Below are positions 1 through 57,460 of a stretch of DNA of 57,460 bases, in pieces. How positions within the stretch are numbered: position 1 is the first letter of the stretch; each line of letters begins with the position of its first letter. Below the pieces are notes generated by a model that saw only the letters and a list, made by a program, of their open reading frames with translations, ran no database searches and was not told where the DNA came from. Origin of the DNA: Alphaproteobacteria bacterium (GTDB taxonomy: Bacteria; Pseudomonadota; Alphaproteobacteria; Rhodobacterales; Rhodobacteraceae); assembly GCA_016869875.1 (NCBI GenBank), contig VGDE01000002.1:1-57460 (forward strand), given 5' to 3'. The position numbers and the translations under genes are program-made.

Positions 1-171
1 CCGTCAGGGACGAGATGGGCGGGGCAGGGCGCCCAGGACCGGTGTGCGGGGGGATGGCTCGGGACGAGACATTCAACCGTGCAGCGCAGCCGGGCGTATC
101 GCCCCGACCAGCTCGGGTGGAGGCCGGTGCAGCCGGCCGGAACCGGGGGCGCGGCCCGATAGGGGACGCCC
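1..171. repeat. Repeat B, copy 1 (left edge cut by window)
   Basis: Near-identical to 4561-4731 (a c/t difference at ~113) and to ~29290-29464; all end in ...gataggggacgccc. Confidence 0.95.
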
Positions 172-173
172 TC

Positions 174-206
174 TTGACAGGTGTATATTCATTGTGTATA
201 TACACC
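174..206 (+). promoter_or_regulatory. Promoter with overlapping palindromic operator upstream of brnT
   Basis: TTGACA (174-179), 17 bp spacer, TATATA (197-202); perfect inverted repeat GGTGTATAT...ATATACACC at 180-206. Confidence 0.75.
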
Positions 207-290
207 ATAAGGGCCGTGGCGCAGCCTGGTTAGCGTAGACCATTCCGAAGGAGACTTAATGATTCAATTTTATTTCAAAACGGAAGAACT

Positions 291-581
291 ATGCACCGAT
301 ATGAATGGGACGAGAACAAGCGCAATTCAACGCTTGAAAAGCACAATATCGATTTCATAGATGCAATTGAGGTATTTGCGTCAGAACATATAAAACTTGT
401 AAGTCGCTTCGAAGCTGAATTACGTTTCATTGCGATTGGTGAACTAGACGGAATTCATATTGCGGTGGTTTTTACTGTACGTGAAGACGTCATCCGCATA
501 ATTACAGCCCGAAGGGCAAGATCAAATGAAAGAGAAGCTTACATCGAGCATGTCTCTGGAAGAAGTCAGGGAACTTCGTAG
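291..581 (+). CDS. brnT: BrnT-family toxin
   Basis: ORF MHRYEWDENKRNSTLEKHNIDF...VVFTVREDVIRIITARRARSNEREAY, typical BrnT. Confidence 0.9.
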   Translation: MHRYEWDENKRNSTLEKHNIDFIDAIEVFASEHIKLVSRFEAELRFIAIGELDGIHIAVVFTVREDVIRIITARRARSNEREAYIEHVSGRSQGTS

Positions 582-807
582 TCAGACGCGTTGGGATAAG
601 GTTCGAGCAGCCGGTGATTATCAGGGCGAGGCAGAAATTGATGTGGACTGGAGCCGCGTCGAGGTGGTCCGCCCCGATAAGAAAGTGATGATTTCTGTGC
701 GTCTTGACGCTGACGTGTTGGACTTTCTCAAATCGCAAGGACCGGGCTATCAAAGCCGATTGAACGCTATATTGCGATCTTACATGAAGTCTCAAGAAAA
801 AGCATGA
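526..807 (+). CDS. brnA: BrnA-family antitoxin
   Basis: Overlaps brnT 3' end; C-terminal VMISVRLDADVLDFLKSQGPGYQSRLNAILRSYM. Confidence 0.88.
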   Translation: MKEKLTSSMSLEEVRELRSQTRWDKVRAAGDYQGEAEIDVDWSRVEVVRPDKKVMISVRLDADVLDFLKSQGPGYQSRLNAILRSYMKSQEKA

Positions 808-819
808 GCAGGTTGAAAA

Positions 820-844
820 GCCCCGGCTGCATCGCAGCCGGGGC
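820..844. terminator. Hairpin terminator downstream of brnA
   Basis: GCCCCGGCTG-CATCG-CAGCCGGGGC perfect 10-bp stem. Confidence 0.6.
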
Positions 845-873
845 ATCTGTATCTTGCTTTCGCTGACGCAACC

Positions 874-1092
874 TTAGCGAAGGTGGTTCATCGCCGCAGA
901 CATGCGCGCCAGGCCAACCACCTCGTATGTTCCCGTAGTAGGGTCCAGTGCAAATAGGCCGTTACCACGTAGCTCGACCGTCAGGACGCCATGGTTGTCA
1001 GCCAGCCTATCGAAATCTGACAGCATGCTCTCTAGCATTTCGCGAGTAATTTCCGCTTTGGCATCCTGTCCCATGTCACGCGTCGAGAGCAT
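874..1092 (-). CDS. Small hypothetical protein (72 aa)
   Basis: Intact ORF MLSTRDMGQDAKAEITREMLESMLSDFDRLADNHGVLTVELRGNGLF. Confidence 0.45.
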   Translation of the reverse strand: MLSTRDMGQDAKAEITREMLESMLSDFDRLADNHGVLTVELRGNGLFALDPTTGTYEVVGLARMSAAMNHLR

Positions 1093-1462
1093 CTAAAATT
1101 TCCCCATTCAAACAAACAAACTTCGAAATACTTGCTTTGTCGAGAAATAGAACTGACATGACCAAAAGGACTGACCAAAACCACATTTCGCAATTTCTTG
1201 TTGACACACGCGTCAACTTGATGCTGCGCCGTCAGGTGCAGCTCGGCCCGAAGGGCCGGGCCTGGCGGCGGGGGCCGGCGCAGTCGGCCGCCTTGCCAGG
1301 TCATCACTTCCCGGCAAAAAAGGAACCCCGCTAGATGCGGGGTCAGTTGAACCTTCGTCGCAGAAGGATGGATAGGTGGGCGCTACTGAACAGAAGCGGC
1401 GGCCAGAAATGCTCATTTACTGCATTGGGGCGGCGAACGCCGCCCCTCCGGTCTGGTATGTA

Positions 1463-3358
1463 TCAGAAGCAGTCTGGCACCCATGCGTCGATCCGGGCCT
1501 TTGCTTCGGCGGTAACGCGCCATGCCTTTTGGTATTCGGCATCAGAGAACAACCGTTCCATAGCGGAGGCTTTCGCGGCCTTCTTCTCGCTCTTGAACAC
1601 TTTGAAGCCGTTGCACTCCGGGTCACAGCCGGTCAGGTCAAGGTGCAGCTTGTCCAGATAATCGGCACTGACGCGGCTGAAAAAGTTCTCGGCCGTGGGC
1701 GTCCAGACCTTACGGACACCGGCCCCGGCATCGGCCTCGATCAGCTCGAAGAAATCCGCGTTGCCTGCTCCATAGGGCAGGGTCCGCGACACTCCCTCGA
1801 CCAGCGCCGCATGGCGGGCCTTCTTGCCAGCGGCGACGAATGTGCGGAAGGCTGCGGCCAGATCATCCACCCGCAACTCCGGGCGGCTCCATGCCTCATG
1901 TCCCGCAGGGGCATGGGTCAGGCGTTCGGAAAACTCTAATCCCTCCGGCTTGCTCGGGCAGTTGTTGGGGCGTCCCGGCGACAGGTCGAAAACATGGGTG
2001 CTGACGCCCGATGCAAGCGACATGCCGAAGGCCAGCAGATCAAAGACCATTTCCGGCCGGTCCAGAAGTGCAGTCTGAACTGCGGCCAGCCGCACGGCCT
2101 TCATGTCCTCGACCAGCGCGCCGGAATAGGGTGACTTGGGCGCATCCTCGACGCTGGCTGCGCCGTGGCGCGTTGCGGCATGGCCGGTCAGCACCCCGGC
2201 CTCGATCGCCTCCGCTCGATCATAGGGGCTAACGAGGGGGCCGCTCTCGCAAAGTGTTCCATTGCTTTGCACATAGAGAAAAACCCCCGCCACGGCGCGC
2301 TGTGCGGCGGTGTAGTCGCCCTCCAGCGTTGCCATCAGTTCCGCCAGTTCGGCCTGTCCCGCCTCGTCCAGAACCTCGGCGTTCGCCAGTTCGGCCAGTT
2401 CGTCGTAACGCTCGGATTGCGCTTCGGTCAGATCGCCCTCAACGCGGTAAACGCGGTCCATCTTCTCTGTGGTACCATAGGGGATATAGCTGTCAGTCGA
2501 AACCTCGACCCATTTCCAGACCTCCCCGATCTTCGTCGCCGCCTCGTTCAGCTTCTCGACGAACAGGCGGTCCAGCAGGTCGGCATCATGCAACGTGGTC
2601 GTGTCGCTGAACAGGTCCCGGATCACGCGCCCGCCTGCGGCCTCGTAGGCGTCTAGTCCGACGAACAGGATGCGGCGGTCGGTGCCGCTGATCGCGTCAG
2701 GCTGCAAGGCCCGCTTGATCTGATGTTCCGACAGATCGCCGCCCTTCACTTCGGCCAGAACCTGCAAGGTCAGGGCCTCGTCTTGCGACACGGTAAAGGC
2801 TTTCGCCATGCCAAGGCTGATCTGGCCCGCCTTCAAGGCGTCCAGAACGGGGGCGGGCAGCGCGGCCAGTGCAAGGCGGCGATAAACATGCGCCTCGGTT
2901 TGGCCGAAGCTGCGGGCGATAGTGGACACGTCCGCGCCTGCCTTCTTCATCCGGCCATAGGCGCGGATTTCATCTGCGGGTGCCAAGTCCTCGCGGGCGG
3001 CGTTCTCGGCGCTGGCCCATGCCCGCGCGGTGGCCTCGTCAGGGGCGATGCGGACGGGAACGGACGCCAGTTCCGGGTGCCGCTCGGTCACGGTCGGATC
3101 ACGCTCGACGGCACGGGCAATGGCGCGCAGCCTGCGGCCCCCGGCCACGATGCCCACGCGGCCATCTGCATCAACGGTGCCGGACAGGTTTTGAATCAGG
3201 CCGATCATGGCAAGGCTGTCGGCCAGCAGGTCGATCCCCTCCGGGTCGGCATCCTGACGCGGGTTCAGGTCGGACACATAGAGTTGCGCCAGCGGAAGAT
3301 ACTGGATCGGGGCGGCTGCGATGGTTTCGGATTTCATGGGTGGCATTCCTATTTGCAA
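1463..3358 (-). CDS. ParB/RepB/Spo0J N-terminal domain plasmid protein
   Basis: 631 aa; ...YLPLAQLYVSDLNPRQDADPEGIDLLADSLAMIGLIQNLSGTVDADGRVGIVAGGRRLRAI. Confidence 0.88.
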   Translation of the reverse strand: MQIGMPPMKSETIAAAPIQYLPLAQLYVSDLNPRQDADPEGIDLLADSLAMIGLIQNLSGTVDADGRVGIVAGGRRLRAIARAVERDPTVTERHPELASVPVRIAPDEATARAWASAENAAREDLAPADEIRAYGRMKKAGADVSTIARSFGQTEAHVYRRLALAALPAPVLDALKAGQISLGMAKAFTVSQDEALTLQVLAEVKGGDLSEHQIKRALQPDAISGTDRRILFVGLDAYEAAGGRVIRDLFSDTTTLHDADLLDRLFVEKLNEAATKIGEVWKWVEVSTDSYIPYGTTEKMDRVYRVEGDLTEAQSERYDELAELANAEVLDEAGQAELAELMATLEGDYTAAQRAVAGVFLYVQSNGTLCESGPLVSPYDRAEAIEAGVLTGHAATRHGAASVEDAPKSPYSGALVEDMKAVRLAAVQTALLDRPEMVFDLLAFGMSLASGVSTHVFDLSPGRPNNCPSKPEGLEFSERLTHAPAGHEAWSRPELRVDDLAAAFRTFVAAGKKARHAALVEGVSRTLPYGAGNADFFELIEADAGAGVRKVWTPTAENFFSRVSADYLDKLHLDLTGCDPECNGFKVFKSEKKAAKASAMERLFSDAEYQKAWRVTAEAKARIDAWVPDCF

Positions 3359-3598
3359 CGATTATTTTTATTGGTGCCTTGCCCCCTGTGAGGGGAGGGC
3401 AAAGCGACGGGTCTTAGTTGACCCCGTGCTGACGCAGGAAGCGGCGTCCAATTCCAAAGGTGTCGCCCTTCCTGACAAGTGCCCATGCTTCCGCAAGGCG
3501 CTGTTCCAAAATTGCATTGCTCATGTGTTCATCCCCTTTTCGGTTGAAGTTGCGGGAAGCATCGGCCTGCTAACGGAGCAAAGCAGGCCGATTTCTTG

Positions 3599-4012
3599 TC
3601 AGTGTTCAGACGGCAGATAGAGCGTCAGAACACGGCGCGTCTGGTCGGGGTCACAGGCGCAGTCGGGCATCGTCGCGCCATAGGTGTAGGCAGTGTCGTA
3701 AAGGTCGATCTTCCAGAAGATCGCCGCGCCATCGGCCTCAACACGTCCAAAGGAATGATCCTCCCAAGGGTCGTTTTCCTCGGTGAAGTCGGTGAAGTTG
3801 ATAACCTTCTCCATCAGGGCCGATTTGGTCGCCACGGGCAGGGCCTCGAAACCCGGCGTGACCACAGCGCGTCCTTTCAGATGATGGTCACGCCACAGGG
3901 CGGCAAAGCCCAGGCAGCGCCGGAAGGCATCGTTCTGCTCTGCGATCAGCAGGCGCAGCATATGGTCGCGCGCCTGCTCGGCGGCGGTGTCGGTCTGGAT
4001 TGCTTGTGCCAT
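3599..4012 (-). CDS. DUF3768-like plasmid protein
   Basis: Likely start MAQAIQTD; NDAFRRCLGFAALWRDHHLKGRAVVTPGFEALPV...VLTLYLPSEH. Confidence 0.65.
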   Translation of the reverse strand: MAQAIQTDTAAEQARDHMLRLLIAEQNDAFRRCLGFAALWRDHHLKGRAVVTPGFEALPVATKSALMEKVINFTDFTEENDPWEDHSFGRVEADGAAIFWKIDLYDTAYTYGATMPDCACDPDQTRRVLTLYLPSEH

Positions 4013-4073
4013 TTGGCATTCCTTCTTTTGCAACGATCCCGCCCGGTCTTTGCGCCGTGGTCGGGTGCCCAAA

Positions 4074-4480
4074 ATGGGCGGGGGGTCAGGCGAGGAAGCG
4101 CGAAGCGCGCCCCTCTCCTGAACCCTTGCCTCCCGGCGAGGGCAGGGGGGGAACCGCCGCAATGGGAAAATCAAATGGACAAGGGGGTGGTGCGGCCCGC
4201 AGCCGAAGGCGAGGACACGGCCCCGCAGGACGTGCAGCATTTTCCTGTTGCGGTGGGGGACCAGCGGTCCACAAACGGACAGGCGCGCAGCGCCTGGCCC
4301 AACAAGGGCAGGGGGCGTTTGGCTTGTCCAAATCCCCCCTGCGTCTCGATCGCCGCGCCTCGCGGGGGGATCTCGCTATTCTGAAAAAGGTCGCGGTTGC
4401 TCTGTGCCGCAGCTGCCCCAAACCACACCCGGTTGCCCACAGTCCCTTGCTCGATCCTTGACGTCTCGCGCGGGCCTGCT
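4074..4480. repeat. Repeat A, copy 1
   Basis: ~407 bp, ~98-99% identical to 28494-28900 (offset 24420). Confidence 0.95.
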
Positions 4481-4489
4481 GCGGTCGCC

Positions 4490-4731
4490 CGCCTTCACTC
4501 CCAAGGTCGTTCCCGGCGCGCGACTGGACAACCGGGTGTGCCTTGCGTCAGCGGTCCCGCCCGTCAGGGACGAGATGGGCGGGGCAGGGCGCCCAGGACC
4601 GGTGTGCGGGGGGATGGCTCGGGACGAGACATTCAACCGTGCAGCGCAGCCGGGCGTATCGCCCCGACCAGCTTGGGTGGAGGCCGGTGCAGCCGGCCGG
4701 AACCGGGGGCGCGGCCCGATAGGGGACGCCC
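4490..4731. repeat. Repeat B, copy 2
   Basis: Matches 1-171 and 29222-29464; contiguous with repeat A here. Confidence 0.93.
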
Positions 4732-4739
4732 GCTACCAG

Positions 4740-5279
4740 TTAGGACGGTTCCTGATCTTCTGAAACCTTTTTATAATGGTAACCCTCGAAGGCAAAAAAA
4801 CCACCTACCAGTCTATGCCACAAGGGGATGCGCAGCCGCTCGCTCATGTCAAAAGCGCCGGTGGCCCCAATTGCGTCATTGTAGGCTTTTGCGTCCAATG
4901 CGCGCAGCACAGGTGGCTCGTCTCCAGTAATCCGGATCATTTTGCTCCACCACTCTGCACATTGATTTTCATCGGGCTCGATTTTTGACTCGATGTCTGC
5001 CAGAAGCGAGTAGTAGTCGCGTTGCAGCGTCTGGTGATCCCGGGCCTGACGCCCGAAATCATAGACCAGCTGAAGTGCACCCAAGATTGCAACTGCCATC
5101 CCAGTTGCGAAAGTTGGCACCTGTAGGTTTTCTCCAAGGCTGCTTGCGGCAGCGGTACCAAGGATTACCACGAGAAAGTTAAACACTCGATTTACGCGCT
5201 CAAGCGAGCGCCGTCGCGCTGTATGATAAAGCGCATTTCTAAGAACATTGAACCGGATAGTCTCGCGGTTTGGCGTCAT
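4740..5279 (-). CDS. SLATT-like two-TM effector protein
   Basis: 179 aa; two hydrophobic helices (FNFLVVILGTAAASSL, FATGMAVAILGALQLVYDF) followed by a polar helical tail typical of SLATT families. Confidence 0.6.
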   Translation of the reverse strand: MTPNRETIRFNVLRNALYHTARRRSLERVNRVFNFLVVILGTAAASSLGENLQVPTFATGMAVAILGALQLVYDFGRQARDHQTLQRDYYSLLADIESKIEPDENQCAEWWSKMIRITGDEPPVLRALDAKAYNDAIGATGAFDMSERLRIPLWHRLVGGFFAFEGYHYKKVSEDQEPS

Positions 5280-5280
5280 G

Positions 5281-5460
5281 CTATTTCTTCACTGGCGGCG
5301 GCGGCGCTGACGGTGCCTGCGGCTGCCTCGGACCTACCGACGTGCCCGGCGACAACGGTTGTCGCGGTCCTATTGACCTGTCTAGTAATGTGGGCTGTCG
5401 AACGCCTATTCCGGCAGTATGCGTAGACCCTGGCACGTTGGGCGGCTTTTTCTCAGTCAT
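5281..5460 (-). CDS. Proline-rich small protein co-encoded with SLATT-like gene (59 aa; absent from ORF track)
   Basis: Own translation: MTEKKPPNVPGSTHTAGIGVRQPTLLDRSIGPRQPLSPGTSVGPRQPQAPSAPPPVKK*; SD AGGAGA upstream; TAG-C-ATG junction with the SLATT-like gene. Confidence 0.6.
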   Translation of the reverse strand: MTEKKPPNVPGSTHTAGIGVRQPTLLDRSIGPRQPLSPGTSVGPRQPQAPSAPPPPVKK

Positions 5461-5601
5461 TTAGATCGTCTCCTTTAGGACAATGCGGAAGCATGATGAA
5501 GGCTCTGAGATCAATCGTGCCATTGCTACGCTATCTTTGGGAAATGAATTCACCATCAGCTACAGAGATCATCTTGATGCTGCCTACCTGTAATAAAAAA
5601 A

Positions 5602-5621
5602 GGCCCCGCCGAAGCGGGGCC
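5602..5621 (-). terminator. Rho-independent terminator (minus strand)
   Basis: GGCCCCGC-CGAA-GCGGGGCC with an A-run on + strand (U-tract for minus transcripts). Confidence 0.7.
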
Positions 5622-5659
5622 TAAGTCACTCCGTTGCAAAAAGGAGTAGGGTTTGCCTA

Positions 5660-5885
5660 GCACTTCTGAAGGGTTAGCACCACGGTATTGATGCGGACCC
5701 CGACGCTGGCGAAGCTCTCGGGCGGCAGGTCGCGCCACTGGTGGCACCGATAGCCGCGCGGGGAATGCTGTGCGGCCCATGCCCGAAACCGCTCATGCTT
5801 TGCGGTCGATCCGACCTCGGCCGACGCGGGCAGGATCGCGCGCAGCTCGCCACCGGGCGCTGTAGATTGTCAATGTATTCGTCCT
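5660..5885 (-). pseudogene. Truncated/frameshifted protein remnant
   Basis: Start (MTEDEYIDNLQ) and the protein-like C-terminal frame (APGGELRAILPASAEVGSTAKHERFRAWAAQHSPRGYRCHQWRDLPPESFASVGVRINTVVLTLQKC*) lie in different frames. Confidence 0.4.
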
Positions 5886-6093
5886 CGGTCACTGATGAAA
5901 ATCAGTTGGTTAAGCGCGCAATCCTTCACAGAACCTTCCTTATTTGCCAACAAAAACTTCCTCAGGCGAGGGCAAGGCCTGCAGTCAGCATTATCGGTTA
6001 TCAGTCCAAATCGACATCGCAGGTGTCAGCAACCGATCAAGTTGTCTTCGGCTACCTGGAGGCAGAGCCCATAGACCACTATCCAGGCTTTGA

Positions 6094-6693
6094 CTATTCC
6101 AGCACCCGGCGGATCTTGGGCACCGCATATCGGGGATCTTCATGATGATCGATGATGTTGGCAAAACGACCGTCTGCGTTGAACAGAAAGACGCCTGCCG
6201 TATGGTCCATTGTATAGTTATCCTCGCTCTGCACTTTCCGGAACGTGGCGCGGAAGTCGGCAGCAGCCTGTTCTATCTGAGGCAAGGTTCCGGTCAGGCC
6301 GGTGATCCGATCATCGAAGTTTGACAGGTAGTCGCCCAGTACCTCGGGGGTGTCGCGCTCGGGATCAACGCTAATGAGGACCGTGTTAAGGTGATCCGCA
6401 TCGGGACCAAGCTCTTCCAACCAGTCAGAAATGGCGCTCAGCGTCGTCGGGCAGATGTCGGGACACCATGTGAAGCCGAAGAAGACCATTGTCGGTTGGC
6501 CTAGCCAATCAGCCGCTTCCACCGTGTCTCCGTGCTGATCCGTCAGCGCAAAAGACATCCGGTCAATGGGCAAAGGCAGGGTTCCTGACGGGGCCTCGTC
6601 TGAATGGCGGCTTTGCCACCAGCCCAGGCCAAGCATGAACACCACCGCCCCTGTGCTCAAGGCTCCGGCTTGCAGCAGCGTCCTTCGCTTCAT
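6094..6693 (-). CDS. SCO1/SenC family copper chaperone
   Basis: FFGFTWCPDICPTTL motif, DPERDTP, signal/TAT-like N-terminus. Confidence 0.92.
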   Translation of the reverse strand: MKRRTLLQAGALSTGAVVFMLGLGWWQSRHSDEAPSGTLPLPIDRMSFALTDQHGDTVEAADWLGQPTMVFFGFTWCPDICPTTLSAISDWLEELGPDADHLNTVLISVDPERDTPEVLGDYLSNFDDRITGLTGTLPQIEQAAADFRATFRKVQSEDNYTMDHTAGVFLFNADGRFANIIDHHEDPRYAVPKIRRVLE

Positions 6694-7172
6694 CCGTTGT
6701 TCTCGGAGCAGCCCGCATCTGTCGCCCCGACGCCTTGAACGCTCACAGGGACCGTCACCTCGCCCGCATTTCGAAAGGTCAGGGTGACAGGGAAGGACTC
6801 GCCCTCCTTGAGCACCTGCGTCAAGTCCATCAGCATGCCGTGGTAGCCACCCGGCTCCAGCGCCACGGTGGCATCTGCCGGGACGGGCACCTCCATTGCA
6901 TGAGGCATCGAGGCAATGCCGTCCGTGACAACTGTTTCATGCAGCATGGGCATGCCGGAGATGGGCGTATCGATGGAAACAAGCGCATCATCCTCGGTGC
7001 CGGCATTCCGGATGGTCAGATAGACCACGCCGGGACGCGATGTGCCGATCGAGGCACGGGACCAAGCCTGTTCAACTTCAATCGTGCCAAGCTGGACAGC
7101 GTCACAGGCAAGAACGGGACTCGATACAAGGGACAGAAGGGTGGCGGCAAGAAGACGGTTCATGGCTCTCAC
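6690..7172 (-). CDS. Periplasmic copper chaperone PCu(A)C family
   Basis: AWSRASIGTSRPGVVYLTIRN...MLHETVV...MPHAMEVPVPADATVALEPGGYHGMLMDL. Confidence 0.9.
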   Translation of the reverse strand: MRAMNRLLAATLLSLVSSPVLACDAVQLGTIEVEQAWSRASIGTSRPGVVYLTIRNAGTEDDALVSIDTPISGMPMLHETVVTDGIASMPHAMEVPVPADATVALEPGGYHGMLMDLTQVLKEGESFPVTLTFRNAGEVTVPVSVQGVGATDAGCSENNG

Positions 7173-7762
7173 AATCGGGATTGAAGGTCTGAAACGATGT
7201 CACTGGCAGGGGTGCCGTAGGTGAACTGACGCAGCCAATCCCCCTCGGGCCCAACCAGGTAAAGCGCGGGGCTATGGGACATCGAGTATTCCCCGGAAGC
7301 GTCAGCCGTGTCTTCGCGCTCGTAGTAGATGTGAAAACTGTCAGCCGCCGCGCGGGTCTGCGCCTGGTCCCCGGCAAGGCCGAGAATGGCCGGATGAAAG
7401 GCATTCGTGTATTCCGCAAGACCCAGCTCGCGATCACGTTCAGGATCAATGGAGATGAAAAGGGGCTGGACCTCTTCGGCCTCGTCGCCCAGATCATCCA
7501 TGACCTGCCCGACCTCGGACAGGGTCGTGGGGCAGACATCCGGGCAGTTGGTGAACCCGAAGAACACCAGAAGATGCTTTCCCTCGAACTCTGCCGCAGT
7601 CCTCAGGCGTCCTTCGGCATCCGGCAGCGAGAAGGTCGGACGGAAAGAGGCTTGAGCGGCAGGCTCAGGTGCACGATTCATAATAGTAACGAGCACCCCA
7701 AAGGCCACAATGGCGAGACCTGCCGCCACCCAAAGGGCCTTTTGCAATCGTGTCAGCCGCAT
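7169..7762 (-). CDS. SCO1/SenC family protein (second copy)
   Basis: FFGFTNCPDVCPTTLSEV, DPERD. Confidence 0.92.
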   Translation of the reverse strand: MRLTRLQKALWVAAGLAIVAFGVLVTIMNRAPEPAAQASFRPTFSLPDAEGRLRTAAEFEGKHLLVFFGFTNCPDVCPTTLSEVGQVMDDLGDEAEEVQPLFISIDPERDRELGLAEYTNAFHPAILGLAGDQAQTRAAADSFHIYYEREDTADASGEYSMSHSPALYLVGPEGDWLRQFTYGTPASDIVSDLQSRL

Positions 7763-7856
7763 CGGTATTCATCCCTGTGCTTCATCCACCTGCCTAAAGC
7801 CTCCAGCGACTTGAGCTTCAAGACAAAATTTCTGCCGTCACGAGATGGTGAATTTT

Positions 7857-9188
7857 TCATCCGTTCAGAACCGTCGAGAGCAGGTTCACGTTCAGGACAA
7901 TGATCGTTGCGGCAATCAGGGCGCAAAGCCCTGTCAGCCATCGAGGTGATACCATTGCGCCCATCTTGGCGCGACTGGCGGTGAACATGACAAGCGGCAC
8001 GATAGCGAACGGCAATTGGAAAGACAGCACGACCTGGCTGAGGATTAGAAGCTGCCCGGTTCCTTCGCTGCCATAGATCAGGATCACCGCCGTCGCGGGC
8101 AGGATCGCAAACCCCCGGGTTATCAAGCGTCTCAGCCAAGGTTTAAGCCGTATTTGAATAAAGCCTTCCATCACGATCTGACCCGCCATCGTCGCAGTGA
8201 CGGTAGAATTCAGACCCGAACACAGCAGCGCCAGCCCAAACAAAACCGGTGCGATGGATGAGCCCAGCAATGGCTCAAGCAGCAGATGTGCCTTGTCGAT
8301 GTCGGCTACATCAGTCTGACCGACAGTATGAAAGGCGGCCGCCGCAAGGATTAAGATCGACGCATTGATGGTCAACGCGAACATCAGTGCGATAGTCGAA
8401 TCCCATGTGGCAAGGCGCAGGGCTTCGCGCTTCGATGGTAGGTCCAGACCGTAGGCACGGGTCTGCACAATCCCGGAATGCAAATACAGGTTATGCGGCA
8501 TGACCGTCGCACCGATGATCCCAAGCGCCAAATACAGCATGTTGGGATTGCCGATGATCTCCCGGCTTGGCGCAAAGCCTGCGATGACCTCACCCCAGAC
8601 CGGGTCAGCCTGGGCGATCAGCACGGCAAAGCAGGCGGTGATCGTGGCGAGCAGGGCAATGATGAATGCCTCGACCCATCTGAAGCCCTTGTTCTGAAGC
8701 CAGAGGATCAGAAACACATCGCCGGCGGTGATAAATATACCGATCTCCAGCGGGATGCCAAACAGCAGGTTAAGACCGATGGCAGTTCCAATGACTTCGG
8801 CCAAATCGGTGGCGATAATGGCCAGTTCGGCGAAAATCCACAGCGGAAAGGATATCCACTTAGGATAGGCATCGCGACAAGCCTGCGCCAAGTCCCGCCC
8901 TGACGCGACAGCGAGGCGGGCACACAGGGCTTGCAGCAGAATTGCCATGATGTTGGATAAAAGCGCCACGAACAGCAGCGTGTATCCGAAAGCCGCACCT
9001 CCGGCCAGCGACGTCGCCCAGTTGCCCGGATCCATATAGCCGACAGCAACCAGATAGCCGGGTCCGATGAAGGACACAAAGCGGCGAAACCGCGTCGCCC
9101 CACCGCCTCCAACGGCAATCGTGCGAAAAACTTCGGACAGGGAAGGGGCTTCACGCTCATGGCGCCAGGCTTTGGAGGGCATCATCAA
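7857..9188 (-). CDS. mntH: Nramp family Mn2+/H+ transporter
   Basis: 443 aa polytopic; [16 protein letters not shown] and [15 protein letters not shown] motifs. Confidence 0.95.
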
Positions 9189-9210
9189 AAATTTCCATGG
9201 CCTTTAAAAG

Positions 9211-9224
9211 TTAGCTATGGCTAA
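9211..9224. promoter_or_regulatory. Palindromic operator between mntH and mntR (MntR-box candidate)
   Basis: TTAGC-TATG-GCTAA. Confidence 0.7.
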
Positions 9225-9276
9225 TAATTTACGCTTTGCCTTTACCTGTCAATCCGCGATGTGTCACACTTGCTCA

Positions 9277-9726
9277 ATGACCCATGATCCCAACCTTGCT
9301 GCTCCTGCAGAGCCTCCATCCTCAGATAATCGTTCGGAAGCATTTCAAGGCGTGCGTGAGGCACGACGAAACGAACTGGCCGAAGATTATGTTGAGCTGA
9401 TCGCAGAGCTTATCCATGAACACGGAGAGGCGCGGCCGGTCGCCATCGCCGCACGCTTGGGCGTGCGTGCGCCGACAGTGACGAAGGCACTGGACCGGCT
9501 GGCCAGGGAAGGACTGATCACCCGCGAACCATACAGATCAGTCTTTCTGACGGAAGAAGGACATGCGTTAGCGCGCGAGTGCCGCCGCCGCCACGAGATC
9601 GTCCTGCGTTTCCTGATCCGCCTCGGCTTGGATGCCGAGACGGCGGAGCGGGATGCCGAAGGCATCGAGCATCATGTGAGCGAGCAAACGCTGGCCCTGT
9701 TTGCGGCCTATGCAGACGAGGGCTAA
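9277..9726 (+). CDS. mntR: Manganese-responsive DtxR/MntR-family regulator
   Basis: MTHDPN...[46 protein letters not shown]; divergent to mntH. Confidence 0.88.
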
Positions 9727-9735
9727 GGTTTGCGA

Positions 9736-10395
9736 TCAGGATGTTTCGACGGCGTTGCGAACATCCGAGATCAGACTTTCAAACGTAACGTTCGTCAATT
9801 GGCGACCGTCCAGGAAGAACGTAGGCGTCTGGCGCACGCCCAGGGTTTCCAGATCGGAAGCATCCTGATTGAGAATTCCGACAATGTCCGGCGACAGGCG
9901 CATGCTCTGGGCCTTTTCCAGGTCGAGACCGGCAGCCCCGGCAATCTGCCAAGCCAGATCCAATCGGGGCGCACCATGCACTGCCCATTCGGGCTGCCGC
10001 TCCAGCAGCGCATCAAGGACCGGTTCAAACTGGTCTTGCATGCGTGCTGTTTCCAGAATGCCAACTGCCTCGTCAGATCCTTCGTGAAAGGCCGCATAGC
10101 GCATGACGACGCGAACCTGATCAGGAAATTGTGTAAGGATATCCTGAACGACCGGATGAAAAGCGCGACACGCCTCGCACGACGGATCGAAGAACTCGAC
10201 CAGCGTGACCGGAGCATCCTCGGGGCCAAAGCTGGGGGAGTAACCGCGCACCAGCAACTCCATGTCTGCCGCCGGGGCCGCGGCGGCCTGGGCCTCTGCC
10301 TCGGCCTGGCGGTTGCGAGTCATGACGATCGCGCCACCGCCAAAGGCAGCAAGGCCTATCGCTGAAGCTCCAATCACAAGAGTGCGGCGATTCAT
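9736..10395 (-). CDS. DsbA-like thioredoxin-fold oxidoreductase
   Basis: FFDPSCEACRAFHPVVQDIL active-site motif; overlaps dsbB stop. Confidence 0.88.
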   Translation of the reverse strand: MNRRTLVIGASAIGLAAFGGGAIVMTRNRQAEAEAQAAAAPAADMELLVRGYSPSFGPEDAPVTLVEFFDPSCEACRAFHPVVQDILTQFPDQVRVVMRYAAFHEGSDEAVGILETARMQDQFEPVLDALLERQPEWAVHGAPRLDLAWQIAGAAGLDLEKAQSMRLSPDIVGILNQDASDLETLGVRQTPTFFLDGRQLTNVTFESLISDVRNAVETS

Positions 10396-10829
10396 GGACG
10401 TTTTCCTTTCAGTGACATGAGGCAGACGATGATTGCAGCAAACGCAATCAGCGCCAGATAGGGGATGGGCACGCCCAGGATGGTCTGCGCCTGATCGGTG
10501 CAGGACGGCCCGTCCTGGGTGCAAGGCGCAATGGCCTGTGGGATCAGCCCGGCGTAAAGCCCCGAATGCCAGCCCGCCAGCACCAGACCCGCAAGCGCCA
10601 GCGGCAGGCCGTAAAGCCGCGCCAGTCCGTCGTTGCGCCAAAGCGAGATGGTCAGGATCGGAACCAGAGGGAACATGGCGATGCGTTGATACCAGCACAG
10701 GGTGCAGGGCATCTGACCCATGACCTCACCGATGAACAGGGCACCAAGCGTTGCCGTCAGGGCGATCAGAAAGGCCAGAAGGGCGGCAAGTTCGTCGTGA
10801 GACAGGTTCCGGGTGTCAGTTGCGGTCAA
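10392..10829 (-). CDS. dsbB: Disulfide bond formation protein DsbB
   Basis: PCTLCWYQRIAMFPL, four TM helices. Confidence 0.88.
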   Translation of the reverse strand: MTATDTRNLSHDELAALLAFLIALTATLGALFIGEVMGQMPCTLCWYQRIAMFPLVPILTISLWRNDGLARLYGLPLALAGLVLAGWHSGLYAGLIPQAIAPCTQDGPSCTDQAQTILGVPIPYLALIAFAAIIVCLMSLKGKRP

Positions 10830-11298
10830 GAAGCGGCTCCTTGCGGCCTGTGGTGAAGGTGGCGATGAGGATGATCAGGGCCCCGAACGTGATTGCGATG
10901 TCCGCGCCATTGAACGTGGGCCAGTGCCAGTCACGCCAGTAAAGGCCAAGGAAATCCGTCACCGCCCCCTGCCGCAGCCGATCAATGATATTGCCGAGTG
11001 CACCACCCACGATCAGTCCAAGGCCAGCCCTTTCGGGCAGGGTGTCCGCGCGAAACGCCATAACCGCAAAGATCAGGGCAAGGGCGCCAGTCAGCGCCGC
11101 CATGAGCAAGGGCTTGCCCGTCATGACGTCCGACATCATGCCGAAGCTGGCTCCTTCGTTGAAGCTGAGGGTCAGATTGAAGCCGGGAAGAACGGGCAAG
11201 GTTTGACCAGGAGAAAGCAGTGACAGCACGGCGGCCTTGGTGACCTGGTCTGCCAGCAGGGTGGCGCCGATCAGGGAAACGATAAATATTGCCCTCAC
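10816..11298 (-). CDS. lspA: Lipoprotein signal peptidase (signal peptidase II)
   Basis: NEGASFGM, GALGNIIDRLRQGAVTDFL, FNGADIAITFG motifs. Confidence 0.93.
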   Translation of the reverse strand: MRAIFIVSLIGATLLADQVTKAAVLSLLSPGQTLPVLPGFNLTLSFNEGASFGMMSDVMTGKPLLMAALTGALALIFAVMAFRADTLPERAGLGLIVGGALGNIIDRLRQGAVTDFLGLYWRDWHWPTFNGADIAITFGALIILIATFTTGRKEPLLDRN

Positions 11299-11918
11299 GG
11301 CATGGTTCTCCTGTGCAAGCCGAACCAGCGCGGAACGGTCGTCAAGTAATGGCTGTAGTCTGCACCTAGGGCCTGCTTCAACTCACTTTCCTCTGAGTGA
11401 ACCTGCGCGGAAGCCGACCAGAGAAAGAGCAGGGGGGCGAGGAGTGTCGGTACTGCAGGAATGGCGAGGCCGACCCCCGCAAGCAGCAGGAACTGCCCGA
11501 CAAAGGTCGGGTTGCGGCTGAATTGGTAAAGTCCGCCTGATACAAACGCTCCTGTTGCGCCCTTGGCCACACCGATACGCCACGAACTGCCCATCGACAT
11601 CTGTGCGGCAAAAGCCAGCATCGCACCCGTTCCAGCAATGAACACGCCGATCAGGCCAAGCGCCACCGCCTCGCCCCCGGTCCAGAAAGGGTCGGACTTG
11701 TGCAAGACAGGCCAGACCAGCCAGAGCAGCGGCCCGAGAAAGGCCAAAGCAAAAGCGGCGCGAAAGCCAAGAGCCGCCCAACGGTCGCGCCCGCTGGCTT
11801 GTCCGAACAGCCAGATTGGCCTGTCCGCTGCCTGAGCCGCCATGGCACTGCCCCAGAAAAACAGCAGCAGGTAGCTCGCCAACAGCGCCAGTGCTGCCCC
11901 GCCAAAACCTGAAAGCAT
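11295..11918 (-). CDS. Isoprenylcysteine carboxyl methyltransferase-like integral membrane protein
   Basis: GGLYQFSRNPTFVGQFLLL ... EESELKQALGADYSHYLTTVPRW. Confidence 0.85.
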   Translation of the reverse strand: MLSGFGGAALALLASYLLLFFWGSAMAAQAADRPIWLFGQASGRDRWAALGFRAAFALAFLGPLLWLVWPVLHKSDPFWTGGEAVALGLIGVFIAGTGAMLAFAAQMSMGSSWRIGVAKGATGAFVSGGLYQFSRNPTFVGQFLLLAGVGLAIPAVPTLLAPLLFLWSASAQVHSEESELKQALGADYSHYLTTVPRWFGLHRRTMP

Positions 11919-11922
11919 GGCC

Positions 11923-14196
11923 TCAGCCCTCGCGTTCGGGATTGAAACCCAGCAAGCGCAGCGCGTTCAGCGTCACCAGCACGGTTGCTCCCGTATCCGC
12001 AAGGATCGCGATCCAGAGCCCGGTGATCCCCAGAACAGTCGTCACAAGAAACACGGCCTTCAGACCAAGGGCGATGGTCACGTTCTGGCGGATGTTGCTC
12101 ATGGCGGCGCGGGCCAGCCGGATCTGAGCCGGCACATCGGTCACGCGGTCGCGCAGAATGGCGGCATCGGCCGTTTCCAGCGCCACATCGGTGCCTGATC
12201 CCATGGCGACACCAATGCTGGCCTGCTTGAGGGCAGGGGCGTCATTGATGCCGTCCCCGATCATCATCACACCGCCATGTTCATTCATGTCACGGATCAT
12301 GCTGAGTTTGTCTTCGGGCATCATGTCGGCCCGAAACTCCATGCCAAGACCACCGGCAATGGCCGCTGCGGTGCGCGGGTTGTCTCCCGTCAGAATAACA
12401 GACGTGATCCCCATGGCGGAAAGCTGACGGACAGCTTCTGCAGCGTCAGTGCGTGGCTCGTCACGCATGGCGATCAGGCCAAGCGGCGTCCTTTCGCGAT
12501 AAACCGCAACGGCCGTTTTGCCCTCTTCCTCGAAGACTGTGGCTTGCCGCAAGCTGTCGGTGTCGATGCCGTCATTTTCGGAGGCGTAGCGGGGAGACGT
12601 CACCCAGGCGGGTGCGTCACCCACGGTGGCGACCACGCCTCTGCCCGCCAAGGCCTTGGCATCACGCGCCGGCAGGGCTTTGACACCTGCCGACTTGGCT
12701 TTGTTGAGAATGGCGATGGCCAGCGGATGGCTCGATCCGCTTTCAACCCCTGCCGCCACTTCCAGAAGCTCAGCTTCTGTTGTCGCACCGAACGGCACGA
12801 GGTCCGTCACCTCGGGACGACCATGGGTAAGGGTTCCCGTCTTGTCGAAAGCGACCTTGGACACCTTGGCGGCCGCTTCAATGACCGCTCCTCCCTTCAT
12901 CAGCAGTCCCCGGCGGGCACCGGTGGACAGCGCCGACGCGATGGAAGCAGGAACCGAGATCACCAGCGCGCAAGGGCAGCCGATCAGCAGAAGCGCGAGC
13001 CCGCGATAGATCCAGGTGTCCCAGGCGTGACCAAAGACCAGCGGCGGCACCACGATCACCAGGACCGACACCGCGACAATGGCAGGCATGTACCAGCGGC
13101 TGAACCGGTCGATGAAACGCTCGGTCGGCGCGCGCGCTTCTTCGGCCTCTTCCACGAGGCGAATGATCCGGGAGATGGTGTTGTCTTCGGCGGCCCTGGT
13201 CACCGTGATCCGCAATGCTGCTTCGGTGTTGATGGAGCCCGCAAAGACCGCGTCTCCGGGTCCGCGCGTCTTTGGCACACTTTCCCCCGTCACCGGGCTT
13301 TCATCGATGCCGGAACGGCCTTCGGCGATGTCTCCATCAGCCGGAATGCGGTCGCCGGGGCGGACAAGCACAGTTTGGCCGACAAGAAGGCTGGCAGCCG
13401 CCACTTCGCGTGTCGTGCCATTGACCTCCAGCAGCGCAGTCTTGGGAACCAGGTTGGCCAGCGCACGAATGCCGTCGCGGGCCTTGCCAGCGGCGACACC
13501 TTCCAGCACCTCACCGACAGCGAACAGAAACACCACAAGCGCGGCCTCTTCGGCTGCGTTGATGAACAAGGCGCCGATCGCGGCAACGGTCATCAAGCCC
13601 TCGATGGTGAACGGCTGGCCCATTCGCGCGGCGGCAAAGGCGCGACGTGCAATGGGTGCGACACCGATCAAGCAGGCCGCGCCGAATGCCCATGTACCGA
13701 TCCGGGGTGCAACCAGTTCCACGCCCCAGGCTGCGGCAAGCAGCAGGGCCGTGAAGATCACCAGCTTGCCTTTGCCCGTCTGGTACCAGCTCTTGCCACG
13801 ATCAGCAGGGTCATCATGAACATGGCCGAGGCTGCCGTGACCGGAAGAGTCTGCCGCAGGCTGGCTCGTCTGAGGCTCTCGATGCCCGTGCTGATCATGA
13901 CGCAGATCAGCGTCCGGCGCGGCACCGGGCATGACAAACCCTTTTTTTTCCGCACCACGCGGCGCGATACCGTAGCCAAGCGCCCGCACGGTCTTTTCGA
14001 CCTTCTCCCGGTCGGTCTTTTCTTCATCCAGCGTCAAGCGCAGGCGTTCGGACATGATGCCGATCTCGACACCGCTGACACCCGGCAGGCGAGACACCGC
14101 GGCTCTCACTTTCGTGGCGCAGGAGGCGCAATCCATGCCTGATACCGTCCAGTCGCAGGCGGTTTCGCCTGTCACATCTCGGTTCGTCATTGTCAT
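11923..14196 (-). CDS. Heavy-metal translocating P1B-type ATPase (Zn/Cd/Pb type)
   Basis: HMA motif SGMDCASCATKV, His-rich linker, CPCALVIS, DKTGTLT, GDGINDAPAL. Confidence 0.95.
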   Translation of the reverse strand: MTMTNRDVTGETACDWTVSGMDCASCATKVRAAVSRLPGVSGVEIGIMSERLRLTLDEEKTDREKVEKTVRALGYGIAPRGAEKKGFVMPGAAPDADLRHDQHGHREPQTSQPAADSSGHGSLGHVHDDPADRGKSWYQTGKGKLVIFTALLLAAAWGVELVAPRIGTWAFGAACLIGVAPIARRAFAAARMGQPFTIEGLMTVAAIGALFINAAEEAALVVFLFAVGEVLEGVAAGKARDGIRALANLVPKTALLEVNGTTREVAAASLLVGQTVLVRPGDRIPADGDIAEGRSGIDESPVTGESVPKTRGPGDAVFAGSINTEAALRITVTRAAEDNTISRIIRLVEEAEEARAPTERFIDRFSRWYMPAIVAVSVLVIVVPPLVFGHAWDTWIYRGLALLLIGCPCALVISVPASIASALSTGARRGLLMKGGAVIEAAAKVSKVAFDKTGTLTHGRPEVTDLVPFGATTEAELLEVAAGVESGSSHPLAIAILNKAKSAGVKALPARDAKALAGRGVVATVGDAPAWVTSPRYASENDGIDTDSLRQATVFEEEGKTAVAVYRERTPLGLIAMRDEPRTDAAEAVRQLSAMGITSVILTGDNPRTAAAIAGGLGMEFRADMMPEDKLSMIRDMNEHGGVMMIGDGINDAPALKQASIGVAMGSGTDVALETADAAILRDRVTDVPAQIRLARAAMSNIRQNVTIALGLKAVFLVTTVLGITGLWIAILADTGATVLVTLNALRLLGFNPEREG

Positions 14197-14247
14197 TCCT
14201 TCCGCCAGGTCAGGGCAGTTGCCTTCTCTGATTCGTATCCTTAATGT

Positions 14248-14268
14248 CTCTAGCTGCTATAGCTTCAA
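14248..14268. promoter_or_regulatory. MerR-type operator between ATPase and merR-family gene
   Basis: GTCTCTAGCTGCTATAGCTTC dyad; reverse strand TTGAAG-19 bp-TAAGGA. Confidence 0.65.
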
Positions 14269-14278
14269 GAGGAATTTG

Positions 14279-14713
14279 ATGCTGACCATCGGCAAACTTA
14301 GCGCATCGACCGGAGTAAAAGTCCCGACGATCCGCTACTATGAGCAGATAGGCCTGCTGCCCGAAGCGGAGCGCAGTGCAGGCAATCAGCGCTTGTACGA
14401 CCGGAAAACCCTGGATCGGCTGGCGTTCATCCGGCATGCGCGGGAACTTGGGTTCTCATTGGAGGCCATCAGGGACCTGCTCAGCTTGTCGGATAATCCC
14501 GATCACTCTTGCTCAGCAGCGGATGCCATCGCCCGGGCTCAACTGGTTGAGGTTGAAAGCCGCCTTGCACGGCTGGCGGCGCTCAAGGCGGAGCTTGAAC
14601 GCATGGTGGTGCAATGCTCTGGAAACAGGATTTCCGACTGCCGGGTGATCGAGGTGCTGGGCAATCATTCCTTGTGCATCACTGACCACATGATCGAGGA
14701 CGCCATTCATTAA
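14279..14713 (+). CDS. MerR-family metal-responsive regulator (CadR/PbrR/ZntR-like)
   Basis: MLTIGKLSASTGVKVPTIRYYEQIGLLPEAERSAGNQRLYD; C-terminal Cys residues CSGNRISDCRVIEVL. Confidence 0.9.
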   Translation: MLTIGKLSASTGVKVPTIRYYEQIGLLPEAERSAGNQRLYDRKTLDRLAFIRHARELGFSLEAIRDLLSLSDNPDHSCSAADAIARAQLVEVESRLARLAALKAELERMVVQCSGNRISDCRVIEVLGNHSLCITDHMIEDAIH

Positions 14714-14880
14714 TGGGGACCGCACGTCGATGCTGAGAATTGTCTATTGCATCCACCGCACATACACACCGGCTCTGTAGCCGACAAGCTGTGCGCCCAC
14801 TGGTTGCGCTGGAATAGCTTTGTATCCTCCTTTCTTCGGCTCAAATGACTGACAATTTGGTGAACCCCATAAGAACCAAC

Positions 14881-14910
14881 TTGAACCTCTAGCTGCTTGA
14901 GGTGGCATAA
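14881..14910 (+). promoter_or_regulatory. MerR-type promoter/operator
   Basis: TTGAACCTCTAGCTGCTTGAGGTGGCATAAG; dyad ACCTCTAGC-T-GCTTGAGGT. Confidence 0.7.
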
Positions 14911-14972
14911 GGTGCCATCAGTCGCAACGAGTAGGGCACAGAAATGATACCTTTCGGACATCAAGCAGGCAG

Positions 14973-15143
14973 ATGCTGACGCTCCTGGGGGCTGTCCTGG
15001 GCTCATGGCGCGGGCTGGTTCGCGCACGCCAGCTTGGTGGGAACAGACTGGATATGATCCAGTATGCCATCGCTCACGCAATCGTTTTCGGATTGATAGG
15101 GGCGTTTGTAGGTATTTATCTTGGTCGCCTCATGATGCCATGA
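14973..15143 (+). CDS. Small membrane protein, 56 aa (absent from ORF track)
   Basis: Own translation: MLTLLGAVLGSWRGLVRARQLGGNRLDMIQYAIAHAIVFGLIGAFVGIYLGRLMMP*; downstream of the MerR-type promoter. Confidence 0.5.
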   Translation: MLTLLGAVLGSWRGLVRARQLGGNRLDMIQYAIAHAIVFGLIGAFVGIYLGRLMMP

Positions 15144-15817
15144 CCGTGCCGTTACATACCGAGACACTGAGCGAACCCGCACCAGAAGCGGGACCAGCAA
15201 CCAATCTTTCGCAGCACGAGGGGTGGAGGGCGGTACGCTGGACGCGATCCTGTCTCATGCGGGAATAGCCGCGGAAATGCGCAATGAGACGGCACTGGCA
15301 TTTCGGGTGCCTTCGATCTGTCGACCTTGACCCCTGGCCAAGTGCTGAGATGGAGCGTGTCGGAAGATGATCTGCCCGCTTGGACCACTTGTTATTGTTG
15401 GTCAAGAACGGGACAGACATTGTCCTCGACTTCAGCAAGCCACTTGAGGCTGCTTGGTCTACACTCAGATACAGACACGAAGTTACCGCGAAACGTTCAT
15501 GCTCGTCAGTTCGCTTTATTCTGCGCTTGCAGGACGCGAGGCGCCTGAGAGCTTTGCCGTCGATCTTGCTGCGCTCTTGGCAGGATGTTATGGGCCATGT
15601 TCGATGGTTGGCTTAATCATCCGGAAGCCAATACCGTCGATTTTGCACTGAGGGCACCTGAGTTGCAGCGCGCATGTACGCAGAAGCACCAAGTATTCTG
15701 CAAGCATTGGCGGTGAGCGGACCTCAACTCATTCCTTGCGGAGATTGCTCTGCAGCTGGCTTGTATCCGCCTCCCGACTGCAATAGCTGATGTTAAGTCA
15801 TTCCAGAAGGAAAGATC

Positions 15818-16096
15818 ATGGTGTCAGGCTCACAAATGAAAGCAAAGCTTTGGGTGGCTATGCTCACAGTCTCTCTTCTCGGGGGATGTTCCTCGGTGTT
15901 GACTGATGCCATTGGGGGAACGCAGGAACTTCCAGAGGAAGTGGTCGCATTGGCCGCTCCAAACCAAAATATTGCGACAGCACGTCTCCAACCAGACGAT
16001 AACTGCTACTGGTATGAGCACGTAGGTCCAGTCGAAACGACACTTTTGCCGCTTATATCAGAGCGAGGTGGCCCCATCTGCCTCGCAGAGGGATGA
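15818..16096 (+). CDS. Small putative lipoprotein
   Basis: Signal peptide with lipobox LLGGC; ORF to 16096. Confidence 0.6.
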   Translation: MVSGSQMKAKLWVAMLTVSLLGGCSSVLTDAIGGTQELPEEVVALAAPNQNIATARLQPDDNCYWYEHVGPVETTLLPLISERGGPICLAEG

Positions 16097-16211
16097 GAGT
16101 ATCGTTTCAACCAAGATCTCTTCCACAACCGCTACTTCATCCATTCATAAAGCTGCCTTGATGAGCGGCTCGGATCGGGCTGAGTGACAGAGCTGTTTTG
16201 TCATCGATCTG

Positions 16212-16856
16212 CTATTCTCCCGGATAAAGAATAGCAGTGACGCCGGTTTCGACTTGGCTGTAAAGATCGTTGACATGCGCCATCACCATGCGAACGCATC
16301 CCGAACTTGCTCGACTTCCGATTGAAGTGGGATACGGCGTCCCGTGAATGCGCAAATAGGTGTCACGGTTTCCGACATAAAGATAGAGCGCACGCGAACC
16401 GAGTGCATTTGAAGGTCCGGGCTCCATGCCATTCGCGTACTGCGCGTAAGTTTCCGGTTCCCGCCTGATCATCTCCGGGGTCGGAGTCCAGTGCGGCCAC
16501 TTTGCTTTGCGCTGGACTGTGTAGGTTCCTGGCTCATAAAGATCGCCGCGTCCGATGGCCACTCCGTAACGCATTGCCGTGCCATCATTTTGAATATGAT
16601 AAAGGTAACGCGCTACCGCATCGACGTGAATGTCACCGGGCGTCAGACCGTCATTGGCTTCGACACGCTGCGGCAAGAACCTCGGATGCAATCCCCAAGG
16701 ATTCGAGGTGGCTGGATCATAGGCTGCCGGTGTGATCTCAGAATCCCAAGCAGCCATTTGAGCCTCGCTCGGCCACGACATTGCAAAGCTGGGTGAAGCA
16801 ATGGCCGGCGAGAACAGGGCACTGGTTGTCAGGATGAAATGGCGACGTGTCAGCAT
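16212..16856 (-). CDS. L,D-transpeptidase (YkuD domain)
   Basis: LRIHGTPYPTSIGSRASSGCVRMVMAHVNDLY catalytic HxxxxxxxxxxxxSxGCxR motif. Confidence 0.93.
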   Translation of the reverse strand: MLTRRHFILTTSALFSPAIASPSFAMSWPSEAQMAAWDSEITPAAYDPATSNPWGLHPRFLPQRVEANDGLTPGDIHVDAVARYLYHIQNDGTAMRYGVAIGRGDLYEPGTYTVQRKAKWPHWTPTPEMIRREPETYAQYANGMEPGPSNALGSRALYLYVGNRDTYLRIHGTPYPTSIGSRASSGCVRMVMAHVNDLYSQVETGVTAILYPGE

Positions 16857-17036
16857 TCTTCTCTCGCGATTGTTCTTGAGACGGTCATCAGTTCCGTGTC
16901 TCTGATATCACGAGAAGACACAAGCGTGGCTGGGTAAAACCTGGGTGTTAAGCAGCTATGCTCTTTCCACTTCCTCAACCATGACCTCCTATAAGGGCAA
17001 ATCACCTAACAAGCCCGTGAACTCTGAAATTGTGAC

Positions 17037-17059
17037 TTGAACCTCTAGCAGCTTGAGGT
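17037..17059 (+). promoter_or_regulatory. MerR-type promoter/operator upstream of DUF411 gene
   Basis: TTGAACCTCTAGCAGCTTGAGGT, near-identical to 14881-14903. Confidence 0.7.
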
Positions 17060-17109
17060 TGCAGTTGTCGCAAGCAAAAACCCGGCAAGTGCTGGATAAG
17101 GGACGGATC

Positions 17110-17574
17110 ATGATGGAATTGACACGGCGAGCCGTGCTTCTTGCCGCAGCCGCAAGCGCACTGCCGACACTCGGACTGTCGGGGAATGCCCTCACGATCC
17201 ATGTTGTCGAGGGACGCGGCTGCGAGTGCTGCAAGCAGTGGACGAACTACCTGCGGGAGAACGGTTTCCAGGTCACGAGCGAAGAGCGGTTCGGCACTCT
17301 TCTCATGCAGCACAAGATCGATCTTGGCGTGCCTGTCGAACTGACGTCCTGCCATACCGGATCGATTGAAGGTTACTTCCTGGAAGGACATGTTCCGGTC
17401 GCCGATATCCGCCAGCTGTTGCGGGATCGCCCGGACGCTTTGGGGGTCACTGTTCCGGGAATGCCCTTCGGAAGTCCGGGCATGGGTTCCGAAAGCCGGC
17501 GCGTGGCTTACGACGTCCTGCTGATCCGCAAGGACGGCAGCAGTGAAATCTTCAACAGCTACCCCGCTGCATAA
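17110..17574 (+). CDS. DUF411 metal-binding protein
   Basis: VVEGRGCECCKQWTNYLRENGFQVT...VPVELTSCHTGSIEGYFLEGHVPVADI. Confidence 0.9.
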   Translation: MMELTRRAVLLAAAASALPTLGLSGNALTIHVVEGRGCECCKQWTNYLRENGFQVTSEERFGTLLMQHKIDLGVPVELTSCHTGSIEGYFLEGHVPVADIRQLLRDRPDALGVTVPGMPFGSPGMGSESRRVAYDVLLIRKDGSSEIFNSYPAA

Positions 17575-17608
17575 ATCAGCCGAACGCCTTCTGCAGGAAC
17601 CCGTGTCA

Positions 17609-18163
17609 ATGTCCCACTTCACCCGCCGCCATGCCTCACTGGCCATGATTGCAGCCTTGGCAGCCTGCGGACGATCCGGTTCATCCGGCGTGAGCACTCA
17701 GGCCGCAGCCCGACCGATACCGGAGTTCAAGCGCTACTTCGGACCCCCCGTGACGCAAGTGGTGGTCTACAAGAGCCAGCGCAGAATGCATCTCATCAGC
17801 GGCACGACCTTGCTGAAGTCCTATGATTTCGGGCTCGGCAACCAACCTGTCGGTCCGAAGCAGTTCGAGGGCGACGGGAAGACCCCTGAGGGTCTATATT
17901 TTGTCGACCGCTTCAATCCACGCAGCCGCTATCACCTGTCGGTCGGCATTTCCTACCCGAACGATCAGGACAAGGCCTACGCCGCACAATTTGGACGAAA
18001 GGCAGGCGGAGACATCATGTTCCATGGTCGGGGGCCTGAAGGAAATGTCCTTGCCGCCAAGAACCGGGATTGGACTGCGGGGTGCCTTGCGCTGACAGAT
18101 CAGGAGATCGAGGACGTTTACGCAATGCTCCAGCCAAGAACACCCGTGATGATCTACGCGTAA
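17609..18163 (+). CDS. L,D-transpeptidase family lipoprotein
   Basis: AALAACG lipobox; GDIMFHGRGPEGN...DWTAGCLALTDQEIEDVY. Confidence 0.88.
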   Translation: MSHFTRRHASLAMIAALAACGRSGSSGVSTQAAARPIPEFKRYFGPPVTQVVVYKSQRRMHLISGTTLLKSYDFGLGNQPVGPKQFEGDGKTPEGLYFVDRFNPRSRYHLSVGISYPNDQDKAYAAQFGRKAGGDIMFHGRGPEGNVLAAKNRDWTAGCLALTDQEIEDVYAMLQPRTPVMIYA

Positions 18164-18200
18164 TTCCTTCTCCGACCCGTCACAGGTCGTCTTCATGAAA

Positions 18201-18224
18201 AAGAGGCCGGTGGACCGGCCTCTT
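18201..18224. terminator. Bidirectional terminator between convergent genes
   Basis: AAGAGGCCGGT-GG-ACCGGCCTCTT with T tail. Confidence 0.8.
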
Positions 18225-18245
18225 TATTGTCTGACCTCGACGGAT

Positions 18246-19733
18246 TTATTCGGCCGAGGGGAACATGGCCTGCCGCATGACGTGGAAGATGACCTCTTGA
18301 TCCATCGTCCCGCCGAAGAGATGCGCCCAGGGACCAGTGGCCCACAGGCCGACATCGACGCCGGAATGGCTTTCAGAGCTCGCCGGGATCAAGGCTTGCT
18401 GCAAATGATCAGGATTGGTCGCTTCGTCCTGGGTCAGCTCAGCACGAGAACCTGAATAGGTCCCATCTTCCTGTTCGGTCAGAATGGAGCCCGGACCATT
18501 GCCGAAGCCCACGACTGTAAAGGGCGAGCCGTCATCAGCCAGGACAAGTTCGTCAGAATGCTTGATCCGGTCGGTGGAGACGTCATAGCAAAGCCCGGTG
18601 ATGGGCGTGCCGCGGCCGCAATAGCCGTTGAAGACCATGGCATGATCGTGGTCGGACGTGACAATGATCAGCGTTTCTTCCGGATTGGTGGCTTCCATGG
18701 TGGCCTGGATTGCTTCGGCAAATGCCACGCCGTCAGTGAAGGTGCGATGAGCATTGCCATCATGACTTCCGTGGTCAACCCGTCCGGCTTCGACTTCGAG
18801 GTAAAAGCCCTCCTCATTGCTCGACAGCTTTTCAATGGCCATTTGCGTCATCTCGGCCAGCGTCGGCTCTTGCTCGGGACGGTCGGCAGCATAGGCCATA
18901 TGGCTTCCCGCAAAAAGGCCAAGAACCGGGCCTTCTGCGGCAAGATCCAGACCTTCGGCGGTCTCGCGATCATGAGCAAAGGCGACGCCCAGGTCTTTTG
19001 CACGGGCCACAAGATCAACGTCATCGGGTCGGCTGCCGGTCAGACCACCGCCCACGTCCACGCCCTCCGGAGCAAAGTTGGACGCACCGCCTCCCATGGC
19101 GAAATCAAGCATGCCGCTTTCCATCGCGTCGATCATCTGGGTGGCGATATCGGTGCAGCCTTCAGGAGCCTCACCTTCCCAGTCACGGCTTTGGGTCTTG
19201 GCAAAAACGGCAGCCGGCGTGGCATGTGTGATGCGTGCGGTTGACACGACGCCAACGGATTTGCCTGCCTCGGAGGCCAGTTCAGCAAAGGTCGTCAGCG
19301 GGGTGCCGCTTGAACAATCTTCATGAACAACGTCTTCGCTCATGTTGATTGTGTTGAATATTTGCTTGACGCCCGTGTTCATTGCACCTGCCGTCGGAGC
19401 AGAGTCCGGGGTTTGGGCATTGATGTTGTACGTCTTCATGATGGCCGAGTTTTGAAACAGGTCATAAGGGAGGTTGTATTCCTCGCCCAGGAGGCCCTCC
19501 TGCTGACCCATGTACAGCCGGATCCCGTAGTTCGTGCCGATCCCCATGCCATCGGCGACAAACAGGATGACATTCCGAGCCGTGCCGGTATTGGGCTCTG
19601 CGTTCAGGCGCTCGCCCAGCACCTGCTGAGCAGCCGTGAAGTACTCGCTTCCCCCTTGGGGCAGGTCTTGGGCAAAAGCCGTGCCTCCACAAAGCGCAAT
19701 GGCAAATGTGGACGTGAATGTGCGACGAAACAT
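18246..19733 (-). CDS. Alkaline phosphatase (PhoA-type)
   Basis: VILFVADGMGIG, TPDSAPTAGAMNTG, EAGRVDHGSHDGN, TSDHDHAM. Confidence 0.92.
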   Translation of the reverse strand: MFRRTFTSTFAIALCGGTAFAQDLPQGGSEYFTAAQQVLGERLNAEPNTGTARNVILFVADGMGIGTNYGIRLYMGQQEGLLGEEYNLPYDLFQNSAIMKTYNINAQTPDSAPTAGAMNTGVKQIFNTINMSEDVVHEDCSSGTPLTTFAELASEAGKSVGVVSTARITHATPAAVFAKTQSRDWEGEAPEGCTDIATQMIDAMESGMLDFAMGGGASNFAPEGVDVGGGLTGSRPDDVDLVARAKDLGVAFAHDRETAEGLDLAAEGPVLGLFAGSHMAYAADRPEQEPTLAEMTQMAIEKLSSNEEGFYLEVEAGRVDHGSHDGNAHRTFTDGVAFAEAIQATMEATNPEETLIIVTSDHDHAMVFNGYCGRGTPITGLCYDVSTDRIKHSDELVLADDGSPFTVVGFGNGPGSILTEQEDGTYSGSRAELTQDEATNPDHLQQALIPASSESHSGVDVGLWATGPWAHLFGGTMDQEVIFHVMRQAMFPSAE

Positions 19734-20018
19734 GGAGCCTCCGGAGATCTTGTCTGGGGGCACACGTTATTACTGGCCAATGACGTACTCGTAGCAAGAC
19801 AATGACGATGCCGTGACAGGTCCGCCTTCCTTTGCTGAGTTGCTGATCAGCGGGCGCGTGCTGTCGCCATCCTCCTTGGCTTCCTATCCAAGGACCCTTG
19901 GCCTGTTGCAGATTGTCCAGAACGAACCAAAAATGCTTCGGATTGTCTTGGTTCAAGCCCCGTGCTCGGCTATTGCTTTGGGAAAAGCTGTCAAAAACCA
20001 AAAGAGCGAGGCAGGAGC

Positions 20019-20657
20019 ATGTCTAGGGACCGCAGAACCTTTTTGCAGGGGCTTGTCGCAGCAAGCGTCGTTCTTCCCGGCACCTCTGCGTTTGGACAGA
20101 ACTTTGACCCCGCCACCGGGCAGCCGCTCTACCCAAGCCCGCCAGCAGCAGGCGTTCCGGCTATGAGCCAGGCCGCTTCCGGCGGAGGTCCGCAGCGCAA
20201 CCTGTCTTCCTTCCGCTCGCGGCACTGGCGTGACTTCTATCCCTCCCTCGGGAAAGGCGTCATCCTGGCCGACGTCACCTCCCGTTGCGTGCACTACTGG
20301 TCCGCCGATGAGAGCGTGCATTTCGTGTTTCCCTGCTCCATTCCCATGACCGAAGATCTGACGCGCCGCGGCCAGACCGAAGTCGTCAGGAAGACCAAGA
20401 ACCCGCCCTGGACGCCCACGGCGAGCATGCGGGAAAAAGACCCGACCCTGCCGCAGCGTGTGGAGGGAGGAGCCCCTGAAAATCCTTTGGGCGCTTACGG
20501 CCTTTATCTGGCCTGGCCGGCCTACCTCGTCCACGGCACCCACGACACCCGCAAGATCGGGCGGAAATCGTCGTCGGGCTGCTACGGCCTTTACAACGAG
20601 CATGTGGAACGGCTTTTCGCGGTTGCCGAAGTGGGCACCCAAGTCACTGTCTTCTGA
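20019..20657 (+). CDS. L,D-transpeptidase (third copy)
   Basis: YLVHGTHDTRKIGRKSSSGCYGLYNEHVERLF. Confidence 0.92.
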   Translation: MSRDRRTFLQGLVAASVVLPGTSAFGQNFDPATGQPLYPSPPAAGVPAMSQAASGGGPQRNLSSFRSRHWRDFYPSLGKGVILADVTSRCVHYWSADESVHFVFPCSIPMTEDLTRRGQTEVVRKTKNPPWTPTASMREKDPTLPQRVEGGAPENPLGAYGLYLAWPAYLVHGTHDTRKIGRKSSSGCYGLYNEHVERLFAVAEVGTQVTVF

Positions 20658-20828
20658 CCGCTTCTTGTCCGGGATCTGGAACTGACGCTCTGCGTCCCGA
20701 GCGTGCTGAGCCCTTAATGCTCAAAGCGGAGGGTGGAGCAGCTGGATGACGTGGCATGCTGGAGGCCCCTGACCGCGACGAACCCGCTACCGCCATCCTT
20801 CTTCAGGGTTGGCGGCAGTTCGTCACGG

Positions 20829-21131
20829 TCACCCCCGGCTGCGGACGTACTCCACATGACTTCTTTGGTTCAACCACTTGTTCTGCTTCACCAGCCGCAA
20901 GCCCGGAACCTGTCCGGCGGCAACCATCTTGCGAAACGTCCGGCCAACATCTGCCGGATCAGCCACCGCGTCCCATCCTTCCCCATAGAGATCACGAATT
21001 GTCGCCCGGTGCGGCTCCCTGGCTGCAACAAAACGTTCTGCGCCCCGCTGCAGTCGCTCAGCAATGTCATCATTCATCGGGTCTGGCTTCCACGTCTCTC
21101 TGGGTTGGTATCCGACCACCCTTGTCGCCAA
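20829..21131 (-). CDS. DUF1413-like small protein
   Basis: ATIRDLYGEGWDAVADPADVGRTFRKMVAAGQVPGLRLVKQNKWLNQRSHVEY. Confidence 0.5.
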   Translation of the reverse strand: MATRVVGYQPRETWKPDPMNDDIAERLQRGAERFVAAREPHRATIRDLYGEGWDAVADPADVGRTFRKMVAAGQVPGLRLVKQNKWLNQRSHVEYVRSRG

Positions 21132-21703
21132 TTCCTGTCTTATGGAAAACCCCGGCCGTGATAACAGTCCTGCGCGTGCTGCATTCCATGTCAGTCCGGT
21201 CTTGGCTCAGGCAAGCGGCGGTTGATCGTCGGCCGTTAGCGGCTGCAGCATTGTTCCAGGTGTCGATGATCCTGCCAAACAGTCGTTCCTCTGCTCTGCC
21301 GCCGTTCAAGCATCCATTCTTAGGTGAGAATGACTTGCAAGTGTTAGTCTTGCCGTTTCGATGTCGATCGATGCCTTCATTGCGTCGATTGGAAAGGGCG
21401 CATCAACGCAACGGCCAAGCTTTAACAAGGCTATCCGGACAGGCGCGATCTTTGGCGTTGTGGAAGCGATCACTCCCTTGATTGCCTGGGCCGCAGGGGT
21501 TGCAGCCAGTACACGGGGCTGTTGTCACAGGTCCACTGATAGAGCAGCAGCCTGTCAGGAGGAAGTTAGCGCAGTCTGCGCCTTGCCAAACGCCTCGATC
21601 TGCCGGCGCAAAAAAGCCGGACCTGAGTGCTGACAAAGGTGAGCTAGGGCCAACGCGGCCTGACAACACCTGGTGCCCGCCAGCCAACGAGCAACTCTCG
21701 GCT

Positions 21704-23155
21704 TCAGGCGCGCCAGAACCGCGGCATCAGCAGCACCAGGACCGAGACCAGCTCCAGCCGCCCAAGATACATCCCGACGATCATGATCCACTTGGCAGCG
21801 TCGGGAAAATTGACGATCGAGCCATTGGCGCTGATCTCGGGCCCCCAGGCGGGGCCGATATTGGCAATGGCGGTCCAGGCGGCCGTCAGGGCCGTGCGCG
21901 GATGCAGGCCGGTCAGCGATAATCCCAAGATTAGCAGGCCGAAGGTCAGCATGAAGAGCGTAAAGAACGCCATCACCGAGTCGATGATGTCCTCGTCCAG
22001 CCGCTGCCCCTCGTAGCGTAGCGATGAGATGCGGTGGGGCGAATGCATGCGGCGGATCTGCGCACGCACGGCCTCCAGCAGCACCAGGTAGCGGAAAACC
22101 TTGACCGAGCAGCCGGTCGAGCCGGTGCAGCCCCCGATCAGTCCCACAATGATCAGCAGCGCCAGCGGAAGATGCCCCCAAGCCATCATGTTAGTCGAGG
22201 CATAGCCGGTGCCCGAGAAGGTCGAGATGGTGTTGAACACCGTTTCACGCAAAGCCTCCGGCAGCGAGGCGTCCTGATCCAGATAGAGCAGCCGATAGCT
22301 CATGATGATCGCGCACACGTAGAAGATCCAGCGCAGGTAGGTCCTGATCTGACGGTCACGCCACAGCGGCTGGACATTGCCGCCCATTGCTTGGACCAGA
22401 CGGATGAAGGGGATCGAGGCCATAATCATGAAGACCGAGGCCGCCCACTCCGGCCCCCCCAGATAGGCCCCGAAACTGGCGTCATAGTTCGAGAACCCGC
22501 CGGTCGAGCAGGTTGTCAGTGCATGCACCACCGCGTCAAAGCCGGTCATGCCCAGCAGCATGTAGGTGATCGCGCAGGCCCCTGTCATCAGCAGGTAGAC
22601 CGTTGTCATCTCGGACGCGATCTGGCCAGCGCGGGGCAGGACCTTGCCTAGTGTATCGAACCCCTCCGAGCGGAAGAACTGCATGCCGCCGACCTTCATC
22701 ACCGGCAGGAAGACCATCGCGACAACGACAATCCCCAGCCCACCCATCCATTGCAGCAGCGCCCGCCACAGATGTGTGCTCTTGGGCAGCGCGTCCAGTT
22801 CCGGGAAGGCTGTGGTCCCGGTGGTCGTCATGCCCGACATAGCCTCGAAATAGGCATCGAGAAAGCTGACATGGGGCTGGCCCAAGATAAAGGGCATCGC
22901 GCCAAAGATGGGCAGGATGGCCCAAAGGCCCGATGTCAGCAGAAAAGCCTGCTGGATGGTGAGCGAACGGTAGCTGCCGCGTGTGGCAACTGCGATCAGC
23001 CCTCCTGCCGTTATTGTGACAAACGCACACTCCAGGAAGACCATCCAGTGCGGATCACCATGCCATAGGTCCACCAGCATGGGCAGCAGCATCGCTACGC
23101 CTACGGTGACGATGATGGTTCCAATTGGATGGGCTACGGGGCGCAGGTCGATCAT
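21704..23155 (-). CDS. trkH: TrkH-family potassium uptake protein
   Basis: 483 aa polytopic; AMSGMTTTGTTAFPELDALPKSTHLWRALLQWMGGLGIVV, CSTGGFSNYD, GGCTGSTGCSVK selectivity-filter motifs. Confidence 0.93.
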   Translation of the reverse strand: MIDLRPVAHPIGTIIVTVGVAMLLPMLVDLWHGDPHWMVFLECAFVTITAGGLIAVATRGSYRSLTIQQAFLLTSGLWAILPIFGAMPFILGQPHVSFLDAYFEAMSGMTTTGTTAFPELDALPKSTHLWRALLQWMGGLGIVVVAMVFLPVMKVGGMQFFRSEGFDTLGKVLPRAGQIASEMTTVYLLMTGACAITYMLLGMTGFDAVVHALTTCSTGGFSNYDASFGAYLGGPEWAASVFMIMASIPFIRLVQAMGGNVQPLWRDRQIRTYLRWIFYVCAIIMSYRLLYLDQDASLPEALRETVFNTISTFSGTGYASTNMMAWGHLPLALLIIVGLIGGCTGSTGCSVKVFRYLVLLEAVRAQIRRMHSPHRISSLRYEGQRLDEDIIDSVMAFFTLFMLTFGLLILGLSLTGLHPRTALTAAWTAIANIGPAWGPEISANGSIVNFPDAAKWIMIVGMYLGRLELVSVLVLLMPRFWRA

Positions 23156-23333
23156 CGAGCCTAGTTGCCGCGCCCCTTGGAACTCGTCAAGCCGCGCCGG
23201 ACAGCCACCATATGTGCGTCAGCCATGGGACGGGCTGTGCTGACGACATGTGCACCTGGGGCGAGAGCCAGACCGACTGCGGCTGCTACGCCGTGAGAGA
23301 CGCTGCCACGGCGGGTTCCAGGACGAAAATATG

Positions 23334-23903
23334 CTACCTGGCTAACACCGTGCTGGCCTTCAACGCCGTGTAGAGGGCAGACTTACTTACTTTCACGCGA
23401 GCTGCGGCCTCGCGCACGTTGAGGCCCGACGCGATCAGCTGACGGGCACGTGCCACCTTTTCTGGTGTAACAGCAATGGGGCGCCCCCCTTTCCGCCCTC
23501 TTGCCGCGGCAGCTTTCAGTCCTGCGCCAGTTCGCTCGCGGATCAAGTCTCGCTCAAACTGACCAAGGGCCCCGAAGATGTGGAACACGAGCCGCCCGGT
23601 CGGGGTGGTGGTATCGATTGTCTCGGTAAGGGACCGGAAGCCCACACCTCGGCCTTCAAGTTCAGCCACCGTTTGCAGCAGATGGGTCATTGAACGGCCA
23701 AGCCGGTCGAGCTTCCAGACGACGAGCGTGTCACCTTCCCGGAGGAAGGAGAGTGCCGCATGCAAGCCAGGGCGGTCCGCCTTGGCACCGGATACCCCTT
23801 GGTCCTCAAAGATGCGGGTCGCGCCAGCAGCCTTCAGCGCGTCAAGCTGAAGGGCAAGATCCTGCTCGGAGGTCGAGACGCGCGCGTACCCTATAAGTGA
23901 CAT
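23334..23903 (-). CDS. tnpR: Serine recombinase/resolvase (Tn3-type TnpR)
   Basis: [47 protein letters not shown]... with C-terminal HTH. Confidence 0.93.
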
Positions 23904-23975
23904 CTGTTTTTCCTTGCGCACTGTTTTCGGCATCAGTTGCCTGAAAATGTCCATAAAATCATCCAACAATCAAGT

Positions 23976-24050
23976 TGTCCGAATACGCATCTTACAGCCT
24001 GTTCTCGGACATATCTGGCAATGGTCCGCAAAACGTCCGTTTTGTGGACA
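23976..24050. promoter_or_regulatory. Putative res site
   Basis: Dyad GTCCgCAAAACG-tc-CGTTTTGtGGAC (24024-24049) and TGTCCGA...TCGGACA (23976-24011), adjacent to the resolvase start. Confidence 0.65.
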
Positions 24051-24150
24051 GAGGATTAGTACGCCAGACGATATCACGAATTCAATTTTGACATCATCTT
24101 GCCTGATGATATCATTTTTGGTGGAACGCTATCTGAGGACAGAGGCAGCT

Positions 24151-24396
24151 ATGGGAAACATGATGATCCGGAACCTTCCTGACGAGGTTCACAACCACCT
24201 TCGGGAGCAGGCGTCGAGCAACCGGCGAAGCATCGAAGCCGAGGCCCGTGCCATCTTGGTCAACTCCTACGTTGCCAGACAAACGGGCGGTTTCGGGCAG
24301 CAACTGCGGTCACGGTTTCAGGAAATGGGCGTGATCGGTGAAGAGTTGAGCCGAACGCGTGACAAAACTGCGGGCGAAGCTGCCGACTTCTCATGA
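24151..24396 (+). CDS. FitA-like RHH antitoxin
   Basis: MIRNLPDEVHNHLREQASSNRRSIEAEARAIL. Confidence 0.85.
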   Translation: MGNMMIRNLPDEVHNHLREQASSNRRSIEAEARAILVNSYVARQTGGFGQQLRSRFQEMGVIGEELSRTRDKTAGEAADFS

Positions 24397-24821
24397 TCAT
24401 CCTGGACACGAACGTTCTTTCGGAGGTCCAGCGGCCTGCTCCAAACCCGAATGTCATGGCTTGGCTTGATGCACAGGAACCAGGCAATCTTTACGTGACC
24501 GCCATCACGGCAGAAGAGTTGCTGTTTGGTGCGTTCATCTTGCCTGCCGGGGAGCGGAAGACACGACTTGTCGGGACGATCGAGGCGATGCTGCAGGATG
24601 ATTTTGCCGGCCGTATCCTTCCCTATGACGGAACGGCGTCGCTGTTCTATGCCATGCGTGTCTCAAGGGCGAGAGAGCGTGGCGTGACCATAAGTCATGC
24701 CGATGGTCAGATCGGGGCCATTGTTGCGGCCCAGAACGTTGCCAGCATCGCAACCCGCGACACCGCACCCTTTCAGGCCATGGGTGTCGAAGTCATCAAC
24801 CCCTGGGAGTTCCAGCCGTAG
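24393..24821 (+). CDS. FitB/VapC-like PIN-domain toxin
   Basis: MIILDTNVLSEVQRPAPNPNVMAWL...ITAEELLFG...ATRDTAPFQAMGVEVINPWE; overlaps the antitoxin stop. Confidence 0.9.
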   Translation: MIILDTNVLSEVQRPAPNPNVMAWLDAQEPGNLYVTAITAEELLFGAFILPAGERKTRLVGTIEAMLQDDFAGRILPYDGTASLFYAMRVSRARERGVTISHADGQIGAIVAAQNVASIATRDTAPFQAMGVEVINPWEFQP

Positions 24822-25033
24822 CTGGATCCAATTGTGCTACGTCTGGGCCATCTCCTGAGCCGTCGTTCGCTGCAGCTGCACAATCACTTCTATCGTGGAC
24901 ATTAGAACGTAGCGAAGGGTCAGAAGAGGCCGCTTCTAAATCGTCAAATACGGAGTGCAGCTTCCCCAAATCCAGTCTGGCCTCAGCCGTGCGGCATCCT
25001 CCGGTCCAGTGGTGTTCGAAGCTTAGAGGGTGC

Positions 25034-25612
25034 CTACCCTGTCTTTCTAAAAGCGCGCGGATCCTCGATCCATATGTCCCACTGTTTTGATGCTGTGCTG
25101 CTCTTGTTGATCCAAATTTTGTTGGTGGTGCCACCTTGAATTGGCGCTTCATCGATATATGGATAAATACCGAGATATTCCTGTCCTTGGAAGCTCTCGC
25201 CACTTCGAGTAACGGGAAGGATTACGACGGCTCCGTTGAAACCATCGAAATATCCTAGCTCCCAGGGCATCCACTTGGATGATCCCGAATTTACGCTATG
25301 CACATAGACGAGCGACCTGCACTGACGCATCCGTCCCCGGATGGTCTCGGCAGTCGCCGGTGTTACCCGGCTGCGATCAAGCTGCGGGTCTTCCAACCAG
25401 TCCACGTAAACAGTCTTCCCATAGTCTTCGAGGACGCCTTTTACGCCGAGGATGATCTCTGCATCGGATGTCGAGTGGCTTAAAAATATATCAAAGCTGG
25501 ACTTCGCTTTCGCTGAGGCGACCTCTTCCTTAAGGACGGCCGTCGCGTTTCTATAGATCCCAGTCTTGCGCTGCGCGCGTTGGCGAATTCTGCTTTCGGT
25601 GAAGGTCGTCAT
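25034..25612 (-). CDS. TIR-domain protein (candidate second ThsB)
   Basis: FDIFLSHSTSDAEIILGVKGVLEDYGKTVYVDWLEDPQLDR...SSKWMPWELGYFDGFNGAVVILPV. Confidence 0.85.
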   Translation of the reverse strand: MTTFTESRIRQRAQRKTGIYRNATAVLKEEVASAKAKSSFDIFLSHSTSDAEIILGVKGVLEDYGKTVYVDWLEDPQLDRSRVTPATAETIRGRMRQCRSLVYVHSVNSGSSKWMPWELGYFDGFNGAVVILPVTRSGESFQGQEYLGIYPYIDEAPIQGGTTNKIWINKSSTASKQWDIWIEDPRAFRKTG

Positions 25613-25723
25613 TAATTTTCCGATGTTGCATACAATTATTCAGCCTAATTGCCCTACACGGCGAAACGTATATAATATGGCGAGCATACTGGACTAACAT
25701 CACTACGATAATCAGTGCACTAT

Positions 25724-27160
25724 CTATTCGTTGGCAATCGTCTTTATTGCATCAATAATAGGCTGAAGAAGGACATGAAGATTATCAACAGGTGTTTGAA
25801 GCGCATTAAGCGATTCTACAAGGGCGGGAGAGAGATTGTCGCTACTGGCAAGCATTTCAGCTGACAGTTCTGCCGCCATCGAACCGGTGGCTCCCACCGG
25901 CAGAGTTACCACGCCTTGGGAAACCGCAATCTCGAACTCCTTTCGCACGCCATCCGCCGGCACGATCCTGCCCTCGACTTCCTTGTTACCAAGAAAGAAC
26001 AAAGCTATGCCCGGTAATGATAGCAATTCCTTGCGGTATCTTTCCCATATAGCAGCTCGCTCTTTGGGATCGGCAATGTCACGTGGAAAAGGCCGAACCT
26101 GAAGGAAATTATCTAGATTGATGTTACGATTGGCGTATGCTTTTTCAATGGCGCCGCTGATCAATGAATTGCCTACGCCAAGCCCGAAGCCGCTTACGAT
26201 CTGGAACTGGTTGTCGATTAGAATTGAGCCGAGGTCGCGGAAGAAGCCATTCACGGCGGTTTCGCCCCACGGATCGAAGTTGCTCGCGCTTCCTGATACA
26301 AAAACCAGTCGCCGCCTATAGTGCTTTTCAATAGTTAGCAGCACCTCAGTAATCTGCTCGAAATCATCTATCTCTAACGCAGTGACATTGTAACGCTTTA
26401 AGTCAGCGACAAAATGACGGTGCCGTGCCTTGGCATAGACAAAATCCTCCTCCGACTTGAAGCTGTCCCGGTGAGGAACTTTCATAAGGCAAAAGTGCTC
26501 ACGCTGCGCATTTTGGTATCGTAGCCTCAGTTGAGACAGAACGTGATCTAAATTAGGATCTGTGAAGCTGAAGCCGATGAACAAGAAAGTCTTGCCGGTA
26601 AGGTCGCCTACCAGGGCGTTTACGAACCCCATGCGCTTATGCCCGTAAGACTCATAGTCGTCGCGAGTGAGCACTGCCTCATTTGGATGCTCAGCATCGC
26701 CGTGCATCTTGTAGACGACAGCATCACGCTTTGGTTTCGTTGTTGGCAACTGACTGTCTACGTGCTTCACGTCTGTGTTCTTACGTGCCCCTTCGAGAGC
26801 CTTTTCAAGCAGCTTGTCGTAGTTCGTGGTCCAGAACGTCTTAATCGGAAGTCTTGCTAGAATTTCGTGGTTCAGTGACGGGCTGGTCATGCTCGGGAAT
26901 GCCGAGATGAGCGCTTCGTTCAAGTGCGCGCGGTTTCCCATCTTGTGGTTGAGAGAGAACTGAGCAAATCTTACAAGATGCTCGCTCTCGCGCTCGATAT
27001 CGAGATCGAGTTCATTGGCGAACGGCGCAAGCAAGGATTTCCAGTTGACGAAGCCGGCCGGAGCAGAAAGACCGGCGCCTGCAAATACCGCTACCGTTCC
27101 GTCGGCCATGTCGCGGGCATATTTTCTGCAGAAAGCGCTCACCGAATTCGAAAGAGCCAT
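25724..27160 (-). CDS. thsA: ThsA-like SIR2-SLOG NADase effector (Thoeris)
   Basis: SIR2 N-terminus (VAVFAGAGLSAPAGFVNWKSLL, TTNYDKLLEKAL, FLFIGFSFTDPNLDHVL) plus SLOG-like C-terminus (LVFVSGSASNFD...IVSGFGLGVGNSLISGAIE). Confidence 0.88.
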   Translation of the reverse strand: MALSNSVSAFCRKYARDMADGTVAVFAGAGLSAPAGFVNWKSLLAPFANELDLDIERESEHLVRFAQFSLNHKMGNRAHLNEALISAFPSMTSPSLNHEILARLPIKTFWTTNYDKLLEKALEGARKNTDVKHVDSQLPTTKPKRDAVVYKMHGDAEHPNEAVLTRDDYESYGHKRMGFVNALVGDLTGKTFLFIGFSFTDPNLDHVLSQLRLRYQNAQREHFCLMKVPHRDSFKSEEDFVYAKARHRHFVADLKRYNVTALEIDDFEQITEVLLTIEKHYRRRLVFVSGSASNFDPWGETAVNGFFRDLGSILIDNQFQIVSGFGLGVGNSLISGAIEKAYANRNINLDNFLQVRPFPRDIADPKERAAIWERYRKELLSLPGIALFFLGNKEVEGRIVPADGVRKEFEIAVSQGVVTLPVGATGSMAAELSAEMLASSDNLSPALVESLNALQTPVDNLHVLLQPIIDAIKTIANE

Positions 27161-27182
27161 CGAAAACTCACCTCCATATTAG

Positions 27183-27218
27183 AACCTAGTATTACCAATA
27201 AACTGGAAATACTAGGTT
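27183..27218 (-). promoter_or_regulatory. AT-rich hairpin just upstream of thsA
   Basis: AACCTAGTATT ... AATACTAGGTT perfect 11-bp inverted repeat between the thsB-like stop and the thsA start. Confidence 0.5.
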
Positions 27219-27289
27219 TTATTATTCAACTGTGTCTAAGGTTGCTTTTGGTATAGTAACGTCACAACTATTTTTTGTTGCACTGCTAC

Positions 27290-27793
27290 TCAAAGCGCGC
27301 CAGCGTATTGCTTGCGGATTTTGATGGCTTCTTCGATCCAATCGCCAATATTATTTGAGATAGACGCGTAGGCTTCTTGGCTTGTGGTGCCGCCTGGAAT
27401 CCAGAGTGATGGAATTCCCGACAGGCTATATCCATTCGCCGTGATGTTAGAGAATGGATTTGATCCTCTTTGGCTTTGCGTTCCATCACTGTGCTTGAGT
27501 TTATTAACATGAATACCAAGCACACCACGCCCATCTTCCCAAGCTTTTTTTATCTCATAATTAATCCATTTTCGGCCAGCTGTACCCGACCCGTTCAGCA
27601 CCACAAGGCAAGACTTTCCCTTCATGTGGGTGTCGATCCAGTTACGAACTGCCTGATCACTTGTGCGCTTCAACTCTTCCCATTTATTAGCACTAGCAAG
27701 GGTTTGTCCATCTAGTGAACCCATATTCCGAACGGTCTGTGTCCGCCAGAAATCGTTATCAAAGTGAAACGAGAAGAAAACTTTCCTGACCAT
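27290..27793 (-). CDS. thsB: ThsB-like TIR-fold (DUF1863) protein
   Basis: MVRKVFFSFHFDNDFWRTQTVRNMGSL...DTHMKGKSCLVVLNGSGTAGRKWINYEIKKAWEDGRGVLGIHVN. Confidence 0.88.
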   Translation of the reverse strand: MVRKVFFSFHFDNDFWRTQTVRNMGSLDGQTLASANKWEELKRTSDQAVRNWIDTHMKGKSCLVVLNGSGTAGRKWINYEIKKAWEDGRGVLGIHVNKLKHSDGTQSQRGSNPFSNITANGYSLSGIPSLWIPGGTTSQEAYASISNNIGDWIEEAIKIRKQYAGAL

Positions 27794-28493
27794 ACATTCC
27801 AGCTCCTGTTGACACGTCAATTGATGATAGTTGCTTGGGCAAAATATCGTAAGGCCATTACCTTACTATATAGATTACTTTACTCAAGCCGCGGCTATGA
27901 AATAGGCTTCTAGATTTATGCGTTATATAGTTTTAGCGCTTCCTGCGACGGACATCAACCAGACCGCCTACATTGTCTCAAGGCAAATTTTTTCTGCGTG
28001 TGAGCCTCCGTCATTTTTGGTCGGAAGGTACCATTTTGGCTTCTGGTCCGTGTTGCAACTGCGAACGGCCTTACGTGCTACTGCATGCCCTACGTTGGCA
28101 GTGCGATCTTTGCGTCGATTCTTTGACCCACGCTGAACGTCCGGTCCCACCTCTCAGTCGCTTGCGCTGCGGCTGAAAGAGGATATTTGCGGGAGAGAGG
28201 AAGGATAATGTCCAAGGAGGACGTCTATCGTGGAAACCACATGTAGGCGGGCCATGGCCCATCCAGAAAACCGTGACTCGCAGCGAGTTCCAGAAAAGGC
28301 AGGCTTCATCCTTACAAGGACGCTCCCGGAGTGCACGCCGCTGTTCTATCGCCGGAGCTGCGACTAACTGCTACGGGCCCTTTGCGTCAATGCGGCGGCA
28401 AACGTTGAACGTCTGCTTCGGTCACGCTGGTACGACTTTTTCCCTGAGAAGCAGAACCTCTGACAGAAAAGGCAAATCTTTCTGCTTCTGAAC

Positions 28494-28900
28494 ATGGGCG
28501 GGGGGTCAGGCGAGGAAGCGCGAAGCGCGCCCCTCTCCTGAACCCTTGCCTCCCGGCGAGGGCAGGGGGGGAACCGCCGCAATGGGAAAATCAAATGGAC
28601 AAGGGGGTGGTGCGGCCCGCAGCCGAAGGCGAGGACACGGCCCCGCAGGACGTGCAACATTTTCCTGTTGCGGTGGGGGACCAGCGGTCCACAAACGGAC
28701 AGGCGCGCAGCGCTTGGCCCAACAAGGGCAGGGGGCGTTTGGCTTGTCCAAATCCCCCCGGCGTCTCGATCGCCGCGCCTCGCGCGGGGATCTCGCTATT
28801 CTGAAAAAGGTCGCGGTTGCTCTGTGCCGCAGCTGCCCCAAACCACACCCGGTTGCCCACAGGCCCTTGCTCGATCCTTGACGTCTCGCGCGGGCCTGCT
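28494..28900. repeat. Repeat A, copy 2
   Basis: ~98-99% identical to 4074-4480. Confidence 0.95.
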
Positions 28901-28917
28901 CTGTTCCTCCGGCAATC

Positions 28918-29145
28918 CTACCTTGGCGCGCGCAATGGCTTGTGTCCAAGCTCTCGGATGTGCCGTCTCAGGGCGCGGACTGTGGGATAAAGGTGGTCCT
29001 TCGCAACGAGTCGTGTTGCTTCTTGTTCTGTCGCACCGTCGGCCATTAAGATCGCCTTGAGCTGCTTGGTCAACCTGGCGATGCTTTCTGCCCGTATTGT
29101 GCCGGGGCGAACTGCCGCTGGAATATGGGGAGACTGTTGTTTCAT
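28918..29145 (-). CDS. 75-aa hypothetical protein in a small insert between repeats A and B
   Basis: MKQQSPHIPAAVRPGTIRAESIARLTKQLKAILMADGATEQEATRLVAKDHLYPTVRALRRHIRELG. Confidence 0.45.
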   Translation of the reverse strand: MKQQSPHIPAAVRPGTIRAESIARLTKQLKAILMADGATEQEATRLVAKDHLYPTVRALRRHIRELGHKPLRAPR

Positions 29146-29221
29146 AGGATCGTTTGGTGTGCGCGATGAACGATTGCAGGCGTAAATTTTCGAGCCGCAT
29201 AACGCAGATCATCTCCTAACA

Positions 29222-29464
29222 GCGCCTCCCTTCCAAGGCCGTTTTATCGCGCGACTGGACAACCAAGTACGCGCCTTGCGTCAGCGGTCCCGCCCGGAAG
29301 GGGCGAGATGGGCGGGGCAGGGCGCCCAGGACCGGTGTGCGGGGGGATGGCTCGGGACGAGACATTCAACCGTGCAGCGTAGCCGGGCGCATCGCCCCGA
29401 CCAGCTCGGGTGGAGGCCGGTGCAGCCGGCCGGAACCGGGGGCGCGGCCCGATAGGGGACGCCC
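29222..29464. repeat. Repeat B, copy 3
   Basis: Highly similar to 4490-4731 and 1-171, same 3' boundary. Confidence 0.93.
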
Positions 29465-29471
29465 AAGTTGG

Positions 29472-29675
29472 CTATAGAAACAATGCTGAAACCTGCATCA
29501 GCAAACCTAAGCCGCAAAGAATAAAAAAAGCCGTCCAGAACCCGCCGCCCCTATTTGGCTCGCTGCTGACAGCTGTATTTTCATCTTCAGGAATAGTTTC
29601 AATTGGCCCAAGACATGCGGGACAAACAACTGGCCCGAATGCATCCATGCCACATCGTGAGCATTTCATTTTCAT
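29472..29675 (-). CDS. Small zinc-ribbon/TM protein
   Basis: CSRCGMDAFGPVVCPAC plus C-terminal TM. Confidence 0.6.
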   Translation of the reverse strand: MKMKCSRCGMDAFGPVVCPACLGPIETIPEDENTAVSSEPNRGGGFWTAFFILCGLGLLMQVSALFL

Positions 29676-29723
29676 CTTCGAAGCCTCCTAGAATATTATT
29701 AGTTATTCATATGAAAAATCTTG

Positions 29724-30053
29724 CTATCGCTCAGCACGAATACCTTTGCTTTTAGAAACTCCACTACCGACAAGCGGTTCGCGTTTGCTATCTGCATTGA
29801 TATAAGCCTTCATTGTATCGACCAGTTCCCTGCTCGAAATAGCAGTATCTAAAATCGCGCTTCCCATTTGCGCTGCTGCGATGATGGCAATACCATTGAT
29901 CACCAGCGCGCCCGCCAAAAGATAGTTTACAAAGCTACCATTGTTTATATTGTATTGCATTATTGCTGTTATAATCGCGATAATTATCAGCAATACCCCA
30001 GCTATGCTGGCAAGCTCCATTGTAAACTTTGCTATCGAATAGCGTGGTATCAT
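29724..30053 (-). CDS. Small two-TM membrane protein
   Basis: IAGVLLIIIAIITAIMQY ... YLLAGALVINGIAIIAAAQMG. Confidence 0.5.
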   Translation of the reverse strand: MIPRYSIAKFTMELASIAGVLLIIIAIITAIMQYNINNGSFVNYLLAGALVINGIAIIAAAQMGSAILDTAISSRELVDTMKAYINADSKREPLVGSGVSKSKGIRAER

Positions 30054-30095
30054 ATTCTTCCCTCACCCCTGTCCCGTTAGCAGCTTCTTGCAAGG

Positions 30096-30125
30096 GTATA
30101 TCCTATTTAATATATTCGGATATAC
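30096..30125. promoter_or_regulatory. Operator-like inverted repeat upstream of vapB
   Basis: GTATATCC ... GGATATAC. Confidence 0.55.
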
Positions 30126-30141
30126 ATTTAAGGATAGACCA

Positions 30142-30387
30142 ATGACCATCCTCATCAAAGGCGATGAAATCGACGATCTTGTTGCGAAATATTGCGCGAT
30201 AACAGGGGTTAAGAACAAGAGTGAAGCAGTCCGTCAGGCACTTGCTGCGCAAATTTCCGTCCTTTCTGCAAAGGAAAGTTTGGCTGACCGGATCGCCGCG
30301 ATCCAGAGCCGCGCAGCGGCTTCTGGCATCGTGGCCGATGGCGGCGACGATAAGGCGTTCATGGATGCGATGTGGGGTGAGGACTGA
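30142..30387 (+). CDS. VapB-like antitoxin
   Basis: MTILIKGDEIDDLVAKYCAITGVKNKSEAVRQAL... Confidence 0.8.
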   Translation: MTILIKGDEIDDLVAKYCAITGVKNKSEAVRQALAAQISVLSAKESLADRIAAIQSRAAASGIVADGGDDKAFMDAMWGED

Positions 30388-30476
30388 TGTTCATCGACAC
30401 GAGTGCGCTGGTGGCCGTGCTGAAGAATGAACCCGAAGCACCAGAGGTGGTCGCAGGATTTCGGACCAGTTGCTAA
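30387..30476 (+). pseudogene. VapC toxin 5' fragment disrupted by IS
   Basis: MFIDTSALVAVLKNEPEAPEVVAGF then IS end and stop. Confidence 0.8.
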
Positions 30477-30506
30477 GCTTTGGCGATTGACGAAGGACTG
30501 ATCCGC

Positions 30507-30815
30507 ATGACGAAACGGAAGCGCTGTTCGGCCGAGTTCAAGGCGAAGGTGGCTCTGGAAGCGATCCGCGAGGAACTGACGACGGCCGAACTGGCCAAGA
30601 AGTATGACATCCACCCCACCATGATCACGGTCTGGAAGAGAACCGCGACCCTGAACATGGCCTCGGCCTTTGACGGCAAGAACGCTGCTGAGAAGACGAT
30701 TTCCGATCAGGAGGTCGAGAAGCTGCATGCCAAGATCGGCCAGCTGGTTGTGGAACGGGATTTTTTGTCCGCAGCCTCCAATCTCATCCTCGGGACTGGA
30801 GGCAAAAAGCGGTGA
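30507..30815 (+). CDS. IS3-family transposase OrfA
   Basis: MTKRKRCSAEFKAKVALEAIREELTTAELAKKYDIHPTMITVWKR. Confidence 0.9.
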   Translation: MTKRKRCSAEFKAKVALEAIREELTTAELAKKYDIHPTMITVWKRTATLNMASAFDGKNAAEKTISDQEVEKLHAKIGQLVVERDFLSAASNLILGTGGKKR

Positions 30816-31602
30816 AGCAGGACCACCCTGATCTCAGCCTCCGGCGGCAATGCAGCCTGCTGTCGCTGGTGCGCTCCAGCCTTTATTGACCTGCCACGCG
30901 GCGAAAGTGCCGAGATCTTGGCGTTCATGGCCATCATCGATCGGCAGTTCCTCGAGACGCCATGGTATGGTTCACGGCAAATGGCCCGCCATATGCAACG
31001 CGGGGGACATCGATGTGGGCGCCATCGGGCCCGCCGGCTGATGAAGCTCATGCGACTTGTGCCGATCTATCAGGAGCCCAAGACCAGCAAGAAGCATCCA
31101 GGGCACAAGATTTACCCTTACCTTCTCAGGGGCCTGTCCATCACCCGCCCCAATCAGGTCTGGTGCACCGATATCAGCTACATCCCCATGCGCCGGGGGT
31201 TCCTCTATCTGGTGGCGATCATGGACTGGCACAGCCGCAAGGTGCTCAGCTGGCGGCTGTCGAACTCCATGGACGCGCGCTTTTGCGTCGAGGCCCTGAA
31301 GGAGGCACTGGCCAAATACGGGCCGCCCGGGATCTGCAACTCTGATCAAGGTCCCAATTCACCAGCACCGAGTTCACCCAGGTGCTGCTGGATGCAAAGG
31401 TGAAGATCTCCATGGATGGCCGCGGTCGCTGAAATGCGAATGCGTCTACCTGAACGCCTTCGAGGCCGGGTCCGAGGCCCGCAGGGGGATCGGCGCCTGG
31501 ATCAGCTGTTACAACGAAAAACGTCCGCACTCATCGCACGGGTTGCTGACGCCAGATGAGGCCTATGATACCGCCAACCAGAACCTGAAAGCCGCCGCCT
31601 GA
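30812..31602 (+). pseudogene. IS3-family transposase OrfB, frameshifted
   Basis: HKIYPYLLRGLSITRPNQVWCTDISYIPMRRGFLYLVAIMDWHSRKVLSWRLSN... and ...WISCYNEKRPHSSHGLLTPDEAY in different frames. Confidence 0.88.
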
Positions 31603-31645
31603 CATGAAACCCATGCCAGAGCTTAGCGAAGCGGCAAACTGGTCG

Positions 31646-31882
31646 AAAAACCCGGACCACCTCTGCATGAAGCTGAGTGTAGGCAGCCTCAATAGTGTCA
31701 CGCGAAACACCAAGCGAAGCTGCAAGCGCACGCGATGCCGGCAACGGTTTGCCCGTTCCGAGGGCGCCATCTAGGATTAACTGCCGAATTGCTCGCTGTA
31801 TGCGTGCATGAAGGGGCATTGCAGCATGAGCGGGATGCGCAACCCATGCCTTCACAGACTCCAGTTGTGAGTGTTTGAACAA
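31646..31882 (-). pseudogene. GntR/MocR-type regulator N-terminal fragment
   Basis: MPLHARIQRAIRQLILDGALGTGKPLPASRALAASLGVSRDTIEAAYTQLHAE, truncated at the IS right end. Confidence 0.75.
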
Positions 31883-32136
31883 TGGTCAGAGCCTTGGAAT
31901 AAGTCGACTAAGATCAGGCCAGCTCGTTGTAATCTTTAAACGCTTCATGAAACGCTTCCTTTCGCGGAACGGTCTTGCATCGCCCTCCGGCCGCAATAGG
32001 CTGTTGTTCACAGCCACTGCAACGGTGCCGCTAGAGCTAGAGGTTGCGTTTGTGTCCCACGATCTCTTTCGGCCCCTTCTCTACGATCTGGAACCGCCGC
32101 AAGGGCGCGTAAGCGACCTGGTGCGTGGCACCCACT

Positions 32137-32889
32137 TCATCTTCCAGCATAAGAGAAAGAGGTAGATTGGGATTCAGTCCGCTTGGCAGACTCGCGTAAT
32201 TCTATGGCTTTTCCCAACTGAGCCAGAGCTTTTCCGAGAGGCGAGTCGCCGCACTGGAAGGTGGCGTAGCCGCCAAGATCCAGTGCCGCCTTATACTCGG
32301 CTTCCATTGCAGCCCGATCAGCCCGCTCCACTCCCTCATCGTCTGGCAAAGCGGGACGGCCTGCCCACCGCCCGAGAAGCGCCAGAGCGCGCTTTGGCGC
32401 GGACAGGCGATAAGCGTTGCTGACCTGCCGAACCTGCGGCCCACGGCCTTCATTGGGTGTCGGTTCGAACCGCCGCAGCCAATCCAGAAAGCCGTGATCG
32501 CGCAGCGCCTTCAACGCTCGCACAACGGCATCCCGCGACCGGCGCAGCTTGTTGGTGATCCAATCAAGCGAAGGGTCCAACCGGCCCGTCTTGAAGCTGA
32601 CCAGGTTTCCGAACAAGTCCAGAACTTCCAAGGCGATTGCTCCCAGTGGGCCATTGCGGTGCCCAGGCTGGCGCCCTGTCAGCTCATATCGCTTGGCTGC
32701 CTTGATGATCTTCTGAACCTCCTGGCGTGACGTGCTGCGCCAGAAAGAAGACTCGCACGATCCTGCGCGGAGGGAATTTCGGTGGATGGGTTTTCGGCCT
32801 GCTGTGCGTTCTTCGACGCAAGCGCCCGCAATCACGCCGCCAAGGCGCTTGAAAAAGGTGCCGCGTGTCGCGGCTGTGGTCGTCGGCAT
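32137..32889 (-). CDS. Putative plasmid replication protein (HTH/RepA-like)
   Basis: ALEVLDLFGNLVSFKTGRLDPSLDWITNKLRRSRDAVVRALKALRDHGFLDWLRRFEP. Confidence 0.55.
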   Translation of the reverse strand: MPTTTAATRGTFFKRLGGVIAGACVEERTAGRKPIHRNSLRAGSCESSFWRSTSRQEVQKIIKAAKRYELTGRQPGHRNGPLGAIALEVLDLFGNLVSFKTGRLDPSLDWITNKLRRSRDAVVRALKALRDHGFLDWLRRFEPTPNEGRGPQVRQVSNAYRLSAPKRALALLGRWAGRPALPDDEGVERADRAAMEAEYKAALDLGGYATFQCGDSPLGKALAQLGKAIELRESAKRTESQSTSFSYAGR

Positions 32890-33206
32890 GTGCTGCTCCT
32901 CGAAATCAAGAAGCGCGGTGTCCGCAGGCAAGCCTCATCTGTTCGCACAGATGCGCTTTTTGCTCTTGATTTTCGGGGATGGGGAGATAACTATAGCAGG
33001 TGAAATAGTTCGCTAATTCAGGTCGCCAAACCTGTGTTATCAATCCCAAGCCCCCTCGTGCGGACCCCCGCGCGGGGGGTTTCCTTTTGGGCTGGTGGTC
33101 TATCTGATTCTGCTCGTCCCTTTCCCTTTTGCGGGCATTTTGCCGAACACCTTACGCGTGCAAGGGGTTAGCGGCAATTCTTTGTGTAGCCTGTCGAGCA
33201 GAAGCA

Positions 33207-33791
33207 TCAGTAAGTCACCCATTCAACAGCTGTAGCCCCGGTATAGTCTTGGGTTCTGAGCATAATCCCCCGGAAGCTGCCGTACTCGCCAGAAAAGGTA
33301 TTCCCGGTGTGCTGCAAAAGCGCGTTCTCCACCCAACCGGGCACACTCGCTTGCGAGCGACGGACATACTCGCCCTCCACATTGTAGTAGCCCTTGATGG
33401 CGTTGGAGTAGACCATCCGCCCTCCACTGCTGTTCTCCGAAGTCTTGGACAGTTCCCAGACCTCAATGGCGTCACGATACTGGCGAACCTCCGGGGTAAG
33501 TCCGTCAGCGCCTAGATTGGGAACGGGCACTGACCCGCCCCCTCCCATTGGACAGTTCCAGAGCTGCAACGGCGGCTCAATCGGCCAAGGCGTCACGCGT
33601 CGAATGACCTCAACCTGGGCGGCTGTGCATTCGGCTGAGGGGGGAAACCCACCAGCCATGCACAACAGGATGGCACAGTCGATAGGATAGGATTGAGCGA
33701 CAGAACCTGACGGCGATACAAATCCCACCGACATAGCCAACATCACTCCCAACGTGGTTGGGCTTAAGTTTCGAAGCATAACCACCTTCAA
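33207..33791 (-). CDS. Secreted Cys-containing conjugation-associated hypothetical (TrbM-like?)
   Basis: Signal peptide; YPIDCAILLCMAGGFPPSAECTAAQVEVIRRVTPWPIEPPLQLWNCPMG. Confidence 0.5.
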   Translation of the reverse strand: MKVVMLRNLSPTTLGVMLAMSVGFVSPSGSVAQSYPIDCAILLCMAGGFPPSAECTAAQVEVIRRVTPWPIEPPLQLWNCPMGGGGSVPVPNLGADGLTPEVRQYRDAIEVWELSKTSENSSGGRMVYSNAIKGYYNVEGEYVRRSQASVPGWVENALLQHTGNTFSGEYGSFRGIMLRTQDYTGATAVEWVTY

Positions 33792-33803
33792 CCGCCCTTA
33801 TCC

Positions 33804-33829
33804 TTATAGTGACACACTCATCACTATAA
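33804..33829. promoter_or_regulatory. Operator-like inverted repeat
   Basis: TTATAGTGA-cacactca-TCACTATAA upstream of the 33791 gene. Confidence 0.5.
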
Positions 33830-33889
33830 GATCATATAGTATCCTTTGGGATGGCTTGGCAACGTCTAGGCGATAATTCTTCCAGATGC

Positions 33890-34894
33890 TTACCCGGTCA
33901 GCAGCCGCAGGGTGCGGAGGCCGGTGCGCAGGATGTAAGGCGGTAGCGAAAACGAATAGTGTCCGCAGTTCAGTTCCAGAACGTCAACACTTGCTCCCGC
34001 CTGCCTCAGCTTTGCCAGCAGAGGCTTTGACAGGTGGGGCAACACCACCGTGTCTCTTTTCGCCAGAACGATTTGAAGCTCCAGATCGGGCCGTGCCAAT
34101 TGTCCTATGTGGTTCTCAAGGTTCAGCGGACTCCACGCTCTGTTGAGCTGGGTCACGTCAATATCGCCTTCGAGGCTGGCGCGAATGTGCTTTGTGGCAC
34201 ACCCTGTCCAAACCATGTCAGCGAGACTTCCTGCCGTGAGACACAAGACAGCCTTTTTAACGGCAGGGTCGTTGGCTGCGGCAAGACCGGCGACCCAAGA
34301 TCCGAGGCTCATGCCCAAGACTGAAATCTGCTCATAACCTTGGTGTTGCAGCACGCGTATCAGCTTGCGTCCATCCAGAACCGCTTGCCGGACTGACTGA
34401 AGGGTCCGGCCCAGGTTCGCGCTGAGCATGTAGTCCGCATATCGAGACGCCGGACGACTGCGCTCAAAGTGATAAGGCATGGCGATCTCGACCACCGTTA
34501 TGCCGCGCCTTGAGAAGAATTTTGCGATCTGACCATATCGCGCGCTTGCGTTCCAATGATGGAAAACAATCAGCGCCTGATGAGTTGAACGGCTCTCCGT
34601 CACCTTTGCTCTGACAAGGTTGTTTTCCGCAGTGTCCGTCAAGACACCCGACGGAAACTCGATCCACCCATTCTGCCACTCAAAGTTCAGATCAGACCCT
34701 GTGGGTTCATCGAAGAATGCGCTGTCAGCCGTCGCCAATTCGGCAAGATCGCAAAAATCATCAATGCCTATGTCTTCCTTTTCCAAGGAGGGGAACGCGA
34801 GCTGCGCATCCAGAACAAACGCGGCTTTTTCCTTCACCGCATTTCCGCGCTGTGCCCGCCGATCGTCCCAACGATCAAGCCAGTTATGATACAA
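33890..34894 (-). CDS. RcgR-like alpha/beta hydrolase (putative quorum lactone hydrolase family)
   Basis: ALIVFHHWNASARYGQIAKFFSRRGITVVEIAMPYHFER, GMSLGSW; overlaps an RcgA-like gene. Confidence 0.7.
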   Translation of the reverse strand: MYHNWLDRWDDRRAQRGNAVKEKAAFVLDAQLAFPSLEKEDIGIDDFCDLAELATADSAFFDEPTGSDLNFEWQNGWIEFPSGVLTDTAENNLVRAKVTESRSTHQALIVFHHWNASARYGQIAKFFSRRGITVVEIAMPYHFERSRPASRYADYMLSANLGRTLQSVRQAVLDGRKLIRVLQHQGYEQISVLGMSLGSWVAGLAAANDPAVKKAVLCLTAGSLADMVWTGCATKHIRASLEGDIDVTQLNRAWSPLNLENHIGQLARPDLELQIVLAKRDTVVLPHLSKPLLAKLRQAGASVDVLELNCGHYSFSLPPYILRTGLRTLRLLTG

Positions 34895-36512
34895 TGATGC
34901 CCTCCCCTTCGCTTTTCGGTCGGGACCCTAGCCACGGATCAAGAAGCCCGTAAATGGCAACAAGGACCGAAAGACCCAGCAGGATCGAAAAGCCGTTGAA
35001 GGCCTCTATCGACAGATAACCGCCGACCAAAAGCACGACGGCCGCCGCCATTTTCAGACGATCTGCACCAACTTCAGAATTGACGCTTAACCGGGTAAAG
35101 GCACAGGTGAAGGTGAAGCAAGTCACCAGTACAATGAGAAGGCTCGTATATTGCGTCGGGGCAGCAAGATCCTGCCAACCGATCCCATGATCCTGCCCAA
35201 TCAGAACCGACCAGAAATCCTGAGTCAGCCAGTCCAAGATATTTGCACTGTTCGTGACGAGGAAGATGGCCTGGAGCTTCATGCAGATCGCAATAAGAAC
35301 ACCTGAAAGAGTGCATCTAAAAATGCTTCGCAAGACCCTTTCGCCAACGGTCTTGGCAACATCGGGAAAACGTTCGTCAAGCACGCTGATCGACCGTCTC
35401 TTGATATCCCTGTAGTCATAAGCCAGGGTGTAAAGCAGGATAAGCCCGACAAAGAAAAGGTAGAAGCACAGGCACATATAGAGATAGGCAAGCCCTGTGA
35501 ACGTGACCTCTGCCCCTATGGAAATGACTTCAGGCCGTAGGATGCCGACAGACCCCCAATCGACGGCATAATCGCCACCCCCTTCCAACAAGGGGATCAA
35601 GCGAACGCTGATCCACTGGAAAAGACCGGCAAACCCCACACAAACAAGAAAAACTGCCCAGTAGGTAAAGGGCGAAGCCTCAACTTTCTTCATCCATCCC
35701 TCATCGCCCACTGCGCCGCCACTCGCTGCAACGAGCTGCGCCCGACCCTCCTTCTTCCAGTAGTCCAGGACCTCTCTGGAGAAGCCAAGGAAAAGGGGCA
35801 TGAAGATCATGAACAAAAGGGTCCAGTTCGGTGCCCACAGAAACCCGACCTGCCTGAGAACACCCGCATCTTCAGCGTAGGTGATGCTGTGAACGCCCAG
35901 GAAGACGGACATGAATCCAAGCGCAACGGCGCCCGCGAAGACTGATGCGGGCAGGTCCAGAAGTGATCCCCCGCCAAAGATCGCCTCGGATTGTCGAGCA
36001 AGGCTGAAGCCTTTGACAGGTTGTGTTTCAGGCTGCCAATCGTCTGCTGCCTCCGTGACAGTCGCGTCGCCCACAGGGACCGCCGCTTGTTCACCATTGT
36101 CTGTGTCCTGACCACCGCTGACTGACGGCTTTCGCCGCTTCCGCCTTTGGGCAACCAGTCGCGCCTGAGAGGCACTCAGTTCCGCTTGCCACGCGCTTGT
36201 AGCCTCGGGGTCGCCGCATCCAAAAATCCGTGCGAGCCACCTGATATTCTCGGCGCTGATGCCCTTGTCGTTGTCCTGAAACCATAGCTGGACCGTGCGC
36301 AGTTCGATCCCGGCGCGGTTGGCGTCGATCTGCGAGATCGCCTCCGCAAGAAGATCCGGCGTCCATGGACCTTGCGGAAACCCGTTTTCGTCTACAGGGC
36401 GTCCGGCACCAGAAGCGGCAAGATGTTTGAACAGCGCCTTGAAATCTTTGCCGTCACCCCTAGGGGGAACAAAATATTTTTTTCTGTTTTCCAACGTGTT
36501 ACCAGACTTCAT
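34884..36512 (-). CDS. RcgA-like multi-TM putative transporter
   Basis: ~542 aa, N-terminal cytosolic helical domain and multiple TMs; coupled to the RcgR-like hydrolase next to virB genes. Confidence 0.65.
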   Translation of the reverse strand: MKSGNTLENRKKYFVPPRGDGKDFKALFKHLAASGAGRPVDENGFPQGPWTPDLLAEAISQIDANRAGIELRTVQLWFQDNDKGISAENIRWLARIFGCGDPEATSAWQAELSASQARLVAQRRKRRKPSVSGGQDTDNGEQAAVPVGDATVTEAADDWQPETQPVKGFSLARQSEAIFGGGSLLDLPASVFAGAVALGFMSVFLGVHSITYAEDAGVLRQVGFLWAPNWTLLFMIFMPLFLGFSREVLDYWKKEGRAQLVAASGGAVGDEGWMKKVEASPFTYWAVFLVCVGFAGLFQWISVRLIPLLEGGGDYAVDWGSVGILRPEVISIGAEVTFTGLAYLYMCLCFYLFFVGLILLYTLAYDYRDIKRRSISVLDERFPDVAKTVGERVLRSIFRCTLSGVLIAICMKLQAIFLVTNSANILDWLTQDFWSVLIGQDHGIGWQDLAAPTQYTSLLIVLVTCFTFTCAFTRLSVNSEVGADRLKMAAAVVLLVGGYLSIEAFNGFSILLGLSVLVAIYGLLDPWLGSRPKSEGEGIIVS

Positions 36513-36648
36513 TTCGTTCTGTTTCACTTGGCTTCGTCTTATGCCGTGATCGGGGCGGGGACCAGACGTCATTAACCACTCGTTAACAAATCGCTGGACA
36601 AGGGAACGCGCTGCGTTGCCGCACAGCCACGCCCGTGAGGACAAGAAT

Positions 36649-36846
36649 ATGGGTAAACACTCTGGCAAAATCATGTTTGCCGAAAACGATGTGACCGAAG
36701 TGATGACCGAACGAGAAGCACACCCCGTCAAACGTGTCCTCGATGCCAATTCCCGGGAAGTCGTTGGATGGCTTTACAAGTGGAACACTGGAAGCCTCGC
36801 CGTGATGTGGAAGGGTGAAAGGCGCGAAAACGTCATCTACGAGTGA
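36649..36846 (+). CDS. Small hypothetical protein
   Basis: MGKHSGKIMFAENDVTEVMTEREAHPVKRVLDANSREVVGWLYKWNTGSLAVMWKGERRENVIYE. Confidence 0.6.
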   Translation: MGKHSGKIMFAENDVTEVMTEREAHPVKRVLDANSREVVGWLYKWNTGSLAVMWKGERRENVIYE

Positions 36847-37166
36847 GAAACAGAGTGATCTCAATCGTGTGAGGGTGGCGCGAGCGGCCCTCCTTCATGC
36901 CGTTTGTCGCGAGCGGTTCGTTTAGACCTGGCTGGGCGGCGCAGGATTGGCGGTCAACGTCAGCCTGCATGCCGCCCTTTTGCTTGCCAGCACACTCAGC
37001 ATCTCCCAAAACAGCTTTGATTTCAGGGTTCCGCGTCATAGTGATGACACGGCTACCGGAAATCTCCGGTCGGTAATCTTATAGGGTTGCTGTTAAAATT
37101 ATAATGTCGTAGGACTTGGTTACCTGAGAAGGGTGCCGGGGTCCTACCAGTTGGAGGACCACAGGC

Positions 37167-37535
37167 GTGGAAATAGAACTCGATAAAGAAACGCCGAATG
37201 TGGTTACAGAACCTAAATTCCGACAGCTTGTTGCCAGCGGATATTCCGCTGAAGTCGTGTGCAAGGCTGAGGCATACCGCAAAGCGTCTGTCTGGTACGG
37301 CGAGTGGATCATTCGCGTCGTCAATTCAGAAGGGACGTTTGATAAGATACTCGTCACGACGCCGCGCCGCGTTGATGACATTAATGAAATCAATGTCAGG
37401 GTCTTCAAGACAGTCAACGGCCTTACCTCCTTCATGCACGAAGCTGGCTTCAGGCACGTGGATGTTCCCCTGTTCGATGACGAACGAACGGTGCATTCCA
37501 TTCACAAGAAGCCAGCGGATAAAAACAAGAGCTAG
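37167..37535 (+). CDS. Hypothetical protein
   Basis: 122-aa ORF at start of the T4SS operon. Confidence 0.5.
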   Translation: MEIELDKETPNVVTEPKFRQLVASGYSAEVVCKAEAYRKASVWYGEWIIRVVNSEGTFDKILVTTPRRVDDINEINVRVFKTVNGLTSFMHEAGFRHVDVPLFDDERTVHSIHKKPADKNKS

Positions 37536-37563
37536 GACTTCACTATTCTCTTTTACTCCGGCA

Positions 37564-38244
37564 ATGGCTGGCTGCCTGATTGGGCTTCTTTCGCTTAACC
37601 CAGGCCATTCCTTTGCAAATGGCATGGTTCTCGTGCCGGGGTCCGATGGAACCTTTCAATACAGAGAGCAAAGCAACGGCTTTGCCCGTCATTTCGGATC
37701 AGGCGGGCAGCCGATAATTCCAGAGGCTGAACGCTCAGCCTCCCCTTCCCAAAACTCCATGTCGTTTCTTGCAGAACCGGAAAGCGGTTTTGTCGCGCCG
37801 CGTGCAGTTTCCGGAAGGGAAGACATCCTCAACGCCATTGACCAGACGGCCATGCGCTATGGCGGTCATGCTGCTTTGCGCAAAGCCGGAATGTCGGTCA
37901 TGGAATGGCGGCATTTCTACCGCGCCAATATCGAGATCGAAAGCGCGTATAACCCGCAGGCGAAAAGCCATGTCGGGGCCATCGGCCTCGGTCAGCTTAT
38001 GCCCGCGACGGCTGCCACGCTCGGCGTGAACCCCCATGACATGCACCAGAACCTCGACGGTTCTGCCCGCTACCTGCTTCTTCTTCTCGACCGCTTCGGG
38101 TCGAAGGAGCTGGCACTGGCTGGCTACAACGCCGGTCCCGAAGCGGTTTCGCGCCACGGAGGCATCCCGCCCTACCGCGAAACCATTGGTCACGTCCGCA
38201 AGGTGATGGCCGTTTTTTCCCGACTGAACGGAGACACACTATGA
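37564..38244 (+). CDS. virB1: VirB1-like lytic transglycosylase
   Basis: IEIESAYNPQAKSHVGAIGLGQLMPATAATLGVNPHDM...NLDGSARYL. Confidence 0.9.
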   Translation: MAGCLIGLLSLNPGHSFANGMVLVPGSDGTFQYREQSNGFARHFGSGGQPIIPEAERSASPSQNSMSFLAEPESGFVAPRAVSGREDILNAIDQTAMRYGGHAALRKAGMSVMEWRHFYRANIEIESAYNPQAKSHVGAIGLGQLMPATAATLGVNPHDMHQNLDGSARYLLLLLDRFGSKELALAGYNAGPEAVSRHGGIPPYRETIGHVRKVMAVFSRLNGDTL

Positions 38245-38558
38245 CCAAATCCCTGCCGCTTTCGGCTTCATCCATGATGCTCGCGGCGTTGCTGGCGTTC
38301 GGGCTTTTCATGCTGATGACCTCGCCCGCCCTGGCTCAAGGGCAGATCGACCTCAACCCGATCACCAACATCCTGACGGGCATCGCCACCACCCTGACCG
38401 GCCCGCTCGGGCGGGCCATGGCAACGCTTGCCGTGATCGGCATCGGTGTCGCGTGGCTCATGGGCTATGTCGATTTCCGCACGGTTGTTTATGTCGTGGC
38501 AGGCATCGCCATCGTGGCCGGCGCCAGCGTCATCGTCAACTCGATGTGGGGCGCATAA
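38241..38558 (+). CDS. virB2: VirB2/TrbC-type pilin
   Basis: Signal peptide, two hydrophobic segments, position. Confidence 0.88.
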   Translation: MTKSLPLSASSMMLAALLAFGLFMLMTSPALAQGQIDLNPITNILTGIATTLTGPLGRAMATLAVIGIGVAWLMGYVDFRTVVYVVAGIAIVAGASVIVNSMWGA

Positions 38559-38563
38559 TCGCC

Positions 38564-38842
38564 ATGCTCAGACGGTCCACGCTCTTTCTCGGCCTCATCC
38601 GCCCGCCTCGCCTCATGGGCCTGCCGATGTTTTATGCCGTGATCTGGATGATGGGGTCCGTCCTGGCTTTTGTGTGGGTCCAGAGCTTCTGGACCCTCCC
38701 ATTCATCATCTTTGCATACCCGGCTTTTTGGCTCGCCGCAGAATGGGACCCGCATTTCTTCGATGTGGTCACGGTCGTGAGCAAAAGAACCCGCCGCACC
38801 AGGAACCGCGATCAATGGGGCGCTGACTCTTATGAACCATAA
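38564..38842 (+). CDS. virB3: VirB3
   Basis: LIRPPRLMGLPMFYAVIWMMG...; between B2 and B4. Confidence 0.85.
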   Translation: MLRRSTLFLGLIRPPRLMGLPMFYAVIWMMGSVLAFVWVQSFWTLPFIIFAYPAFWLAAEWDPHFFDVVTVVSKRTRRTRNRDQWGADSYEP

Positions 38843-41210
38843 TCCTCGCATCGGCCCTGCCGCTCTTGAAATTCTGCCCGCTTGGGCACGGCGCGAACAA
38901 TCCGTGGCCTCCATGCTGCCTTATGTGTCGTTGGTCGATGACCTGACCGTTCGGACCAGGGGCAATGAACTTCTCCAGTGCATCCGCGTCAGCGGGTTGA
39001 ACAGCCTGACCACGGCTGACGCGGTGCTGGACCGGATGAAAGACACCTTCGCCAGCATCATCGCCCAAACCGGCGACAAGTTTGCCTATACCGTCCACAA
39101 GGTGTCTCGCCGGATCGACACGGCCCTGCCGGCCATCAGCGAAGGCACGCTCGCGGCCCAGATCGACCGCCGCTGGCAGTCGCACATGGCGCGCACGAAC
39201 CTGCGCGAACACACCATCACGATCACCGTCATCAAGCGTCCTGATGTGCTGGCAAAGATCCCGCTGTCCCGGCGCAAGTCGCAGGAACTGCTTGCCCGCC
39301 AGATCGACGGTCAGGTGAGCCAGCTGCATGAGGTTGTCGAATTTCTCTGCTCGGCGCTCTCGAAGATGAACCCGCAGGTGCTGACGGCATCGAGCGGTGA
39401 TCTTCTGGGCTTTCTCGAAAGCATCAACACGGGCATCGAGGTTCCGACCTTTCACACGACGCTGGACCGCACGATTGCGGAAACCGTCTCCAACACGCGC
39501 GTCACCTTCAAGGGCGACAAGATTTACCTGACGGGCGGCAGCCTGCCGGATCGGGTCGGCATGATCTACTCGATCAAGGAATACCCGCGCGACTCCTTCG
39601 TGACCATGTTCGATGAACTGGACCTGCCCGTTGATATGGTCGTGTCCAACTACTTCGTGCCCATCAACAACGGCATCATGGAAGAGCGGATTGCCCGTGA
39701 GCTGCGCCGCCGCGCTGCGATCAACGACAAGGCCGGAAACCTGATCGCGGCCTTGGGCGAGGCGCAGAACCGGCTGGCCTCGGGTGAAGTGACATTCGGT
39801 CATCACCAGATGGCCGTGGCGATCTATGCCGACAGCGAGGAAGAGCTTGGCAAGATCAGTTCGATGATCCGTCAGGTGGCGGTGTCGGCGGGCGTCAAGA
39901 TGGTGTCGCAAGCCTATACCTCGCGCACGGTCTACTTCGGGCAGCATCCGTGCAACCGTGCGTTCCGCATCCGTGAAGGCGCGATCACCAGCGAGCAGTT
40001 TGCCGACATGGCCGCGCTGCATCGTGCCGCCATGGGCAAGAGCGGCGAGAACGTGCCTTGGGCCACGCCGATCACATGGTTTCCGACGATCTCCCGCAGC
40101 GGTTACCGCTTCAGCTTCCATGAAGAAGGTGATCCCGCGAAAGAGCCAAGCAACGGCCACACGCTTGTTCTGGGCCGGATGGGGTCGGGCAAGTCGGTGC
40201 AGGCCGCGTTTCTGGCCGCCCAAGCGCAGCGCGTGGGCGCACGGGTTTTTGTCTTCGACTATCGCCGGGGGATGGAAATGGCCGTCCGCGCGCTTGGCGG
40301 GCGGTATTCCGAACTGAAGGCGGGCGAGCGCACCGGTCTCAACCCGCTGTGGGTGGAAACGGACACCGCCGGCCAGGAATGGCTGAGCGACTGGCTCATT
40401 CACCTGATGGAAAGCGGCCACAGCCAGCTGCACCCCGAACAATCGCAGGCCATCAAGAACGCCGTGCGCCAGAACGCGGAAGCCAGAAACCCGAACCTGC
40501 GGACCTGGACGCAGTTTGCGCAACTGGTCGGGGCCACCCATGACGGCGGCACACTGGCCGACCGGCTGAACGAATGGACGGAAGGACACCGCTTCGGCTG
40601 GATCTTCGGGCGCGAGGTCGAGGACAATTTCTCGCTCGACGGCCAGTTTGTCGGCTTCGACCTGACCGACATTCTGGACAGCGAAAATCCGAGGGCCCGC
40701 ATGGCGGTCCTGTCCTACATCTTCCGCCGCATTGAACGGAAGATCGAGGACAAGCGCCCGACCATCATCATCATTGATGAAGCCTGGAAGGCGCTGGACA
40801 ACAGCTACTTCGCGGGCCGGATCGAGAACTGGCTGGTGACGGCGCGCAAACAGAACACGGTCGTCGTGATGATGACGCAGTTTGCCCACCAGCTGAACGC
40901 CACGGCCCACGGGCGCACCCTTCTGCAAGCCCTGCCAACCAAGATGCTGCTCCCAAACAAGGAAGCCGGTGAAGAGGATTATGCGGGGCTCGGTCTGAAC
41001 CCGAAGGAACTGGACATTCTCGTGGGCGTGAACCCCGGCTCGCGCCTGGCCTTGGTGCGATCCGATGACGGCTCGCATGTGATCGACACCGATCTGTCGG
41101 CTCTTGGACCGCTCCTGACCATCCTTGGCGGCATGAAGGCCGGTGAGGCGCTGGTGGGCACGGATTACCGGACCCGGCCCGATTTCTGGAAAGGATTTGC
41201 CGATGCGTAA
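38832..41210 (+). CDS. virB4: VirB4 ATPase
   Basis: 792 aa; LVLGRMGSGKSVQAAFLAAQAQ Walker A, IIIIDEAWKAL. Confidence 0.95.
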   Translation: MNHNPRIGPAALEILPAWARREQSVASMLPYVSLVDDLTVRTRGNELLQCIRVSGLNSLTTADAVLDRMKDTFASIIAQTGDKFAYTVHKVSRRIDTALPAISEGTLAAQIDRRWQSHMARTNLREHTITITVIKRPDVLAKIPLSRRKSQELLARQIDGQVSQLHEVVEFLCSALSKMNPQVLTASSGDLLGFLESINTGIEVPTFHTTLDRTIAETVSNTRVTFKGDKIYLTGGSLPDRVGMIYSIKEYPRDSFVTMFDELDLPVDMVVSNYFVPINNGIMEERIARELRRRAAINDKAGNLIAALGEAQNRLASGEVTFGHHQMAVAIYADSEEELGKISSMIRQVAVSAGVKMVSQAYTSRTVYFGQHPCNRAFRIREGAITSEQFADMAALHRAAMGKSGENVPWATPITWFPTISRSGYRFSFHEEGDPAKEPSNGHTLVLGRMGSGKSVQAAFLAAQAQRVGARVFVFDYRRGMEMAVRALGGRYSELKAGERTGLNPLWVETDTAGQEWLSDWLIHLMESGHSQLHPEQSQAIKNAVRQNAEARNPNLRTWTQFAQLVGATHDGGTLADRLNEWTEGHRFGWIFGREVEDNFSLDGQFVGFDLTDILDSENPRARMAVLSYIFRRIERKIEDKRPTIIIIDEAWKALDNSYFAGRIENWLVTARKQNTVVVMMTQFAHQLNATAHGRTLLQALPTKMLLPNKEAGEEDYAGLGLNPKELDILVGVNPGSRLALVRSDDGSHVIDTDLSALGPLLTILGGMKAGEALVGTDYRTRPDFWKGFADA

Positions 41211-41427
41211 GCATGTTCTCTGCGCCCTGATAACGTCTCTCGCCCTGTCCGCCTGTGCCGGGACGCAATCACAGCCGCTCGACAGCCAATGCTTCAGCGC
41301 ACGCGGCGATCTGACCTGCAATCTCCGCCCCTTGCCGGAACTTTGGGGTGAAGCCCGTCAGGATGCCGTGCGCAAGGTCGGGGTGTATGAGGGTGCAGTC
41401 GAGGACGGGCCGTATGAGCAACGGTGA
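41203..41427 (+). CDS. Small lipoprotein (VirB7-like position)
   Basis: Lipobox LSAC; 74 aa. Confidence 0.65.
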   Translation: MRKHVLCALITSLALSACAGTQSQPLDSQCFSARGDLTCNLRPLPELWGEARQDAVRKVGVYEGAVEDGPYEQR

Positions 41428-42634
41428 TGGCCGTTCCCCGACAGGAACAAGCCCGCGCGAGACGTCAAGGATCGAGCAAGGGCTTGTGGGCAGCTCAGTG
41501 TATTGTGGCGGCTGGAGGCTCACCCTTTCTGCGCCCCTGCTTGCGCTGATGTTGTCCTCGACGGCTCTGGCGCAGGGCGTTCCGGTTGTTGACCCGGCCA
41601 AGAACGCGCGTGAAGCCCAGATCACGGTCCAGATGGAAGCCGATCTCGTGCTTCAACAACGAAAGGCCGAAGAGGAACGCAGGCGTCTGGAAGCCGGTCA
41701 GCAGCAGGTCGAAGACCTCCAAGCTGTCACCGATGGAATGACCCTGCCCGATGACGGCGCAGGCGCGCGGGACATGGTGAGGGGCCTTGAAGAAGGCTTT
41801 GCCCCGGCCGTGGAAGTCTATGCGACAAGCAACAGCGCCGCCGCCGACAGGCTTTTTGGTGAAGGGCGCGAAAACGTCGAACAGATCATCATTCGCGCCG
41901 CCCGTGACACGCACCACATGCAGCGGGCTGGGCTGTCGCCGGTCCAGTGGCGATGCTGGTTGCAGGCGCTGATCTGGCAGGAAAGCCGGTTCAATCCTCA
42001 CGCGCAATCGCCGGTCGGAGCCTATGGCCTGACCCAGATCATGGAAGCCACCGCTGGCGAGCTTGGCATTCAAGGAACCTATAGGTCAGACCCCTACGTC
42101 CAAGCCGAAGGTGGCGCGCGCTATCTGGCGCAGCAGCTGAACGCATTTGATGGCGACATGATCCTTGCGCTTGCCGCCTACAATGCCGGTGCGGGAAACG
42201 TGCGCCGGTATGGCGGGGTGCCGCCCTTCGCGGAAACGCAGAAATACGTCCAGATCATCCCGACCAAGTACCGCGAATACATGGCGAAGCTCGGGGCGGC
42301 GGACCAGATCGGCTCCATCGAGGCAAGCTACATGGCCAATGCTGACAAGGCGATGATCGGCGGGGCCACGATGGAATATGCCGACGAAGCGGGACAAGAC
42401 ATGGGGCTGGCGATGGCCCGTCTTGAAGACGCCATGGCGCAACTCACTGAGACAACCAATGCCGCTGAGGCGCTGGCGCTGAACAGTTATGTTCGCGCCG
42501 AGTTTGTCCGGCTTCTCATCATGCGGACACGTCTGGCCTCGACCCGCTCCAAGCCGATGACGGCGGAGGAAGTCGCAGCGGCGTCGGCCTTTGCCCAAGA
42601 GCGGCAATTCATCAATTTCCAAGGGGGACTGTAA
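41414..42634 (+). CDS. Second lytic transglycosylase in T4SS operon
   Basis: ESRFNPHAQSPVGAYGLTQIMEATAGELGIQGTYRSDPYVQAEGGARYLAQQL. Confidence 0.9.
   Translation: MSNGDGRSPTGTSPRETSRIEQGLVGSSVYCGGWRLTLSAPLLALMLSSTALAQGVPVVDPAKNAREAQITVQMEADLVLQQRKAEEERRRLEAGQQQVEDLQAVTDGMTLPDDGAGARDMVRGLEEGFAPAVEVYATSNSAAADRLFGEGRENVEQIIIRAARDTHHMQRAGLSPVQWRCWLQALIWQESRFNPHAQSPVGAYGLTQIMEATAGELGIQGTYRSDPYVQAEGGARYLAQQLNAFDGDMILALAAYNAGAGNVRRYGGVPPFAETQKYVQIIPTKYREYMAKLGAADQIGSIEASYMANADKAMIGGATMEYADEAGQDMGLAMARLEDAMAQLTETTNAAEALALNSYVRAEFVRLLIMRTRLASTRSKPMTAEEVAAASAFAQERQFINFQGGL
41449..41492 (-). repeat. 43-44 bp core shared with the right end of repeat A (inverted)
   Basis: Reverse complement TGCCCACAAGCCCTTGCTCGATCCTTGACGTCTCGCGCGGGC matches 4435-4478 and 28855-28898 with ~2-3 mismatches. 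Confidence 0.9.
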
Positions 42635-42635
42635 G

Positions 42636-43430
42636 ATGCGGATCGCATTGAAGGGAATGATCGTTGGTGCCGGACTGTGCCTGACGGCGACGCTGGCGCT
42701 GACCGCACCTGCCACGGCGCAAGGGGTGCCCACTGTCGATACGCAATCCATCGCGCAGCAGATCACCCAGATCAGGCGGATGCTGGAAGACTACGGCATC
42801 CAGAGCGACATGCTGGATCGGCTTGTCGATCAGTTGGCCGAACTGCAAAGACAGACAAACGAACTGCAATCCATCTACGCGGTCCTGACAAACAGCGCCG
42901 ACCTTCCGGGCCTGCTGATGGGTGACGGGCTGGATGCGGTTCTGGCTCCCAAGATGACCAGCATTCTGCAAGCCAGCCATGCCGCTTCGACAGGCGACTG
43001 GTCGGGCCTGTCCTCGGGCTACCGTGAGCAGATACAGGCCGCCGCACAATCCACTATGATCGGCGCGGGCCTTGATCCGGCGCGGGTTGAGGCCATGGGC
43101 CGGGACGGCTCCGTTGCGGAAAAGCGCGCGGCCAGCCAAGCCACGACCGGCGCAATGGTGGCGGCCTCGGCCGACACCGCGCAGCGCGAGTCCGGGGCCA
43201 GCCTTCAGCGCCTTGATCGGCTGGTGGGCGAGATCCCGCAGCAAACCGCCGTCAAGGAAGCCATCGACCTGAACACCCGGATGATGGGTGAGGCGGTCCG
43301 CGAACTGATCCTGAACAACCAGCTTCTGGCGATGCAGAACTACGGCATGGGCATGTCGAGCGTGTCGCAGGCCAGTGCCTGGGCGCAGGAGCAGCAGATG
43401 CTCGATTTCACCATGCCGGACTTGCAGTGA
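42636..43430 (+). CDS. virB5: VirB5-like
   Basis: Signal peptide ATAQGVPTVDTQSIAQQITQIRRMLEDYGIQSDMLDRLVDQLAELQRQTNELQSIYAVL. Confidence 0.85.
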   Translation: MRIALKGMIVGAGLCLTATLALTAPATAQGVPTVDTQSIAQQITQIRRMLEDYGIQSDMLDRLVDQLAELQRQTNELQSIYAVLTNSADLPGLLMGDGLDAVLAPKMTSILQASHAASTGDWSGLSSGYREQIQAAAQSTMIGAGLDPARVEAMGRDGSVAEKRAASQATTGAMVAASADTAQRESGASLQRLDRLVGEIPQQTAVKEAIDLNTRMMGEAVRELILNNQLLAMQNYGMGMSSVSQASAWAQEQQMLDFTMPDLQ

Positions 43431-43438
43431 GGCCAACG

Positions 43439-44137
43439 ATGTTCAATCGCAAAACCAACCAGGCGCAAGCCGTTCCCGTCGCTCACATGAGAGTCAGCGA
43501 AACAGAGGAAGAGCTGATCTACGGCGAACGGCGGCGTGGGGCCTTCTGGATGAAGTTCGGGGTCGCCGGATGGGGGTTCGGGGCAGTCGGCTGCATCATG
43601 GCGGCTGTGATCGCGGCCAGTCATGAAACACCTGCCCCGGTCCTTGTTCCCTTCGATCCGGCAAGCGGCATGGCCTTGCCCATGGCGAACCTTCAGACAA
43701 TCTCGATGAACAACCGCGATGCCGTGGTCCAGTCGCTGGTTCATTCCTATGTCCGCGACCGGGAAACCTACAGCATGCTCGACAATGACATTCGGGTGCG
43801 GTCGGTCCTTGACCGTTCATCCGGCGCGGCCTTGCAATCCATGCGGGCGCTGTGGTCGTCGGACAATCCCAATTATCCGCAAACCAGGTACGGGCCGCGC
43901 GCCCGCATGGATGTGGAAGTCCTTTCGGTCACGCTGATCACCAATGACCGGGCACAGGTGAGACTGCGCAAGCGCCTGCAGGACGACTCCGGTGTCACCC
44001 AAGGGTTGTTCACCGCCACGCTGGCCTTTCGGTATGACACGAACAAGGCCCGCCCTCTGGATGACGTCTGGACCAACCCGTTCGGCTTCAGCGTCTACGA
44101 ATATGCAATCAACTCTGACCGGCTGGAGGTCCAATGA
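43439..44137 (+). CDS. virB8: VirB8
   Basis: Single TM then periplasmic domain; VRDRETYSMLDNDIRVRSVL. Confidence 0.9.
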   Translation: MFNRKTNQAQAVPVAHMRVSETEEELIYGERRRGAFWMKFGVAGWGFGAVGCIMAAVIAASHETPAPVLVPFDPASGMALPMANLQTISMNNRDAVVQSLVHSYVRDRETYSMLDNDIRVRSVLDRSSGAALQSMRALWSSDNPNYPQTRYGPRARMDVEVLSVTLITNDRAQVRLRKRLQDDSGVTQGLFTATLAFRYDTNKARPLDDVWTNPFGFSVYEYAINSDRLEVQ

Positions 44138-44847
44138 AACGCGCTCTCCGTTTCGCCGTCGCCATGGGCGCGGCCTGCATCGGTGTCACGGCAGCTTGGG
44201 CCGAAGTCACCCCTCGGGCGGGCAATCTCGATGCTCGTGTGCGCTATGCGCAATGGGTGGATGGGCAGGTCTACCGTGTGCAGACACAGGTGGGCCGGGT
44301 CACGTCCGTGGAGTTTGGCCCGGATGAACAGATCACCTCCGTGGTGGCAGGCGATACGGTCGGCTTCAACTTCGATGCCGTGCCGGGAGGCAATGCTTTT
44401 GTGATGAAGCCCACGACCGGTGGGGCGGCGACGAACATCAATGTCTACACCAACAAGCGGCAGTATTATTTCGAGGTTTCCGAAAGCGCAAGCGCGCAGT
44501 TCTCAGTGGTGCGCTTCACCTATCCGCGCGGCTCGGGCGGCAGCACTCCGGCCAACAAGCAGGTCGCCCGCGGGCCTCTCAATCACGATTACGGCGGAAA
44601 CGTGGTCAATGGCACCACCCCGACGCAGGTCTGGGATGACGGGGCATTCACCTACTTCAAGTTCCGCCGAAACGGCGAGCTGCCCGCGATCTTCAAGGTC
44701 ACGGCAGGTCAGGAAATCACCGTCAACTCGCAGACAATGCCCGATGGTGTCGTGCGCGTCACCGGCACAAGCCCCTTCTGGGTGCTGCGCTTGGGCCGCG
44801 TGGAGTCCACCATCGGAATGATGAAGGCCGTGAGGCTGGTGCGATGA
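44134..44847 (+). CDS. virB9: VirB9
   Basis: LDARVRYAQWVDGQVYRVQTQVGRVTSVEF...DDGAFTYFKFRRNGELPAIF. Confidence 0.93.
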   Translation: MKRALRFAVAMGAACIGVTAAWAEVTPRAGNLDARVRYAQWVDGQVYRVQTQVGRVTSVEFGPDEQITSVVAGDTVGFNFDAVPGGNAFVMKPTTGGAATNINVYTNKRQYYFEVSESASAQFSVVRFTYPRGSGGSTPANKQVARGPLNHDYGGNVVNGTTPTQVWDDGAFTYFKFRRNGELPAIFKVTAGQEITVNSQTMPDGVVRVTGTSPFWVLRLGRVESTIGMMKAVRLVR

Positions 44848-46268
44848 GCGATCAGGAAATCCATGACCTCCGCCAGCGCCTTGCCGGTCTGCAAAAGGAA
44901 CAGGATCAAGGGACGGGCAAGGCCCGTCCCAAGGCCGGTCCCGCCAAGAGGGCCCTGCTTCTTTGTGGGGCAGCAGCCATTGCCGGGGCGGTGTATATCT
45001 ATTCTCAGCCGGAAGGTCCGGCTGAAATGGGTCTTCGTCAGGCCAGCGAGTTCCAGAACCAGGGCGAAGGCTTCGGCAACATCGAGCGCACAGCGGCACA
45101 GCAACAGGACCCCGTGCCCTCACTGGAACCGGAACCGCAACCGGAAACGGTCGCCGCCCCTGCCCCGGCACCGGCAGAGGACAATTCCGAACTGGTTGAA
45201 CTGGTCCGCAGCCTGCAAGCGCAGATCGACGCCCTGTCCGCGCCCGCAAAGGAAAGCGAAGAAGTGGCCCCGCAGGTCGATACCACCGCCCTTGATGCCA
45301 TGCGCGACGACCTGGAGCAGCTGCGCGAGGAAGCGGAAGCGCGCGAGCGCGCACTGCGCGAAACCCTCAGCAGCCGCGATCTTCAGATTGCTGGATTGAA
45401 CAACGAAATGGACATGCTGCGCCTTCAAAGCGGCCAAAGCGTCATGCCCGGCAGCAACGACGATCTGCTGACGCAGCGCCGGCAGTCCGCAGAGGACGCG
45501 GCGCGGCGTGAGCAGGAGCGCAGGCAATCGTCGATGATCGCCATTGGCGGGGGCGGTGGCGCGGCTGGCGCCGTGGCCGATGCCGCAGGTTTTGGCGATG
45601 GTGCTGCCGCCCAACAGGCGGCAAGACTGAGCAGCGACGCGCAGTTTGTTCGCGATGCCGGACGCCCGGTGAAGGTCCAGCGCGCGGAAATCATCGTCAA
45701 TCCGTCCAACACCGTCACGCAAGGCACCATGATCCAAGCGGTGCTGGAAACGGCCATTCAGTCCACGTTGGAAGGGCCGATCCGGGGCCTCGTGACAACC
45801 GATGTGGTCAGCTATGACGGCTCGCGCATCCTGATCCCGCGCGGCTCCCGCCTAATCGGCAGCTATTCCTCCGATGTGGACACCGGCCAGAACAGGCTTC
45901 TGGTGGCATGGGAACGCATCATCATGCCCGACAACCAGTCGGTGCAGATCAGTTCGTTCGGCGGTGATGCTCTTGGCCGCTCCGGCACGACCGGCAAGGT
46001 CAACAATCACTTCTTCCGCCGCTTCGGCGCGGCAGCACTTGTTTCCACCATTTCGGCCATTCCCTCGGCGCTTCAGGACAAAGGCAGTGACGGCGGGGTG
46101 ACGATCTCGACCGGAGGAAGCAGCGAGGCCGCAACGGGTGTCTCGAATGCCCTGAGCGGTGCAACAGGCAATGCCGTCGGAAAATACGTGTCGATGCCGC
46201 CGACCATCAGTGTCGCTCAAGGCACCAGGATCACCGTGATGGTGGACCGCGATCTGGAGATATTCTGA
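44844..46268 (+). CDS. virB10: VirB10
   Basis: TQGTMIQAVLETAIQSTLEGPIRGLVTTDVVSYDGSRILIPRGSRLIGSYSSDV. Confidence 0.95.
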   Translation: MSDQEIHDLRQRLAGLQKEQDQGTGKARPKAGPAKRALLLCGAAAIAGAVYIYSQPEGPAEMGLRQASEFQNQGEGFGNIERTAAQQQDPVPSLEPEPQPETVAAPAPAPAEDNSELVELVRSLQAQIDALSAPAKESEEVAPQVDTTALDAMRDDLEQLREEAEARERALRETLSSRDLQIAGLNNEMDMLRLQSGQSVMPGSNDDLLTQRRQSAEDAARREQERRQSSMIAIGGGGGAAGAVADAAGFGDGAAAQQAARLSSDAQFVRDAGRPVKVQRAEIIVNPSNTVTQGTMIQAVLETAIQSTLEGPIRGLVTTDVVSYDGSRILIPRGSRLIGSYSSDVDTGQNRLLVAWERIIMPDNQSVQISSFGGDALGRSGTTGKVNNHFFRRFGAAALVSTISAIPSALQDKGSDGGVTISTGGSSEAATGVSNALSGATGNAVGKYVSMPPTISVAQGTRITVMVDRDLEIF

Positions 46269-46269
46269 C

Positions 46270-47280
46270 ATGAACGACATGAGCCACGGCAGCTATCTGG
46301 ATGAAGCACTGGCAAGGATCGGGGCTGTCATCGACAGCCCCGCCCTTGTCGAGATTGCCATCAACCCGGACGGCCGCATCTGGTCACTGGAACATGGCGA
46401 TCCGGCAATGAAGCTGGAACCCCGTGAACCAATGAAGCGGCAGGAAGTCACCGATCTGGGCCGCATCATTGCCAGCGCAGGCAAGCTGACCCTTGGCAAA
46501 GATGCCCCGATCATTTCCACCTCCGTGGATTACCGGGGCCGCCCGATCCGGGCGCAGGTGGTTGCAGAACCCGCCGTGCTGTCAGGCGCGGCAATCTCAA
46601 TGCGCTTCTTCTCGTCCCTGCCCCTCGACAAGATCCGGGTGAAGTTTCTGCACGGTCAGGAATACTCGGTGGACCAGGCCCGTGCGGACACCAAGCGCGG
46701 CCTGAAAGAATTGACGGCATCGGGCGATATTGATGCGGCGATGGCGTTCATCGTCAGCAACAAGATGAACGCCCTGATCGCGGGCGCGACCGACAGCGGC
46801 AAGACGGTTTTCGCCCGCAAGATGCTGTCCTATGTCAGCGACAGCGAACGGATGATTACCATCGAGGACGCCTCCGAACTGGTGCCGACGCAGCCAAACG
46901 TGGTGACACTGATCGCGGATCGCGACAGCCGCACCAGGACGCCGGACATTCTGCTGACCTCCTGTCTGCGAATGCGGCCTGACCGGCTGATCGTGGGCGA
47001 GGTTCGTGGCAAGGAAGCCATGACCTTCATCGAGGCAATCAATACCGGCCACGGTGGCTCGATGACGACGATCCACGCCGAAACCCCGAGGCTGGCCCTG
47101 TCGAAGCTCGCCATCATGGCGCTGAAATCAGAACTGCCGCTGACCTATGCGGACACGCTGCGCTACATCGGCAGCTCGATTGACGTGGTGATCCAGACCG
47201 GCCGTGCCGGTGGCGATCGCGGTGTGCTGGAATTTTACATTCCCGAAAGCGGGGACAATGAAGGAAGAGAACATGCTTGA
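46270..47280 (+). CDS. virB11: VirB11 ATPase
   Basis: NALIAGATDSGKTVFARKML Walker A; RMRPDRLIVGEVRGKEAMTFIEAINTGHGGSMTTIHAETP. Confidence 0.95.
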   Translation: MNDMSHGSYLDEALARIGAVIDSPALVEIAINPDGRIWSLEHGDPAMKLEPREPMKRQEVTDLGRIIASAGKLTLGKDAPIISTSVDYRGRPIRAQVVAEPAVLSGAAISMRFFSSLPLDKIRVKFLHGQEYSVDQARADTKRGLKELTASGDIDAAMAFIVSNKMNALIAGATDSGKTVFARKMLSYVSDSERMITIEDASELVPTQPNVVTLIADRDSRTRTPDILLTSCLRMRPDRLIVGEVRGKEAMTFIEAINTGHGGSMTTIHAETPRLALSKLAIMALKSELPLTYADTLRYIGSSIDVVIQTGRAGGDRGVLEFYIPESGDNEGREHA

Positions 47281-47806
47281 TCCCAAGTCAGCCTTGGCAG
47301 GCGCGGCGACAGTAATCCTTGGCGCGGTCATCGGCGGTGCAGGGTTCATCTACTTCACCGACACACCTTCCAGCGCACAAACACCCGACATGCGGATGGC
47401 GCAAAGCCAGATCGAACCGCAACCTTCACAGGCAGAAAGGGACTTCATGGACTTCACCATGCCCGATCTGTCGAAGCCCAAAGCAGGGCAGGACGTAACC
47501 CGACATGGGTGTGTGAAACCAAATCGGCCACAGTGGGTAACTGATCTTCCACGCGCGGAGGCTGAAAAGTCATTGCTTCTGACCGCCCTTTATGACGCAG
47601 CACGTTTTCAGGCAGTCATCGAGAACAATTCGTGTCCTTGCGAAACGGAATATCCTTCTTGGGATGAAGCAGATTGGCAGTATCAGAAGATAGCCAACGG
47701 CAAAAACAATGCAGAAATTACGGAATTAAAGCGTCAAGCAACGCGTCAGGCCAGCAACTTCCGGTTTGATGCATTGACTATCTGCAGTCAATCACGGGGT
47801 AACTGA
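47273..47806 (+). CDS. Hypothetical TM-anchored protein between virB11 and virB6
   Basis: MLDPKSALAGAATVILGAVIGGAGFIYF...ERDFMDFTMPDLSKPK. Confidence 0.6.
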   Translation: MLDPKSALAGAATVILGAVIGGAGFIYFTDTPSSAQTPDMRMAQSQIEPQPSQAERDFMDFTMPDLSKPKAGQDVTRHGCVKPNRPQWVTDLPRAEAEKSLLLTALYDAARFQAVIENNSCPCETEYPSWDEADWQYQKIANGKNNAEITELKRQATRQASNFRFDALTICSQSRGN

Positions 47807-48868
47807 ATGACCGTTGTAGCAATGATTGTAGACTCCGCCGAAGGTTTTCTCGAAAACGCCGCTAGATCGACGTTCTTGGGTTTGGTCGAGGCGTCCGGCA
47901 CACTGGTCGGCTACATGGCCGTGCTGGCAGTTGCTCTCGTTGGCATCAACATGATGCTGCAGCTGCGCCCTATGGTATGGACGAACTGCATAGGGCTGAT
48001 GATAAAGCTGTCGCTCATAGGAATTTTCGCTTGGAACTGGAATCAATTCTGGGCACTCGCGAACAGCATCTTGAGTGCGATTGAGACAACTGCGGGCGGT
48101 ATTTTGGCATCAAGTGGAAATGGTCTGAACGGGCCAACGATCACGGACGGATTTGCCTCTGCCATTGATGACATGCTGGACAGTTTTGCGGCTGCGGCGA
48201 CGACCATCGGTCGAGAAATGGGTGGCTGGTTTGGAACCATGATCATGATGGGTATTTCATCTCTACTCATTGGTTCTGTGGCCGCCGTTTCTGCCCTGAT
48301 GATCCTGTTCCCTAAGGTTGTCATCACGGTCCTGTTGGGGCTGGCTCCCATCATGATCGCGATGACATTGTTCGAGGCGACAAAGGGCTTCTTCGAACGC
48401 TGGCTGGCTGCTTGCATAAGCTGGTCATTGTATCCTTTGTTCATCGCCTCGATCTTCTCGATCATGCTTTCCATGGGAAACGATATGATTGGCAGAATTG
48501 GCACCGATACTTATGAAAGCATTGGTGATTTTCTTCCGTTCATTGTGCTGATGATCCTGATATTGCTGTGCGTGGCGCTACTGCCAACTATAGTCGGCAG
48601 TGTCTCAGGAAACCTGCAGTTGCTAGGGGTCGTTGCTGCTGGACAAAAGTTCATGGGCGGGCAAAGAACTATCATAAACACTGGCAAAGGGGCGGCAGCG
48701 AAAGCTGCAGCACTAGCCCAAGCGCCAGGCCAAACATTGCGTGGAGAGAATGCAATAGGTCGAGCAGGTCAATCCTTTGCCGCGCACCCTTCAGTCTTCA
48801 GGGCTACAACAGGGGTTGCCGAGTCCATAAACAGAATGCAGGACAAAGCCCGCACTCTTGGTAAGTGA
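47807..48868 (+). CDS. virB6: VirB6/TrbL-type
   Basis: Polytopic membrane protein with ALMILFPKVVITVLLGLAPIMIAMTLFEATKGFFERWLAACISWSLYPLFIAS. Confidence 0.9.
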   Translation: MTVVAMIVDSAEGFLENAARSTFLGLVEASGTLVGYMAVLAVALVGINMMLQLRPMVWTNCIGLMIKLSLIGIFAWNWNQFWALANSILSAIETTAGGILASSGNGLNGPTITDGFASAIDDMLDSFAAAATTIGREMGGWFGTMIMMGISSLLIGSVAAVSALMILFPKVVITVLLGLAPIMIAMTLFEATKGFFERWLAACISWSLYPLFIASIFSIMLSMGNDMIGRIGTDTYESIGDFLPFIVLMILILLCVALLPTIVGSVSGNLQLLGVVAAGQKFMGGQRTIINTGKGAAAKAAALAQAPGQTLRGENAIGRAGQSFAAHPSVFRATTGVAESINRMQDKARTLGK

Positions 48869-48934
48869 TGGTCGCTAAAGCGAGGGATAGAAGGGGCAGC
48901 CTGTGGCTGCCCTTATTTTAGAGAAGGAAGCCTC

Positions 48935-49249
48935 ATGAATATTGACTTTGAAAGCATGTCGTTGAAAGAGCTTCGCGATCTTCAAAAGGCGGTCGGTCGT
49001 CAGATCGACGGTTTTGAGGCGAAGAAAAAAGAACAGGCCATGGCCGCTATACAGCAGGCGGCAGAGGAACATGGGTTTTCTCTCAAGGAACTGTTTGTTG
49101 AAGGAAAGGCGGCTAAGGCGACCGTTGCAGCAAAGTATGCCAATCCTGAAAACTCATCTGAGACCTGGACAGGCCGGGGACGTCAGCCCCGTTGGGTAAA
49201 GGGTCATCTGGATGCCGGGGGCAGCGTCGATGATCTACTGATCAAGTAA
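48935..49249 (+). CDS. H-NS family nucleoid protein
   Basis: SMSLKELRDLQKAVGRQIDGFEAKKKEQA...WTGRGRQPRWVKGHLDAGGSVDDLLI. Confidence 0.9.
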   Translation: MNIDFESMSLKELRDLQKAVGRQIDGFEAKKKEQAMAAIQQAAEEHGFSLKELFVEGKAAKATVAAKYANPENSSETWTGRGRQPRWVKGHLDAGGSVDDLLIK

Positions 49250-49263
49250 TCCGCTCAGAAGAT

Positions 49264-49299
49264 AGAAGAACGGGCGGCCGAAAGGCCGCCCGTTCTTCT
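49264..49299. terminator. Bidirectional terminator between hns-like gene and virD4
   Basis: AGAAGAACGGGCGGCC-GAAA-GGCCGCCCGTTCTTCT perfect 16-bp stem. Confidence 0.85.
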
Positions 49300-51313
49300 A
49301 TTGGGCTGCTTCCACGGCTGCGCCTTCTCCATCACCTTCTGCCGAAATAGATTTCACCTTCGAGGCAGTATCAACAAGCAATTTGATCGACTCATCATTT
49401 GCTTCAAGAACAGGTGCTTTTTCTTCTGACTTATTAGGATTTCTGCGCCGCACCACGGCTGGCAACGCTTTGACAGGATCACCGTTTGCTGGCGCGGCTT
49501 TGGCTTGTTTCTTCTCCTCAGGCGAGACTAGAACAATTGACTTGAGAGCAGATTTGACACGACTGCGCCTCTTACCACCCTCTTTGATTTTGTCTGTCAG
49601 TTCATCTAGCCGATGGGTGGTTCTGACAAGATCTCCGCGCAGGTCACGAATTTCAGCATCCTTCGGATCAGGTGCGGGCAGTTGACCCTTTTGCGCCAAG
49701 AAGATGGGTTTCAGCGTCCTGTCGTCAAAATACTTGATCCGACGCGCCTGGATGGGGTGCTGACCATTGGCAAGGATGATCACCGTGTCCTCGTGCAGCC
49801 TGCCGGCTTCGTCCTCGGTCAGAAGATCGCGGTCCTCGCTCCGTTCGGATATATTGATCCCCGAGAAAGGCCCCTTTCCGATGGTCTTGGACTTTGACGT
49901 AACGCGGTGTGTGGTCTTGCCGACCGCAGCGGACAGCTCCGACTTCGTGCGCTGCTCGGATGGGGCGAGATAGATCTTCACACCGGCACCACCTTGCAGC
50001 GACAGGCGGGTGTCCTCGCCATAAATCTTGTCCAGCGCCGGGATGGTCTGAGTGACGATTGCCAGATGCCCGCCGTAAGCGCGCAGGGTCTTGATACTGT
50101 CCGTAACGCTCGGCATGCGACCGAGCATGTCGAACTCGTCCAGCATGATCATCACGGGCCAAGGTTCGTCCTTGCCCGGAAGATGATCGTGCAGGCTGGA
50201 CAGCAGGTCCGAGAAGAACAGCCGAACTAGTGGTGCAACGGCCCGGATCTTGTCATGGGGCGGTGCCACAAAATATGCTGTCTGCGGCGTGCGGCGGAAA
50301 TCATGAAAACTGAAATCGCTTGTCTCGGTCGCCCGGTCAATCGCAGGGTTAGACCACAGACTGAGGCCTGAAGTCATCAGCAGCGACAGATAGGAGGTCA
50401 GGGTGCGATCATTGGTCGAGGCAAGCCGCTCGAACATCAGACGTGCAGCATGGCTTTGCACCTTGTCGGCATAGGACAGATACTGCTTCTGCTTGTCTCC
50501 CCCTGCCGATGCCAAGCGGTAAATCTCGCCCAGAGTCGGGGTGCCGCGTTCAATTGCAAAGATACCGCAGGCCACGAACAGGTCGATACCGCCGTCCAAC
50601 AGACCCTTTGCGCTATCGTCCTCGGTCTGCAAGAACAGTTCGGCCAGCAGGCGTATTTCCATTTGCCGCTGATCCGGGTTCGGAAGCGCATTGATCCGGT
50701 CCAGAGGATTATAGCGATGGCTGTTGCCGCTCCAATCCAGCGGCGCGAAACGCCAGATTTTGTCGCCCATGGATCGACGGTGACGGCTGGTCAGTTCGAA
50801 GTTCTCGCCCTTCACGTCCAACACAACGGCACTGCCCTGAAACAAGAGAAGGTTCGGAATAACAAAGCTGATGCCTTTACCTGCGCCCGTGGGTGCGACC
50901 AGGAGGCAGTGAGGAAAAGATGCCGAACACAGAAATTTCGCCCTGCCCTTCGGTGAGCCAAGTTTACCGACAACAAACCCTTGGCCGGGTTTCTGGAAAA
51001 ACTTATTGGCTTTCAGTTCGCGGCGGCTTTGCCAATGGGCGCGGCCGAAAGTGGTCAAGCCCTCTGTGAGTACCTTGGCAGAAAACAAAAGCGACAGGAT
51101 AATAAATCCGGCCCAGATCAGGTTCAAAATCTGGAATGCTTGCGGGTCGTTATGCTTGATTGCGAAGTAACCGGTCGCGATCCAAGTCCAATCCAGATAT
51201 TGCCCATTGAAGCCGTAACGGAACGACAGAAAGCCAGTTCCGACGACATAGGCGAAGCCAGTGGCGATGAGGGCGAACAACAGGACGCCCCCAAAAAGAC
51301 GCAGTTTATTCAT
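49298..51313 (-). CDS. virD4: Type IV coupling protein VirD4/TraG
   Basis: CLLVAPTGAGKGISFVIPNLL, VMIMLDEFDMLGRMPSV. Confidence 0.93.
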   Translation of the reverse strand: MNKLRLFGGVLLFALIATGFAYVVGTGFLSFRYGFNGQYLDWTWIATGYFAIKHNDPQAFQILNLIWAGFIILSLLFSAKVLTEGLTTFGRAHWQSRRELKANKFFQKPGQGFVVGKLGSPKGRAKFLCSASFPHCLLVAPTGAGKGISFVIPNLLLFQGSAVVLDVKGENFELTSRHRRSMGDKIWRFAPLDWSGNSHRYNPLDRINALPNPDQRQMEIRLLAELFLQTEDDSAKGLLDGGIDLFVACGIFAIERGTPTLGEIYRLASAGGDKQKQYLSYADKVQSHAARLMFERLASTNDRTLTSYLSLLMTSGLSLWSNPAIDRATETSDFSFHDFRRTPQTAYFVAPPHDKIRAVAPLVRLFFSDLLSSLHDHLPGKDEPWPVMIMLDEFDMLGRMPSVTDSIKTLRAYGGHLAIVTQTIPALDKIYGEDTRLSLQGGAGVKIYLAPSEQRTKSELSAAVGKTTHRVTSKSKTIGKGPFSGINISERSEDRDLLTEDEAGRLHEDTVIILANGQHPIQARRIKYFDDRTLKPIFLAQKGQLPAPDPKDAEIRDLRGDLVRTTHRLDELTDKIKEGGKRRSRVKSALKSIVLVSPEEKKQAKAAPANGDPVKALPAVVRRRNPNKSEEKAPVLEANDESIKLLVDTASKVKSISAEGDGEGAAVEAAQ

Positions 51314-53168
51314 GTCCGCCTCCCTCATGCCCGCGTTCCTGACGAACCCGGTCCCGCTCGGCGGTCAGCTCGTCGCTCACGCGGTCGATGCCATGCTGTG
51401 CGGTAGGATCGTCGCTAACGCGCAAATAATCCCGTGCAAGGGTCAACTGGTCCTGCCGATCCCCAACGCCTCGCAGAACCTCCGCGTCGCCGTTCTTGAG
51501 CGCCGCCAGTTCCTCGCGGGTCAATGCCCGCTCGATGGCCTCGCGCAGCCGGCGTTCATCCTCTGCACCAACTGGATTGGCATACCGCGTAAGGTCGGAA
51601 TGATCGCGGCCCTCGCCATCACCCGACCCGATAGACGTAACCGGCGCCCTCTCCTGCGCATCGACCTCGCGGATACGCTCGATCTGCGCGGCGGTATCAT
51701 GGCCCGGTTCGGACGTCTCGATTGCCGCACCACGCTGTGCAGCCGCGCGCTGATAAATGGCATCATCGACACCATAGTCTGCCGCCACTCGATCATAGGC
51801 AGCATCGACAACTTCAATGGCCTGTTGCAGCTGTGCCTCGTTGCGAAGATCGAGCCCGCGCAGGTCGGCCACGCTTTGCAGGTCCTGCTGAACCCAACGG
51901 GCTTCCAGCGCCGCGGAATTGGCAGCAACGCGCATCCGGGCCTCGACTTCGACAGGATCAATGCCGGTGCCATCCAGCGCGGCATTCAGCTTGTCGCGAC
52001 CTTCCAGCGCAAAGCGCGTGTTCACTTCCTGAACGTTCTGCGCAGAGTAGATGCCTTCCTCGCTGGCCGCTTCGCTCAAATCGCGAGACCGGGCACCAAG
52101 CGGTTGCAAATGCTCGACCGAGGACAGCGCCTCGGACAGCTGGCGTTCCATCGCCGGGCGCTGGTTCGGGGCAGCGTCAGTAATTCTTACCTCAGCCTCA
52201 TCGACAGCGAGCCTTAAGTTGGCTGCGGCTTTGTCAAAATCCTCTTGGACAGACATGTAAGGTTCTCCTTTGGATACAATGACGCCGCCCTGGGACAGGA
52301 CGGCTGATGCCTTCTCAAATGCGGTCGTCAGATCCTGCAAATTTGCTTGCGAGGCATAGCTCGCCAAGTCGCGATAGCGCAGGGACCAGTCGCGGACTTC
52401 TTCGGTGGCACTGATCAGCGCGTTACCGGTTCGAGGCTTTCCCGCAGGAGCCTCGAAGGCAGTGCCTGTCGTCACTGCCTTTTCCTTCGCCCGCAGCCAC
52501 TCGGCATCGGTGGGGGCGTGATTGATATGCCCGCGCTGCAAACGCGTGGTGGCTTCAAGCTGAAGGCCATAGCGTTTGGCGTGATCCACCATGGCCTCCT
52601 TGAAGGCTTGATAGGTGAATTCGGTGCCCTGACGGAGTGTGAAATAATCCCCCGGTTCCCTGCCCCGCCGATTGACGATGATATGGGCATGCGGGTTTTT
52701 GTTCGGGCTGTCGGTATGAACGGCAATCATGTAATCGAACCGACTGCCAAGCTTTTCCCTACAGATTTCTCCGGCAATCAGGCTGACATGCTGCGGCTTG
52801 GCATTGCGCGGAAACGACATAACCATATGGCTTGTTCGGGCCGCATTCATCTGCCCTTTCCAGTCATCGGCCCAACGCGACACGGCCCGCTCGATCTGAT
52901 CGCCTGACAAGCGCTTCTGGCCATCCAGCAATCCGCGTGAATCATGCACATCAACACTTTTGCTGAACAGGTAATTGAATTGGGCCGATAGCTGTCCCTT
53001 CGATGAACACCCACCCGTGCGGATCATCTTGAAAATGGCCGGGGATGCGCCTTGTGCCGCCCGTGCCATATGCCGTGCATTGCGAAGCCCTCCGCCTCCG
53101 CCGATCTTTTCCCAACCGTCTTCAAAAAGCCTGGTGGAAACACCGGCAACAGCATTAGTCCACCCCAT
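51306..53168 (-). CDS. MOBP/VirD2-type relaxase
   Basis: YMIAVHTDSPNKNPHAHIIVNRRG HxDxxxxxPHAH motif; overlaps virD4 and MobC-like gene. Confidence 0.92.
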   Translation of the reverse strand: MGWTNAVAGVSTRLFEDGWEKIGGGGGLRNARHMARAAQGASPAIFKMIRTGGCSSKGQLSAQFNYLFSKSVDVHDSRGLLDGQKRLSGDQIERAVSRWADDWKGQMNAARTSHMVMSFPRNAKPQHVSLIAGEICREKLGSRFDYMIAVHTDSPNKNPHAHIIVNRRGREPGDYFTLRQGTEFTYQAFKEAMVDHAKRYGLQLEATTRLQRGHINHAPTDAEWLRAKEKAVTTGTAFEAPAGKPRTGNALISATEEVRDWSLRYRDLASYASQANLQDLTTAFEKASAVLSQGGVIVSKGEPYMSVQEDFDKAAANLRLAVDEAEVRITDAAPNQRPAMERQLSEALSSVEHLQPLGARSRDLSEAASEEGIYSAQNVQEVNTRFALEGRDKLNAALDGTGIDPVEVEARMRVAANSAALEARWVQQDLQSVADLRGLDLRNEAQLQQAIEVVDAAYDRVAADYGVDDAIYQRAAAQRGAAIETSEPGHDTAAQIERIREVDAQERAPVTSIGSGDGEGRDHSDLTRYANPVGAEDERRLREAIERALTREELAALKNGDAEVLRGVGDRQDQLTLARDYLRVSDDPTAQHGIDRVSDELTAERDRVRQERGHEGGGHE

Positions 53169-53733
53169 TGCTGTTCCCTTTCATTCCTTCGACAAAACGG
53201 CGAACCGTATGGGACGCGCGCTTGCCCTCGATCTCGCGCACGATCACCGACACGCCGTCGATGTGATCAAGAAGATCAGCCAGAAGCTGCTGCTGCGGCT
53301 TGGTGAGCTTCAGCTTCTGACCGCGCCGGACCTCGTAGTTCTTGGTGGCAACGAGCTGGTTCACGTTCCGCCCGAGCGCCGCCAGCTGCACCGCGACGTC
53401 CCGCAAAGCGTCGGCCAGGTCGGGGTCCGGCTCCAGAAAACCGGCTGGAACGCGGCACACGCGGCGCAGCGCATCTGCCCTGCTCTTCAATCCAAGGCGT
53501 CCAGTGAAGGCATCGAACGCCTGAAGACTGGGCCGATCCACCGTGAATGACACCGCCGCCGTGCTGACATCAGCCACGGCTTCCTTGTCGTGGAAGCTGC
53601 GAACGGCGCGATAGATCGTCGGCCGTGTGACACCATAGGTCGTCGCCAGCACCGTCACAGGCACCCCTGAACGGACTGAAGCGGCGATCTTTTTCTCGTC
53701 AGCGGGAGTGAGCTTCTTTGATCTTCCGGCCAT
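53155..53733 (-). CDS. MobC-like relaxosome protein with N-terminal HTH
   Basis: MAGRSKKLTPADEKKIAASVRSGVPVTVLATTYGVTRPTIYRAVRSF; ...LAALGRNVNQLVATKNYEV. Confidence 0.78.
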   Translation of the reverse strand: MAGRSKKLTPADEKKIAASVRSGVPVTVLATTYGVTRPTIYRAVRSFHDKEAVADVSTAAVSFTVDRPSLQAFDAFTGRLGLKSRADALRRVCRVPAGFLEPDPDLADALRDVAVQLAALGRNVNQLVATKNYEVRRGQKLKLTKPQQQLLADLLDHIDGVSVIVREIEGKRASHTVRRFVEGMKGNSNGVD

Positions 53734-53740
53734 GCCTACA

Positions 53741-53756
53741 GTGTAAAAAATTACAC
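53741..53756. promoter_or_regulatory. Palindrome just upstream of the MobC-like gene
   Basis: GTGTAA-AAAA-TTACAC. Confidence 0.55.
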
Positions 53757-53778
53757 TTCCATTTCTTGCCAAATATAC

Positions 53779-53841
53779 ACTCTACTATCGCCTTTAAGAC
53801 GATGACTGTCAAGGAAATCGGCTTAAAGGCGATAGTAGAGT
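53779..53841. promoter_or_regulatory. Candidate oriT: perfect 20-bp inverted repeat
   Basis: ACTCTACTATCGCCTTTAAG - 23 nt - CTTAAAGGCGATAGTAGAGT, immediately upstream of mob genes. Confidence 0.6.
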
Positions 53842-54069
53842 TCAATTTGCCGGGACTGAGGGTGCAGCGAAGCCTGCTCCCGAAGAATAGCCCCGGAGGC
53901 CCGCACAAGGCCGACAGAGGGCTAGATCGCACCAGATGGTAGGGTGGCACACCCGGAAGCAAGAAAGGGCACTCAGCGGTCAAAATAGAGGGCCTTATGA
54001 CGCCAGGGGGGCTTTCAACCGCTCACTGCAGCCGATGGGCCTCAAACTGCATCGTGTCATACGGTAGTC

Positions 54070-54217
54070 GTTACCTAACCAGATACCTCAGTGGTTACGT
54101 TACCGAACACGTTACCAGTTACGTTACTCAGTACGTTACAAGTTACGTTAACCGATACGTTACTGAATACTTTACCGGATACGTTACCGGATACGTTACC
54201 GGATACGTTACCTATTG
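54070..54217. repeat. 12-bp direct-repeat (iteron-like) array
   Basis: Nine consecutive 12-bp units 54099-54206 (consensus GTTACcggaTAC) plus degenerate flanking units. Confidence 0.93.
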
Positions 54218-54310
54218 ACATGACGTTGGATGAAACGACACATAAGGGTGAACGAGATACTGACCTGCAAAGTGATCAGGATGACGCAGAGCAACTAAAA
54301 GGAATGACGA

Positions 54311-55078
54311 ATGGCGATTGTGCTTGGACTGATGAGCAAGAAGGGCGGCGCTGGAAAATCTACTATCGTCAAACTGCTTTCATCCTCGATGACCTACACC
54401 GGCCATAAGTGCTTGGTGATTGACCTCGATCCGAACAAGGACATTCTGACTTGGTGGGCTGTCAGTAAGACCAACAACCTCGCAGAAGATAACTTGATCG
54501 TTCGAACTGTTTCTCCTGAAAGGGATTTGTTCGATTTAGTCGACGAGTTCGACGACAAGGTGAAATTTATCATCATTGATACAAAGGGCGAGGGTGTGGA
54601 TTTTGGCGTAGATCTTGCAAGCGTTGCAGACGCGTTGATAATTCCATGCCTCAATGCGAAAGCCGATAGTGACCGAACTAAAGAAACCATCAACTGGCAC
54701 AAAGACCTGAAGGCAAGAGCGGAAGACCCGAGCAGAATTCCTCCACTGCATGTCGTAATGTCCAGGGTCAATCCGAAGCTATTGACCCATGTTAAAGGAA
54801 CGCCCAAACCAGATGGAGTCGGCGTAAGGGAATTTGAGAGACATTACGAGATAATAAACCAGCTCGATCCGCTTGATATCATGATCCCGGAAAAGCCGAT
54901 TTATCAGGAGATAGAAGAGCGGGGAACCCTCGGGATGATTATAAAGGAACATAGGGAAAAGACTGACGCATCCTCAAAAATGAAGTTGCGCCATTTCGAA
55001 GCAGCTATGGCACTGGCAATATTGCTAGGAAACTGCATTTTTGAAGAACGCAAAATGAGTAAAGCAAATGGCTCGTGA
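54311..55078 (+). CDS. ParA/VirC1-like ATPase
   Basis: MAIVLGLMSKKGGAGKSTIVKLL; IIIDTKGEGVDFGVDLASVADALIIPC; IYQEIEERGTLGMI. Confidence 0.8.
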   Translation: MAIVLGLMSKKGGAGKSTIVKLLSSSMTYTGHKCLVIDLDPNKDILTWWAVSKTNNLAEDNLIVRTVSPERDLFDLVDEFDDKVKFIIIDTKGEGVDFGVDLASVADALIIPCLNAKADSDRTKETINWHKDLKARAEDPSRIPPLHVVMSRVNPKLLTHVKGTPKPDGVGVREFERHYEIINQLDPLDIMIPEKPIYQEIEERGTLGMIIKEHREKTDASSKMKLRHFEAAMALAILLGNCIFEERKMSKANGS

Positions 55079-55811
55079 ACGAATAAAAGTTACCCGTGCA
55101 GACTCCACAGGTTTTGATGAGGTTGTCAAACCCGTTCGGGACCGTTCCGACTACACAACCCTGAAAGTAGATGCTATCGAGGCGTTCGAGAATAAAAGAA
55201 AAGCGTCTGATAAGGGGAGTAAAACCAAAGACCAGTCGCAGGAAGATGAAGTTAGTGCAAAAGCCGATACTGGCTCCGTAGAAATACCAAAGCCAGCAAC
55301 TCATGTTCCCGATGAGTCTGAAGATAAGGCAAGCCTGTCGCAGCCAGCTAAGAATGCCAGAGTTGAAGCACCGACAAAACCCAAAGGCAGCGACAATGTA
55401 GAGGCAGACACCGAAGCGAACACACTTCTTGACCTTGCCTTACCTCCACGTCGCAGAGCTGATGGGTATATCAATTTGTCTTTGAGGCTTAGAGTTCTTG
55501 AGCGTCATGTTGATGCCCTGAAAAGCCTTGAGGATAACGGTATTGATGTAAGTGATGTTTTTCGTGTGGCTTACCGTAGCCTGCCGACCGTTGATTTCAG
55601 TCCTCACTATGTTCCCCAGGTCGCAGAACCAAGCGGACCAGGAAAATACGCTTATCGCGTAAGACCAGCGGTGAGACAGCAAACCATATCAGCCATCGAA
55701 AAACAGGTCAGGGGAGGGGCGAATGCCTCTCGGGCCAGTCTCCTGCTGGGTCAGATAGAACCAGCTTGGTTTGCAAAACTGGACCTTGTTATCAAGGAAT
55801 TCACGAAATGA
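55068..55811 (+). CDS. RHH-type partner protein (VirC2/ParB-like)
   Basis: Disordered N-terminus, C-terminal DGYINLSLRLRVLERHVDALKSLEDNGIDVSDVFRVAYRSL; overlaps the ParA-like gene. Confidence 0.6.
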   Translation: MARERIKVTRADSTGFDEVVKPVRDRSDYTTLKVDAIEAFENKRKASDKGSKTKDQSQEDEVSAKADTGSVEIPKPATHVPDESEDKASLSQPAKNARVEAPTKPKGSDNVEADTEANTLLDLALPPRRRADGYINLSLRLRVLERHVDALKSLEDNGIDVSDVFRVAYRSLPTVDFSPHYVPQVAEPSGPGKYAYRVRPAVRQQTISAIEKQVRGGANASRASLLLGQIEPAWFAKLDLVIKEFTK

Positions 55812-56221
55812 TAGATCGTCTGGTATCCACTCTTACTACACTTCTCGTCATGTCTGCTCCGGCATCCGCTTGGCAGCATACAACCGACTTTCGTGGTCTT
55901 GAAATCTACGACTACGAAGCGGACGGCATAGACATGCAAGTCATCTGCGACCCTAAAGGCGCTTTCATACCTCCAATCTACTCTGCACGAATAGAATTTG
56001 GAGAAGACGACTATGAAGGCGAGGTCACTCTGCAATCGGGTGAAGCGTCTTTCATCTTCCAAATGCGATACGGCAGCGTATTGCCAAGTGATGCGGCAAG
56101 TTGGACGTCGCTAATCGAAGGTTTGCGCAGCGGATCTGAGTTGACCCTTACTGCTGGAGATCAGACTTTGCAGTTGGATACGGTTTCGCCGTTCCCCGTT
56201 ACCTGCGGTGCAAAGATTTGA
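55808..56221 (+). CDS. Small secreted hypothetical protein
   Basis: Signal peptide MIDRLVSTLTTLLVMSAPASAW; overlaps the upstream stop. Confidence 0.55.
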   Translation: MIDRLVSTLTTLLVMSAPASAWQHTTDFRGLEIYDYEADGIDMQVICDPKGAFIPPIYSARIEFGEDDYEGEVTLQSGEASFIFQMRYGSVLPSDAASWTSLIEGLRSGSELTLTAGDQTLQLDTVSPFPVTCGAKI

Positions 56222-56516
56222 TAAACGGTCTGCAGCACACTCTCTTTTTACCTTTTTGACAGCCTTGCCCGAACGGGATTTGTCCACCCGTGGCCCATCT
56301 TGGGGTCACGGGCTCGCAGTCCACGAACGGAACGGCCCCCATAGAGCGAAGGGACGTGAGTGGGCTGTGGTCAAATCCATCCTGTAAAGCGGCACCTTTC
56401 CTTACGCGCCCGTGGTGGCGAAGCCGCCGCCACAAGCCGCCGTCAGGCGGCGTCTGCGTGAAACGCACAAGGATCATGTGGCGCGGCTTGCCGCGCTGCG
56501 ATGTAAGGCGAAGCCT

Positions 56517-56560
56517 CGGGCGGGCGGGTTGGCGGGCGAAGCTGCCAGCCCGCCCGCCCG
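56517..56560. promoter_or_regulatory. G-rich hairpin / G-quadruplex-capable element
   Basis: CGGGCGGGCGGG ... CCCGCCCGCCCG perfect 12-bp arms; + strand GGGCGGGCGGGTTGGCGGG. Confidence 0.55.
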
Positions 56561-56603
56561 ACATTCTCTTTGCGCGCCAGGACAGAGGGACAGGGCAGGG
56601 GGG

Positions 56604-56768
56604 TCAGCAGACCCCCACAAACCTTTCGCCACCCCGGCTGTCGATTTCATAGATCAGTACGGGCGATCCGATCCGGGCGGCGCGGCGTCTGCCGCGCCGC
56701 TCCGCTTCGGCCAAGGTCGCGCAAAGGATGGGCAGGTCGTCTGGATCGTCGCGGATTTCATAGGTCAC
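56604..56768 (-). CDS. 54-aa small protein, GTG start (third gene of ArdC operon)
   Basis: Own translation: VTYEIRDDPDDLPILCATLAEAERRGRRRAARIGSPVLIYEIDSRGGERFVGVC*, start overlaps the upstream stop. Confidence 0.55.
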   Translation of the reverse strand: MTYEIRDDPDDLPILCATLAEAERRGRRRAARIGSPVLIYEIDSRGGERFVGVC

Positions 56769-56938
56769 AGCCCAACCCCCTGTTTCAAGTTTCCGTCTCG
56801 GTCCAGCCAACCGCGAGCTTCCGCGCACCCCATGCAGATGCACGTTCCGGTTCCCCCGGCAGTGACAGGGGCCAGATAGACCGTGGGATTGGTCGTGCCG
56901 CATTTGCGGCACGACAGTTCGGGCGGGGGGCCGCTCAC
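56765..56938 (-). CDS. 57-aa zinc-ribbon protein, GTG start (second gene of ArdC operon)
   Basis: Own translation: VSGPPPELSCRKCGTTNPTVYLAPVTAGGTGTCICMGCAEARGWLDRDGNLKQGVGL*; GTGA overlap with the ardC stop. Confidence 0.65.
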   Translation of the reverse strand: MSGPPPELSCRKCGTTNPTVYLAPVTAGGTGTCICMGCAEARGWLDRDGNLKQGVGL

Positions 56939-57460
56939 GCGGCCGCCCTCTCTTCTTCGACACGCTGGCGCTTGGTCAGCAGGTCAGCGGCTTTCTGGGC
57001 CTCGCTGGCGGCTTTGAAGATCAGCCGTTTGTCGTCGTTCAAGGCGCGCAGCCAACTTTTCACATAAGCCCCAGATTGGGCAAAGTCGGGGGTCAGGCCA
57101 AGCTGCGCGCAAACCATGCAGTTGCCGATTTCCGCCACCAGTTCCTCGAACGCATAAGATTTGCGGTCAGTAAAACGGGAAAAGCGGTCAAGGCGGCTGG
57201 CGTGGCCGGTCCAATGCGTGGCTTCATGGGCCAATGTGCCATAGTAGCCTGCCGCGTTATGGAACGTCGCAATCGGCGGCATGTGAATGAAGTCCTCGGT
57301 GGGATTGTAGTATGCCTGCGCCTTGTCGCTGGTGCGGATCTCGGCCCCGGTTGCGGCAAAGAAAGCGTCAAGTGTCGGGTCAGCTTCGGTGCCAAGATCG
57401 CGCGGGGCTTCGGCGGGATTGCCGTAGTATTCGGCGGGCAAGCCCTCGATCTGCTCCGCG
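56935..57460 (-). CDS. ArdC-family antirestriction protein (N-terminus beyond window)
   Basis: YYGTLAHEATHWTGHASRLDR zincin HExxH-like motif, SYAFEELVAEIGNCMVCAQLGL. Confidence 0.9.
   Translation of the reverse strand, partial: AEQIEGLPAEYYGNPAEAPRDLGTEADPTLDAFFAATGAEIRTSDKAQAYYNPTEDFIHMPPIATFHNAAGYYGTLAHEATHWTGHASRLDRFSRFTDRKSYAFEELVAEIGNCMVCAQLGLTPDFAQSGAYVKSWLRALNDDKRLIFKAASEAQKAADLLTKRQRVEEERAAA

Follow-up and report, generated by a model that had tools for sequence, protein, structure and literature searches.

A lineage-specific tandem repeat array between oriT and a VirC1-like operon in Paracoccus and related plasmids: a candidate binding site for a VirC2-like protein

On one whole contig of a draft genome (57,460 bp, here called the window), a tandem array of 12-bp units lies between a candidate origin of transfer (oriT) and an operon for a ParA-like ATPase. 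What such repeats serve at this position, and which protein might bind them, is of some consequence, as knowledge of where and how the transfer proteins VirC1 and VirC2 act rests largely on one short enhancer in Agrobacterium. An earlier sequence-only reading of this DNA had proposed an overdrive-like or centromere-like transfer element. Here the array is compared with the corresponding region of related loci; the genus-mates in the comparison are Paracoccus.

Genes flanking the array

The features of the region are as follows.

49298-51328, minus strand: VirD4-type coupling protein (Pfam T4SS-DNA_transf, E 2.7e-82)
51306-53168, minus strand: MOBP relaxase with a MobA/VirD2-like nuclease domain (Pfam Relaxase, E 1.6e-11)
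53158-53733, minus strand: MobC/VirD1-like DNA-binding protein, conserved beside nic (NCBIfam VirD1, E 9e-7, under the cut-off)
53760-53771, plus strand: predicted nic block CATTTCTTG^CCA, from an alignment of 18 Paracoccus-type loci plus pMOS2
53779-53841, unstranded: oriT hairpin, arms 53779-53803 and 53817-53841, loop GACTGTCAAGGAA
54060-54212, plus strand: 12-bp tandem array, core TACGTTAC, core unit TACGTTACnnnn, best copies at 54096-54212
54215-54220, plus strand: likely -35 box (TTGACA) of the parA operon, immediately 3' of the array
54311-55078, plus strand: ParA/VirC1-like ATPase (Pfam VirC1, E 5.2e-12)
55068-55811, plus strand: C2, with an N-terminal peptide, a disordered linker and a predicted C-terminal double beta-alpha-alpha (RHH-type) domain
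55808-56221, plus strand: third operon gene, following C2 (137 aa, predicted exported)

To the left of the array are thus the hairpin, the nic-like block and, in divergent orientation, the genes for the MobC/VirD1-like protein, the relaxase and VirD4; the TTGACA box, the ParA/VirC1-like gene, C2 and the third gene are to its right. The overlap of the ParA-like gene (54311-55078) with C2 (55068-55811), pointed out previously, is confirmed. The VirC1-like character of the ATPase is supported by a match to Pfam VirC1 (E 5e-12) at 46 bits, over the cut-off of 24. This assignment holds at family level only, because the ATPase reaches 44.5 bits against the NCBIfam VirC1 equivalog, far under the cut-off of 313; its NCBIfam ParA_partition match is also under the cut-off of that model.

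The third gene is kept after C2 in most Paracoccus-type loci and lies near 3 of the 26 wider (Rhodobacteraceae) loci. Its product has two conserved cysteines and the motif CDPxGAFIPP, occurs also in L046 and L047, and gave no family match. Elsewhere in the window, the gene at 25724-27160 combines SIR2-like and STALD (SLOG) domains and resembles an anti-phage defence protein.

The 12-bp array

Tandem Repeats Finder (TRF) reports 54096-54212 as an array of 12-bp units (9.8 copies, 79% matches, score 127), and a repeat search extends its register to the left as far as about 54060. For period 12 the best segment scores 45.2; the highest value at any period in 500 dinucleotide shuffles is 12.6, and the highest non-array periodicity within the window reaches 22. 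The core TACGTTAC occurs seven times in the window, every time inside the array and on one strand only, and the double unit TACGTTACNNNNTACGTTAC has no copy elsewhere in the draft genome at up to two mismatches. The array at 54060-54212 is therefore real and far beyond chance, and the nine 12-bp-spaced units of the sequence-only reading are borne out. A CRISPR was considered and rejected, since spacers are absent and the 12-bp units are contiguous.

The same reading had described the unit as partly palindromic and had taken this as a sign of half-sites for a ribbon-helix-helix (RHH) protein. This argument is not supported: CCGG is confined to the last units of the array, and the conserved core TACGTTAC lacks a palindrome. 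An inner similarity at lags of 5+7, 4+8 or 5+8 is seen within the unit of most Paracoccus arrays, and would suit two contacts per unit.

The origin of transfer

Alignment of the 18 Paracoccus-type loci reveals a block, GTGTAAAAAATTACA...CATTTCYTGCCA, that lies next to the gene for MobC. Within the conserved sequence, CATTTCYTG^CCA is found at one fixed place, adjoining the MobC and relaxase genes. The VirD2/IncP nick type is YATCCTG^Y, and the block in the window appears to be a MOBP-type site that matches it, with the predicted nick between 53768 and 53769. The candidate oriT of the sequence-only reading accordingly gains a conserved nic block.

The inverted repeat noted there is also found, as a hairpin that starts 10 bp past the putative nick and whose 25-nt arms (53779-53803 and 53817-53841) pair at 24 of 25 positions, the outer 20 bp perfectly. 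Where a long stem is found in relatives, the arm sequences vary while complementarity is retained, mostly around TGTCAA; the hairpin is therefore kept as a structure. Its loop in the window carries TTGACA on the minus strand, perhaps the -35 box of a mobC promoter. A 42-bp copy of the nic block, without the hairpin, is present at 2800-2841 of L016 (plasmid pMOS2 of P. marcusii, NC_019319.1), a 6.4-kb MobV plasmid, and is possibly an oriT mimic permitting mobilisation in trans.

Provided that the strand, assigned by analogy, is correct, the leading region on the transferred side of nic would contain both the array and the parA operon, which would be the first to enter the recipient.

Arrays in related loci

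Related loci were collected from plasmids, from 125 genomes of the genus and from 397 genomes of the family. C2-like proteins are encoded in 14 of the former genomes and 26 of the latter, the window's own genome being counted in each; one search of genome contigs matched Paracoccus only. For 48 loci an array score was computed, the harmonic periodicity of the 320-340 bp that precede parA. This score is 3.2 or more in 45 of them, and about 19 control intergenic regions from these plasmids score no higher than 2.5. The remaining three (L006, L011 and L038) score 1.6-2.3, with the best period still that of their clade.

The period is 12 or 13 bp in Paracoccus loci, 7 bp in L046 and all 26 wider loci, and 8/16 bp in L047; that of L017, where the slot is of low complexity, is unsure. 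Many of the wider loci are close kin, so the independent cases number perhaps eight to ten. When mapped on the ParA tree the period labels require 7 changes, compared with 19 in shuffles, and the 12- and 13-bp periods interleave within Paracoccus. The period can thus shift between close relatives while the position stays constant. The new result is this comparison across loci: the array is nearly universal in its slot, and its period and unit are lineage-specific. A literature search on VirC1, oriT and tandem repeats returned no account of such arrays in the papers it covered, which is not proof of absence.

Several loci have features of their own. L047, on another contig of the window's genome (G000:C3, 46000-55911), has its own relaxase, a MobC-like gene, an array of about 25 units, a ParA, a C2-like protein and the third gene, every one of them strongly divergent from its counterpart in the window. 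The plasmids pFER2 (L101) and p60130 (L104), of 50 and 60 kb, are without RepAB, and replication or partition genes are not evident in them beyond this operon. On two plasmids of one P. marcusii strain (L007 and L008, both at 6060-6190) the same 12-bp array stands beside oriT and the parA and C2 genes are lost; L007 retains the first 20 codons.

Direct repeats of such length look like replication iterons, and a Rep protein might be thought to bind them. Iterons were rejected on account of the slot, the linkage to C2 and the presence alongside RepABC: the repeats go with C2 and ParA on plasmids both with and without RepABC, there is no adjoining Rep gene, and the slot is always that from nic to parA. 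We regard an origin of replication here as barely credible.

The array might also be a dedicated operator that only autoregulates the parA-C2 operon and has no part in transfer or partition. In most loci it directly adjoins a TTGACA -35 box, and TTGAC follows at a comparable distance in 16 of 22 Paracoccus-type loci and in 23 of 26 wider ones. However, the arrays of some relatives run to dozens of units and over 300 bp, which exceeds the needs of an operator, and L007 and L008 retain theirs after loss of the operon. An exclusively regulatory role is thus improbable.

VirC1-VirC2-type plasmids

When the whole class was searched with Pfam VirC2, L116 yielded a member (65 bits); searches of plasmids added operons of the VirC1 type from Roseobacter, Phaeobacter and Acuticoccus. 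Wherever VirC1 was tested, it matches strongly (292-396 bits). The Pfam VirC2 cut-off is exceeded in L116 and L117 alone; the match is weak in L119 and L120, and L118 and L121 have none. All six plasmids carry VirD1/MobC, nic, an 8-bp array and the VirC1-VirC2-type genes in this order, and their arrays score 3.8-15.3, above every control, L120 being the weakest. The nic position reads TATATCCTGCCA or TATATCCTGCT, with TATATCCTGC as the core. VirD4, VirD2 and VirD1 divergent from VirC1-VirC2 is an order common to the window and L117-L121 (VirD4 of L117 falls outside the stretch read). The layout proposed for the window, with a VirC1/VirC2-like pair, is therefore the one found in plasmids with VirC1-VirC2-type operons.

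The C2 protein

C2 proteins share an N-terminal peptide, MARERIKxTRxDATGF, followed by a variable linker and a C-terminal domain. AlphaFold2, run on nine sequences, models this domain as two beta-alpha-alpha units (pLDDT 88.7), a predicted fold that would amount to the RHH topology repeated twice. A single-sequence model of full-length C2 was poor (pLDDT 48.6) and was discarded. Foldseek of the domain model against the PDB gave no significant match and is given no weight here; chains of the F relaxosome, which ranked first, and VirC2 (2rh3), at a non-significant E of 3.9, appeared only in the range E 0.56-3.9. A C2 profile found nothing among PDB sequences, and the Pfam and NCBIfam VirC2 models did not match C2 of the window or its relatives.

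Profile-profile comparison with hhalign connects the Paracoccus C2 to the C2 of loci with heptad arrays (98.9%), and heptad-type C2 in turn to VirC2 (88.5%, E 3e-6), with reversed controls under 1%; Paracoccus C2 compared directly with VirC2 is null (0.4%). C2 may thus be a distant homologue of VirC2 through an intermediate family. Because the links run via heptad-type C2 and the two ends are not joined directly, it is named VirC2-like and not VirC2. As to the RHH/VirC2-like character previously suggested for 55068-55811, the double beta-alpha-alpha model and the remote link speak for it, and a direct Pfam, NCBIfam or hhalign match to VirC2 was not obtained.

Which protein the array follows

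Distances between arrays (k-mers) were compared with distances between proteins at 17 loci by Mantel tests. The correlation is highest with C2 (r 0.56-0.63), followed by ParA (0.45-0.52), the relaxase (0.40-0.47) and MobC (0.37-0.49). When the MobC-like helix-turn-helix protein is controlled for, C2 retains a partial r of 0.45-0.46 (p 2e-4); with ParA controlled for, the MobC/relaxase side retains 0.16-0.28, a leftover that is expected because of linkage. Two loci illustrate this pattern. In L037 the relaxase is 89% identical to that of the window and ParA 51%, and the array is of a 13-bp CAGACAT type; in L033 ParA is 89% identical and the array is 12-bp TTACC. Array sequence seems to follow C2 better than it follows the relaxase side, a correlation under linkage and not a proof of binding.

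These data bear on whether the array is part of oriT proper, where either the relaxase or the MobC/VirD1-like protein would bind it. MobC-type proteins bind oriT DNA, and the array is less than 300 bp from nic. However, both proteins are conserved (76-81% mean identity) while the arrays are wholly different, and the array tracks C2 more closely. We consider binding by either protein very improbable.

A proposed role at oriT

We suggest that the array is probably the binding site of C2, forming a centromere-like platform at oriT through which the VirC1-like ATPase would act on the relaxosome. The analogues are StbA/StbB at the oriT of R388, VirC1/VirC2 at overdrive, and RHH ParB proteins, which switch on ParA only with several contiguous repeats. 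Several C2 proteins, each with two predicted RHH units, would coat the tandem repeats beside nic, and their N-terminal tails would engage the ATPase. The ATPase would then bring the relaxosome into position, or activate it, so that transfer can proceed by way of the VirB/VirD4 channel, the C2 coat serving to couple the relaxosome to positioning. The array directly adjoins the operon's -35 box, and for this reason bound C2 would probably repress its own operon too, making the array an operator as well. That the repeats are nearly always present and vary by lineage in length and sequence suggests a general docking site that ties DNA processing to positioning in plasmid transfer.

The main competing explanation is that the array is chiefly a partition centromere: C2 would be a ParB-type RHH protein, ParA would segregate the plasmid, and the proximity to oriT would be incidental or serve establishment in the recipient. 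A ParA, an RHH protein and repeats upstream of the operon make up the layout of RHH-type par systems such as the pSM19035 heptads (PMC9499535). The operon's ParA is the sole annotated one on pFER2 and p60130, and rapid divergence of array and C2 would fit incompatibility sorting, as for ParR of C. perfringens (PMC9426499). Against this, pCP157_05 also carries RepABC with its own RepA and RepB, L116 has a RepA-like ParA nearby, and the ATPase matches VirC1. Moreover, a relaxase is linked in every locus where this is visible, and adjoins ParA in 24 of the 24 wider loci whose contig extends that far. Transfer is favoured because the link to oriT is constant and a sister plasmid also has RepABC, and a mainly partitioning role seems rather unlikely; on pFER2 and p60130, which are without RepAB or another annotated ParA, partition could nevertheless be the main role.

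If the arrays are the natural sites of VirC1/VirC2, then repeats and their binding proteins come as matched pairs on dozens of harmless marine and soil plasmids, and the binding code, the spacing rules and the division between transfer and segregation become directly testable. More tentatively, and with somewhat more doubt than confidence, a nic-to-ATPase array might be ancestral and near-universal in alphaproteobacterial VirC1/VirC2-type systems, its period shifting (7, 8, 12, 13 bp) in step with changes in the double-RHH protein, and overdrive might be its relocated remnant.

Comparison with known systems

In Agrobacterium, a ParA-type VirC1 and an RHH VirC2 are encoded in one operon beside VirD1, VirD2 and VirD4, an arrangement like that of the VirC1-like ATPase and the predicted RHH-type C2 here. 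Overdrive acts in cis to promote processing at a VirD2-type nick, as the array may do. Overdrive lies outside the T-DNA right border. In the present loci, by contrast, a long periodic array without a fixed period stands beside a plasmid oriT, on what appears to be the transferred side, and C2 is too diverged for Pfam VirC2. Of the overdrive-like transfer element originally proposed, the oriT, the VirC1-like ATPase and the layout hold, and the predicted side of nic does not correspond. VirC1 binds overdrive, and VirC2 interacts with VirC1, VirD1 and VirD2 (PMC4285021; PMC8716806).

StbA of R388 binds 9-bp repeats beside oriT, StbA and StbB control conjugation and stability, and the stb genes are reported to be in the leading region, entering the recipient first (PMC3098194). 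Like stbABC, the window has, in what would be its leading region, short direct repeats by oriT, followed by an operon that encodes a ParA-like ATPase together with a protein that, here, is predicted to bind DNA. The likeness is one of layout: StbA is encoded before StbB, the stbDRs form two sets of five 9-bp repeats, and NCBIfam TraL, a relative of StbB, gives a weak match (16 bits).

The delta-omega/heptad parS system of pSM19035 has a ParA, an RHH protein and contiguous short repeats, and the arrays of most Rhodobacteraceae loci compared here also have 7-bp units. Four contiguous heptads are required before an RHH ParB activates its ParA (PMC9499535). Unlike such par systems, the present one is linked to oriT and the relaxase, has a predicted double RHH per chain and coexists with RepABC on at least one plasmid. 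Finally, the T-DNA transfer stimulator sequence of the Ri plasmid reportedly consists of 8-bp repeats. These are said to stimulate transfer by a VirD2-type nick, as proposed for the array, but are located at a T-DNA border.
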